Of a DNA stretch of 33,802 nt, positions 1 through 33,802 are shown piece by piece. Under the pieces are notes generated by a model. That model was not told where the DNA came from, did not search any database, and saw nothing but the letters and a program-made list of their open reading frames with translations. How positions within the stretch are numbered: position 1 is the stretch's first letter; each line of letters begins with the position of its first letter. The stretch comes from Elusimicrobiota bacterium (GTDB lineage: Bacteria > Elusimicrobiota > Elusimicrobia > JACQJP01): contig JACQJP010000029.1 of NCBI GenBank assembly GCA_016204975.1, forward strand, positions 1 through 33,802, read 5' to 3'. Both the position numbers and the translations under genes were made by a program.

Positions 1-1
1 C

Positions 2-268
2 ACCGAGCCCGGGCCGACGATCGGGATTGCGCTGGAGGATTTCCCCAAGGACAATCCGCAATCGAAAAGCGACGATAGAAAAACCGGCACGGTCTTGACC
101 TTCATTGACATCGGGGAACGCAACCTGGCGGAGGTGGTGAAGGAGCAGAAAAAGACGATTGAAGAGCTCAAATCCACCTTGCAGGACGTAATGATGCGGG
201 TGGGGCAGTTGGAGGCCAAGACGGCGGGGGTGGGCGAGGCCCTCTGGCTCGGCAAAGCGGAAAAATAA
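2..268 (+). CDS. C-terminal end of an unidentified protein with a coiled-coil tail (partial)
   Basis: The frame is open from the left edge to a TAA at 266-268, giving 88 residues of a gene that starts outside the window, so it is absent from the ORF track. The segment begins TEPGPTIGIALEDF, then a short charged stretch, then TVLTFIDIGERN. It ends in a heptad-like helix (VVKEQKKTIEELKSTLQDVM...VGQLEAK). A 'GPTIGIALE'-type stretch followed by a C-terminal coiled coil is reminiscent of tail-fibre-like or intramolecular-chaperone (S74/G2-type) C-termini in large surface proteins. That resemblance comes from memory and is weak. No catalytic residues can be judged from this fragment, and function is not assigned. 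Confidence 0.6.
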   Translation, partial: TEPGPTIGIALEDFPKDNPQSKSDDRKTGTVLTFIDIGERNLAEVVKEQKKTIEELKSTLQDVMMRVGQLEAKTAGVGEALWLGKAEK

Positions 269-302
269 ACCCCGTTGCAACAACGACAGTAAAATAACCG
301 CC

Positions 303-318
303 GCTTGATTTGTCAAGC
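303..318. promoter_or_regulatory. small inverted repeat upstream of the outer-membrane barrel gene
   Basis: GCTTGA-TTTG-TCAAGC is a perfect 6-bp inverted repeat with a 4-nt loop in the 91-bp gap before the gene at 360. It could be an operator or a small RNA hairpin. No clear sigma70 promoter pair accompanies it. A single short palindrome is weak evidence. Confidence 0.2.
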
Positions 319-359
319 CGAATGGATTACCATGTCCTGCAAAGCTGACTTTCCCGCCC

Positions 360-1652
360 ATGGCCTTTCGACGCAGGCTCTTCCTGGTCCTTGCGCTGTT
401 GCTCCTTCTCACACCTGGCCACAGCCGTGCCATGGAAGCGAAGAAGGCCGCCGGCATCGCGGTAGAGGCGGTCTCCTGGCCGATAAAATTTCTGCGCAAT
501 GTGCTGACCTTCACCACGACCGATTTAGGAGACAAGGTCATCCTCTACCTGCCCTCGGTGGACACCGATCCCAACCGCGGGGTGACCGCCGGGGCGATGC
601 CCGTTCTTCTCTTAAAAGACCGGGAGACCAGGGGCATTCGGCAGATCCATGCCCCCTCCCTGACCTTCAACGAATTCTTCCGCTGGACCCCCACCTGGAG
701 AATCTACCACTACCCGGACGCCTACAGCCAGTGGTTTCTGAGGGGCTCCTACTCCCAGAAAACCAACCAGGACTTGACCGTGGAGTACATCAATTCCCAT
801 TTCCTAGACCACAACTGTTTTTTAGACACCCGCTTTCAATACTTCCGGGACGGCTCCCGGCGCTTCTTCGGCACAGGGCCCGACTCCAGGGAACCGGATC
901 AGAGCAACTACACCCTGGACACATTGCGCTACCACGCGACCCTGGGACTCCCCATCCGCTCCCCCTTGCGAGTTGACCTCACCTACCGCATCCAGGCCGA
1001 CCAGATCGGAAACGGCCCTGTGGACACCATCGCCGACTTGAGCGACCGATTCCCCGGACGGACTTTTTCCGAACGAAAAAACATTCTGCGCTACCGCGCC
1101 GCCCTGACCTACGACTCTCGGGACAACCTCCCCGCGCCCCAGCGCGGATTCCTCTGGAGCACCTTCGCGGAGTCCTCCTCCCAATCCCTGGGAAGCGACG
1201 CCAACTACCAAACCTTCGGCTCGGAACTGCGGTTTCTAAAGCCCCATAACCCCTCCAAGACCTGGATCAGCGTGGGCCGGGTGCTCCTGGAGCAACAAGT
1301 GGGAAGAGACATCCCCTTCTATCTGCAATCCCAGTTGGGAGGCAAGGAGTCCCTGCGGGGGTTCGGCGACGGACGCTTCGTGGACAAAGGAAAGTTGGCA
1401 GTGGGCTTCGAGGAGCGCATCCGCATGACCCAGCTGACCATGATGGACGTCCTGACCCAACTGGAGATAGACCCCTTCTTCGAATTTGGAACCGTCTTCG
1501 GCCAGCCGAAGGTCCTGCAATTTAGAAATCTTGAGGCGGTGGGCGGCGTCGCCATCCGGGCCGTGGTCCGGCCTCAGGTGGTGGGCTCCCTAGATATAGG
1601 AATCGGGCGGGAAGGGGCCGCCGTCTTCGTGGACATCAACTATTCTTTTTAG
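360..1652 (+). CDS. BamA/TamA-like outer membrane beta-barrel protein (surface antigen family)
   Basis: 430 residues. The N-terminus is a typical signal peptide (basic MAFRRR, a leucine-rich core LFLVLALLLLL, then a likely cleavage after GHSRA), so the mature protein should be exported to the outer membrane. The rest has alternating beta-strand character. It includes SQLGGKESLRGFGDGRF at about residues 325-341, matching the conserved (V/L)RG(F/Y) region of the Omp85/BamA C-terminal barrel. It ends in phenylalanine (INYSF), the usual outer-membrane insertion signal. At this length it has the barrel but little or no room for POTRA domains, so it is not a canonical BamA. It looks more like the short, barrel-only 'surface antigen D15-like' proteins. 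The substrate is unknown. ATG 360 is chosen because it gives the signal peptide directly; the longer overlapping ORF at 305 is in another frame. Confidence 0.8.
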   Translation: MAFRRRLFLVLALLLLLTPGHSRAMEAKKAAGIAVEAVSWPIKFLRNVLTFTTTDLGDKVILYLPSVDTDPNRGVTAGAMPVLLLKDRETRGIRQIHAPSLTFNEFFRWTPTWRIYHYPDAYSQWFLRGSYSQKTNQDLTVEYINSHFLDHNCFLDTRFQYFRDGSRRFFGTGPDSREPDQSNYTLDTLRYHATLGLPIRSPLRVDLTYRIQADQIGNGPVDTIADLSDRFPGRTFSERKNILRYRAALTYDSRDNLPAPQRGFLWSTFAESSSQSLGSDANYQTFGSELRFLKPHNPSKTWISVGRVLLEQQVGRDIPFYLQSQLGGKESLRGFGDGRFVDKGKLAVGFEERIRMTQLTMMDVLTQLEIDPFFEFGTVFGQPKVLQFRNLEAVGGVAIRAVVRPQVVGSLDIGIGREGAAVFVDINYSF

Positions 1653-2019
1653 CTGGTACGCCGGCCCCAAATTGCCAATAACCTCTGGAAAACGGGGTTA
1701 TAAGCCGAATCTACAAATCTAACAAAAAGCTGGAAATTAAGCGGTTTTTGATCTGATATCCACAGTTTTATCCCCACTGTCCCCACGCCTAGGACAAGAA
1801 ATACGCAAATAATCCAACATTAAGAAAGAACTTGGCAACTCTATATAAATTATAAAACATACAGTAAAATGTAGTTTTTATAATTTTGTAAAAAGTAGGA
1901 CTTTGGTCCTATGGGGCATAGGTCGAAAGTCCTATGAATGCCCTAGGTCCTCCGCTGCATCCGCCAGGGGCCAAAAGGCCCTTTTCGCCGTAGGACCTAC
2001 CCGCTATACACTAAAAGTC
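1653..2019. other. 367-bp intergenic region: AT-rich island with DnaA-box-like words and a hairpin cluster
   Basis: This is the only stretch over 300 bp without a gene. It holds a weak stem ATAACC/GGTTAT (1678-1701). Two near-matches to the DnaA box follow (ATATCCACA 1756-1764 and TTATCCCCA 1768-1776, each one mismatch from TTATCCACA). Then comes a strikingly AT-rich tract at about 1790-1895, unlike the GC-rich surroundings. At 1896-1999 there is an array of TAGG/CCTA hairpins, listed separately. I see no tRNA and no credible short gene. The likely role is a promoter and leader region for the gene at 2020. An origin is conceivable but unsupported by neighbouring genes. Confidence 0.6.
1896..1999 (+). 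promoter_or_regulatory. array of TAGG(A/T)C / GTCCTA hairpins in the leader of the gene at 2020
   Basis: Six related words lie within about 105 bp: TAGGAC (1896), GTCCTATG (1906), CATAGGTC (1917), GTCCTATG (1929), CCTAGGTCCT (1942) and TAGGACCTA (1991). They form overlapping, mutually exclusive stems. One is TAGGAC-TTTG-GTCCTA (1896-1911, perfect). Another is CCTATG-GGG-CATAGG (1908-1922, perfect, sharing CCTA with the first). A third is TAGGTC-GAAA-GTCCTA (1919-1934, one T-T mismatch, GNRA-type loop). Competing hairpins just before a start codon suggest an RNA regulator or a multi-site protein operator. I do not recognise a named riboswitch class. Confidence 0.4.
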
Positions 2020-3234
2020 ATGAAGCTTACGCCCCGAAAAATAGTCGGCGTTTCCCTGGTGACGCTCTTGGCGCTGGAGCCTCTGGCTCAAAGCATCGCC
2101 GCAGGCGCCCAGATGCGCCCCGCTCCCAGTCCGTCCTTCCTAGCTTTGAGGCTCTCTCTCCACAAAATCTCCCGGGATCTCTTGCCGCCCGCAGTAGAAA
2201 CCCAGCCCATTCGATTCAACGACCCGGCACCCTTCGCAGAGCTCGCCGGCGTGTTTGAATCCTCCATTCGCTCCCGTCTCCAATCCCTAGTCGCAGACCG
2301 CCTCATCCAATCGCAAGAGGCGGTGGAACTCGAGGGGAGCATCTCGCAACTGCTCTCACAAATTCCGAAAGAACAACACGCCCGGGCCAGGGCGCTTATC
2401 CTGCAGCCGTTGGAATCCAGGGCTTTTTCCCAGGGCCTGACGGGACAAATAGCGGATGCGTTTCAAAACCCAACTCTCCACCGCCTCAAGCTCCCATTCC
2501 CCATTCAGGAAGATCCGGAACCTGTCACGGGAAAGGGACCTCCCTCTCCTCAGGTCCAGAGGGAGCGCCCACCGGCACCCTCCGCAGAGCTCGTCACGCC
2601 CCACTGGGGCTCCCTACGCCCCCGGCCTCCGGCCGGGGGTCGGGCACCGGCTAAGGAAAGCCGGAAGGCGCTGAGAAATACAATTCTTGCGACCACAGTC
2701 TCCATGGGAAGCTTGGCGTTTTCCTACTGGATGGATTCTTTGGCGGAACCAATCTACGGAGAAGGCTATGCCATCGCCTACGAGGCCGCCTCCCTATGGA
2801 TGCTTTCTATATTTTTTCCGGCGATGGTCTATTGGGGATTCAAGCATTGGCAAACCAAAGATAAAGAAAACTTACGAAGATTTTTAAGGTCTCCTCCCTG
2901 GGTGAAAAAACTGCTCCAGACAACGCTGCAAATTTCGCGCCCCGTCCACCTCGGCATCGCCCTGGCGGCCTTGGGGCTCGTAGCCACAAACCTGGCCGTC
3001 GAGATCCTGATCCAAGACCTCTCCGCGCCCACCGTAGGGGCCGCCCTAATCGCCCCCGGCCTCTTCGGAGAAAGTCTCCATTACAACTACAGGAAACTCA
3101 TCGGCACCGGAGGGGCCCTTCCGGCCCACCGATCCCTCTGGAAGGCCCTCTTCGGCCGCGCCTCTCCCCAAGCCCGGGGCGGCATCTATGGCCAGGAGAT
3201 AAAACGTTTGGGCAAAAGACCACAGCCCCCGTGA
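2020..3234 (+). CDS. unknown exported/membrane protein with a C-terminal cluster of membrane segments
   Basis: 404 residues from ATG 2020. The ORF track starts at 1903, but that would translate the hairpin leader. The ATG at 2020 gives a clean signal-like N-terminus (MKLTPRKIVGVSLVTLLALEP...SIAA). Residues of about 40-180 are predicted soluble and helical. A proline-rich linker (about 180-215) follows and contains a family-2 repeat. The C-terminal half has about three hydrophobic segments, near ILATTVSMGSLAFSYW, AASLWMLSIFFPAMVYW and LGIALAALGLVATNLAVEIL. I recognise no catalytic motif or family. It stands alone between two divergent units, with its stop 26 bp from the convergent fixX end. 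The unusual leader implies dedicated regulation. Confidence 0.65.
   Translation: MKLTPRKIVGVSLVTLLALEPLAQSIAAGAQMRPAPSPSFLALRLSLHKISRDLLPPAVETQPIRFNDPAPFAELAGVFESSIRSRLQSLVADRLIQSQEAVELEGSISQLLSQIPKEQHARARALILQPLESRAFSQGLTGQIADAFQNPTLHRLKLPFPIQEDPEPVTGKGPPSPQVQRERPPAPSAELVTPHWGSLRPRPPAGGRAPAKESRKALRNTILATTVSMGSLAFSYWMDSLAEPIYGEGYAIAYEAASLWMLSIFFPAMVYWGFKHWQTKDKENLRRFLRSPPWVKKLLQTTLQISRPVHLGIALAALGLVATNLAVEILIQDLSAPTVGAALIAPGLFGESLHYNYRKLIGTGGALPAHRSLWKALFGRASPQARGGIYGQEIKRLGKRPQPP
2570..2651 (+). repeat. family-2 in-frame repeat (copy A), period 75 bp between direct repeats
   Basis: It contains the 12-mer CTCCGCAGAGCT (2580-2591) and then a perfect 9-bp hairpin CCCCCGGCC-TCC-GGCCGGGGG (2619-2639). 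The word CACCGGC occurs at both ends (2570-2576 and 2645-2651), spaced 75 bp apart, which is 25 codons. It lies in the proline-rich linker of the unknown membrane protein and is read as SAEL...RPPAGG. Confidence 0.5.
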
Positions 3235-3260
3235 GGAGCTATGCGGCAACTGTGGAAGGG

Positions 3261-3548
3261 CTAACCGTACTTATATTGGACGCCGGCGCCGCCGCCGGGC
3301 CACTCGCAGTCAATGTTGTAGAAAGGGCAGATCATGCGGCAGCCGCCGCACTCGATGCAGTTCTCATAGGAAACTGCGATCGCTTTCCGGGTTTCGTTCC
3401 ACTCATAGACATTGGCCGGACAGATGGCGGTGCAGGGCTTCTCAGGACATCGTTCGAGGCAGACCGAGGGATCTACGATGCTGATGTGAGACTGGGGGGG
3501 TTTTTTATAGGTTAAAAGCCCCAGCTTTTCTTCAATAGGTGTCGCCAT
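3261..3548 (-). CDS. fixX: FixX-type ferredoxin-like protein
   Basis: 95 residues starting at ATG 3548 (MATPIEEKLGLLTYKK). The longer ORF to 3695 is only an upstream extension overlapping fixC. The first cysteine group (CLERCPEKPC...C) is the degenerate ferredoxin half. The second, CIECGGCRMIC, is a full C-x2-C-x2-C-x3-C set for one [4Fe-4S] cluster. In the known Fix system, FixX partners FixC in passing electrons from electron-transfer flavoprotein FixAB to quinone, as ETF:quinone oxidoreductase does. Here it lies 7 bp downstream of fixC and is the last gene of the respiratory operon. No FixA or FixB is present in the window, so the ETF donor must be encoded elsewhere. Confidence 0.9.
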   Translation of the reverse strand: MATPIEEKLGLLTYKKPPQSHISIVDPSVCLERCPEKPCTAICPANVYEWNETRKAIAVSYENCIECGGCRMICPFYNIDCEWPGGGAGVQYKYG

Positions 3549-3555
3549 AGAGAGG

Positions 3556-4851
3556 CTAGAGCGCTGCTTTTCGAACCGCCCAGAGATCCCTGGCCAACCT
3601 AAAAAAGCCTCTTCGGCGAACCAAGCGCAAGGCTTCTTTAAAATGCTCCCTCTTGGGCTGTCCATCCACGGAAAAACGAAGATGGGCCAGGTCACAGGCC
3701 AGGCGAGGATAGAACTCCAGGAAACCCGGACTTTTTTCCACGGAGCTTTCCAAATTCCTCATCTCATATAAATCTTTCCAGACATAGCAAGCCTGCAGCT
3801 TCCTCTTATAAGAGGAGAGAGCCGAAGCGGAAAAATCTCCCTTCTTTTTAGCCTCAATGACCGTCTCCGCCGCCAGTTTGCCTGAGGTCATCGCCAGGTT
3901 GGAACCCTCCCGAAAAGCCGGATTGACCAATTGGGCGGCATCCCCCGCCACCAAAAAACCGTCCGTGTAAAGCGGAGGGATGGATCGGAACCCTCCCTCC
4001 GGAATCAAATGCCCGGAATACTCCAGGGTTTTGCTTCCTGAAACCAAACGGCGGACAAAGGGATGCTGCTTGACGGATTCCAGAAGTTCGTAGGGTTTGA
4101 CGCGCCGCTTCTGCAACTCCGAAAGCTTGCAGCCCACCCCCAAAGAGAGGGTCTCCTGATTTGTGTAGAGAAAGGCATAGCCCATCATCCCTTGGGTCAC
4201 CGCTCCGAAAATCTCAATCGTGGCTCCTTCCCCCTTCTCCAAATTGAACCGATCCTCTATCTTTGCGGCGTCCAAGGCGAGGATCTCCTTGACCCCCATA
4301 GCCACCTCCTGGGCCCGAAGCTCGCTTCTCAACCCCGCCTTCTGAGCCAGGATGGAGTTGACCCCGTCGCAGGCGATCACGCAAGAGGCCGACAACTCGT
4401 CTCCCTCGCTGGTTACAATTCCCAGAATGCGTCCATTTTTTCGGATCAGGTCCCGCACCATCACCCCGCAGTAGAGCTCCGCGCCCGCTTCCTGAGCCTT
4501 CTTGGCGTACCACTGGTCAAACCGAACTCGGATGATGGTGTAGCAGTTGGGGGGGGGCTTTGTGAACCTCTGGGACTTATACCCCACCTGAACCCAGGAG
4601 TCCTCCGTGGCGATGCAGACCCTCTGCTCTGCAATGGGGCGTTCCAGAGCCGCCTCAGGATCTTTCCAGAAGTCAGGCAACACCTCCGCCAGCATCCGGG
4701 TGTAGAGCACCGCCCCCTGGACGTTCTTGGCCCCAGGGTACTCTCCGCGTTCCAAGACCACACAGGAAAGCCCCGCCTGAGCCAGGCTGGTGGCGGCGCT
4801 GATCCCGGCGGGCCCCGCGCCCACCACGATGCAATCGAATTTTTCGGACAT
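3556..4851 (-). CDS. fixC: FixC-type flavoprotein, electron transfer flavoprotein:quinone oxidoreductase family
   Basis: 431 residues from ATG 4851. The ORF track's first codon at 4854 is TTG, and the ATG overlaps the upstream stop as TGATG. The N-terminal FAD-binding Rossmann motif is clear (VVGAGPAGISAATSLAQAG), followed by ERGEYPGAKN. The second FAD motif, DGFLVAGDAAQLVNPAFREG, sits at about residues 300-320, as in FixC and ETF-QO. The protein should oxidise reduced ETF and, with the FixX cluster, reduce membrane quinone. The context fits: it is co-transcribed with a Rieske/cytochrome b quinol oxidase module that would re-oxidise the quinol. Membership of the GG-reductase/FixC superfamily is certain. 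The exact electron donor is inferred. Confidence 0.9.
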   Translation of the reverse strand: MSEKFDCIVVGAGPAGISAATSLAQAGLSCVVLERGEYPGAKNVQGAVLYTRMLAEVLPDFWKDPEAALERPIAEQRVCIATEDSWVQVGYKSQRFTKPPPNCYTIIRVRFDQWYAKKAQEAGAELYCGVMVRDLIRKNGRILGIVTSEGDELSASCVIACDGVNSILAQKAGLRSELRAQEVAMGVKEILALDAAKIEDRFNLEKGEGATIEIFGAVTQGMMGYAFLYTNQETLSLGVGCKLSELQKRRVKPYELLESVKQHPFVRRLVSGSKTLEYSGHLIPEGGFRSIPPLYTDGFLVAGDAAQLVNPAFREGSNLAMTSGKLAAETVIEAKKKGDFSASALSSYKRKLQACYVWKDLYEMRNLESSVEKSPGFLEFYPRLACDLAHLRFSVDGQPKREHFKEALRLVRRRGFFRLARDLWAVRKAAL

Positions 4852-5225
4852 CAACGGTTCGAAACGGAATGGAAGGCCGTCCGAACGTTTTCCAGAAGCT
4901 CCTCTGCGCGGAAGGGCTTGGTCATAAACGCGGACACCTGCGGAAACTTCCGAAACAAGGTCCGGGAGGGTTCCAGGGCGGTCAAAACAATGATCGGAAT
5001 TTTTTTGGTATTTTCATCCTGGGACATCTTCAGTTGCAGGGAGTAACCGTCAATTCCGGGAAGCATGACATCCAAAATAATCAGATCGGGCTTCTCCTGT
5101 TGAATGGTTTCCCAGGCCAACCTCCCGCTGGAGCAGGTCGCGCACCGGTAGCTCTCCCTCTCCAAAGATATCCGGACTAAGTCCAGAATCTCCGGCTCAT
5201 CGTCAATCACCAAAATTGTTTTCAT
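4851..5225 (-). CDS. single-domain response regulator (CheY-like receiver)
   Basis: 124 residues, a lone receiver domain with no output domain. The acidic pair D8-D9 follows MKTILVI, the phospho-acceptor is D52 (LIILDVMLPG), the switch threonine is T82 (IVLTA) and the conserved lysine is K103 (MTKPF), so it should be competent for phosphorylation. It is embedded between the cytochrome genes and fixC, with its stop overlapping the fixC start by one base, so it is co-expressed with the electron-transfer chain. No histidine kinase is present in the window. It could modulate a protein partner or act as a phosphorelay intermediate. A link to respiration rests on genomic context only. Confidence 0.9.
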   Translation of the reverse strand: MKTILVIDDEPEILDLVRISLERESYRCATCSSGRLAWETIQQEKPDLIILDVMLPGIDGYSLQLKMSQDENTKKIPIIVLTALEPSRTLFRKFPQVSAFMTKPFRAEELLENVRTAFHSVSNR

Positions 5226-5246
5226 GGTTCGGCTCCACTCATCACT

Positions 5247-5912
5247 TTAGTCCTTTTTCGATTTCTTTTTTTCGGGCTTCTCCTGGTTCCCAGAAGGTTC
5301 TAAAACGTATTTTCCTTCCTTATAGAGCTCCTTAAAGCGCTTGGGGTGATCCTTCTGAAACCTGGCCAGCAACCCCTCGCGATGAGCCCGCCAGGTCTTC
5401 TTCTGCTTCACCTTGCGGTTCTGGGAATCATAAACCAGAAACTCCCATATCTTCTTTCCCTCCTGGCTTTTGATGTCACAGCCCGGCTTGGCCATCATGC
5501 GTCGTACGTATCGCTGCCAGATTCCCACTTCAACCCGCCAGACATTCTCATCCTTAAAAAACTCCGGCTCTTCCTTTTTCAACTTGGCAATGGCCGCCTC
5601 CTGCTCTGCGGGCTTGCCCGCCAGCTCCGCAAACTGGGAATTCAAAGGACGGGAGGAGGCGTGGCACCGAGAGCACTTGGCCAGCAAAAGCCCGTAGCCG
5701 CTCTCCGGGCCTTTCACCAGCTCCTGGGGATACCCGGAAACATCCAGGGCCTGGGGCCCCAGGTCGTTGGCATAGGGATCCTTCATCGCCAACTGCCGTT
5801 GGGCCAGATAGTCGGCGTCGTTCGGGGCCTTCTTATCTCCCGCCAAAAGGTATCCCACACCGGAAAAAAATCCAAAAACCAACAGCAATCCCATCCATTT
5901 CTTCATGGTCAT
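5247..5912 (-). CDS. monoheme c-type cytochrome, exported
   Basis: 221 residues. The N-terminal segment (MKKWMGLLLVFGFFSGVGYLLAG) is a signal peptide or anchor, so the heme domain is periplasmic. A single heme site, CSRCH, lies at about residues 80-84, and a later RRMMAKPG could supply the axial methionine. The C-terminal third is unusually lysine-rich (ending EKPEKKKSKKD). ATG 5912 is preferred over the ATG at 5906 because GGAGG sits about 6 nt upstream. It follows the pentaheme cytochrome by about 22 bp and probably carries electrons from the cytochrome b/Rieske complex onward. The downstream acceptor is unknown. Confidence 0.85.
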   Translation of the reverse strand: MTMKKWMGLLLVFGFFSGVGYLLAGDKKAPNDADYLAQRQLAMKDPYANDLGPQALDVSGYPQELVKGPESGYGLLLAKCSRCHASSRPLNSQFAELAGKPAEQEAAIAKLKKEEPEFFKDENVWRVEVGIWQRYVRRMMAKPGCDIKSQEGKKIWEFLVYDSQNRKVKQKKTWRAHREGLLARFQKDHPKRFKELYKEGKYVLEPSGNQEKPEKKKSKKD

Positions 5913-5934
5913 CGCTCACCTCCGGACCCACATT

Positions 5935-7227
5935 CTACCACCACTGCCCCTTCTCCGCAATACTCAAGAGGTAGGTGACCAGATCCTCCAGCTCCCGGCC
6001 TTGAATTTTATCTTTCCAAGGAGGCATATAGAGCGGGGGGATCGGCCCTTCCGGATTAAACTTGACCACGGCCGAGCTGGGCACGCCGTTGCGGATTTTC
6101 TCTTTGAGCTCCTCCCGCGTGTAGGTCCCCACGACTTTAGTCAGCGTGGGCTCAGCCCCCTGATCCATGCGGGTCTGGTCCGGTCCCAAGGCATTGAAGT
6201 TCCGGACTCCCCGGGCCCCCCCGATGCCGTGGCATCCCTGGCAGCCATACTTATGAAAGACATACCGCCCATGCTCTACGGGATTGGCAAAGCGGGGTTT
6301 GGGCTTGGGCGAGGCATAGACATAATACTCGTGGGGAACGGACTCGTGGCTTAAGGAGAGCAGATATGCGGTCAAGGCCTGTGCCTGGGACGGCTGGAGC
6401 TCCCGGTAGAAAGGAGGCATTCCGGAGGGGGGGATAGGCTCGCCAAATTTTCCCTGCGGGTCGTTGGGCACGATCTCCATGGGATCGCGGGTCAGGTGCA
6501 GCTCAATCCAGTTTTTTACAGACCACTCTTCCCGGGCAAGCCCGGTGTAAGAAAAATCAACGCGCCCCAGGGGTTTGTCCGCAACATCCCCCAAATCCAC
6601 CGAAACCGCGCCGCCCTCGCCGTTCACGGCGTGGCAACCGACGCAACCCAGCTTGTCAAACAGATCCTTCCCCAAAGCGGCGGCCTTCGCCCCAGGCAAC
6701 TCTTCGAAATTCACATGGCACCTAGCGCAAGAGGCCGCCAGATACGGAGGCTTCAGCAAGGGCCGTTCCCAATGGCGGACCGCCCCATGGGCCGCCGCCA
6801 CCTCGGTGGCCAGTCCCTGCCCCTGATGGCAGAGGGTACAGCCATACCGGGGAAAGGGATGGCTGGAGCTTAGCTTTCCCGGATGGGCCTGGTAAGGATT
6901 TTCCGTAAAGGAGTTGGTCAGGGAGGGATTGGCGAAAGGGTCCATCCCCACGTGGCAAGTGATGCAACGATCCACCCGGTCAAAATCCCGCAGGATGATC
7001 TGTCGGATCTGGAGCCCCATGGACCTCCATCTGCGAATCTCCTCCTGAATCCGCTCTCTTTTTCCCGGATCGGAACTCTGCGCGAGTTCCTGTTCCAGTC
7101 TCGCAATCTCCATCCGATAGTAACGGCTCTGATATTTTTTCCAGCCCCGCCGGGCGTCCTGCCGGATCGCCAGGAGAAAAAATGCCAAAAGGGAGAAATT
7201 GATCAGGTAGAAGAGTTTGCGAAGCAT
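5935..7227 (-). CDS. membrane-anchored pentaheme c-type cytochrome of the quinol oxidase complex
   Basis: 430 residues from ATG 7227; the ORF track's upstream start is TTG. One N-terminal transmembrane helix (LFYLINFSLLAFFLLAI) is followed by a charged helical stretch and then five CxxCH heme sites in order: CITCH, CTLCH, CARCH, CVGCH and CQGCH. The last two sit in cytochrome c-like domains with MPPFYREL and MPPWKDKI stretches that could supply axial methionines. It lies just after the cytochrome b gene, where a cytochrome c1 or f would be. It probably takes electrons from the Rieske protein, replacing c1 with a multiheme protein as seen in several anaerobic lineages. No ribosome-binding site is obvious. 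Confidence 0.88.
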   Translation of the reverse strand: MLRKLFYLINFSLLAFFLLAIRQDARRGWKKYQSRYYRMEIARLEQELAQSSDPGKRERIQEEIRRWRSMGLQIRQIILRDFDRVDRCITCHVGMDPFANPSLTNSFTENPYQAHPGKLSSSHPFPRYGCTLCHQGQGLATEVAAAHGAVRHWERPLLKPPYLAASCARCHVNFEELPGAKAAALGKDLFDKLGCVGCHAVNGEGGAVSVDLGDVADKPLGRVDFSYTGLAREEWSVKNWIELHLTRDPMEIVPNDPQGKFGEPIPPSGMPPFYRELQPSQAQALTAYLLSLSHESVPHEYYVYASPKPKPRFANPVEHGRYVFHKYGCQGCHGIGGARGVRNFNALGPDQTRMDQGAEPTLTKVVGTYTREELKEKIRNGVPSSAVVKFNPEGPIPPLYMPPWKDKIQGRELEDLVTYLLSIAEKGQWW

Positions 7228-7241
7228 TTGCAAAAGTCCAG

Positions 7242-8912
7242 CTAGATGTTGAAGTTATATTGAGGAAGGGCGAGGATATAATGGAGATTAAATCCCACCA
7301 TGGCCCCAATCTTCAGCACCACCCCCACCATCATCAAAAGAAACACCATCGCCGTCAGATACCGCGGCCAACTGAGGTCGCGGAGATATCTCTGCGGCAT
7401 AAGAAAGCCGAAGAGGTAATAGACAAAAAGGAAAAAGAAAAGTGCGGCCACCTGCCCCGCTGTGAAGCCAAAAAGATATATTGCGGCTCCCGCCGCCGCG
7501 GCAAATATCCAGTAGAAAATCACCGCGGGTTTGAAGGAAATCTCCCGCTGCAAAAACCTGGGCCCCAGAATCCCGAAACCAAAGTAAAAAAGAAGCAGCA
7601 ACGCCCCCGCCCACAGCGGAAGGTCCCAGGTGGGAGGGGGAGGCGCCTTGTGCACCAGCCAGCTCTCCCATGGCCAGTACCAGGCAAAGTTGGGCCCCCG
7701 ACAGAAATAGCCGATGAAGATGAGAACAAACCACAGGAGGATTCCAAACAGGAAGGTGGCAATGGCGAAGGGAGACTCCCTCCAGGCGTAATACCCCACC
7801 CCCTTGGGGTTGGGGTTCACATAGGGAATGGCCATCAGCCCCACGATGATGAGATTGGGGATCATCACCCCCGCAATCCAGGGGTCAAAATACCGCAGCA
7901 GCTCCTGAAGGCCCACAAAATACCAGGGGGCCTTGGAGGGATTGGGGGTGACCGTGGGGTTGGCCAGCTCCTCCAAGGGAGCGTTCTGCAGAATGCTCCA
8001 CAGCAAAATGAAAAGCACCGTAAAACCCGCCGCGACATATTCCCGCAAGACCAGATGAGGCCAGACCTCCACCTTCTCTTCGTCGGAGGCGCTGCTCAGA
8101 GGCGCGGCGGCCCCCTCCGCAGAGCTTCGGGGACCCGGAAGCGCCAGAGGCGCGGCGGAAAAGGAATCCTTCCGGATGCGCCAGAAATGGAGCATGATCA
8201 AGGCCCCCGCCACCAAGGGCACAAAGACGCAGTGCAAGACGTAAAAACGAAGCAGGGTATTTTCCCCCACCACGGTTCCCCCTAAAAGCACAAACCGCAC
8301 ATCGTTGGCGACGTGAACCCCCAACAAACTTGAGAAAGGACCCTCGTATCCCAGAAAGGGCGTGGCCGCGGCCAAGTTCGTACCCACCGTCACCGCCCAG
8401 ATGTCCAGTTGATCCCAGGGCAGCAGATACCCGGTAAAGGAAAGAAACAGAGTCAGCGTCAAAAGCAGCACCCCGATACACCAGTTGAACTCCCGGGGCT
8501 TTTTGTAGGCTCCGGTCAGATAAACCCGGATCATATGGAGGATGACCGCCACCAGCATCGCCTGCGCCGCCCAGCGGTGCGAGTTGCGCAGGAGCTTGCC
8601 GAGGGTGATCGCGAACTCCAGGTCCTTCATGTCCCGATAGGCCAACTCCATCGTCGGACGATAGTAGAACATGAGGAAAACGCCGGTGACCGTCAAAATC
8701 AAAAAGAGCAGAAAAGAAATCCCCCCCAGCCCCCAGGTGTAGGTCCACTGCAGGGCCCGGGGGCGGATGCGGACCGGATGCAGGTGCAGCCACAGATTGC
8801 CAATGACATGGCCGGCCCGATCCCTGGGGGTATCTTTCCAAATCCCACTCCGGAAGATGCTGCGCCAGATCTGGGAGTTGATGAGGGCGGCTTTGAGGTT
8901 GGGGAAATTCAT
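7242..8912 (-). CDS. cytochrome b subunit of a quinol:cytochrome c reductase (bc1/b6f type)
   Basis: 556 residues with many transmembrane helices. Two pairs of heme-ligand histidines are visible: NSHRW...ILHMI with 13 residues between, and VLHCV...MLHFW with 14 between. This 13/14 spacing is the b6f pattern rather than the 13/13 of mitochondrial bc1. GYLLPWDQ is conserved. The Qo-site region reads APWYF where PEWY is usual, so the common glutamate is replaced. N-terminal b6-like and C-terminal subunit IV-like parts are in one chain, followed by about three extra helices. A low-complexity loop after [10 protein letters not shown] carries a family-2 repeat in the antisense orientation. Together with the adjacent Rieske protein it should oxidise quinol and move protons. 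Confidence 0.92.
8097..8158 (+). repeat. family-2 in-frame repeat (copy B) inside cytochrome b, 14-bp direct repeats 48 bp apart
   Basis: CTCCGCAGAGCT at 8115-8126 is followed by GGGGACCCGG and a GCGCC-AGA-GGCGC hairpin. CAGAGGCGCGGCGG occurs exactly at 8097-8110 and again at 8145-8158, a period of 48 bp (16 codons). The host gene reads the opposite strand, giving [18 protein letters not shown] in a cytoplasmic-loop-like position between conserved cytochrome b helices. The insertion preserves the frame. Confidence 0.65.
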
Positions 8913-8918
8913 CTCCGG

Positions 8919-9392
8919 TTAGACAGATACGACAAAGGGAGGCCTCTCCCGAAGTCCGGGGCGATTCTCCAAAATGGCCCTGTCAATCATGAGATCCCCG
9001 GTGGAGGCCACCTCCACCCTGCACCGCCACAGAGGTTTGGGCGCGGGTCCTGCGATGACGTCTCCCCCCGGAGTAAAGTTGGATCCATGGCACGGGCAGC
9101 GGAAACGGTTCTGGTCGCTGAACCAATTGGGAGTGCATCCCAGATGAGTGCAGCGGGCCAAAAGGGCATACAGGAAACCTTCCTTCCGGACGACCCAAAT
9201 CCGCCAGGCGGTGGTCAACTGCGTGGAGACCCCCTCCGGAAACTCCGCGGCGGGCCCGGCATTGAACTTTTGGGAAGGCTCATAGATGACGTTGGGAAAC
9301 ATAAAACGCGCTGCGGCAGCCAGATTCCCCACTGCAAACGCCACCAGGGCCGCCCATCCGGCCCATAAAAAGCTTCGGCGCGTCACGTCCAT
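8919..9392 (-). CDS. Rieske [2Fe-2S] iron-sulfur protein of the quinol oxidase complex
   Basis: 157 residues from ATG 9392. The ORF track starts at a TTG (9416). The ATG gives MDVTRRSFLWAGW, a twin-arginine-like signal (TRRSFL) expected for a Rieske protein folded before export, with AGGTG just upstream. The hydrophobic stretch AALVAFAVGNLAAAARF is the membrane anchor. The cluster ligands are CTHLGC and CPCHGS, followed by the proline loop GPAPKPLWR. It is the first gene of the seven-gene minus-strand operon, 6 bp ahead of cytochrome b, and transfers electrons from quinol at the Qo site to the multiheme cytochrome. Confidence 0.93.
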   Translation of the reverse strand: MDVTRRSFLWAGWAALVAFAVGNLAAAARFMFPNVIYEPSQKFNAGPAAEFPEGVSTQLTTAWRIWVVRKEGFLYALLARCTHLGCTPNWFSDQNRFRCPCHGSNFTPGGDVIAGPAPKPLWRCRVEVASTGDLMIDRAILENRPGLRERPPFVVSV

Positions 9393-9400
9393 CACACCTA

Positions 9401-9429
9401 CTCTAACACATTCCAAAAAAAAATGTCAA
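9401..9429 (-). promoter_or_regulatory. candidate promoter for the respiratory operon
   Basis: On the minus strand, TTGACA (9429-9424) is followed after about 18 bp by TAGAGT, a 4/6 match to TATAAT. The -10 would lie only about 7 bp before the ATG at 9392, implying a nearly leaderless message, so this is a weak proposal. The divergent tilS gene starts at 9452, so promoters for both directions must fit in about 60 bp. Confidence 0.25.
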
Positions 9430-9451
9430 ACTTTCATGTTACAATGAGGGG

Positions 9452-10204
9452 ATGGCGCCTCGAAGGGAGAAAAAAATTTGGGGGGCCCTGTGGCCGAAGA
9501 TCCGGTCCACCGTTCAAAAAAACCATCTGCTTTCCCCGGGAGACCGCGTGCTCGTCGCTTTCTCCGGCGGTCCGGACTCCACCTGCCTGGCCCACGCCTT
9601 GAAGCTTTTCTCCGTGCCCTACCGCCTTCAGCTTTTTCTCGTTCACTTTAACCACGGCCTTAGAGGAAAGGCCTGCGAGCGGGATGCGCAATGGACACAG
9701 CGCTGGGCCCGGAAACAAGGCCTGCCCATCCGCATCTTTTCCCTCCCAACCCGTCATGCGGCCCTACGCAGGGGAAATGGCACGGAGGAAGCGGCCCGGT
9801 ATCTCCGCTACCGGCGCCTGGAGAACCTGGCAAGGAACCTGAGATGTCAAAAAATCGCCACCGGTCATACCTTAGACGACCACGCGGAGACCGTCCTGCT
9901 CCATCTGCTGCGGGGAAGGCCCCGCGGCAGGCTCAAGGGAATTCCGGTCCTAAGACGCTTGACCCCACGCTCCTCCCGCAGGCTGATCCGCCCCCTGCTG
10001 GGAATCTCCCACGCGCAGGTCCTAAGGTACTTAAAGGCCCACCGACTCCGCTTCCGGCAGGACTCCACCAACCGCTCCCTCCGCTTTACGCGCAACCGAA
10101 TCCGCCGGCGCCTCATGCCCCTGCTGGAGCGCTTCAACCCCAAAATCAGGGAGCGCCTGGCGAGTCTTGCATCCGAAGGGGATTTAAGTTATCCTCAGAA
10201 GTGA
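9452..10204 (+). CDS. tilS: tRNA(Ile)-lysidine synthase, short form
   Basis: 250 residues. The PP-loop ATP pyrophosphatase motif is SGGPDS (residues 39-44), and the later motif GHTLDDHAETVLLHLLRG is diagnostic of TilS. The enzyme converts cytidine-34 of the CAU-anticodon tRNA-Ile to lysidine so that it reads AUA. The length covers the N-terminal catalytic domain and little else; the C-terminal domains of the E. coli-type enzyme (over 400 residues) are missing, as in some short bacterial forms. The C-terminal half is strongly arginine-rich (RNRIRRRLMPLLERF). It opens the long plus-strand cluster and is preceded by GAGGGG. Confidence 0.92.
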   Translation: MAPRREKKIWGALWPKIRSTVQKNHLLSPGDRVLVAFSGGPDSTCLAHALKLFSVPYRLQLFLVHFNHGLRGKACERDAQWTQRWARKQGLPIRIFSLPTRHAALRRGNGTEEAARYLRYRRLENLARNLRCQKIATGHTLDDHAETVLLHLLRGRPRGRLKGIPVLRRLTPRSSRRLIRPLLGISHAQVLRYLKAHRLRFRQDSTNRSLRFTRNRIRRRLMPLLERFNPKIRERLASLASEGDLSYPQK

Positions 10205-10213
10205 AAACACACG

Positions 10214-10723
10214 ATGGAGATCCTGTTGACGGCGGAGGCGATCCAAAAACGGGTGCGGGAGATGAGCGAAGAGATCTCCCGGGACTACCGTGGAAAAAAC
10301 CTGCTTTTGATCGGGGTTTTAAACGGAAGCTTCCTGTTTCTGGCGGATCTGGTCCGGAACCTTTCGATCCCTTGCGCGGTGGATTTCATCTCCTTGCAAT
10401 CTTATAACGGCGCCTCCTCCACCGGAGCGGTCCGAACCCTGCTGGACCTGCGCAGAGAGATCTCCGACTACTGCGCGCTCATCGTGGAGGACATCGTGGA
10501 CACAGGACTCACCCTCTCCTACCTATTGAATACCCTCCAGGCCCGGCGACCCAAATCTTTGGAGATTTGCGTCCTGGCGGACAAGGCCGAGTGCCGGAAG
10601 GTTCCCGTCCCCATCCGCTACGTCGGCTTTACCGTGCCCAACCGCTTCCTGGTCGGCTACGGTCTGGACTACGAGGGCCAATACCGCCAGTTGCCCTATA
10701 TCGGAGTCCTGGATGCGCCCTAA
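10214..10723 (+). CDS. hpt: hypoxanthine phosphoribosyltransferase
   Basis: 169 residues, a usual length for the family. The PRPP-binding loop is VEDIVDTGLTL (about residues 93-103) and the N-terminal LLIGVLNGSFLFLADL segment is typical. The C-terminal VGFTVPNRFLVGYGLDYEGQYRQLPYIGVL matches the family's base-binding end. It salvages hypoxanthine (and probably guanine) to the monophosphate in the cytoplasm. The tilS-hpt-ftsH order is a well-known bacterial arrangement. Its stop codon overlaps the ftsH start by 11 bases, indicating translational coupling. Confidence 0.93.
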   Translation: MEILLTAEAIQKRVREMSEEISRDYRGKNLLLIGVLNGSFLFLADLVRNLSIPCAVDFISLQSYNGASSTGAVRTLLDLRREISDYCALIVEDIVDTGLTLSYLLNTLQARRPKSLEICVLADKAECRKVPVPIRYVGFTVPNRFLVGYGLDYEGQYRQLPYIGVLDAP

Positions 10724-13700
10724 CTCTTCTCGAAACCTTTGGCAGTTGGTTCTGTGGGGGGTCGCCTTCCTCTTCCTAATAATGGCCTTTCAGAGCCTGC
10801 GCCAAGGCGACCAAGAAGATCAGATTCCCTACTCCCGATTCAAGCAACTCCTTCGTAAAAACCAAGTCCTCTCGGTCACCGTGGGCTCCGACAAGATCCA
10901 GGGCCAATACACATCGGAAAAGGGAGAAAGCAAAAAGTTCCGCACCGTCCCCCTGCCGGACTCCAAACTGGTGGAGGAGCTGGACGCCCATCAAGTCTCC
11001 AACTACTCCGGGGAGCCGGACAAGAGCTGGCTCATGAGCATCCTGATGAACGTCGGATGGATCTTTCTTTTTTTTCTTCTCTGGTGGTTTTTGATCGTCC
11101 GACAGGTCCAGATGGGGGGCAAGCAGGCGCTTTCCTTCGGGCGTTCCCGATCCAAAATGCAGAATACCAAAAAATCCAAGATCACCTTTGCGGATGTGGC
11201 GGGATGCGACGAGGCCAAGGAGGAGCTGCAGGAGATCATCGAGTTCCTGAAAAATCCGGCCAAGTTCCAAAAGCTGGGCGGCAAAATCCCGCGCGGGGTG
11301 CTTCTCTACGGCATACCCGGCACGGGCAAGACCTTGTTGGCCCGGGCCGTGGCCGGGGAGGCCGGGGTGCCGTTTTTCAGCTCCTCCGGCTCGGAATTTG
11401 TGGAGATGTTCGTGGGGGTCGGCGCTTCTGTCACCGGCGATACGCCGGTGCTCATCCGCAAAAACGGGCGAACCAGACTCTTGCCTATTGCAGAGTTTGT
11501 AGACGCCTACTACCGCGATGGGGAGCACAACAGGGCGATCCCTATTGAGGACGTCGAGACCTTGGGGTTTTTTGAGCGAGAGAGCAAGTTCAAGGGTTCA
11601 AAGAAAAAGACCTACTTTGGCGGCAGTCGCTGGATTCGGGTTTCGGAAGTGTTTCGCCACAAGGCAGGCAAGGTATTTGAGATTCATTACCTGGGAGGAC
11701 AGATCCGAACCACCGAAGACCACAGCATTTTCATACGCACACGCAACGGCATCCGAGCCGTGGCCACCCGCGACCTAAAACCAGGGGACCGGCTGGTTTG
11801 CTTGCCCTATCTCTCCCGCAAACTTCACCATCACCGAGACAAAAAGATCATTCCCTTCGAAATCCGTGGCCACTGCTGGGAGCAATCCTTTGAGCCCGTA
11901 GAGTTGCCGGTGTGGTCCGAGCCTCCCGAATGGGCGGAAAAGTATGCCTTTGCCATAAATCAAAAAGCCTTCCGGAGCCAGCACGCCATTGCCCAAGCAA
12001 TCGGCGTCTCTCAGGCCACGGTTGGAAACTGGCAGAGATTTTTTCACAAGCCACAGGCCCTCTCCGATCAGCGAGGCTTCAGTCGTATTCCGCAAAAGGT
12101 CATGCTTTCACCTCAACTTCTCACGCTCTTTGGACTCTACACCGCTGAAGGACGATCGAACGGCGGACCGGAATTTTGCTTCGGCGCTCACGAGTCGGCC
12201 CTTCACCAAGAAACCCTGCATCTTATGCGCCAGATATTCGGGGTGCAGGGGCGCGTGGAAACCACCGACACCAACTCGGTCCGCTTGCATTTTCCCCCTC
12301 CTTTGTTAGGAGAGTTCTTTGAATCTCACTGCGGCAACGGTGCCCACCACAAGCACGTACCTGAGTTTCTCTGGAATTGTCCCAGGGAATACTTTTTGGC
12401 CTACCTGGAAGGTTGGCTGAAGGGAGATGGATATGCCGCAGCCGATGGAAAACTCTCCGGCACCTCGGTCTCCAAGCGACTGATCAGGGAACTCCTCTGG
12501 CTGTGCTCGATGCACGGCATCAAAGCAGGCATGCGCAAGATGGTATTTCCTGCAGGCCGACAGATTCGTAAAAACGGAAAGCCACTCCCCGAGACGACCG
12601 CCTGGAACCTGATCCTCTCCAAGAGCTGGAACCCTTTCCGACCCGGCCCACAATCCCCACAATCTAAATCCCTCATTGTCCGCCGCGTCGTAGAAAAACC
12701 TCACGCGGGCTACGTCTATGACCTTTGCGGATGCGACGGCGAGGCGTTCTTCGGCGGGGACAAACCCATCCTCCTCCACAATAGTCGAGTGCGGGATCTT
12801 TTTGAGCAGGCCAAGAAAAACTCCCCGGCGGTCATCTTCGTGGATGAGTTGGATGCGGTCGGACGTTACCGCTTTGCGGGAATCGGTGGGGGCCACGACG
12901 AAAGAGAGCAGACCTTAAACCAGCTCCTGGTGGAGTTGGACGGCTTCGACACCAAGGAAGGGGTGATCTTTCTGGGCAGCACCAACCGCCCCGACGTCAT
13001 CGACCCCGCCCTGCTGCGCCCGGGACGCTTCGACCGGCACGTCAACATCCCCCCTCCGGACATCAAAGGCCGCGAACAGATATTGAAGGTGCACGCTAAA
13101 AAGATCAAGCTGGCCCCGGAGGCGGACCTCTCCATCATCGCCAGAAGGACCCCCGGCTTTGTGGGGGCGGATCTGGCCAACCTGGTCAACGAGGGGGCGC
13201 TCCTGGCCGCGCGGCGCAACAAGCCTGCCGTGGAGATGCCGGAGCTGGAGGAGGCCATTGACCGGGTGATGGCAGGCCCCCAGCGTAAAAGCCGCCTGAT
13301 CTCGGACAAGGAAAAAAAGATCGTGGCCTATCACGAGGCGGGCCACGCCCTGGTGGCGAAGCTCAGCGCCCACGCCGATCCGGTGCATAAGGTCTCCATC
13401 ATCCCCCGGGGACCCGCCCTGGGCTATACCCTGCAGCTGCCGACCGAAGACCGCCTGCTCAACACCCAGTCCCAACTCACCCACCGCATTCAGGTTCTGC
13501 TGGGAGGACGCTGCGCGGAGGAAGTCGTCTTTCTAAAGGAGATCACCACCGGCGCCCAGGACGACCTGGAAAAGGCCACCCACCTGGCCCACAAGATGGT
13601 GACGGAATTCGGAATGAGCCCGCTGGGTCCGGTGAGCTACAAAAGGCCGGACGGAGAGGTCTTTTTGGGGCGAGACCTGGTCAGGGAGAGAGGCCTTTCC

Positions 13701-13886
13701 GAAATGACCGCCTCCTCTATTGACCGGGAAGTCAAAAAACTTCTGGAAACCTGCTACCAGCAGGCGCGCGCCATTCTCTTGAAATACCGGGCTGCCTTGG
13801 ACGCCCTGGCCGCAAAGCTGGTGGAGCAGGAAGTGCTGGAAGGAAAGGATGTGGACTCCATCTTAAAAAACTACTCCCCCGCCTAA
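10713..13886 (+). CDS. ftsH: ATP-dependent zinc metalloprotease FtsH interrupted by an intein
   Basis: 1057 residues encoded; removing the 452-residue intein leaves about 605, normal for FtsH. The N-terminal helix ([18 protein letters not shown]) and a second helix ([16 protein letters not shown]) flank the periplasmic domain. The AAA Walker A is GIPGTGKT, the pore-loop region is EMFVGVGA, Walker B is VIFVDELDA, and the second region of homology ends [10 protein letters not shown]. The zinc site is HEAGH. FtsH degrades membrane and regulatory proteins at the inner membrane. The intein sits between Ala238 and the Ser of SRVRDLF, inside the AAA domain, so the protease should be inactive until splicing. 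The start overlaps hpt, and the stop overlaps folP as TAATG. Confidence 0.96.
11427..12782 (+). mobile_element. FtsH intein with LAGLIDADG homing endonuclease and helix-turn-helix segment
   Basis: 452 residues, FtsH positions 239-690. It starts with Ser1 in SVTGDTPVL (block A). TTEDHS is block B, with the conserved Thr and His. It ends in ILLHN (block G, His-Asn) followed by extein Ser+1. Block F is [17 protein letters not shown]. The endonuclease carries two LAGLIDADG-like helices, LFGLYTAEG (near residue 471) and [10 protein letters not shown] (near 564). Between the first splicing part and the endonuclease lies a helix-turn-helix-like stretch ([20 protein letters not shown], near 425), which could aid DNA recognition. 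All splice-junction residues are present, so splicing looks intact. The insertion point is a highly conserved codon run, as is typical for homing. Confidence 0.93.
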
Positions 13887-14758
13887 TGCCCTTGGCCGGC
13901 CTTCTCCCGAAAACATCCCTGAAAGAAACTCTCAAGGGCAGGCTTCCGAAAATCATGGGGGTGGTCAACGTGACCCCCGACTCCTTTTACGAGGGGGGGC
14001 GGTGCCCCCAGCCCTCCCAGGCCATAGAGCGCGCCCTACAACTCGTGGAGGAGGGGGCGGATATCCTGGACATCGGAGGAGAATCCTCCCGCCCAGGAGC
14101 CGAGCCCATCGGTCCAGCGCAGGAACTGGAGCGCGTACTGGAGGTGATCGAGGCCCTGGCTTCCAAAACCAAAATCCCCATCTCCATTGATACCGTCAAG
14201 GCCTCCGTGGCCTCCCAGGCCTTAAGGGCCGGGGCCTCCTGGATCAACGATATCTCCGCGCTCCGCTATGATCCCCAGATGCTGTCCGTTTGCCAAAAGC
14301 ACCCATGCCCCATTCTCCTGATGCATATGCAGGGAACTCCAAAGACCATGCAGCAAAAACCTGCCTATGCCCAGGTGGTCCCGGAGATCATCCGGTTTTT
14401 CAGGGAAAGGCTTCAAGTCTTAAGCCGCGGGGGAATTTCCCCGGAGCGTATCCTGCTGGACCCAGGCATCGGCTTTGGAAAAACGCTGGACCACAACCTC
14501 CAGATACTCAAAAACTTGGACGAGTTCCGGCGTTTGGGACGGCCGCTGGCGGTAGGGGCCTCCCGAAAATCCTTCATCGCCCAGGGCTGGAAAAGGACCC
14601 ATCCGGACGCAGAGGAACTCGCGCCCCCACAACGCCTGGAGGGCTCCCTGGCCGCCGCGATCTGGTGCGCCTGGAAGGGGGTGGAGATCCTGCGCGTCCA
14701 CGATGTCTTAGCCACCCGGCGTGCCCTGGCGGTGATCTCAGAGATTCAAGATGTCTAA
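13886..14758 (+). CDS. folP: dihydropteroate synthase
   Basis: 290 residues. Characteristic motifs are NVTPDSFYEGG (pterin-binding start), DIGGESSRPGA, DPGIGFGKTLDHN and GASRKSFI. It condenses hydroxymethyl-dihydropterin diphosphate with p-aminobenzoate in folate synthesis and is the target class of sulfonamides. ATG 13886 shares one base with the ftsH stop and gives about 20 extra residues before the conserved PKIMGVVNVTPDSF; these are probably a natural extension. It overlaps cdaA by eight bases, so the genes are translationally coupled. Confidence 0.95.
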   Translation: MPLAGLLPKTSLKETLKGRLPKIMGVVNVTPDSFYEGGRCPQPSQAIERALQLVEEGADILDIGGESSRPGAEPIGPAQELERVLEVIEALASKTKIPISIDTVKASVASQALRAGASWINDISALRYDPQMLSVCQKHPCPILLMHMQGTPKTMQQKPAYAQVVPEIIRFFRERLQVLSRGGISPERILLDPGIGFGKTLDHNLQILKNLDEFRRLGRPLAVGASRKSFIAQGWKRTHPDAEELAPPQRLEGSLAAAIWCAWKGVEILRVHDVLATRRALAVISEIQDV

Positions 14759-15545
14759 CCCATCGGTCCTGAGGACCCTCCTGGACATCCTGGACATCTT
14801 GGTGGTCACCTTTCTCACCTACCGCCTGGTCCTTTTGATCCGCGGCACCCGTGCGATGCAGGTGGCCTGGGGGCTGGTGATTCTTTTTCTACTGACCGCC
14901 CTGGCCCAGGCCCTGAAGCTCAAGGCCACCACGTGGCTTTTGCACCAGTTCTGGCTGGCCGGCATTGTGCTTTTGATCGTGGTCTTTCAGTCGGAGATCC
15001 GCGCCGCCTTGGCCAAGCTCGGCAGCCAATCCCTGGGAAACATCCTGGTGACCCCGAAGCTGGAGTTCATCGGTGAGGTGATTGAGGCGATCAAAGAATG
15101 CTCCGCAAAAAGGATCGGGGCCTTGATTGTTCTAGAGCAAGAGATCGGATTAAAAAATTTTGTGGAGACCGGGGCCATCTTGCATGCCGAGGTGAGCCGA
15201 GAGCTGATCCTGTCGCTTTTGAACCCCTCCTCCCCCCTCCACGACGGAGCCCTCATCATCGAGCATGCCCGGCTGACCGCGGCGGCATGCCTCTTGCCCC
15301 TCACCCAGGAGCAGGAGGTTTCAAAAATCCTGGGCACCCGGCACCGGGCGGCGATCGGCCTGACTGAAATCTCAGACGCCCTGGTTTTGGTTGTCTCGGA
15401 GCAGACCGGCGGGATCTCGCTGGCCCGAGGAGGGAAACTCCACCAGGATGTGGATCCGGAAAAGATGCGGGAGGAGCTCACGGCCCTCTACCGTTCCAAA
15501 GCGGAAAAATCGCTTTTGAGAAAGGTGGCCGCGGGAAAAACGTAA
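14751..15545 (+). CDS. cdaA: membrane-bound diadenylate cyclase CdaA (c-di-AMP synthase)
   Basis: 264 residues. Three N-terminal hydrophobic segments (ILDILVVTFLTYRLVLLI; VAWGLVILFLLTALAQAL; FWLAGIVLLIVVF) are followed by the DisA_N/DAC domain with the catalytic DGA (LHDGALII) and RHR (GTRHRAAIG) motifs. It makes cyclic di-AMP from two ATP at the inner membrane. In Gram-positive bacteria cdaA is followed by cdaR and glmM, and GlmM binds and restrains CdaA. Here cdaR is absent and glmM follows directly after 3 bp. Regulation of c-di-AMP by the amino-sugar pathway is therefore a plausible inference. Confidence 0.94.
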   Translation: MSNPSVLRTLLDILDILVVTFLTYRLVLLIRGTRAMQVAWGLVILFLLTALAQALKLKATTWLLHQFWLAGIVLLIVVFQSEIRAALAKLGSQSLGNILVTPKLEFIGEVIEAIKECSAKRIGALIVLEQEIGLKNFVETGAILHAEVSRELILSLLNPSSPLHDGALIIEHARLTAAACLLPLTQEQEVSKILGTRHRAAIGLTEISDALVLVVSEQTGGISLARGGKLHQDVDPEKMREELTALYRSKAEKSLLRKVAAGKT

Positions 15546-15548
15546 GGC

Positions 15549-16898
15549 ATGGGCAAGCTTTTCGGAACAGACGGCATCCGAGGCATTCCGGGGGAGTTTC
15601 CGTTGATCCCGGAGTTCGTCTTTCGGCTGGGATATGTCACGGCCACGCTCCTGCGGCAGCAGTATCCCCAATACCCGCCCCGGGTGCTGCTGGCCCAGGA
15701 CACCCGAGGGTCAGGAGTTTGGCTGGGGGAAAGACTGGCCTGTGGCCTCGCCGCCGCCGGGCTGGAGGTGGAACCTCTGGGAGTCGTTCCCACCCCCGCA
15801 GTCTCCTACTGGATCGGAAAACGCAGGGCCCTGGCGGGGGCGATGGTCTCCGCTTCCCACAACCCTCCGGAGTTCAACGGAATCAAATTCTTCGGCCCGC
15901 ACGGGGACAAGATCTCCCCCCTGTTGGAAAACCTTATCGAGGAAAGGGCCCAAAGAACCTCCCCCAGCCCTTCCCTCTCCACACCTGTGAAACTTTCCCC
16001 CAACTCCCAGGTCCGGCTCCACTACCTGCGCTTTTTAAAAAGCACCGTTCCCGCGCTCACCGACTTCGACCGACTGCGCATCGTTCTGGATTGCTCCAAT
16101 GGAGCGGCCAGCGCAATTGGACCGGCACTTTTTGCGCAGCTGGGCGCACGGGTCTATCCCATCGCCGTCCGTCCGAACGGAAAAAACATCAACGTCCGCT
16201 GCGGAGCTCTCACCCCCCAGCACATGCAGAAAAAAACCAAGACAAAAAGAGCTTTCGCCGGAATCGCCCTGGACGGGGACTCCGATCGAGCCATCCTCTC
16301 GGATGAAAAGGGGCGTCTGCTCAATGGAGATCGCATTCTGGCCATGGCCGCCATGGATCTGAAAATCCAGAACCGACTCTCCAAAAACCTGGTCATCACC
16401 ACCCGGATGGCAAACTTGGGGCTTCTGCGATTTTTTAAAAAACAAGGAATCGAGTCCCGGGTGGTGCCGGTGGGAGACCGTTACATCGCCCAAGCCCTCA
16501 ACGACTCCGGAGCCATCCTGGGAGGGGAATCCTCCGGTCACATCATCTTCAAAGCCTTTTCCCCGACCGGAGACGGGCTCCTGACCGCCCTACAGGCCCT
16601 CTCCATCGCCAGGCGCTGGAGAAAGCCCCTGAGCTTCTTCCAAAGACTTTTCTCCAACACCCCCCAGATTCTTCGGAACATCCCCGCAGACCAAAAAATC
16701 CCCTTCGAAAAACTTCCGCGCCTTCAAAAATCCTTAGCCCGCGCAAAAAAAAGACTGGGGGAACGTGGCCGGGTCTGGCTTCGCTACTCCGGCACAGAGC
16801 CGGTGGCCCGCCTTCTGGTGGAGGGGCCGGACCGAGCCCAAATTCGAAAAATCGCCCAAGAGATCGAAAAAATGCTTCGGCAGGAAATGACTCGGTAA
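15549..16898 (+). CDS. glmM: phosphoglucosamine mutase
   Basis: 449 residues, a normal length. It starts MGKLFGTDGIRG, has the phosphoserine loop SASHNPPEFNGIKFFG (Ser near residue 100), the metal-binding DGDSDR, the sugar-binding GGESSGH and the C-terminal phosphate-binding RYSGTEPVARLLVEG. It interconverts glucosamine-6-phosphate and glucosamine-1-phosphate on the route to UDP-GlcNAc. glmS (making the substrate) and glmU (using the product) lie in the same cluster, so the whole UDP-GlcNAc branch is present in this window. Confidence 0.96.
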   Translation: MGKLFGTDGIRGIPGEFPLIPEFVFRLGYVTATLLRQQYPQYPPRVLLAQDTRGSGVWLGERLACGLAAAGLEVEPLGVVPTPAVSYWIGKRRALAGAMVSASHNPPEFNGIKFFGPHGDKISPLLENLIEERAQRTSPSPSLSTPVKLSPNSQVRLHYLRFLKSTVPALTDFDRLRIVLDCSNGAASAIGPALFAQLGARVYPIAVRPNGKNINVRCGALTPQHMQKKTKTKRAFAGIALDGDSDRAILSDEKGRLLNGDRILAMAAMDLKIQNRLSKNLVITTRMANLGLLRFFKKQGIESRVVPVGDRYIAQALNDSGAILGGESSGHIIFKAFSPTGDGLLTALQALSIARRWRKPLSFFQRLFSNTPQILRNIPADQKIPFEKLPRLQKSLARAKKRLGERGRVWLRYSGTEPVARLLVEGPDRAQIRKIAQEIEKMLRQEMTR

Positions 16899-16909
16899 AG
16901 GAGACAACC

Positions 16910-17638
16910 ATGGTCAAGTTGGGAGTCAACGTGGATCACGTGGCCACCCTCCGGGAGGCCAGACGAGAGGCGGAACCCGACCCCATCGCCGCGGCCCGCG
17001 CCTGCCGCGCCGCCGGAGCCGATCTGATCGTCGCCCACCTGCGCCTCGACCGCCGGCATATGCAGGAGGAGGATCTTCTGCAACTGCGCCGGCAAATCAA
17101 AATCCCCCTGCACCTCGAGATTTGCGCCGCCTCAAAAAGCCTGCGCACAGCTCTCAAAATCAAGCCGGACTCGGTTTGTATCGTTCCGGAAAGGCCCGGG
17201 GAGGTAACGACCCTGGGGGGCCTGCAGCTTAGCTCGCAACACGCCCAAAAGGTGGCCGGGGCCACCCGGCAACTTAAGCGCGCGGGGATATTGGTCAGCC
17301 ACTTCATTGATCCCGAGGCAGCCTCGGTCCGAAAGGCAAAAAACCTCGGGGCGGATTGCGTGGAGCTGTGCACCCTAAAATATTCGGAGGCCAAAGGGGA
17401 ACACCGCAGGAAATCCGAACTGGAAAAGTTGGAGCTCTCGGCCTACCTGGCCTCGGAGTTAGGACTGGCGGTCCACGCCGGACACGGACTCAACTACCAC
17501 AACACCGCGGCAGTAGCCCACATCGCCTCCCTGGAGGCGCTCAACATCGGATTCTCCATCGTTTCCCGAGCGCTGTTTGTGGGACTCAAGCAAGCCGTTT
17601 ACGAAATGAAACTGCTGATTCTGCGCGCCACCACCTAA
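16910..17638 (+). CDS. pdxJ: pyridoxine 5'-phosphate synthase
   Basis: 242 residues. It begins VKLGVNVDHVATLREARR, with the invariant NVDH(V/I)ATLR motif, and has the phosphate-binding HAGHGLNYHN near residue 190. It condenses 1-deoxyxylulose-5-phosphate with aminoacetone-3-phosphate to make pyridoxine phosphate. A good ribosome-binding site (GGAG) precedes ATG 16910 by six bases. The glmM-pdxJ-acpS linkage is common in proteobacterial genomes; here glmS is inserted between pdxJ and acpS. Confidence 0.95.
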   Translation: MVKLGVNVDHVATLREARREAEPDPIAAARACRAAGADLIVAHLRLDRRHMQEEDLLQLRRQIKIPLHLEICAASKSLRTALKIKPDSVCIVPERPGEVTTLGGLQLSSQHAQKVAGATRQLKRAGILVSHFIDPEAASVRKAKNLGADCVELCTLKYSEAKGEHRRKSELEKLELSAYLASELGLAVHAGHGLNYHNTAAVAHIASLEALNIGFSIVSRALFVGLKQAVYEMKLLILRATT

Positions 17639-17648
17639 GACGCGACCC

Positions 17649-19526
17649 ATGTGCGGCATTGTCGGATACATAGGGCCCAAACAAGCCCATCCCATTCTCT
17701 TAGACGGCCTCAAACGCTTGGAGTACCGGGGCTATGATTCCGCCGGCCTCTGCGTTGCCGGAGAAAATGGGAAACTCAGCATCCTGCGCGCCGCCGGCAA
17801 GATCCGGGTTCTGGAGGAGCTCCTGAAAAAAGATCCTCCGAAAGGAATCCGGGGCATCGGACATTCGAGATGGGCAAGCCACGGCAAGCCCTCCGAAGAA
17901 AACGCCCATCCCCACACCGACTGCAAAAAAGAGATCGTCATCGTTCACAACGGAATCATTGAGAACTATTTTTCCCTCCGAGAAGAGCTGGGGACCAAAG
18001 GCCACCGGTTTTCCTCAGAAACAGATACCGAAGTCATCACCCATCTTTTGGAGGAAAATCTCCAAAGGCTGAAATCCAGAGCCACACCCCATCCCCCCCA
18101 CCTTGCCCACCCTTTGCTGTTTCTGGCGGTTCAGGAAACCGTCAAAGAACTCAAGGGCTCCTTTGCCATGACCCTGTTATGGAAACAGGCCCCGGATACG
18201 CTGATCGCTGTCCGCAACGACTGCCCCCTGGCCATCGGGCTGGGGGATCGGGAATTTTTCGTGGCCTCCGACGTCCCGGCCTTTCTCCCTTACACCCGAA
18301 ACGTCCTGTTCCTGGAAGACCGGGAGATCGCGGTCCTGAGCTCCCAGCAATGCCTCCTGTTTAATTTTGAGGGGAAAAAGGTATCCCGCGAGCCCCTCTC
18401 CATCAAGTGGAACCTGAGCCAAGCGGAAAAAGGGGGGTATAAGCACTTCATGCTCAAGGAGATATTCGAACAGCCCCGCGCGGTGGAGGACACCCTCCGG
18501 GGGCGCATCGGGCCCAACTCCACCCCCGGTTTTCTCCAAGAGCTGAATCTGGATGCCGAAATTCTTAAAAGGGTTCGGCGCGTGCATCTGGTGGGCTGCG
18601 GGACCGCTTATCACGCGGGCCTGGTGGGAAAATACCTATTGGAACACCTCGCCGGAATCCCCTGCGAAGCGGAGATCGCCTCGGAGTTTCGCTACCGCAG
18701 GCCCACACTGGACCCGGAAACCTTGCTGATCGCCATCAGCCAATCCGGCGAAACAGCGGACACCCTCTCCGCGGTGCGGGAGGCCAAAAAGCGCACCTCG
18801 CACCTCTTGGCCATCTGCAACTGCGTCGGCTCCACGCTCACCCGGGAGGTCCCCTCTACCCTCACCACCCACTGCGGGCCGGAGATCGGTGTCGCCTCCA
18901 CCAAGGCCTTTCTGGGGCAGCTCACCGCTCTCACCCTGGTGGCCCTGCACGCCGGTTTCCTGCGGGGGCAACTATCGGCTGAGGAACTTCGGAGTTTCTC
19001 GGAAGAACTCCTAAAAATCCCCGGAGGGATCCGCCAGGTCCTGAAAGAGGAGCCCGCCGTCCTGAAAATCTCCAAGGAGATGTACAAGAAGGAACACCTG
19101 CTCTACCTGGGTCGCCATATCCAGTACCCCATCTGCCTGGAGGGGGCCTTGAAACTGAAGGAGCTCTCCTATATCCATGCCGAAGGCTACGCCGCAGGAG
19201 AGATGAAACACGGTCCCATCGCCCTCATTGATGAATCCATGCCGGTAGTGGCTCTGGCCACCCGATCCCGGCTCTATGATAAACTCTGCGGCAACCTCCA
19301 GGAGGCTGTGGCGCGCGGAGCGGTTTTGATCAGCGTGGTCAATCCCGGAGACCGAGCGGTGACTGCGCAGTCGGCCTGGACCCTGGAGGTCCCGGAGGTT
19401 CCGGAACTCCTTTCCCCTTTGGTCAACATCGTTCCCCTGCAGCTGTTCGCCTACCACATGGCCAGGCAAAGAGGCTGCGACGTGGACCAACCCAGAAATC
19501 TGGCAAAAAGCGTGACCGTCGAATAG
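17649..19526 (+). CDS. glmS: glutamine--fructose-6-phosphate aminotransferase (isomerizing)
   Basis: 625 residues. Cys2 in MCGIVGYIG is the N-terminal nucleophile of the glutaminase domain, with YRGYDSAG and HSRWASHG also conserved. The C-terminal half has two SIS isomerase domains (VGCGTAYHAG; AISQSGETADTL) and ends with the family-typical DQPRNLAKSVTVE. It makes glucosamine-6-phosphate, the committed step of amino-sugar synthesis. It is slightly longer than the usual 608-610 because of a proline/histidine-rich loop near residues 140-155. No glmS ribozyme is expected or visible, since only about 10 bp separate it from pdxJ. Confidence 0.96.
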   Translation: MCGIVGYIGPKQAHPILLDGLKRLEYRGYDSAGLCVAGENGKLSILRAAGKIRVLEELLKKDPPKGIRGIGHSRWASHGKPSEENAHPHTDCKKEIVIVHNGIIENYFSLREELGTKGHRFSSETDTEVITHLLEENLQRLKSRATPHPPHLAHPLLFLAVQETVKELKGSFAMTLLWKQAPDTLIAVRNDCPLAIGLGDREFFVASDVPAFLPYTRNVLFLEDREIAVLSSQQCLLFNFEGKKVSREPLSIKWNLSQAEKGGYKHFMLKEIFEQPRAVEDTLRGRIGPNSTPGFLQELNLDAEILKRVRRVHLVGCGTAYHAGLVGKYLLEHLAGIPCEAEIASEFRYRRPTLDPETLLIAISQSGETADTLSAVREAKKRTSHLLAICNCVGSTLTREVPSTLTTHCGPEIGVASTKAFLGQLTALTLVALHAGFLRGQLSAEELRSFSEELLKIPGGIRQVLKEEPAVLKISKEMYKKEHLLYLGRHIQYPICLEGALKLKELSYIHAEGYAAGEMKHGPIALIDESMPVVALATRSRLYDKLCGNLQEAVARGAVLISVVNPGDRAVTAQSAWTLEVPEVPELLSPLVNIVPLQLFAYHMARQRGCDVDQPRNLAKSVTVE

Positions 19527-19529
19527 CCC

Positions 19530-19949
19530 ATGAAAAAAAAAGCCCCCTGGGGAATCGGCATTGACATCGTGGAAATTAAGCGTATCCAAAGCCTAGCCCG
19601 ACGCAATGCGCGTTTTCTCTCTCGGGTCTTTACAGAGGAAGAAGTCCGCTACTGCAAAAGCAAAAGAAAAAAATGGCAGCATCTCGCGGTTCGATTCGCC
19701 GCCAAAGAAGCGGTCTGGAAGGCCCTGGGCCGCTATGCCCCTTCCCTGCGGAAGATCTCCATCCGCAACGACGCACAAGGAAAACCCATCGTCACCCTCC
19801 GCAGAGCTCCGGGTACCCGCCGGGGGCTCAGAGGGGCCCGGCGCGCCGGCACCCTCCGGCAGTCCCTTTCCCCCCAGGTGTGGATCTCTCTATCCCATTC
19901 CAATCACTACGCCGCCGCGGTGGCCTTGGCGGCAGGGTATGAAAAATAA
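19530..19949 (+). CDS. acpS: holo-[acyl-carrier-protein] synthase with a repeat-derived insertion
   Basis: 139 residues; the family is usually about 120-130. GIGIDIVEIKRI at the N-terminus and RFAAKEAVWKALG are the Mg2+/CoA-binding motifs. WISLSHSNHYAAAVAL is the conserved C-terminal segment. The enzyme transfers the phosphopantetheine arm from CoA to acyl carrier protein. Between GKPIVTL and SLSH lies an arginine/glycine-rich stretch (RRAPGTRRGLRGARRAGT) made by a family-2 repeat. The GKP-to-SLSH distance is about 40 residues against roughly 29 in typical members. The active-site motifs are intact, so it is probably functional. Confidence 0.9.
   Translation: MKKKAPWGIGIDIVEIKRIQSLARRNARFLSRVFTEEEVRYCKSKRKKWQHLAVRFAAKEAVWKALGRYAPSLRKISIRNDAQGKPIVTLRRAPGTRRGLRGARRAGTLRQSLSPQVWISLSHSNHYAAAVALAAGYEK
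19793..19858 (+). repeat. family-2 in-frame repeat (copy C) in acpS, 9-bp direct repeats 57 bp apart
   Basis: CACCCTCCG occurs at 19793-19801 and at 19850-19858, a period of 57 bp (19 codons). CTCCGCAGAGCT (19798-19809) starts the unit and is followed by GGGTACCC and an imperfect GCCGGG...CCCGGC hairpin. The acpS frame reads LRRAPGTRRGLRG; another frame of the same DNA reads SAELRVPAGG, which is the frame used by copy D in the gene at 32182. Confidence 0.6.
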
Positions 19950-20859
19950 AACCCTGTCGCCCTCCTTCATCCGAAAACTGCTGCCGAAAAGACTCCCCTT
20001 CTACCATAAGGGGCACTGCGGCCATGTCTTGATTGTGGCCGGCTCCAGAGGAATGCTGGGGTCTGCGGGCCTGGCCGCCCTGGGGGCCTTAAGAAGCGGA
20101 GCAGGTCTGGTGACCGTGGCCACACCGGAAAGCCTGGAGCCCCACCTCTGTGGAAAAATTCTGGAGTGTCTGACGCTGCCGCTGCCGGAAACCCGGGAGG
20201 CTTCTCTCTCCTTCGATGCCTTGATCCCCATCCTGGAATTCTGCCGCAGACGCCGGGTGAGCTCGCTCGCCATCGGCCCGGGCCTTTCGGAGCACGCGGA
20301 AACCGTAGCCTTGACCCGCGCCCTGGTCGTCCAAAACCCGGTTCCGGCGGTCCTGGATGCAGACGGGCTCAACGCCTTCCGCGCTCCCTCTGACCTTCAT
20401 AGCAAAATAGAAATCCTGGCCCAATCCCACACCCCTTGGATACTCACCCCCCATCCCGGGGAGATGGGTGCGCTCCTGGCCCACCAGACGCGGCAAATTC
20501 AAAAAGACCGACCCCGCGCCGTCCTCGAGCTGGCCCGGCGCACGCGGCAAATCTGCGTCCTCAAGGGCCATGAAACCCTGATCGCCTACAAAAAAGAACT
20601 CTGGAAAAACCCCACCGGCAACGCGGGGATGGCCACAGGGGGCAGTGGAGACGTCCTAAGCGGAATGATCGCCGCCTGGATCGGCCAAGGGAGCCCCTCT
20701 GATCCCCCATTCGAAAAGGCCCTCCGGGCAGCCCTGCTGGGGGTCTACCTCCACGGGCTGGCTGGAGATTTAGCCGCCCGAGAGCTCACCCCCTATTCCC
20801 TGACCGCCACCGACATCGCCGCCGCCATTCCCAAGGCCATCCAAAAAATTTTAAAATGA
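19939..20859 (+). CDS. nnrD: ADP-dependent NAD(P)H-hydrate dehydratase (YjeF C-terminal domain family)
   Basis: 306 residues from ATG 19939. The 417-residue ORF starting at 19606 is an upstream extension in a shadow frame of acpS. The ribokinase-like fold is shown by HVLIVAGSRGMLGSAGLAALGALRSGAG near the start, LDADGLNAF, TPHPGEM and the diagnostic NAGMATGGSGDVLSGMIAAW. It repairs hydrated, damaged NAD(P)H using ADP or ATP. The NnrE epimerase domain that is often fused at the N-terminus is absent. It overlaps acpS by 11 bases, the same acpS-nnr-tsaE order found in many bacteria. Confidence 0.93.
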   Translation: MKNKTLSPSFIRKLLPKRLPFYHKGHCGHVLIVAGSRGMLGSAGLAALGALRSGAGLVTVATPESLEPHLCGKILECLTLPLPETREASLSFDALIPILEFCRRRRVSSLAIGPGLSEHAETVALTRALVVQNPVPAVLDADGLNAFRAPSDLHSKIEILAQSHTPWILTPHPGEMGALLAHQTRQIQKDRPRAVLELARRTRQICVLKGHETLIAYKKELWKNPTGNAGMATGGSGDVLSGMIAAWIGQGSPSDPPFEKALRAALLGVYLHGLAGDLAARELTPYSLTATDIAAAIPKAIQKILK

Positions 20860-20866
20860 CCTCCCG

Positions 20867-21295
20867 ATGCCTAAAACGCACATCGCCCGCTCGGAACAGG
20901 AGACCATCCGCCTGGCCAGGCACCTCGCCAAGAAACTGTCCCTGGGAGCGGTGTTGGCCCTACGGGGGCCTTTGGGCAGCGGGAAAACCACCTTCCTGCG
21001 CGGAGTCGCATCCGGATTGGGCTCGAAAGACCTGGTCCGTAGCCCCACCTTTACCCTCCTGCAACGCTACGGTGTCCCTCGCGGAAAATTCCTCTACCAC
21101 CTGGACCTTTACCGCCTGAGTCCCAAGGACTTAGATTCCGCGGGCCTATGGGAATACCTCTCCCCTCAAAACGGCTGGACCGCCATCGAATGGCCCCAAA
21201 TCATACAGCGCTACCTTCCCAAACCCCACTGGGAGATCCGCCTGGAGCACCGCTCTCCCACTGCTCGGAGCATTCGGATCGAGGTGGTGGGATGA
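20867..21295 (+). CDS. tsaE: tRNA threonylcarbamoyladenosine biosynthesis ATPase TsaE
   Basis: 142 residues. The Walker A motif is GPLGSGKTTF (about residues 34-43), SPTFTLLQRY is the conserved switch, and YHLDLYRL and IEWPQ are typical family elements. With TsaB and TsaD it makes the t6A37 modification of ANN-decoding tRNAs, and its ATPase activity supports turnover of the complex. It overlaps tsaB as ATGA, so both subunits are probably made in step. TsaD is not in this window. Confidence 0.94.
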   Translation: MPKTHIARSEQETIRLARHLAKKLSLGAVLALRGPLGSGKTTFLRGVASGLGSKDLVRSPTFTLLQRYGVPRGKFLYHLDLYRLSPKDLDSAGLWEYLSPQNGWTAIEWPQIIQRYLPKPHWEIRLEHRSPTARSIRIEVVG

Positions 21296-22041
21296 AAAGG
21301 CTCTTGGCCATAGAAACCACCAGCCACTGGCTGAGCCTGGCCATTCTCAAAAACGGCCGGATCCTGACCCAAAGCAACCTCTTGGCCCGAACCTCCCACG
21401 ACCAAAAGATCTTTCCTCAGCTCAACCTCCTCCTTAGGAAATCAAAAACCAAGGCCTCCCAGATCCAGGCGGTGGCCGTCTCCCGAGGCCCGGGAAGGTT
21501 CACCGGCATCCGCATCGGATTAGCCTTCGCGCGGGCGCTGGGATGGAGCCTACAGATCCCGGTCTGGGGGGTAAGTTCCCTGGACGCACTGGCCTGGCAT
21601 GCGGCGAAAAGGCTAAAATTACGGCGGGACACAAAACCCGGGGGGGCCAACTCCCTGTACCTTTGTCCGATGGTGACCGCCGTCCGCAACGAAGTCTTGA
21701 CCGCCCTCTATCGATACCCTGTCCATGGCCCCCACAGGCCGGACCCCCCTTCCTCTCTGAGGCGAATTTCGCAGTACCGATGGCTGGCCGCAGAAAAGAT
21801 GGCTGAGTTTCTCACTCCGCATCTTTCCCGCTCCGCCCCGCTCGGTTTTACCGGAGACGCCGCCCAGACGCACCACAAGCTCCTTAAGACCCTGTTTTCC
21901 ACCCGCTCCCTATTTTGGATCCGCTCCGCCTATCCACAGGCCGCCGCCGTCGGGGAACTGGCCCAGGCCCGAACCTCCGCCGGAGCCTGCGAACCGCCCG
22001 TTCCCTTGTATATAAAACCAGGATCCTTCGAGCAAAAATAA
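21292..22041 (+). CDS. tsaB: tRNA threonylcarbamoyladenosine biosynthesis protein TsaB
   Basis: 249 residues from ATG 21292; the longer ORF from 21148 is an extension through tsaE. MKRLLAIETTSHWLSLAI is the ASKHA-fold start, and SRGPGRFTGIRIGLAFARALG is the family signature (usually GPGSFTG, with Ser replaced by Arg here). TsaB is the inactive paralogue that dimerises with TsaD as scaffold for t6A synthesis. The middle region (residues of about 110-170) carries a less conserved, proline-containing stretch. Its stop is immediately followed by the ATG of the TPR gene. Confidence 0.92.
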   Translation: MKRLLAIETTSHWLSLAILKNGRILTQSNLLARTSHDQKIFPQLNLLLRKSKTKASQIQAVAVSRGPGRFTGIRIGLAFARALGWSLQIPVWGVSSLDALAWHAAKRLKLRRDTKPGGANSLYLCPMVTAVRNEVLTALYRYPVHGPHRPDPPSSLRRISQYRWLAAEKMAEFLTPHLSRSAPLGFTGDAAQTHHKLLKTLFSTRSLFWIRSAYPQAAAVGELAQARTSAGACEPPVPLYIKPGSFEQK

Positions 22042-24168
22042 ATGGAAATAAAAAAAGCGGTATTGGCTGCGATCCTTCCCGCCCTCCTGGCCCCCGGCCC
22101 CCTCTACGCGGCAAAACGCTCGCCCTACTTCCATTATCTCCAGGCGGTGCTTCATGAAAAGACGGGGGAGTACCAGCAAGCCATCGAGGCGTACCAAAAA
22201 ACCTTGGAACTGGATCCCCAGGCCGCCTTCGTCCACCGACAGATCGCGGAGCTCTATCTCCAGATGAACCAGCCCCAGAAGGCACGGGATGCCGCCCTTC
22301 GCGCCGCGAAGCTGGAACCGGATGATGCGGAGGTGCTCTACCTGCTGGGCAGCGCCCACTGGGCCTTGGGGGAGTTGGAGGAGGCCAAAGAAAATTTTGA
22401 AAAGATCCTTCAAATTGACCCGCAGTACGACTCGGCCCTGCTCTCCCTGGCCCAACTCCACCTTTCCCTGGATTTGGAAAAATCGGAGCATTATCTTAAG
22501 CGCTACCTCCAGCTTCATCCGAATTCCCTGGAAACCCATACGCAACTGGCCCTCCTCCAGCAAAAGCGGGGGAAACTGCAAGAGGCGGAGCAGTCTCTCC
22601 GGCAGGCCTTGGACGCCAACCCCGGATACCTCCAGGCCCGCTACCACCTGGCACAGCTCTACGAGATTGCCAAGGATACCTCCGCCGCCTTGGAACAATA
22701 CCTCAAAATCCATGATCAGAACTCCACGGACGCCCAAGTGACCTCGCGGCTCGGCGAATTGTTCTATTTTTCACAGCAAAATCAGAAGGCGGAGGAGTTT
22801 TTTCAACAAACCCTCAAACTCGAATCCAATGACCCCACCGCCCGGCTCTGGCTGGCCCTTCTGGCGGAGGAGGCCAAGAACTGGAGCCTCGCCCAAAAAC
22901 ATCTACAAAAGCTGGCCTCTCTCTCACAAGATCCCAAGCTCCACCTGCGGCTCAGCTACTACCAGACCCAACAAGGAAAGATTGAAGAGGCGGTCGGGAC
23001 GCTGAAGGAGGCCCGCCGCCTGTGGCCGCAGGATGCGGAAATCGCCTATTTCCTCTCCCTGGGCTACGAAGATCTTGGCCGATACGACCCCGCCATCCAA
23101 ATACTGGAGGAGGTGCTCCAGGCCCGGCCCGAGGAGAAACTCCTGCGCTTTCAGTTGGGAGCCCTCTACGAAAAGGCAGGGGATGTCCCCAAGATGGAAA
23201 AACACTTCCGGACCTACCTCTCCCGCTATCCCGAGGATGCCTCCGCCCTCAATTACCTAGGGTACTCCCTGGTGGACCGAGACATGAAACTCCAGCAAGC
23301 GCAGGAGCTGCTCCAGAAAGCGCTGAAGATTGATCCGGACAATGGAGCCTACCTGGACTCCTGGGGATGGCTGCTCTTCAAAAAGGGGGAGCCGCAAAAG
23401 GCTCTGGAGCCGCTGGAACGCGCCCTCAAAAAGGTCCCCCAGGACCCGGTCATCTCGGAGCACCTAGGCGAGGTCTACCTGGCGCTCAAAGAATCGCGGC
23501 AGGCCTGGTTGGCTTTTCGACGCGCCCTCCCGGGGCACTCGGACCAGTCCAGCATCCGCAAGCGCCTTGCCCGCATCGAATCCCAATGGAGTCCGGAAAA
23601 GCTGGCTCAACAACTTCTTCGTTTTCTCCATCTCGAGCACTCTAAAATCCAAACGCTCAGGGGCCGCATCCAATTGGAAGGAAAAATCCACGGCCAACAC
23701 TTGCGCTTTCACGGATGGATTCTCTACGAACACCCGGAGCGTCTCCTCCTGGAGTTTATCGGACCCTTTTGGGTACCGGCTTGGAAGGCACAACTCCAAG
23801 GGGAGTCCTTTCAGATGACCCCCCTTCAGATTCCGGGGATTCCCGAGGAGCTCGTTGGGGAGACCGCCGCCGCATCCCTCCAAATCCTGCGAAGCTACCT
23901 TTCCGGAGAACTCTTCTCCTCATCCGGAAAGGCCCATTATCGTTCGGGATGGTGGAAAAGTTCCATTGAGGCCGAGGACCGAAAATGGATCTTCCCATCA
24001 AAAAACCGCTGGGGCCACCCCCGCTCCATCCAAATCCTCCCTCACTACTCGCTCCATTTTCCCGAAGACACAGATCCGGCTTCCCCTCCGCCCCCCTCCA
24101 TCGAATTTCACGGGCCTCGGTGGGAGTTCCGGCTGACCTTGGAGAGCGTTTCCCTTCAAAAAAAATAA
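22042..24168 (+). CDS. exported tetratricopeptide-repeat protein with a C-terminal lipid-carrier-like domain
   Basis: 708 residues. The N-terminus (MEIKKAVLAAILPALLAPGPLYA) is a signal peptide, so the protein is periplasmic or outer-membrane associated. From about residue 30 to 510 it is a chain of TPR helices, for example YQQAIEAYQKTLELDPQ, ALGELEEAKENFEKILQIDPQ and AQELLQKALKIDPDNGAYLDSWGWLLFKKGEPQKALE. The last 180 residues are a separate beta-rich domain (KIQTLRGRIQLEG...LLLEFIGPFWVPAW...). It vaguely recalls LolB or the DUF4292 lipoprotein-carrier fold, but this is an impression and there is no lipobox. It starts directly at the tsaB stop. Function unknown; a scaffold in envelope assembly or lipid transfer is possible. 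Confidence 0.82.
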   Translation: MEIKKAVLAAILPALLAPGPLYAAKRSPYFHYLQAVLHEKTGEYQQAIEAYQKTLELDPQAAFVHRQIAELYLQMNQPQKARDAALRAAKLEPDDAEVLYLLGSAHWALGELEEAKENFEKILQIDPQYDSALLSLAQLHLSLDLEKSEHYLKRYLQLHPNSLETHTQLALLQQKRGKLQEAEQSLRQALDANPGYLQARYHLAQLYEIAKDTSAALEQYLKIHDQNSTDAQVTSRLGELFYFSQQNQKAEEFFQQTLKLESNDPTARLWLALLAEEAKNWSLAQKHLQKLASLSQDPKLHLRLSYYQTQQGKIEEAVGTLKEARRLWPQDAEIAYFLSLGYEDLGRYDPAIQILEEVLQARPEEKLLRFQLGALYEKAGDVPKMEKHFRTYLSRYPEDASALNYLGYSLVDRDMKLQQAQELLQKALKIDPDNGAYLDSWGWLLFKKGEPQKALEPLERALKKVPQDPVISEHLGEVYLALKESRQAWLAFRRALPGHSDQSSIRKRLARIESQWSPEKLAQQLLRFLHLEHSKIQTLRGRIQLEGKIHGQHLRFHGWILYEHPERLLLEFIGPFWVPAWKAQLQGESFQMTPLQIPGIPEELVGETAAASLQILRSYLSGELFSSSGKAHYRSGWWKSSIEAEDRKWIFPSKNRWGHPRSIQILPHYSLHFPEDTDPASPPPPSIEFHGPRWEFRLTLESVSLQKK

Positions 24169-24169
24169 C

Positions 24170-25042
24170 TTGAATCTCCGCGCCCCCGCCAAAATCAACC
24201 TCTACCTGGAAGTCCTTGGAGTGCGCCCCGACGGGTACCACCGTCTAAAGACGCTGTTCGCCAGAATCTCATGGGCAGACGAGATATGCCTGCGCCTGCG
24301 TCCTTGTGGCCTCACGGTGCGCACCCACCCACCGGAACTTTTTCCCCAACGCAAAAACCTCTGCAGGGCGGCCGCCCTGGCCTTGCAGCGCGAGGCCGGA
24401 GTACGCGCCGGGGCGCGGGTCCTGCTGAAAAAGAAAATCCCGATCGGCGCGGGCTTGGGGGGCGGCTCCTCGGATGCCGCGGCGGTCCTGAAGGGCCTGT
24501 GCCGGCTCTGGAAATTGCCCCTTCCCATCCCACGCCTGGCCCGCCTAGGAGCCCGCCTGGGCTCCGATGTCTGTTTCTTTCTTTATGATACGCCTTACGC
24601 CGTCGGCACGGGACGAGGGGAGCATATCCTGCCTCTGCGACCCCAAAAAATAAAGACCTATTGGATCGTCCTCCTCTTTCCCCGGTTTTCCCTTTCCACC
24701 CGGGAGGTTTACGGAAACCTACGAAAATTCCAAAGACTCCCCAACCCCAACTTGACAGCCCCGGCAAATCTTGATAGACTCAGATTCCACCTGGAACGCG
24801 GGTCCTTCCTCGAAAACTGGGTGGATTTTTTATTTAACCGTCTTGAGGATGTGGTGGTGCCTTCCTACCCGGAAATCGGACACATCCAACGGTCCCTTCA
24901 GAAGCTGGGAGCCTCCCAGGCGCGCCTGTCCGGGTCCGGCTCCTGTGTCTTCGGCCTCTTTTCGAGCCGGTCACAGGCGATCCGGACGGCCCGAGCCTTG
25001 AGATCCTATCCTTGGGAATGTCGGATCGCCCGAATGGGATAG
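24170..25042 (+). CDS. ispE: 4-diphosphocytidyl-2-C-methyl-D-erythritol kinase
   Basis: 290 residues from a TTG start at 24170, one base after the TPR stop. No ATG fits, because the conserved LRAPAKINLYLEVLG begins two codons later. The GHMP-kinase ATP loop is PIGAGLGGGSSDAAAVL (near residue 90), and the C-terminal LSGSGSCVFGLF is the second GHMP motif. It phosphorylates CDP-methylerythritol in the MEP pathway to isoprenoids. The product supply fits a bacterium making quinones and undecaprenyl phosphate. Confidence 0.94.
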   Translation: MNLRAPAKINLYLEVLGVRPDGYHRLKTLFARISWADEICLRLRPCGLTVRTHPPELFPQRKNLCRAAALALQREAGVRAGARVLLKKKIPIGAGLGGGSSDAAAVLKGLCRLWKLPLPIPRLARLGARLGSDVCFFLYDTPYAVGTGRGEHILPLRPQKIKTYWIVLLFPRFSLSTREVYGNLRKFQRLPNPNLTAPANLDRLRFHLERGSFLENWVDFLFNRLEDVVVPSYPEIGHIQRSLQKLGASQARLSGSGSCVFGLFSSRSQAIRTARALRSYPWECRIARMG

Positions 25043-25044
25043 CC

Positions 25045-25326
25045 GTGACCATCACCGAAGTCCGCGTGCACCTGAGGTCCGAAGAAAAACTCAAGGCCTT
25101 CGTCACCATGACATTCGACGACTGCTTTGTGGTGCGGAATATGAAAATCGTCCAAGGATCCAAGGGATTGATCCTGTGCATGCCTTCCCGAAAATTTCCG
25201 GACGGGTCCTATAAAGACGTGGCCCATCCCATCAAATCAGAGTTCAGAAGAATACTGGAAGAAAAGGCCTTAGCCGCCTACGAACAGGAGCTGAAAAACA
25301 AACCCAATCCGGATTCGGCCTCTTAA
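25045..25326 (+). CDS. spoVG: SpoVG-family nucleic-acid-binding regulator
   Basis: 93 residues from GTG 25045. The ORF track uses TTG 25012, and an ATG lies at 25018, but both overlap ispE. Family members start directly with M-x-ITEVRV, and the GTG gives MTITEVRVHL two bases after the ispE stop. Conserved features are LKAFVTMTFDDCFVVRNMKIVQG, LILCMPSRKFPDGSYKDVAHPI and the final helix. SpoVG proteins bind DNA and RNA and act as global regulators; in non-sporulating bacteria the role is less defined. Nothing here implies sporulation. Confidence 0.92.
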   Translation: MTITEVRVHLRSEEKLKAFVTMTFDDCFVVRNMKIVQGSKGLILCMPSRKFPDGSYKDVAHPIKSEFRRILEEKALAAYEQELKNKPNPDSAS

Positions 25327-25330
25327 CCAT

Positions 25331-25402
25331 TCCCGGGTGGTGTAACTGGTAACACAGGAGACTTTGGATCTCCCATTCTAGGTTCGAGCCCTAGCCCGGG
25401 AG
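25331..25402 (+). tRNA. tRNA-Gln (anticodon UUG)
   Basis: 72 nt. The acceptor stem TCCCGGG pairs with CCCGGGA, with discriminator G. The anticodon stem GGAGA/TCTCC encloses the loop CTTTGGA, giving anticodon TTG, which reads CAA. The T arm is CTAGG-TTCGAGC-CCTAG. CCA is not encoded. It is placed between spoVG and glmU inside the plus-strand cluster, matching the ispE-tRNA-Gln-prs linkage found in several proteobacterial groups. It must be cut out of a long transcript or have its own promoter, which I cannot see. Confidence 0.95.
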
Positions 25403-25413
25403 ATAGTTCGGCA

Positions 25414-26820
25414 ATGTCGAAAAAATCAAAGCCCGCACGCCCTCCTCAAGGCTCCCAAAAATTGGGTGTCGTGATCCTCGCGGCGGGGGAAGGAACCCGC
25501 ATGAAATCCTCCCTCCCAAAGGCCCTACATCCCTTGGGAGGACAGCCCATGATCCTGCACCTGCTAAGAACGGTCCGGCTCTTGAAGCCCGATGCGGTCG
25601 CGGTAGTGACCGGACATGAAGCCAAACAAGTGGAAGCCGCCCTAAAACCCCAAGCCCCCCTCTTCAAGAAACTGGAGCTTATTTGCCAAACCCGGCAGAT
25701 GGGAACCGGCCACGCGGTGACCTGCGCCCAGAACTTCATCCGCTGCTTCGAAGAAATCATGATCCTGTGCGCGGACACGCCGCTGCTCGGCTTCGAATCC
25801 CTCTGGCAACTGCTCCAGATCTTCCGCAACCAAAAGTACCAGGTGGCCCTTCTGACCGCGCGGCTCTTAAATCCCAGAGGATACGGAAGGGTGATACGGG
25901 GAGCTACGGGCGACATTCTGAAAATCGTAGAGGAGTTGGAAGCCTCTCCCAAAGAGCTCAACACCCATGAGATCAACACCGGGGCCTATTGTTTTCAAAG
26001 CCCGTCACTCCTCAACATTTGTAAAACGCTGACGTCTTCCGGCGCAAAAAAGGAGTATTATCTGACGGATGCCGTGCAGCTCCTTCGATCCCAGGGCGGG
26101 CGTATCGGCGCCTGGATTTGCCCGAACGCAGATGAAATCCTGGGAATCAACAGCCTCATCCAGCTGGCCCAGGCCGAGCGGATCCTCTCCCGGAGAACCC
26201 TGGAAAACCTGATGCGCATCGGGGTGACCATCCTGGATCCCATGCAAACCTATGTGGACTCCACCGTTCTCGTGGAGCCGGACACCCTGCTCTATCCAGG
26301 AACCATCTTGAAAGGCAATTCAAAAATCGCCTCCCATTGCCAGATCGGCCCCTTCAGCTTTTTGGAAAACACCCAAGTGGGGCCCCACTCTGTGGTTCTC
26401 TATTCGGTGGCGGTGGAAGCTCGGATCGCAGACCACGCGATCATCGGGCCCTTCTCGCACCTGCGGCAGGGATCCTCCATCGGGTCCTACAGCAAAATCG
26501 GAAACTTCACGGAAATTAAGGCCTCCAGGATCGGCCGGGCCACCAAGGTTCCCCATCTGGCCTACATCGGGGACGCGGAGCTGGAAGAAGAGATCAATGT
26601 GGGGGCCGGAACCATCACTTGTAACTACGATGGGCAACAAAAACACAAAACCATTATTCGGGCCAAGTCCTTCATCGGCTCCAACGTCAATCTGGTAGCC
26701 CCGGTCACCATCGGCCACCACGCCGTCATAGGGGCGGGATCTACCATCACCGAAGATGTCCCCCCGGAGACCCTGGCCATCGCCCGGCCCCGCCAAATCC
26801 ATAAGCCCAAAAAGAAATAG
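25414..26820 (+). CDS. glmU: bifunctional GlcNAc-1-P uridylyltransferase / GlcN-1-P acetyltransferase
   Basis: 468 residues. The N-terminal nucleotidyltransferase has LAAGEGTRMKSSLPKALH, QMGTGHAV and CADTPLL. The C-terminal half is a left-handed beta helix of hexapeptide repeats, with IGNFTEIKASRIG, HLAYIGDAE, ITCNYDGQQKHKT and FIGSNVNLVAPVTIG, the acetyl-CoA site of true GlmU. It makes UDP-GlcNAc for peptidoglycan and lipid A. A short basic leader (MSKKSKPARPPQGSQK) precedes the usual start of the fold, and no internal ATG would remove it. Confidence 0.95.
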   Translation: MSKKSKPARPPQGSQKLGVVILAAGEGTRMKSSLPKALHPLGGQPMILHLLRTVRLLKPDAVAVVTGHEAKQVEAALKPQAPLFKKLELICQTRQMGTGHAVTCAQNFIRCFEEIMILCADTPLLGFESLWQLLQIFRNQKYQVALLTARLLNPRGYGRVIRGATGDILKIVEELEASPKELNTHEINTGAYCFQSPSLLNICKTLTSSGAKKEYYLTDAVQLLRSQGGRIGAWICPNADEILGINSLIQLAQAERILSRRTLENLMRIGVTILDPMQTYVDSTVLVEPDTLLYPGTILKGNSKIASHCQIGPFSFLENTQVGPHSVVLYSVAVEARIADHAIIGPFSHLRQGSSIGSYSKIGNFTEIKASRIGRATKVPHLAYIGDAELEEEINVGAGTITCNYDGQQKHKTIIRAKSFIGSNVNLVAPVTIGHHAVIGAGSTITEDVPPETLAIARPRQIHKPKKK

Positions 26821-26822
26821 CC

Positions 26823-27767
26823 ATGCCCTCCCCCTACGGATCCCTCAAGATCTTTTCCGGAAATTCCAACCCTGCCCTGGCCCAAGAGATCTGCCGCTAC
26901 CTTCGGGTGCCCCTAGGACGGGCCCGTGTCCGACGGTTTGCGGACGGGGAGATCAGCGCAAAAATCGCAGAGAACGTCCGGGGCTGCGACTGCTTTCTCA
27001 TCCAATCCACCTGCCCGCCGGTCAATGAGAACGCCATGGAGCTTCTGATCCTACTGGACACGTTCCGACGCGCAAGCGCCGAGCGCATCTCCGCGGTCAT
27101 TCCCTACTTCGGCTACGCCCGGGCAGATCGGAAAACAGAGCCCCGCGTGCCCATCAGCGCCAAACTCATGGCCAATTTGCTGACCACCGCAGGGGCCAAT
27201 CGGGTCCTCACCCTGGACCTCCACGCGGGACAAATCCAGGGCTTTTTCGACATTCCCGTAGACCACCTCTACGCCATGCCCGTCTTTCTGGAGCACCTGC
27301 GCAAGAAAAAACTATTCCAACCCGCCATCGTCTCGCCGGACGTGGGAGGGGTGGAGCGGGCTCGCGCCTTCGCCAAACGCCTAAACGCAGGCTTGGTGAT
27401 CATTGACAAAAGGCGCCCCAAACCCAACCAGGCCTCTATCTACCACGTGATCGGGGAGGTCCGAGGCAAAACCACCATCATCTTAGACGACATGATCGAC
27501 ACCGGGGGAACCCTGATTCAGGTCGCCTCCGCACTCAAGAAAAAGGGAGCCCGGCGCATCCTGGCCGCCAGCTCCCATGGAGTTTTTTCCAACCAGGCAT
27601 TAGAGAAGATTGCGGACTCTGCAATCGAAGAAGTGATCATTACCAACACCATCCCATTGCGCCAAAAGAGCGTCAAAAATGTGCGTACCCTTTCGGTGGC
27701 TCCCCTGCTCGGGGAGGCGATCCGGAGAAACCATCTGGGAGAATCGGTGAGCGCACTGTTTGTATAG
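26823..27767 (+). CDS. prs: ribose-phosphate pyrophosphokinase
   Basis: 314 residues, normal for PRPP synthetase. Key motifs are SGNSNP-like FSGNSNPALAQEI, the ATP-binding YARADRKTEPRVPISAKLMAN, LDLHAGQIQGFF and the ribose-phosphate loop DDMIDTGGTL. It makes PRPP from ribose-5-phosphate and ATP for purine, pyrimidine, histidine and NAD synthesis, and also feeds the hpt product upstream. It starts two bases after the glmU stop. The glmU-prs-rplY-pth order is widely conserved. Confidence 0.96.
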   Translation: MPSPYGSLKIFSGNSNPALAQEICRYLRVPLGRARVRRFADGEISAKIAENVRGCDCFLIQSTCPPVNENAMELLILLDTFRRASAERISAVIPYFGYARADRKTEPRVPISAKLMANLLTTAGANRVLTLDLHAGQIQGFFDIPVDHLYAMPVFLEHLRKKKLFQPAIVSPDVGGVERARAFAKRLNAGLVIIDKRRPKPNQASIYHVIGEVRGKTTIILDDMIDTGGTLIQVASALKKKGARRILAASSHGVFSNQALEKIADSAIEEVIITNTIPLRQKSVKNVRTLSVAPLLGEAIRRNHLGESVSALFV

Positions 27768-27770
27768 AAT

Positions 27771-28541
27771 ATGGAACAAATTCCACTGAAGGCGGAAGAA
27801 AGACCTACCGAAAAAAGGGCCTTCTTAAACCAGTTGAGAAAACAGGGGAGGGTTCCGGCAATCCTCTACGGCCACGGTCCCACCTTGGGCCTTGCGGTGG
27901 TGGAGAGGGATCTCTTGAAGGCCTTGCGGACCCGCGCCGGAACCAACGTGCTCATCAAACTGGAGCATCCCAAAGGCACAGACACCGTGATGTTGAAAGA
28001 GATCCAACACCATGTGGTCCACCACAAAATCCTTCACGTGGATTTTCAGCGCATCTCGCTCAAGGAGAAGATCGAAATCAAAGTCGCAGTGGAGGTGACC
28101 GGGGAGGCCCCGGGGGTGAAACTGCAGGGAGGGGTCCTGGAGCACTTGTTGCGGGAAATCTCCATCCGCTGCCTGCCCACAAAAATCCCGGACTCCGTCC
28201 CGGTGGACGTCTCGCACCTCGAGATCGGAAAACACATCAGCGTCGGGGACCTCGCCGTCCCGGAGGGCGTGGAGATCCTCCACGCGCCGGACCAGATCAT
28301 TGTCCATATCGTGGCTCCCACCAAGGTGGAGGAACCTCCAAAACCGGAAGAGGCGGCTCTGGCCTCAGAGGCCTCGGAGCCGGAGGTGATCGCCAGGGGC
28401 AAAAAGGAGGAGGAAGAAAAGCCTGAGGGAGCCCCCGCCAAGCCGCCGGCACTCCCCGATCGTAGTCGGGTCCCACAGGCCGCAGCCCCAGCCAAGCCCG
28501 ATCCCCCAAAAAAGGAAGGCCAGAAAGAGCCCAAAAAATAG
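27771..28541 (+). CDS. rplY: 50S ribosomal protein L25 (CTC/TL5 type) with a repeat in its tail
   Basis: 256 residues. The N-terminal L25 domain includes LRKQGRVPAILYG, the 5S rRNA-binding segment. The beta-rich CTC domain follows (about 95-190: KIEIKVAVEVTGEAPGVKLQGG...EISIRCLP...IPDSVPVDVS). The last 65 residues are a low-complexity acidic/proline/lysine tail. Within the tail a partial family-1 repeat is read as ALPDRSRVPQA. The ribosomal domains are untouched, so the tail insertion should be neutral. Confidence 0.94.
   Translation: MEQIPLKAEERPTEKRAFLNQLRKQGRVPAILYGHGPTLGLAVVERDLLKALRTRAGTNVLIKLEHPKGTDTVMLKEIQHHVVHHKILHVDFQRISLKEKIEIKVAVEVTGEAPGVKLQGGVLEHLLREISIRCLPTKIPDSVPVDVSHLEIGKHISVGDLAVPEGVEILHAPDQIIVHIVAPTKVEEPPKPEEAALASEASEPEVIARGKKEEEEKPEGAPAKPPALPDRSRVPQAAAPAKPDPPKKEGQKEPKK
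28445..28482 (+). repeat. family-1 palindromic element, partial copy in rplY
   Basis: GCCGGCACTCCCCGATCGTAGTCGGG and the following TCCCACAGGCCG match the family-1 core, with one change in the stem (C to T) that keeps a G-T pair. The left part (CCAAAGGCGTGTTGA) and the 10-bp flanking repeats are lost or diverged. It is read in frame a (ALPDRSRVPQA). Confidence 0.85.
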
Positions 28542-28561
28542 ACCAGAAATAAAGACGTCGA

Positions 28562-29167
28562 GTGCTTGAAAACTCCCGATCCGCCCCCCATCCAGAACCT
28601 TCCGTCCGGCTTCTGGTGGGATTGGGCAATCCTGGACCCTCCTATATTCACACCCGGCACAACCTGGGGTTTCAGGTGTTGGACTCCCTGGCGGCGCAGG
28701 AGAAGACCTTCTGGAGATCCTGGAAAAACCAGGCCCGGGTGGCGGAGATTGGCGGGATACAGCTCCTCAAGCCCTTGCGGTACATGAACCGATCGGGGGA
28801 GGTGCTCCAAAGCTTTCTGGAGACCCATCCCCAAGACCCCAGCCGGCTTCTGGTGCTCTATGATGATCTCGACCTTCCGCTGGGGACTCTGCGCCTAAGG
28901 CGATCCGGATCCTCCGGAGGGCATCACGGAATGGACTCCGTTTTAAACAGGCTACGCACCCAAGAGGTTCCGCGCCTGCGCTTAGGCATAGGCCCTGCGC
29001 CGGATCAAAGGGACCCCATCGAATTCGTCTTGGAACCCTTTGCGAAAACTGAGGAGGCTAAGGCACAGGAGATGCGTTGCCGAGCCGTCCAGTGCATTCA
29101 GACCCTTCTGACCGGAGATTGGGAAAGGGCCATGAATCTCTACAATACCCAGAACCTCCCCTCATGA
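28562..29167 (+). CDS. pth: peptidyl-tRNA hydrolase
   Basis: 201 residues from GTG 28562. No ATG is available before the conserved core. The core reads VRLLVGLGNPGPSYIHTRHNLGFQVLD and includes the catalytic histidine in TRHN. LLKPLRYMNRSGE and YDDLDLPLGTLRLRRSGSSGGHHGMDSV are also typical. It releases peptides from stalled peptidyl-tRNA. The 14 residues before the core are unusual and may not be translated if an atypical start is used. Its stop overlaps the next small gene as ATGA. Confidence 0.93.
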   Translation: MLENSRSAPHPEPSVRLLVGLGNPGPSYIHTRHNLGFQVLDSLAAQEKTFWRSWKNQARVAEIGGIQLLKPLRYMNRSGEVLQSFLETHPQDPSRLLVLYDDLDLPLGTLRLRRSGSSGGHHGMDSVLNRLRTQEVPRLRLGIGPAPDQRDPIEFVLEPFAKTEEAKAQEMRCRAVQCIQTLLTGDWERAMNLYNTQNLPS

Positions 29168-29490
29168 CCCGGACCTATTGCCTACTGAGCCTGCTGTTGG
29201 GTCTCGCCGGTCTGGGTTATCTTTACCGCATGGACCTCATCTGCCGCTTCCACGCCATTTTAAAAAACACCCTCCTTAACGACTCCGTCATTGCCCTGGA
29301 GCGAAGGAAAATCGGGCTCTTTTTGCTTTTCCTCTCCCTGTTTTTCCTATACAAGGCGCTGGCCCGGCCTGCGGGACCCGACTACGGTCGGGGAGTGCCG
29401 GCTCAACACGCCTTTGGGGCCCGGCCTGTGGGACCCGACTACGGTCGGGGAGTGCCGGCTCAACACGCCTTTGGGGCCCGGCCTCGATGA
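29164..29490 (+). CDS. small two-helix membrane protein whose C-terminus is a tandem palindromic repeat
   Basis: 108 residues from ATG 29164, inside the longer 29077 ORF. The start overlaps the pth stop as ATGA and the end overlaps pmbA the same way. Two hydrophobic helices (YCLLSLLLGLAGLGYLY and KIGLFLLFLSLFFLY) flank a basic loop. The last about 40 residues are two 19-residue copies of GPDYGRGVPAQHAFGARPV, produced entirely by family-1 elements in reverse orientation. The authentic protein probably ended near YKALARP. Function unknown. It may be a real gene, since both overlaps keep the coupling to its neighbours. Confidence 0.65.
   Translation: MTRTYCLLSLLLGLAGLGYLYRMDLICRFHAILKNTLLNDSVIALERRKIGLFLLFLSLFFLYKALARPAGPDYGRGVPAQHAFGARPVGPDYGRGVPAQHAFGARPR
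29361..29484 (-). repeat. two tandem family-1 palindromic elements, 57-bp period, 10-bp GGCCCGGCCT at each boundary
   Basis: GGCCCGGCCT occurs at 29361, 29418 and 29475, exactly 57 bp (19 codons) apart. Each 47-bp interior carries the perfect hairpin CCCGAC-TACG-GTCGGG (as read on the plus strand) and GCCGGCTCAACACGCC. The two units differ at one position (GCGGG against GTGGG). This is the best-preserved view of the full unit and shows its boundaries. Confidence 0.9.
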
Positions 29491-30860
29491 AACAGGAACA
29501 ATTAAAAGAAGAAGCAATCTCCCTGGACCTTTTCGCTGCAGAAGCCCTGGATTGGATCCGGGGCCAGGAAAAAGATCTGGAGGCGGAGATATTCCTCGCC
29601 AAGGGCGTGGAAAGAACCGCAGAACTCAAGGAAAACAAACCCTTTCTGGTCCACCAAGCCCAGGAATGCGGCGTGGGGTTACGTCTCTTCCGACAGGGCC
29701 GCCGGGCCTTCTCCTATGCGGAGGAGCTCTCCCTACCGGCCTTCCAACACCTCTTCGAGAAGGTGCGTTGCTATCTCCCTCACGCAGCATACGACCCCTA
29801 CCACCATCTGCCGAAGAGTCCTCCGGGATCGGTGCGGGCAAACGCCCCGCTACCGATGGATCCTCAGTTGTTGCGGCGGCCCATCTCCGAGCTTTGGGAT
29901 CAGCTTCAGACACAAGCCCAGGCGGCCCTCTCTCAGGACCGCCGAGTCAAAAAGGTTCTCCGCCTGGCACTGAGCGAATCCCTCGGCGAAAGCTACATCG
30001 CCAACAGCCAGGGTCTGAAAGCGCAAGAGCTGGGGAGCTTCGTTTCTGCGGGGATATCACTCGTCGCGGAAGTAAACTCGGAAATTCAGACCGGATCCGC
30101 CTATTCTTTGAAGCGCTTCTCCGAGGATCTCTCCCTTCCGGATCTGCGAACCCAAGCGGTGGAACGCGCGGTGTCCCTCTTGAATGGAAAAAAGATCCCG
30201 TCCCGGCGCAGGGCGGTGCTGTTTGATCCCTGGGCCGCCAGTGAGTTTCTCTCGGAACTCTCCGCCATGCTGTGCGCCGACCAGATATTGAAAGGGAAAT
30301 CCCTGCTGGCCAATCGCCTCAAGACCCGGGTGGCCTCCCCCCACGTGCACTTGACCGACGATCCCGGGCTCCCTCGGGGATACGCCAGCAGCCTCTACGA
30401 TGGGGAGGGCCTCCCGACCCAAAAAAGACATCTCATCCAAAACGGCATCCTCCAGGACTATCTCCATGACACCTACACCGCCACCCGGATGGGCCAGGAA
30501 AGGCCCGGATCCGCCTCCCGCAACTCCTTTCGCAGTCTGCCCCACCCCGCCCCCTCCAACTTCGTTCTGGAGCCCGGCCCCAAAAAACGCCAGGAGTTGA
30601 TCCGGGACACTTCCGAAGGCATCCTTCTCCAGGAGGTCATGGGGATGCACACGGCAGATCCCATCTCGGGAGAGTTCTCCGTGGCGGCCTCCGGCCTCCA
30701 CATCCAAAACGGAGAACTCCGACAGGCCCTCCAGGGGGCCATGCTCTCCGGAAACTTTTTGGAGCTTTTGAAAAACGTGGACGCGGTAGCAGAGGATCTG
30801 ACCTTTTATGGAGGGTGGGGCTCCCCCACCTTTCGAGTCCAAGACCTGATGGTCGCTTAA
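29487..30860 (+). CDS. pmbA: TldD/PmbA-family metallopeptidase, PmbA (TldE)-like subunit
   Basis: 457 residues, normal for the family. The C-terminal half has the family features VLFDPWAASEFLSELSAML, ILQDYLHDTYTATRMG, RNSFR and the ending GGWGSPTFRVQDLMVA. The HExxxH zinc motif of TldD is not seen, so it is the PmbA/TldE type that forms the outer wall of the TldD/TldE protease chamber. It processes peptides such as modified natural products, or degrades unfolded small peptides. A TldD partner is not in the window. The start overlaps the upstream small gene as ATGA. Confidence 0.88.
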   Translation: MKQEQLKEEAISLDLFAAEALDWIRGQEKDLEAEIFLAKGVERTAELKENKPFLVHQAQECGVGLRLFRQGRRAFSYAEELSLPAFQHLFEKVRCYLPHAAYDPYHHLPKSPPGSVRANAPLPMDPQLLRRPISELWDQLQTQAQAALSQDRRVKKVLRLALSESLGESYIANSQGLKAQELGSFVSAGISLVAEVNSEIQTGSAYSLKRFSEDLSLPDLRTQAVERAVSLLNGKKIPSRRRAVLFDPWAASEFLSELSAMLCADQILKGKSLLANRLKTRVASPHVHLTDDPGLPRGYASSLYDGEGLPTQKRHLIQNGILQDYLHDTYTATRMGQERPGSASRNSFRSLPHPAPSNFVLEPGPKKRQELIRDTSEGILLQEVMGMHTADPISGEFSVAASGLHIQNGELRQALQGAMLSGNFLELLKNVDAVAEDLTFYGGWGSPTFRVQDLMVA

Positions 30861-30886
30861 ACCTAAGAGCCTAAGGAGGTTTAAAC

Positions 30887-31057
30887 ATGCTGGATCCAGA
30901 GCTGCTAAAAATCTTAGCTTGTCCGGTTTGTAAGACGGAGGTGGAATATCAAAGAGAGGCGCAAAGAATTCTCTGCAGAAAGTGCGGCCGTAGATACCCC
31001 GTCAAAGACGACATCCCGATCATGCTGGTCGAAGAGGCGGAACACCCACCCACCTAG
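30887..31057 (+). CDS. small zinc-ribbon protein of the Trm112/YcaR type
   Basis: 56 residues, too short for the ORF track. An excellent ribosome-binding site (AAGGAGGT) lies eight bases before ATG 30887. It reads LDPELLKILACPVCKTEVE, then CRKCGRRYPVKDDIPIMLVEEA. Two CxxC pairs form a zinc ribbon, and 'LLxILACPxC...YPVxDDIPIML' is the family signature. Related proteins activate methyltransferases or are of unknown role in lipid A gene clusters. Its TAG overlaps the TAG of the convergent lipoprotein gene by two bases. Confidence 0.9.
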   Translation: MLDPELLKILACPVCKTEVEYQREAQRILCRKCGRRYPVKDDIPIMLVEEAEHPPT

Positions 31058-31473
31058 TTCGCAGTGTCAATCAGAATATCCACCCCCCTCCCTCCCGGAG
31101 AAACCGCGCCCTGGTAGACCCCGAACAGATCGCCGGCGGCCAAAGGGCCGGCGCTCCCATCCCGATCAATGCGGGCACTGACATAGAAGGGGCCTTTCCA
31201 GGGAAGACTCGGGAGCACCCGGTCCGGGGGCCCCATCCGATAGGAGAGGGGAAACCGAGGATTGACGATCCGGACGACCGCGATGGGGATGCCGCCGCGA
31301 TCGGTTGCCACGACAAAGAGAACCGTATTGGGACGACCGGCCCTCCGGGACAACTCCTCCTGAAGCGCAATCGTCCCGGAAATAGAAAGGTCGGAAGAGG
31401 GGAAAAATCGGCCGCAGCCGGCAAGAAGCGCCGCTCCCAAAGCGGCAAAGACTAAAACAGCCACCCTGCTCAC
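31054..31473 (-). CDS. small putative lipoprotein
   Basis: 139 residues from GTG 31473, which overlaps the upstream pduO stop as GTGA. The 185-residue ORF is an extension through pduO. The N-terminus is a lipoprotein signal with a clear lipobox (VAVLVFAALGAALLAGC), so Cys is the lipidated residue. The rest has beta-strand character (LSISGTIAL, TVLFVVATD, GPFYVSARIDRDG, ILIDTAN) and resembles small carbohydrate-binding or transthyretin-like folds only in a general way. I do not recognise the family. Confidence 0.75.
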   Translation of the reverse strand: MSRVAVLVFAALGAALLAGCGRFFPSSDLSISGTIALQEELSRRAGRPNTVLFVVATDRGGIPIAVVRIVNPRFPLSYRMGPPDRVLPSLPWKGPFYVSARIDRDGSAGPLAAGDLFGVYQGAVSPGGRGVDILIDTAN

Positions 31474-32096
31474 TTTGGTTCGACGGAGCTTCGCCAGATC
31501 TCCTCTTTTTTCTGCTGGAGCTGGTTGACCCAGCGAGCCACCACAAAAAGCCAGTCCGACAAACGATTCACATACCGGAGAGCCTCCGGGGAAACCTCCT
31601 CCGCTTCCCAAAGGCGTACCAGCGCCCTCTCCGCCCGGCGGCAGACGCAGCGGGCATGATGAAAGGAGGCTCCCACGGAACCCCCGCCAGGCAGGATGAA
31701 ATTCTTCAAGGGGGGAAGTTTTTCCGAATATTCGTCCATCTCCCTCTCCAGACGCTCAGTCGCCTGTGGGACCCGACTACGGTCGGGGAGTGCCGGCTCA
31801 ACATGCCTTTGGGGCCCGGCCTGTGGGGAAAGCGCCGCCCCCTTGCGGGAAGTTCCCGCGGGATCCGCCAACTCCGCACCCAACTCAAAAAGCTCTCCCT
31901 GAATCCCCTGGAGCCGTTGCCGCACATCCTCCCACGGCTCTCCCAAAGGGACTTGAGAGGTCAGAATCCCCAGCCAGGCATTCAGCTCATCTACCTCACC
32001 GTAGGCGGACACCCGCAAACCGCCCTTGGAGACCCGAACCCCCGTTAAAAGTCCCGTCTGCCCCCGGTCCCCCGTTTTCGTATAAATCTTTGTCAT
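31470..32096 (-). CDS. pduO: PduO-type ATP:cob(I)alamin adenosyltransferase with an internal repeat insertion
   Basis: 208 residues. The ATP-binding start TKIYTKTGDRGQTGLLTG and the C-terminal ARCVCRRAERALVRL and NRLSDWLFVVAR are signatures of this family. It makes adenosylcobalamin, which implies a B12-dependent enzyme elsewhere. Between LADPAGTS and the conserved ERLEREMDEYSEKLPPLKNFILPGG lies QAGPQRHVEPALPDRSRVPQ, the product of a family-1 element in a surface loop. Normal proteins of the family are about 180-190 residues. Catalytic segments are intact. Confidence 0.92.
   Translation of the reverse strand: MTKIYTKTGDRGQTGLLTGVRVSKGGLRVSAYGEVDELNAWLGILTSQVPLGEPWEDVRQRLQGIQGELFELGAELADPAGTSRKGAALSPQAGPQRHVEPALPDRSRVPQATERLEREMDEYSEKLPPLKNFILPGGGSVGASFHHARCVCRRAERALVRLWEAEEVSPEALRYVNRLSDWLFVVARWVNQLQQKKEEIWRSSVEPK
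31762..31822 (-). repeat. family-1 palindromic element in the pduO gene
   Basis: The plus strand reads GTGGGACCCGACTACGGTCGG, then GGAGTGCCGGCTCAACATGCC and TTTGGGGCCCGGCCT. Its right boundary is the intact 10-mer GGCCCGGCCT (31813-31822), and the left boundary is degenerate (CGCCT). The element has the same orientation as the gene and is read in frame a (VEPALPDRSRVPQA). Confidence 0.9.
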
Positions 32097-32131
32097 TTAG
32101 GGCAGCCCCCGGCCAGCCCCTTCTCTATAAG

Positions 32132-32159
32132 TTTACAAAAGTCCGGAAGATCATACAAA
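32132..32159 (+). promoter_or_regulatory. candidate promoter before the SAM hydrolase fusion gene
   Basis: TTTACA (32132-32137), a 16-bp spacer and TACAAA (32154-32159) lie in the 85-bp divergent gap, about 22 bp before ATG 32182. The surrounding sequence is locally AT-rich. It is a plausible sigma70-type pair but unproven. Confidence 0.3.
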
Positions 32160-32181
32160 ATTTGCTATCCTACTTCTCTCA

Positions 32182-33802
32182 ATGGGTTTCCCCATTGTCC
32201 TGCTGACGGACTTCGGCACCCAGGATCCTTACGTAGGCATCCTAAAAGGAGTTATCCTCCGGCAAAGCTCTAAAAACCCACTCATCGATCTCACCCATGA
32301 AGTCCCCCCACAGGACGTTTCCAGCGCCGCCTACATCCTGTTGACCAGCTTCCAGTTCTTCCCCCAAAATACCCTCTTCATGGTGGTTGTGGATCCCGGG
32401 GTGGGGACCCGGAGAAAAATTCTGTATGTGCGAACTGCCCGCCACCAGTTTTTGGCGCCGGACAACGGCGTCCTCACTTGGGCCCTGCAGAAGGAAGACA
32501 TCCACCAGATCCTATCGGTGGAAAATAAAGACCTATTTCTTTCCCCCTTAAGTCAAACCTTTCACGGAAGGGATATCTTCGCCCCCGTGGCCGCCGCATT
32601 GGCTGGGGGCCTCCCCTTTAGCGAGCTAGGCCCCCCCACTGCCCTGCAGCAGACCCTCCCCTTTCCCCAGCCCCAACGCCATCAGAGGGGCTGGCGGGGA
32701 GAAGTCCTCCACATTGACCGATTCGGAAACCTGGTGACCAACCTCACCCGGCAGGAGCTCGCCTCGCTTTCCAAGCCCGTCCTGCAAATCGGCAGGCACC
32801 GCATCCACGGACTTTCCCACTCCTACCAAGAGACTCCCAAAGGGAAAGCCCTGGCCCTCCTCGGCTCCTCCGGCTTTCTGGAGCTCTCCCTCTGCCAGGG
32901 AAACGCCCAAAAAAACCTCCGGGCTCGCCGGGGGACCCCCGTTTTTTTACGCTCTTGGCTCTCCATCCTCTGCCTTAGCCTGTGTGCCCCAGCTCTTCCC
33001 ACCTGCGCACTCTCCGCAGAGCTACGAGTACCGGCCGGGGGGCCAGCGGCCCCCACCGTGCCGGAGGGCCCCATCGTGCCGGCACACTGGGCGGAGGAGA
33101 TATTCCAAAAACACTCCGTCTTCTGGGACGGCAATCGCACGGACCCCACCACCTCTGCGCACGACCAGCAAGATGCCACCGCAGCAAACCATTGGATGCC
33201 GGGCCCCAAAAGCGTGTTGAGCCGGCACTCCCCGACCGTAGTCGGGTCCCGCAGGCCGGGCAGCCGCAGAGGTGGCGGGGCCTCCGCCGCACTGCTGCTG
33301 GCTCAGGCCCAAACCCCCAAACCATCCATCTGGGTGCAAGATCCTTGGGACACCCCATGGAGAACAGAGAAGCAGCTGCAACTTCTAAAGGAGAAACAGC
33401 CCTCCTCCGGCTTTCGCTTCGCGGTGGTGGGAGACTCCCGCCCGGAGTGGCACCGCAGCATCATCTATCCCGCGCGCCTCATCTCCAAAACTCCGCTCTT
33501 GAAGAACCTCCCCCTCCTTCGAGGCGCTCCCACCTACCTGCCGGAGGTGTCCGAGCGGGTCTTTGAGCGGTTTTTGGAGCAGATCAAAAAATCTCAGGTA
33601 GATTTCACCATGCACCTGGGGGACCTGGTGACCCGGGGCCGGGAAGAAGAGTATCTCACTTTCCTAAATCAACTGAGCCGCCGTGCCCCGACCCCCTTTC
33701 TGACCACCATCGGCAACCACGAGCTCACGCGGGCCGGACCCCAAAGGCGTGTGGAGCCGGCACTCCCCGACCGTAGTCGGGTCCCGCAGGCCGGGCCCCA
33801 AA
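32182..33802 (+). CDS. SAM hydrolase (DUF62) domain fused in frame to a metallophosphoesterase domain (3' end outside window)
   Basis: The frame is open from ATG 32182 to the window edge (540 codons), which is why the ORF track misses it. Residues 1-257 are a complete S-adenosyl-L-methionine hydroxide adenosyltransferase: LLTDFGTQDPYVGILKGVIL, VVVDPGVGTRR, APDNGVLTW, FHGRDIFAPVAAALA, IDRFGNLVTNL. Then comes a hydrophobic signal-like segment (SWLSILCLSLCAPALPTCALSA) and a long linker holding one family-2 and one family-1 repeat. A metallophosphoesterase domain follows (FRFAVVGDSRPE, MHLGDLVTRGRE, TTIGNHE). A second family-1 element lies right after GNHE. No ATG, GTG or TTG begins the second domain near the signal segment, so either the fusion is real or a stop/start was lost. 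Confidence 0.85.
   Translation, partial: MGFPIVLLTDFGTQDPYVGILKGVILRQSSKNPLIDLTHEVPPQDVSSAAYILLTSFQFFPQNTLFMVVVDPGVGTRRKILYVRTARHQFLAPDNGVLTWALQKEDIHQILSVENKDLFLSPLSQTFHGRDIFAPVAAALAGGLPFSELGPPTALQQTLPFPQPQRHQRGWRGEVLHIDRFGNLVTNLTRQELASLSKPVLQIGRHRIHGLSHSYQETPKGKALALLGSSGFLELSLCQGNAQKNLRARRGTPVFLRSWLSILCLSLCAPALPTCALSAELRVPAGGPAAPTVPEGPIVPAHWAEEIFQKHSVFWDGNRTDPTTSAHDQQDATAANHWMPGPKSVLSRHSPTVVGSRRPGSRRGGGASAALLLAQAQTPKPSIWVQDPWDTPWRTEKQLQLLKEKQPSSGFRFAVVGDSRPEWHRSIIYPARLISKTPLLKNLPLLRGAPTYLPEVSERVFERFLEQIKKSQVDFTMHLGDLVTRGREEEYLTFLNQLSRRAPTPFLTTIGNHELTRAGPQRRVEPALPDRSRVPQAGPQ
33012..33082 (+). repeat. family-2 in-frame repeat (copy D) in the fusion gene linker
   Basis: CTCCGCAGAGCT (33012-33023) is followed by a GAGTACCGGCC stretch, then the hairpin GGGGGCC-AGC-GGCCCCC. 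CGTGCCGG is repeated at 33057 and 33075, 18 bp apart. The frame read is SAELRVPAGGPAAP. The left and right outer boundaries are not clear. Confidence 0.5.
33198..33261 (+). repeat. family-1 palindromic element in the fusion gene, read in frame b
   Basis: The 47-bp interior (33206-33252) is full length and ends in CCCGACCGTAGTCGGGTCCCGC. It is bounded by GCCGGGCC on the left and AGGCCGGGC on the right. Here the host frame gives SRHSPTVVGSRRPG, different from the ALPDRSRVPQA frame of the other forward copies, and still without a stop codon. Confidence 0.92.
33731..33802 (+). repeat. family-1 palindromic element at the right edge of the window
   Basis: The left 10-mer GGGCCGGACC (33731-33740) is a variant of AGGCCGGGCC. 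The interior (33741-33787) is complete, and the right 10-mer AGGCCGGGCC (33788-33797) is intact. The next five bases, CCAAA, match the start of another unit, so a tandem copy may continue beyond the window. It is read in frame a (VEPALPDRSRVPQAGPQ), immediately after the GNHE metal-binding motif of the phosphoesterase. Confidence 0.92.

Follow-up and report, generated by a model that had tools for sequence, protein, structure and literature searches.

A small non-autonomous mobile element has very likely left an in-frame copy in cytochrome b of an Elusimicrobiota bacterium, in the linker between the two Pfam halves of the protein and after the split of this lineage from its sampled relatives. 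The gene lies in the window, i.e. the whole stretch of 33,802 nucleotides analysed here, which is one contig (C6) of a 1.5-Mb draft genome of 55 contigs and 87% completeness. As to its identity, the cytochrome b feature is explained as one of many dispersed copies of a frame-compatible hairpin element, lying here in frame. The element belongs to a family of very small, hairpin-forming mobile repeats that has not been described before and has roughly 80-95 copies in this genome, often in frame within essential genes, whose proteins become longer and are not broken; a literature search for such repeats in Elusimicrobia, which misses most subscription papers, found none. The family itself, the in-frame insertion, the empty sites in relatives and a change of 57-bp tandem copy number in a sister pair were all observed directly.

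The host gene at 7242-8912 (minus strand) was identified by Pfam as cytochrome b of the long fused b6/subunit IV type (556 aa), with PF00033 covering residues 57-248 and PF00032 starting from residue 317. It lies in a Rieske / cytochrome b / cytochrome c operon, between the genes of a Rieske protein (8919-9416) and of a cytochrome c (5935-7233) with two cytochrome c domain matches. The host named in the original prediction is confirmed. The protein is 60-71% identical to its same-class homologues, and the named homologues are mostly Elusimicrobia metagenome bins, many of them from groundwater. In a weak AlphaFold model (mean pLDDT 61.7), the insert region at residues 253-277 is predicted with pLDDT below 50 as a coil between the helices 217-251 and 286-308, which suggests a linker and proves nothing.

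The 14-mer CAGAGGCGCGGCGG is present in exactly two copies, at 8097-8110 and 8145-8158, and their start-to-start distance is 48 bp. The perfect direct repeats that had been reported are therefore real; allowing two or fewer mismatches added one further, unrelated site in the window. A core of 34 bp (8111-8144, plus strand) lies between them. The 48 bp given earlier as the insert size holds for the repeat spacing and not for the insert, because alignment with 20 relatives and the loop lengths at 26 further loci showed a true excess of 54 bp or 18 codons (8091-8144, minus strand). This excess consists of 48 bp (8097-8144) and two extra codons, GCTGCT (8091-8096), and it does lie between the two protein motifs that had been named.

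Relatives lack this insertion. The loop between WRIRK and the WP motif comprises 33 residues in the window protein; of the 26 readable loci of the genome collection, 23 have a loop of 15 residues, two have 11 and the last has 18. The additional loop was absent from all 20 same-class Elusimicrobia homologues (full or nearly full) and from every further readable relative, including cytochrome b of genomes that bear the element elsewhere (G001, G002, G008, G010, G011, G017 and G019). Relatives read DSFSAAPx-xxx-EEK, with a single FSAAPL motif and EEK directly after it, and SAAP is kept in nearly all readable Elusimicrobia relatives. The minus strand of the right 14-mer (8145-8158, plus strand) encodes the native AAPL of FSAAPL; the left 14-mer (8097-8110, plus strand) is absent from relatives and is the duplicated copy. 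The empty site proposed as a check was found with a single copy of the motif, for which the closest DNA matches to the 14-mer are 13/14 (L026) and 12/14 (L013 and L020). At about 70% identity in cytochrome b, even the nearest sampled relative offers no close nucleotide-level empty site at this locus. The place was also rightly judged to tolerate length change: it is an inter-domain linker, with a loop of 11, 15 or 18 residues in relatives, and the insertion in it is lineage-specific and in frame.

The core had been assigned to a repeat family, and it indeed recurs throughout its own genome, at 41 places by BLAST with the core region and at 95 places by covariance model at E <= 1 (about 83 at E <= 1e-3). 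Alignment of the BLAST places gave a standard 61-bp element, e.g. CTAGCACCCTCCGCAGAGCTTCGGGTACCAGCCGGACTCGCAGAGCTCGCCAACGTGCTAG, with CTAG or CCGG-like ends. Because tandem neighbours are spaced exactly 57 bp and have the 4-bp CYRG end in common, the unit is 57 bp (19 codons), and this tandem period was seen in four genomes. Exactly 61 bp (57 plus the shared 4, hence unit 57) was found for 63 of the 83 tabulated copies. Other unit lengths were 60 bp in four copies, 105 bp in four and 56, 58 or 59 bp in a few, and some of the short lengths in the table are covariance-model truncations; a 48-bp unit (49 by model ends) characterises the cytochrome b and L002 copies. The family is patchily spread: of 147 genomes of the class Elusimicrobia, nine others were found to bear copies.

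Each standard unit contains two adjacent hairpins between CYRG ends, and the ends read CTAGCAC...GTGCTAG or CCGGCAC...GTGCCGG. The first CYRG end is followed by hairpin 1 (CACCC-CGCAGAGC-GGGTA), hairpin 2 (variable stem, AGA loop) and the second CYRG end. Covariation supported these stems, above all hairpin 2, as 7 of 17 pairs had changed on both sides with pairing kept. As single-stranded DNA, a canonical copy folds into an outer stem and two inner hairpins (z -2.5). Four of the six frames are stop-free in at least 58 of 63 copies, compared with 74% expected for random sequence of the same composition.

Larger arrangements were seen as well. The 105-bp variants (G000:C41:1358-1466, C37:6883-6991, C9:4900-5008 and C25:45582-45690) have an extra 48-bp hairpin block within the unit, and one of them is in frame in a fatty acid transporter. 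At G000:C25:41217-41313 (L054/L109), one element is nested in a second one, within its hairpin loop. The G008/G017 genus is also rich in a longer repeat (L140, L145, L154, L158, L159), which measures about 308 bp and includes the 57-bp element with TTGC/CTTG ends.

The cytochrome b copy itself (8107-8159, plus strand) was matched at full length by covariance model R1 (E 2.6e-6, 40 bits) and belongs to the shortened 48-bp-unit subtype. Its second hairpin, GCGCC-AGA-GGCGC (8141-8153, plus strand), straddles the core and the right 14-mer; it is seen in the sequence and supported by family covariation and by the paralogues L002, L004 and L106. Because this copy folds no better than shuffles (z about +0.6) and the canonical CYRG right end is missing, it is degenerate.

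Insertion in frame is a habit of the family, as at least ten conserved genes are interrupted in this way, either within a conserved domain or in the stretch between two domains of the same gene. Comparison with solved structures confirmed host and in-frame insert in the case of HemC, glyoxylate reductase/PGDH and AcpS. Pfam matches around the insert confirmed it in RluD, ComEC, MnmA, zinc alcohol dehydrogenase, Obg and DnaX (linker), and likewise in a short-chain fatty acid transporter with about 35 extra residues. A mechanical scan put 58 of 83 copies inside open frames of at least 120 codons, although such placement alone is no evidence of a gene. Since unit lengths are mostly multiples of three and frames are mostly stop-free, the element can extend proteins by 16-35 residues at tolerant places. 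We also considered a shuffled protein domain, which was ruled out because the frame and orientation in which the element is read vary from gene to gene.

At L043 (G000:C48:23939-24056), a CTP synthase-like open frame ends, at its extreme C-terminus, in two 57-bp units in tandem. At L004 (G000:C36:5780), what looks like the start of an alanine-racemase-like gene is overlapped by a copy of the cytochrome b subtype, from which the start codon may come.

The window contains two more copies of the element, both on the plus strand. One is a standard 57-bp unit in frame in holo-ACP synthase (19789-19849), with the 9-bp flanking repeat CACCCTCCG at 57 bp; the other is in frame after a SAM hydroxide adenosyltransferase domain (33004-33064). 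A second repeat family (GCCGGCACTCCCCGACCGTAGTCGGGTCCCGCAGGCC...) was found at 29367-29489, 31762-31827, 33198-33261, 33733-33796 and 28445-28482, and its tandem spacing is exactly 57 bp too, with CCGG-type ends. The shared spacing and ends suggest a superfamily of 57-bp units. In the open frame 32131-33801, the SAM hydroxide adenosyltransferase is joined to a calcineurin-like phosphoesterase domain, and the junction stretch holds both repeat families (33004-33064 and 33198-33261); the frame looks like two genes fused through these repeats. Elsewhere in the window, FtsH (10713-13886) is 1057 aa long, the match to its AAA domain is split into two stretches, and its residues 255-690 gave a weak Intein_splicing match (30.6 bits, cut-off 35.8). 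An intein in ftsH is probable.

Presence and absence of the element were compared in the sister genomes G008 and G017, which belong to one genus. Two filled/empty pairs were found at nucleotide level: a filled site in G017 (C133:20210) is empty in G008 (C198), and a filled site in G008 (C206:18518) is empty in G017 (C74), the latter pair with a 5-bp CTCCG repeat at the junction. Both filled/empty pairs concern longer composites of about 105-111 bp that contain the 57-bp unit, not the bare unit. Copy number also differs at a further locus, where a single unit in G008 corresponds to an array of about three in G017, one of them with an internal deletion. G017 orthologs of the G008 loci L155 and L156 were sought for empty sites and were not found. 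Comparison of L148 with L162 further revealed a 94-bp segment in G017 with the ends TGTAGTGA...TCACTACA, located between two nearly identical element copies, with CTAG on either side of it; in G008 the segment is missing and the element is present once. The segment resembles a MITE whose target would be CTAG.

Junction repeats of the family vary in length. Among the 63 standard copies, the flanking repeat is shorter than 10 bp in 52, and CTAG-ended copies mostly have 4-5 bp (the shared CTAG). Repeats of 10-19 bp flank the remaining 11 copies. Their offset is exactly 57 bp in every case (against 0.07% for any other offset), and their sequence is that of the head or tail of the element. When flanks were swapped between copies, 6% still reached 10 bp, compared with 17% observed. 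Long junction repeats are hence partly remnants of neighbouring copies (fractional tandem arrays), and the rest match the resident copy specifically. The right 14-mer in cytochrome b is native, yet half of it is also a hairpin arm of the element, and the paralogue L004 shares the 15-mer CAGAGGCGCGGCGGA, in unchanged register but with no left copy beside it.

A target duplication of constant length was rejected as a family rule, as no fixed length is kept across copies; a 14-bp duplication is possible for the cytochrome b copy alone. Because the family shows no fixed length, its long repeats occur at one period and the right 14-mer overlaps hairpin 2, a classic fixed-length duplication is unsupported, and a homology-associated or fractional tandem junction fits better. 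Of the target-duplication footprint originally proposed, the empty site with its single motif copy is supported, and a classic duplication of defined length is not.

Under the preferred reading of a mobile-element insertion, the target segment in cytochrome b would already have resembled the hairpin arm of the element (CAGAGGCGC). Addition of one period beside this segment would then have duplicated the 14-mer, and the joining or copying may have been assisted by short homology, instead of depending on a transposase that makes staggered cuts of fixed length. We can only tentatively, and with considerable doubt, extend this to a transposase-independent mobile hairpin. Any target with a short stretch in common with some part of the element would then receive exactly one period (57, 48 or 105 bp), as though the template were circular or tandem. 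If so, its junctions would be circularly permuted and always frame-preserving, and the element would be a specialised in-frame protein-extending parasite.

A classic MITE appears unlikely, i.e. a 34-bp element whose insertion by a transposase of this or a past genome duplicated 14 bp of target site. It would account for a core between perfect 14-bp direct repeats that are single in relatives, and it would agree with the terminal inverted repeats of canonical copies (CTAGCAC/GTGCTAG), with the CTCCG junction repeat in one sister pair and with the Yersinia YPAL element, whose duplications vary from 3 to 26 bp (PMC2229807). However, family copies elsewhere show 4-5 bp (CTAG) or element-derived repeats instead of a 14-bp target, the 34-bp core has no terminal inverted repeats, and the right 14-mer overlaps the element hairpin and recurs in L004. 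Moreover, neither an IS200/IS605 (PF01797) nor an IS630 (PF13358) transposase, the two families searched as partners for the element, was found in the 87%-complete genome.

Local slippage, by which a tandem duplication of native cytochrome b DNA produced both 14-mers and the segment between them, is very improbable. Short-range direct repeats are typical of slippage, and GGAGGCGCTGCT beside CAGAGGCGCGGC (8085-8108) resembles a small imperfect tandem that may account for the two extra codons, but the 34-bp core is absent from every relative, and slippage of native DNA is refuted for the core because core copies are dispersed through the genome. There is even less reason to read the covarying stems as a structured RNA or regulatory site (attenuator, terminator or protein-binding site) kept by selection and not mobile. 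The window matched Rfam at the gathering threshold in a tRNA only, and copies occur in both orientations and several frames of unrelated coding sequences, form tandem and nested arrays, and are present or absent between sister genomes. An assembly or binning artefact by repeat-driven misjoins is scarcely credible: the genome is a metagenome-derived draft in many contigs and short repeats mislead assemblers, but ten or more conserved host genes stay open and in frame across the insert, and the element with its 57-bp period is also present in independently assembled genomes.

Among known systems, Rickettsia palindromic elements (RPE; described by Ogata et al. 2000) come nearest as a precedent; they are 105-150 bp long and dispersed, and with high frequency they lie in frame in unrelated conserved genes (PMC2229807, PMC10969869). 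Both are small palindromic dispersed repeats that are intergenic as well as in frame within unrelated conserved genes, at least ten of them for the Elusimicrobia element. However, RPEs of about 105-150 bp have one long stem-loop, whereas the Elusimicrobia unit is G+C-rich and only 57 bp long, with two hairpins, CYRG ends and exact 57-bp tandem arrays; its 105-bp variants are rare (4 of 83). By size and build, the Elusimicrobia element is taken as a different family.

Bacterial MITEs (Correia/NEMIS, RUP, ERIC, YPAL/RU-2) are likewise short, dispersed and stem-loop forming. Canonical copies of the Elusimicrobia element share their terminal inverted repeats (CTAGCAC/GTGCTAG or CCGGCAC/GTGCCGG), which the cytochrome b copy lacks, and YPAL is likewise accompanied by duplications of variable length (3-26 bp). 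The Elusimicrobia element differs in being shorter, in its frame-compatible period, in that neither of the two transposase families searched yielded a parental transposase, and in showing no target duplication of fixed length: CYRG is common to both ends, a 5-bp repeat occurs in one sister pair, and lengths are not constant. REP/REPIN sequences, moved by RAYT (IS200/IS605-like), are also short palindromes of high copy number in singlets and tandem arrays, but REPs are named for their extragenic position, whereas the Elusimicrobia element is commonly within genes. Membership of the REP/RAYT system fails because the Y1 transposase is absent: the RAYT/IS200-type family PF01797 gave no match in the own genome and did give matches in control genomes. 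The repetitive hairpin-forming and double-hairpin elements known in organelle genomes, e.g. the RHE of sponge mitochondria (PMC2800124), resemble this family as dispersed hairpin-forming repeats with hairpin DNA as the recognisable unit, but they are organellar and non-bacterial, with no known homology.

Selfish palindromes that frequently spread in frame through conserved genes are documented chiefly for Rickettsia, with one Wolbachia report (PMC2229807, PMC10969869). The sister genomes with filled and empty sites provide a test bed for how such elements move. An apparently independent family in groundwater Elusimicrobia, with a period of exactly 19 codons, would show that such spread does not depend on an intracellular lifestyle.

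Follow-up and report, generated by a model that had tools for sequence, protein, structure and literature searches.

A 57-bp hairpin-forming unit, C|TGYGGGACCCGACTACGGTCGGGGAGTGCCGGCTCMACACGCCTTTGGGGYCCGGCC|T, is scattered in both orientations across many contigs of the studied Elusimicrobiota genome and is very probably an insertion element; insertion is supported because the copies are many, orthologous proteins lack the insert and a clean 57-bp empty site exists. The source is a 1.50-Mb draft genome (86.9% complete), and the window is one entire contig of it, 33,802 nucleotides long. How palindromic elements enter genes without killing them has been an open question since the Rickettsia elements were described, and the present unit is a new, clear case of this little-understood mobile DNA, which adds short peptides to essential proteins. 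It comes from a different phylum and combines a fixed 57-bp length with a conserved hairpin, an empty site that differs by exactly one unit and a target rule that can be measured, and the mechanism is therefore testable in vitro. What is new here is the bias in the reading frames used, together with the resemblance of the target sites to the unit's own junction.

The sequence-only reading of the window had described six copies, and all six were located, with the 57-bp period. A partial unit of 38 bp (28445..28482, minus strand) is in frame with rplY (L25/TL5 family; 27771-28541, plus strand) and encodes the peptide PALPDRSRVPQA in the protein's C-terminal tail. Two tandem units (29369..29425 and 29426..29482, both on the plus strand) follow each other in frame at the 57-bp period at the C-terminal end of a small membrane protein without a Pfam match (29077-29490, plus strand). 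The cobalamin adenosyltransferase gene pduO (31470-32096, minus strand) hosts one unit (31764..31820, plus strand), which is antisense to the gene and is read as AGPQRHVEPALPDRSRVPQ. Two further units are harbored by the SAM_HAT/metallophosphatase ORF (32182-33802, plus strand), one between the SAM_HAT and metallophosphatase parts (33198..33254, minus strand; frame -1, peptide PGPKSVLSRHSPTVVGSRR) and the other within the metallophosphatase domain (33733..33789, minus strand; frame -0, GNHELTR|AGPQRRVEPALPDRSRVPQ). The start of another tandem unit (33790..33802, minus strand) falls at the contig end, an assembly break: the last 71 bases of the window are identical to the reverse-complemented start of contig C43, on which the phosphatase gene resumes after two tandem units. 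Contig ends in the draft often coincide with copies of the unit.

A search of the whole genome, which the same reading had proposed, revealed 53 copies of the 23-bp core (3 mismatches allowed, the copies being within 2) against none for the reversed control, which is well in excess of what chance would give. The copies form 47 blocks, each single or tandem at the 57-bp period, and their mean divergence from the consensus is ~3.6%. Among 84,980 species scanned, the only other carrier was an Elusimicrobia MAG of a different family (G010) with 12 copies. Scans of viral, plasmid and phage collections for the unit gave no match, the Rfam 15 scan of positions 28000-33802 gave none at the gathering score, and a literature search turned up no description of a comparable element from Elusimicrobia.

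With Pfam support included, ~32 of the 47 blocks are intragenic, and the copies are thus not mostly intergenic; 24 of 47 are intragenic by strict coding criteria. The gene stays open in all 24 strict blocks, and the proposed in-frame insertion into protein genes is supported. The hosts include mfd (x4), addA (x3), addB, recG, dprA, valS, pduO, rplY and pilM, and the copies amount to a natural insertion-scanning experiment, in which 19-residue peptides are tolerated in Mfd, RecG, AddA, ValRS and PduO. The unit is open in five of its six reading frames, although we reject this as a sign of design, as it is roughly expected at the unit's GC content (by our own estimate, ~40% of equally GC-rich 57-mers are open in five of six). 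The frames used in the 24 strict blocks were -0 (11), -1 (6), +2 (4), +1 (2) and +0 (1), while the stop-containing frame, -2, was never used. Target-like sites in genes offer these frames in proportions of about 0.26, 0.09, 0.10, 0.15 and 0.29, respectively, and -2 at about 0.11; the used and offered frames differ (Monte Carlo p ~0.002), and the preferred frames encode hydrophilic peptides.

The hydrophilic character of the preferred frames, together with the several repair and recombination proteins among the hosts (Mfd, RecG, AddA, AddB, DprA), could be taken to mean that the 19-residue peptides are useful in themselves, for example as a linker, localisation or regulatory tag, and that the DNA spread for this reason. 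Such a selected function is very improbable: five different peptides are read in five frames in unrelated host proteins, variants among the copies are not enriched for synonymous changes in any of the frames, and only 3 of the 12 copies in the other carrier lie within strongly coding sequence. Selection at the peptide level, for which the variant patterns gave no signal, was accordingly rejected.

Comparison with orthologues, also suggested in the sequence-only reading, indicated that the insert is absent from PduO in 19 relatives of the class, from Mfd of those class relatives that can be aligned at the insert sites, and from the PDB chains of PduO, Mfd and RecG; the same peptide is therefore not found in distant orthologues. 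A paralogous repeat provided the empty site itself: the copies on contigs C12, C54 and C30 contain the unit, while the paralogue on C18 is shorter by exactly 57 bp and reads CG-CT-CCGG at the corresponding position. That the inserts are ancestral protein sequence or an artifact of the assembly, as the frequent contig ends in copies might suggest, is scarcely credible given their absence from orthologues and PDB chains, and given the distinct flanks, the distinct point variants and the good coding scores found to either side of the copies.

The two ends of the unit, CTGYGGGA and GGYCCGGC, do not form an inverted repeat. Paired copies stand head-to-tail. The 10-bp AGGCCGGGCC boundaries described earlier do not hold as a clean repeat; what actually flanks the copies is a direct repeat of 0-18 bp taken from the head-to-tail junction of the unit itself, in most cases with CT as the minimum. 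The left neighbour of the insertion is C in 85% of cases, and CT is found at ~90% of right flanks. On average, 7.1 bases match the junction at insertion sites, compared with 3.0 at CT sites chosen at random; the homology extends to both sides of the CT core, from -6 to +6. Many sites have only 2-4 bp of junction homology, while at four sites (C55_33327, C8_46666, C17_12800 and C8_28195) it reaches 13-18 bp, which is too long for chance pre-existing targets. We also considered that the junction repeats might be part of a longer insert of variable length with ragged ends. This was rejected, as the repeat length modulo 3 takes the values 0, 1 and 2 among in-frame copies; therefore, the net gain must be divisible by three whatever the length of the repeat, which the 57-bp empty site demonstrates.

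Junction homology of variable length at the ends and the tandem pairs are also what could arise with no dedicated enzyme, copies being gained and lost by replication slippage or template switching at microhomologies that the hairpin unit shares with GC-rich sites, and by homologous recombination involving tandem arrays. In addA, a solitary 19-bp junction that lacks a unit encodes RVPQAG, in frame with the copies nearby, as expected of a slipped deletion between flanking repeats. This explanation is nevertheless quite improbable, since the sequence gained comes in multiples of 57 bp however long the homology is, just 2-4 bp of homology are present at many sites, and the copies are spread over many contigs in both orientations.

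The hairpin consists of a perfect 6-bp stem, CCCGAC/GTCGGG, with a GTGG or GCGG tag two bases 5' of it. In the other carrier, the stem is fully paired in all 12 copies and shows compensatory changes, pair 12-21 having changed from GC to AT in three copies and pair 14-19 from CG to TA in eight. The folding energy of the whole unit is modestly better than that of shuffled sequences (z from -1.5 to -2.1). A second hairpin, GCCGG/CCGGC, folds but was set aside because its covariation support is weak.

Taken as a whole, the account that the unit is a non-autonomous mobile palindromic element, inserted at CT and driven by a Y1 enzyme, has in our judgment an even chance of being right; a Y1/REP-type enzyme as the mobiliser, considered separately, is a tentative assignment. 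Each insertion would add precisely one 57-bp unit, or two joined head-to-tail (114 bp), at a CT dinucleotide, with a preference for surroundings similar to the element's own head-to-tail junction, CCGGC|CTGYGG. We infer that excision and re-insertion involve a single-stranded or circular form cut at C|T, possibly by an HUH (Y1, REP-type) transposase; this enzyme would act in trans and, like TnpA-REP, recognise GYGG together with the CCCGAC-TACG-GTCGGG hairpin. Genic insertions would be viable solely because 57 is divisible by three and the permitted frames encode mostly hydrophilic peptides; the 19-residue peptides presumably sit in loops and linkers as passengers without conserved function, and selection would remove copies that use the stop-containing frame or fall at harmful positions. 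No RAYT/Y1 gene flanked by the repeat was found: no Y1_Tnp domain was detected at E<=1 in the unit's own genome (86.9% complete), and none of the three Y1 genes of the other carrier is flanked by the element. We also count against the REP-type account that the TnpA-REP model includes no target preference beyond CT, and that junction homology at the four sites named above is so long.

The homology that targets show to either side of the CT core, the exact 57-bp gain, and the head-to-tail tandems with direct repeats of the junction at copy ends would also suit site-specific recombination between a circular or tandem 57-bp donor and att-like chromosomal sites that resemble the junction, with an imperfect dyad, GGYCC-GGCCTGYG-GGRCC, around the CT core. 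A tyrosine, serine or bridge-RNA (IS110-type) recombinase would drive it in trans, and the genome encodes an XerC-like, an XerD-like and a third tyrosine recombinase. We regard this as possible but unlikely: no recombinase gene could be linked to the element, the Transposase_20 domain of IS110-type elements was found in neither carrier genome (G000 and G010), and the extent of homology ranges widely, from 0 to 18 bp. It is rather unlikely that the unit is, specifically, a genic, frame-preserving and gene-less recombination cassette of 57 bp that homes to junction-like sites, including those in essential genes, and keeps the proteins functional through its length and its frames free of stops, and not a transposon remnant.

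Among known systems, the unit is REP-like in anatomy and RPE-like in behaviour. TnpA-REP makes its joins at C|T and requires a hairpin together with a GTAG-like tag (PMC8266576); the GTGG/GCGG tag 5' of the stem is a loose fit, GTGG being a variant of GTAG, and the CT ends appear similar, judging from the empty site and the right flanks. The unit's GTGGGA start recalls a Pseudomonas (P. fluorescens) REP, in which an initial GTGGGA precedes the palindrome (PMC3116915). Most REP elements lie between genes, although some are genic, many of the genes concerned being repair genes (PMC3733652); the mostly intragenic location of the 57-bp unit differs in this respect, which likewise counts against the REP-type account. 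Further differences are its fixed length, its head-to-tail pairs instead of the frequent inverted doublets of REP, and the lack of a detectable RAYT gene in its own genome. The unit resembles a MITE in being short, dispersed, hairpin-forming and without a transposase gene, but it lacks terminal inverted repeats, and its flanking repeats are unit sequence, not a target-site duplication of host DNA. PARCEL is also palindromic DNA translated as a repeated peptide (PMC2996958), but its repeats are amphipathic, 25 residues long and arranged in tandem arrays, unlike the 19-residue inserts that occur here singly or in pairs, in five frames, within ordinary genes.

The comparison with the Rickettsia palindromic elements (RPE), made in the sequence-only reading, is right as an analogy. 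RPE are palindromic repeats dispersed in a small genome, in frame within many unrelated and essential genes that stay intact, and their mobiliser is unknown (PMC10969869; PMC3767692); the 57-bp unit is likewise palindromic and in frame within many unrelated ORFs. Unlike RPE, it belongs to another phylum, uses five frames and has measurable target homology to its own junction. In the scan of 84,980 species, its exact pattern matched the one Elusimicrobia MAG only. The main RPE families are ~100-150 bp long as against 57 bp here, and one RPE-4 copy is listed at 84 bp (PMC3767692).

The six copies of the 57-bp palindromic element that the sequence-only reading had reported in the window were all found at their positions, and the genome-wide search that it proposed revealed many more. 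In the draft genome (1,496,991 bases in 55 contigs, 86.9% complete, the window being the entire contig C6), a search for the 23-bp core CCCGACTACGNTCGGGGAGTGCC with up to 3 mismatches allowed gave 53 copies, all with at most 2 mismatches, compared with 0 for the reversed core used as a control; a 72-bp query gave 49 matches. In element orientation, the unit is C^TGYGGGA-CCCGAC-TACG-GTCGGG-GAGTGCCGGCTCMACACGCCTTTGGGGYCCGGCC^T (^, boundary), copies diverge from the consensus at ~2 of 57 positions on average, and they occur singly or in head-to-tail pairs with a period of 57 bp. Nearly all of them have a perfect CCCGAC/GTCGGG stem.

Among 60 genomes searched (this one and 59 others of the class), the element was present in its own genome and in one other, G010, which belongs to another family. 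In 84,980 species scanned for the exact pattern, a search that more diverged versions would escape and that perhaps leaves out the own genome by design, the sole match was the same carrier, Elusimicrobia bacterium NC_groundwater_1151_Ag_S-0.1um_50_28, and no matches were found in viral contigs, plasmids or phages. The units of G010 are also mostly 57 bp long, with a strongly coding location in only 3 of 12. Their stems include CCCGAT/ATCGGG, CCCAAC/GTTGGG and CCCAAT/ATTGGG: pair 14-19 is CG in 4 copies and TA in 8, and pair 12-21 is GC in 9 and AT in the other 3, with pairing kept in every copy. This joint change of both sides of the stem supports a functional hairpin. A second candidate hairpin, GCCGG/CCGGC, appears in folding, with slight covariation support.

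To locate the insertions relative to genes, each of 47 blocks (single copies or tandem runs) was removed in silico, and coding was scored in six frames across the resulting empty site. With strict thresholds (whole-ORF score of at least 40; each side with 15 or more codons and positive in the local coding score), 24 blocks were intragenic, and the frame was open through the insert in all 24; with the addition of Pfam-supported blocks below these thresholds, the number rises to ~32, the other ~15 being intergenic, within another repeat or unclear. Since simple gene calling classes ~79% of the fetched sequence as coding, this majority is no proof of gene preference; the point of note is the retention of intragenic insertions in frame.

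The hosts identified with Pfam are PilM, RecG, amidase_2, two glycosyltransferases, AddA (three copies), AddB-like, a PorV-like protein, DprA, a DeoC/LacD aldolase, a peptidase MA/TPR protein, WaaA, saccharopine dehydrogenase, MltA (two), PduO, rplY, valyl-tRNA synthetase (one copy), Mfd (four copies, including a tandem pair in the RID domain), an S41 peptidase (in the signal-peptide region, MKKIH...LKTVLGALL), an RluD-type pseudouridine synthase (between the S4 and catalytic domains), a SAM_HAT/metallophosphatase ORF (two copies) and a FolC-like Mur-ligase family protein, of which a second allele or paralogue, on contig C2, has two more copies. Many are recombination/repair genes (mfd, addA, addB, recG and dprA; stretches L101:2-3364, L089:4245-10726, L073:5233-7404 and L093:4662-6353). 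The FolC-like sequences in L087 (C2:4757-5063) and L094 (C20:1-147) are 96% identical over 147 bp and share a site occupied by the unit, and a second unit lies nearby in the C2 version; they are strain variants or paralogues. The ORF at 32182-33802 of the window joins SAM hydroxide adenosyltransferase and calcineurin-like phosphatase in one reading frame, with a signal-peptide-like stretch, SWLSILCLSLCAPALPTCALS, between the two parts, and represents either a real fusion or a lost stop.

Comparison of host proteins with orthologues, also proposed in the sequence-only reading, showed that the insert is absent from PduO and Mfd relatives. For PduO, the bacterial structure 3ci1 is gapped across the inserted residues, and the insert peptide was found in no relative searched; the homology of the residues beside it is uncertain because this loop varies in length. 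Mfd relatives, together with a PDB alignment, are uninterrupted at aa 408-446 (LGIQS, 38 aa, REEAGFGQDCLVLEFAG vs MGIHSSEESRQGPGFRSQDCILVSYRG) and at aa 936-955 (EEISQ, 19 aa, GGSLQ). The RecG insert (EDRRPPQAQ, AGPQRRVEPALPDRSRVPQ, ENL) lies in the wedge domain, where the segment of structure 1gm5 is shorter. The valyl-tRNA synthetase copy follows HRIPVYYCGNCHQ in a region unaligned to structure 1gax and is less clean because the gap exceeds 19 residues, and the RluD-type alignment starts past the insert, giving only its between-domain position.

An empty site at the DNA level was provided by a second dispersed repeat of ~178 bp, which contains the unit at the same place at C12:21703-21936 (L091), C54:6846-7080 (L106) and C30:57203-57433 (L097) and lacks it at C18:13445 onward (L093). 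In the alignment, filled and empty copies differ by exactly 57 bp, and the empty site is ...CG-CT-CCGGCAA...; therefore, the net gain is 57 bp and CT flanks the unit on each side, which fits a duplication of two bases as well as insertion between C and T. This repeat is MITE-like, with termini CTTTTGCAAAA...TTTGCAAAAG, and a trace of it is present in the window at 32108-32140.

Host flanks of 39 usable blocks were compared with the head-to-tail junction (...GGGGYCCGGC^CTGYGGGACC...). The mean matching run through the site was 7.1, versus 3.0 at random CT sites in the same DNA, and runs of at least 7 bases occurred at 46% of sites versus 1.7%. This target rule spans about -6 to +6 (the base is C in 85% at -1, and G in 67% at +3 and in 62% at +5), with left and right runs uncorrelated (r 0.01). 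Extra inserted sequence alone does not explain the match, because its length modulo 3 differs among in-frame copies. At four sites, the runs reach 13-18 bases, too long for chance pre-existing targets, which suggests remnants of earlier units. A solo 19-bp junction without a unit, GCCCGGCCTGTGGGACCCG, in addA (C8:52132-52150; L089:10133-10151) encodes RVPQAG in the usual frame and may be the scar of a copy since lost; slippage that removed a unit from between flanking junction repeats would leave such a solo junction. Enzyme-free slippage and recombination as the general explanation is improbable.

Target-rule sites in genes give expected shares of ~0.26, 0.09, 0.11, 0.29, 0.15 and 0.10 for the unit's frames -0, -1, -2, +0, +1 and +2, compared with 11, 6, 0, 1, 2 and 4 of the 24 strict cases (Monte Carlo p about 0.002, which is approximate because some copies lie in the same gene and are partly dependent). 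The stop frame is never used (0 of 24), and frame +0, with the Cys-containing peptide LWDPTTVGECRLNTPLGPG, is depleted. This bias is the best evidence here for putative translation of the inserts and their filtering by selection. Among variants of the copies, synonymous changes were not overrepresented in any single frame, so no single insert peptide seems to be conserved, and the insert would be a passenger, not a tag.

What could mobilize such a unit? TnpA-REP, an HUH transposase, joins strands at C^T and uses a tetranucleotide and a hairpin (PMC8266576). The unit resembles the REP elements that it processes in CT, GYGG, hairpin, asymmetric ends and an empty site at CT, and resembles a P. 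fluorescens REP in layout (first bases GTGGGA, then a palindrome; PMC3116915). By analogy, it would be processed by a Y1/REP-type transposase joining at C^T, an assignment that we make tentatively. Three observations speak against it: no Y1 domain was found in the own genome (86.9% complete), the element is not adjacent to the Y1 genes of G010, and its extended target homology is unlike the TnpA-REP model. The G010 Y1 (RAYT-like) genes (L130 and L131, on C4 and C84) have inverted GGGGACAGACCCC and GGGGTCAGGTCTTTC repeats on their flanks, which bear no relation to the unit. The target rule would be better accounted for by a site-specific recombinase with a circular or tandem donor as its substrate, and the own genome encodes three tyrosine recombinases, of which one is XerC-like and one XerD-like, but none of the three is linked to the element by evidence, and we consider this explanation rather unlikely. 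IS110 was absent from the carrier genomes. The third tyrosine recombinase domain (L183, C46:19742-20230) lies in a 460-aa open frame with only weak family matches.

The comparison with Rickettsia palindromic elements (RPEs) made from the sequence alone holds as an analogy: these are in-frame palindromic inserts, and the unit works alike, in another lineage and with another sequence, as was said. Intragenic REPs are most numerous in O. terrae and R. conorii, many of them in repair genes (PMC3733652), as are the mfd, addA, addB, recG and dprA insertions here. The element works like an RPE and is built like a REP, and fits the full definition of neither.

Contigs C6 and C43, the latter carrying mfd, are probably adjacent, with tandem units in the phosphatase gene linking them, because the last 71 bases of the window (33732-33802) equal the reverse-complement start of C43 (L101). 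C17 and C43 have an exact 141-bp end overlap in common.
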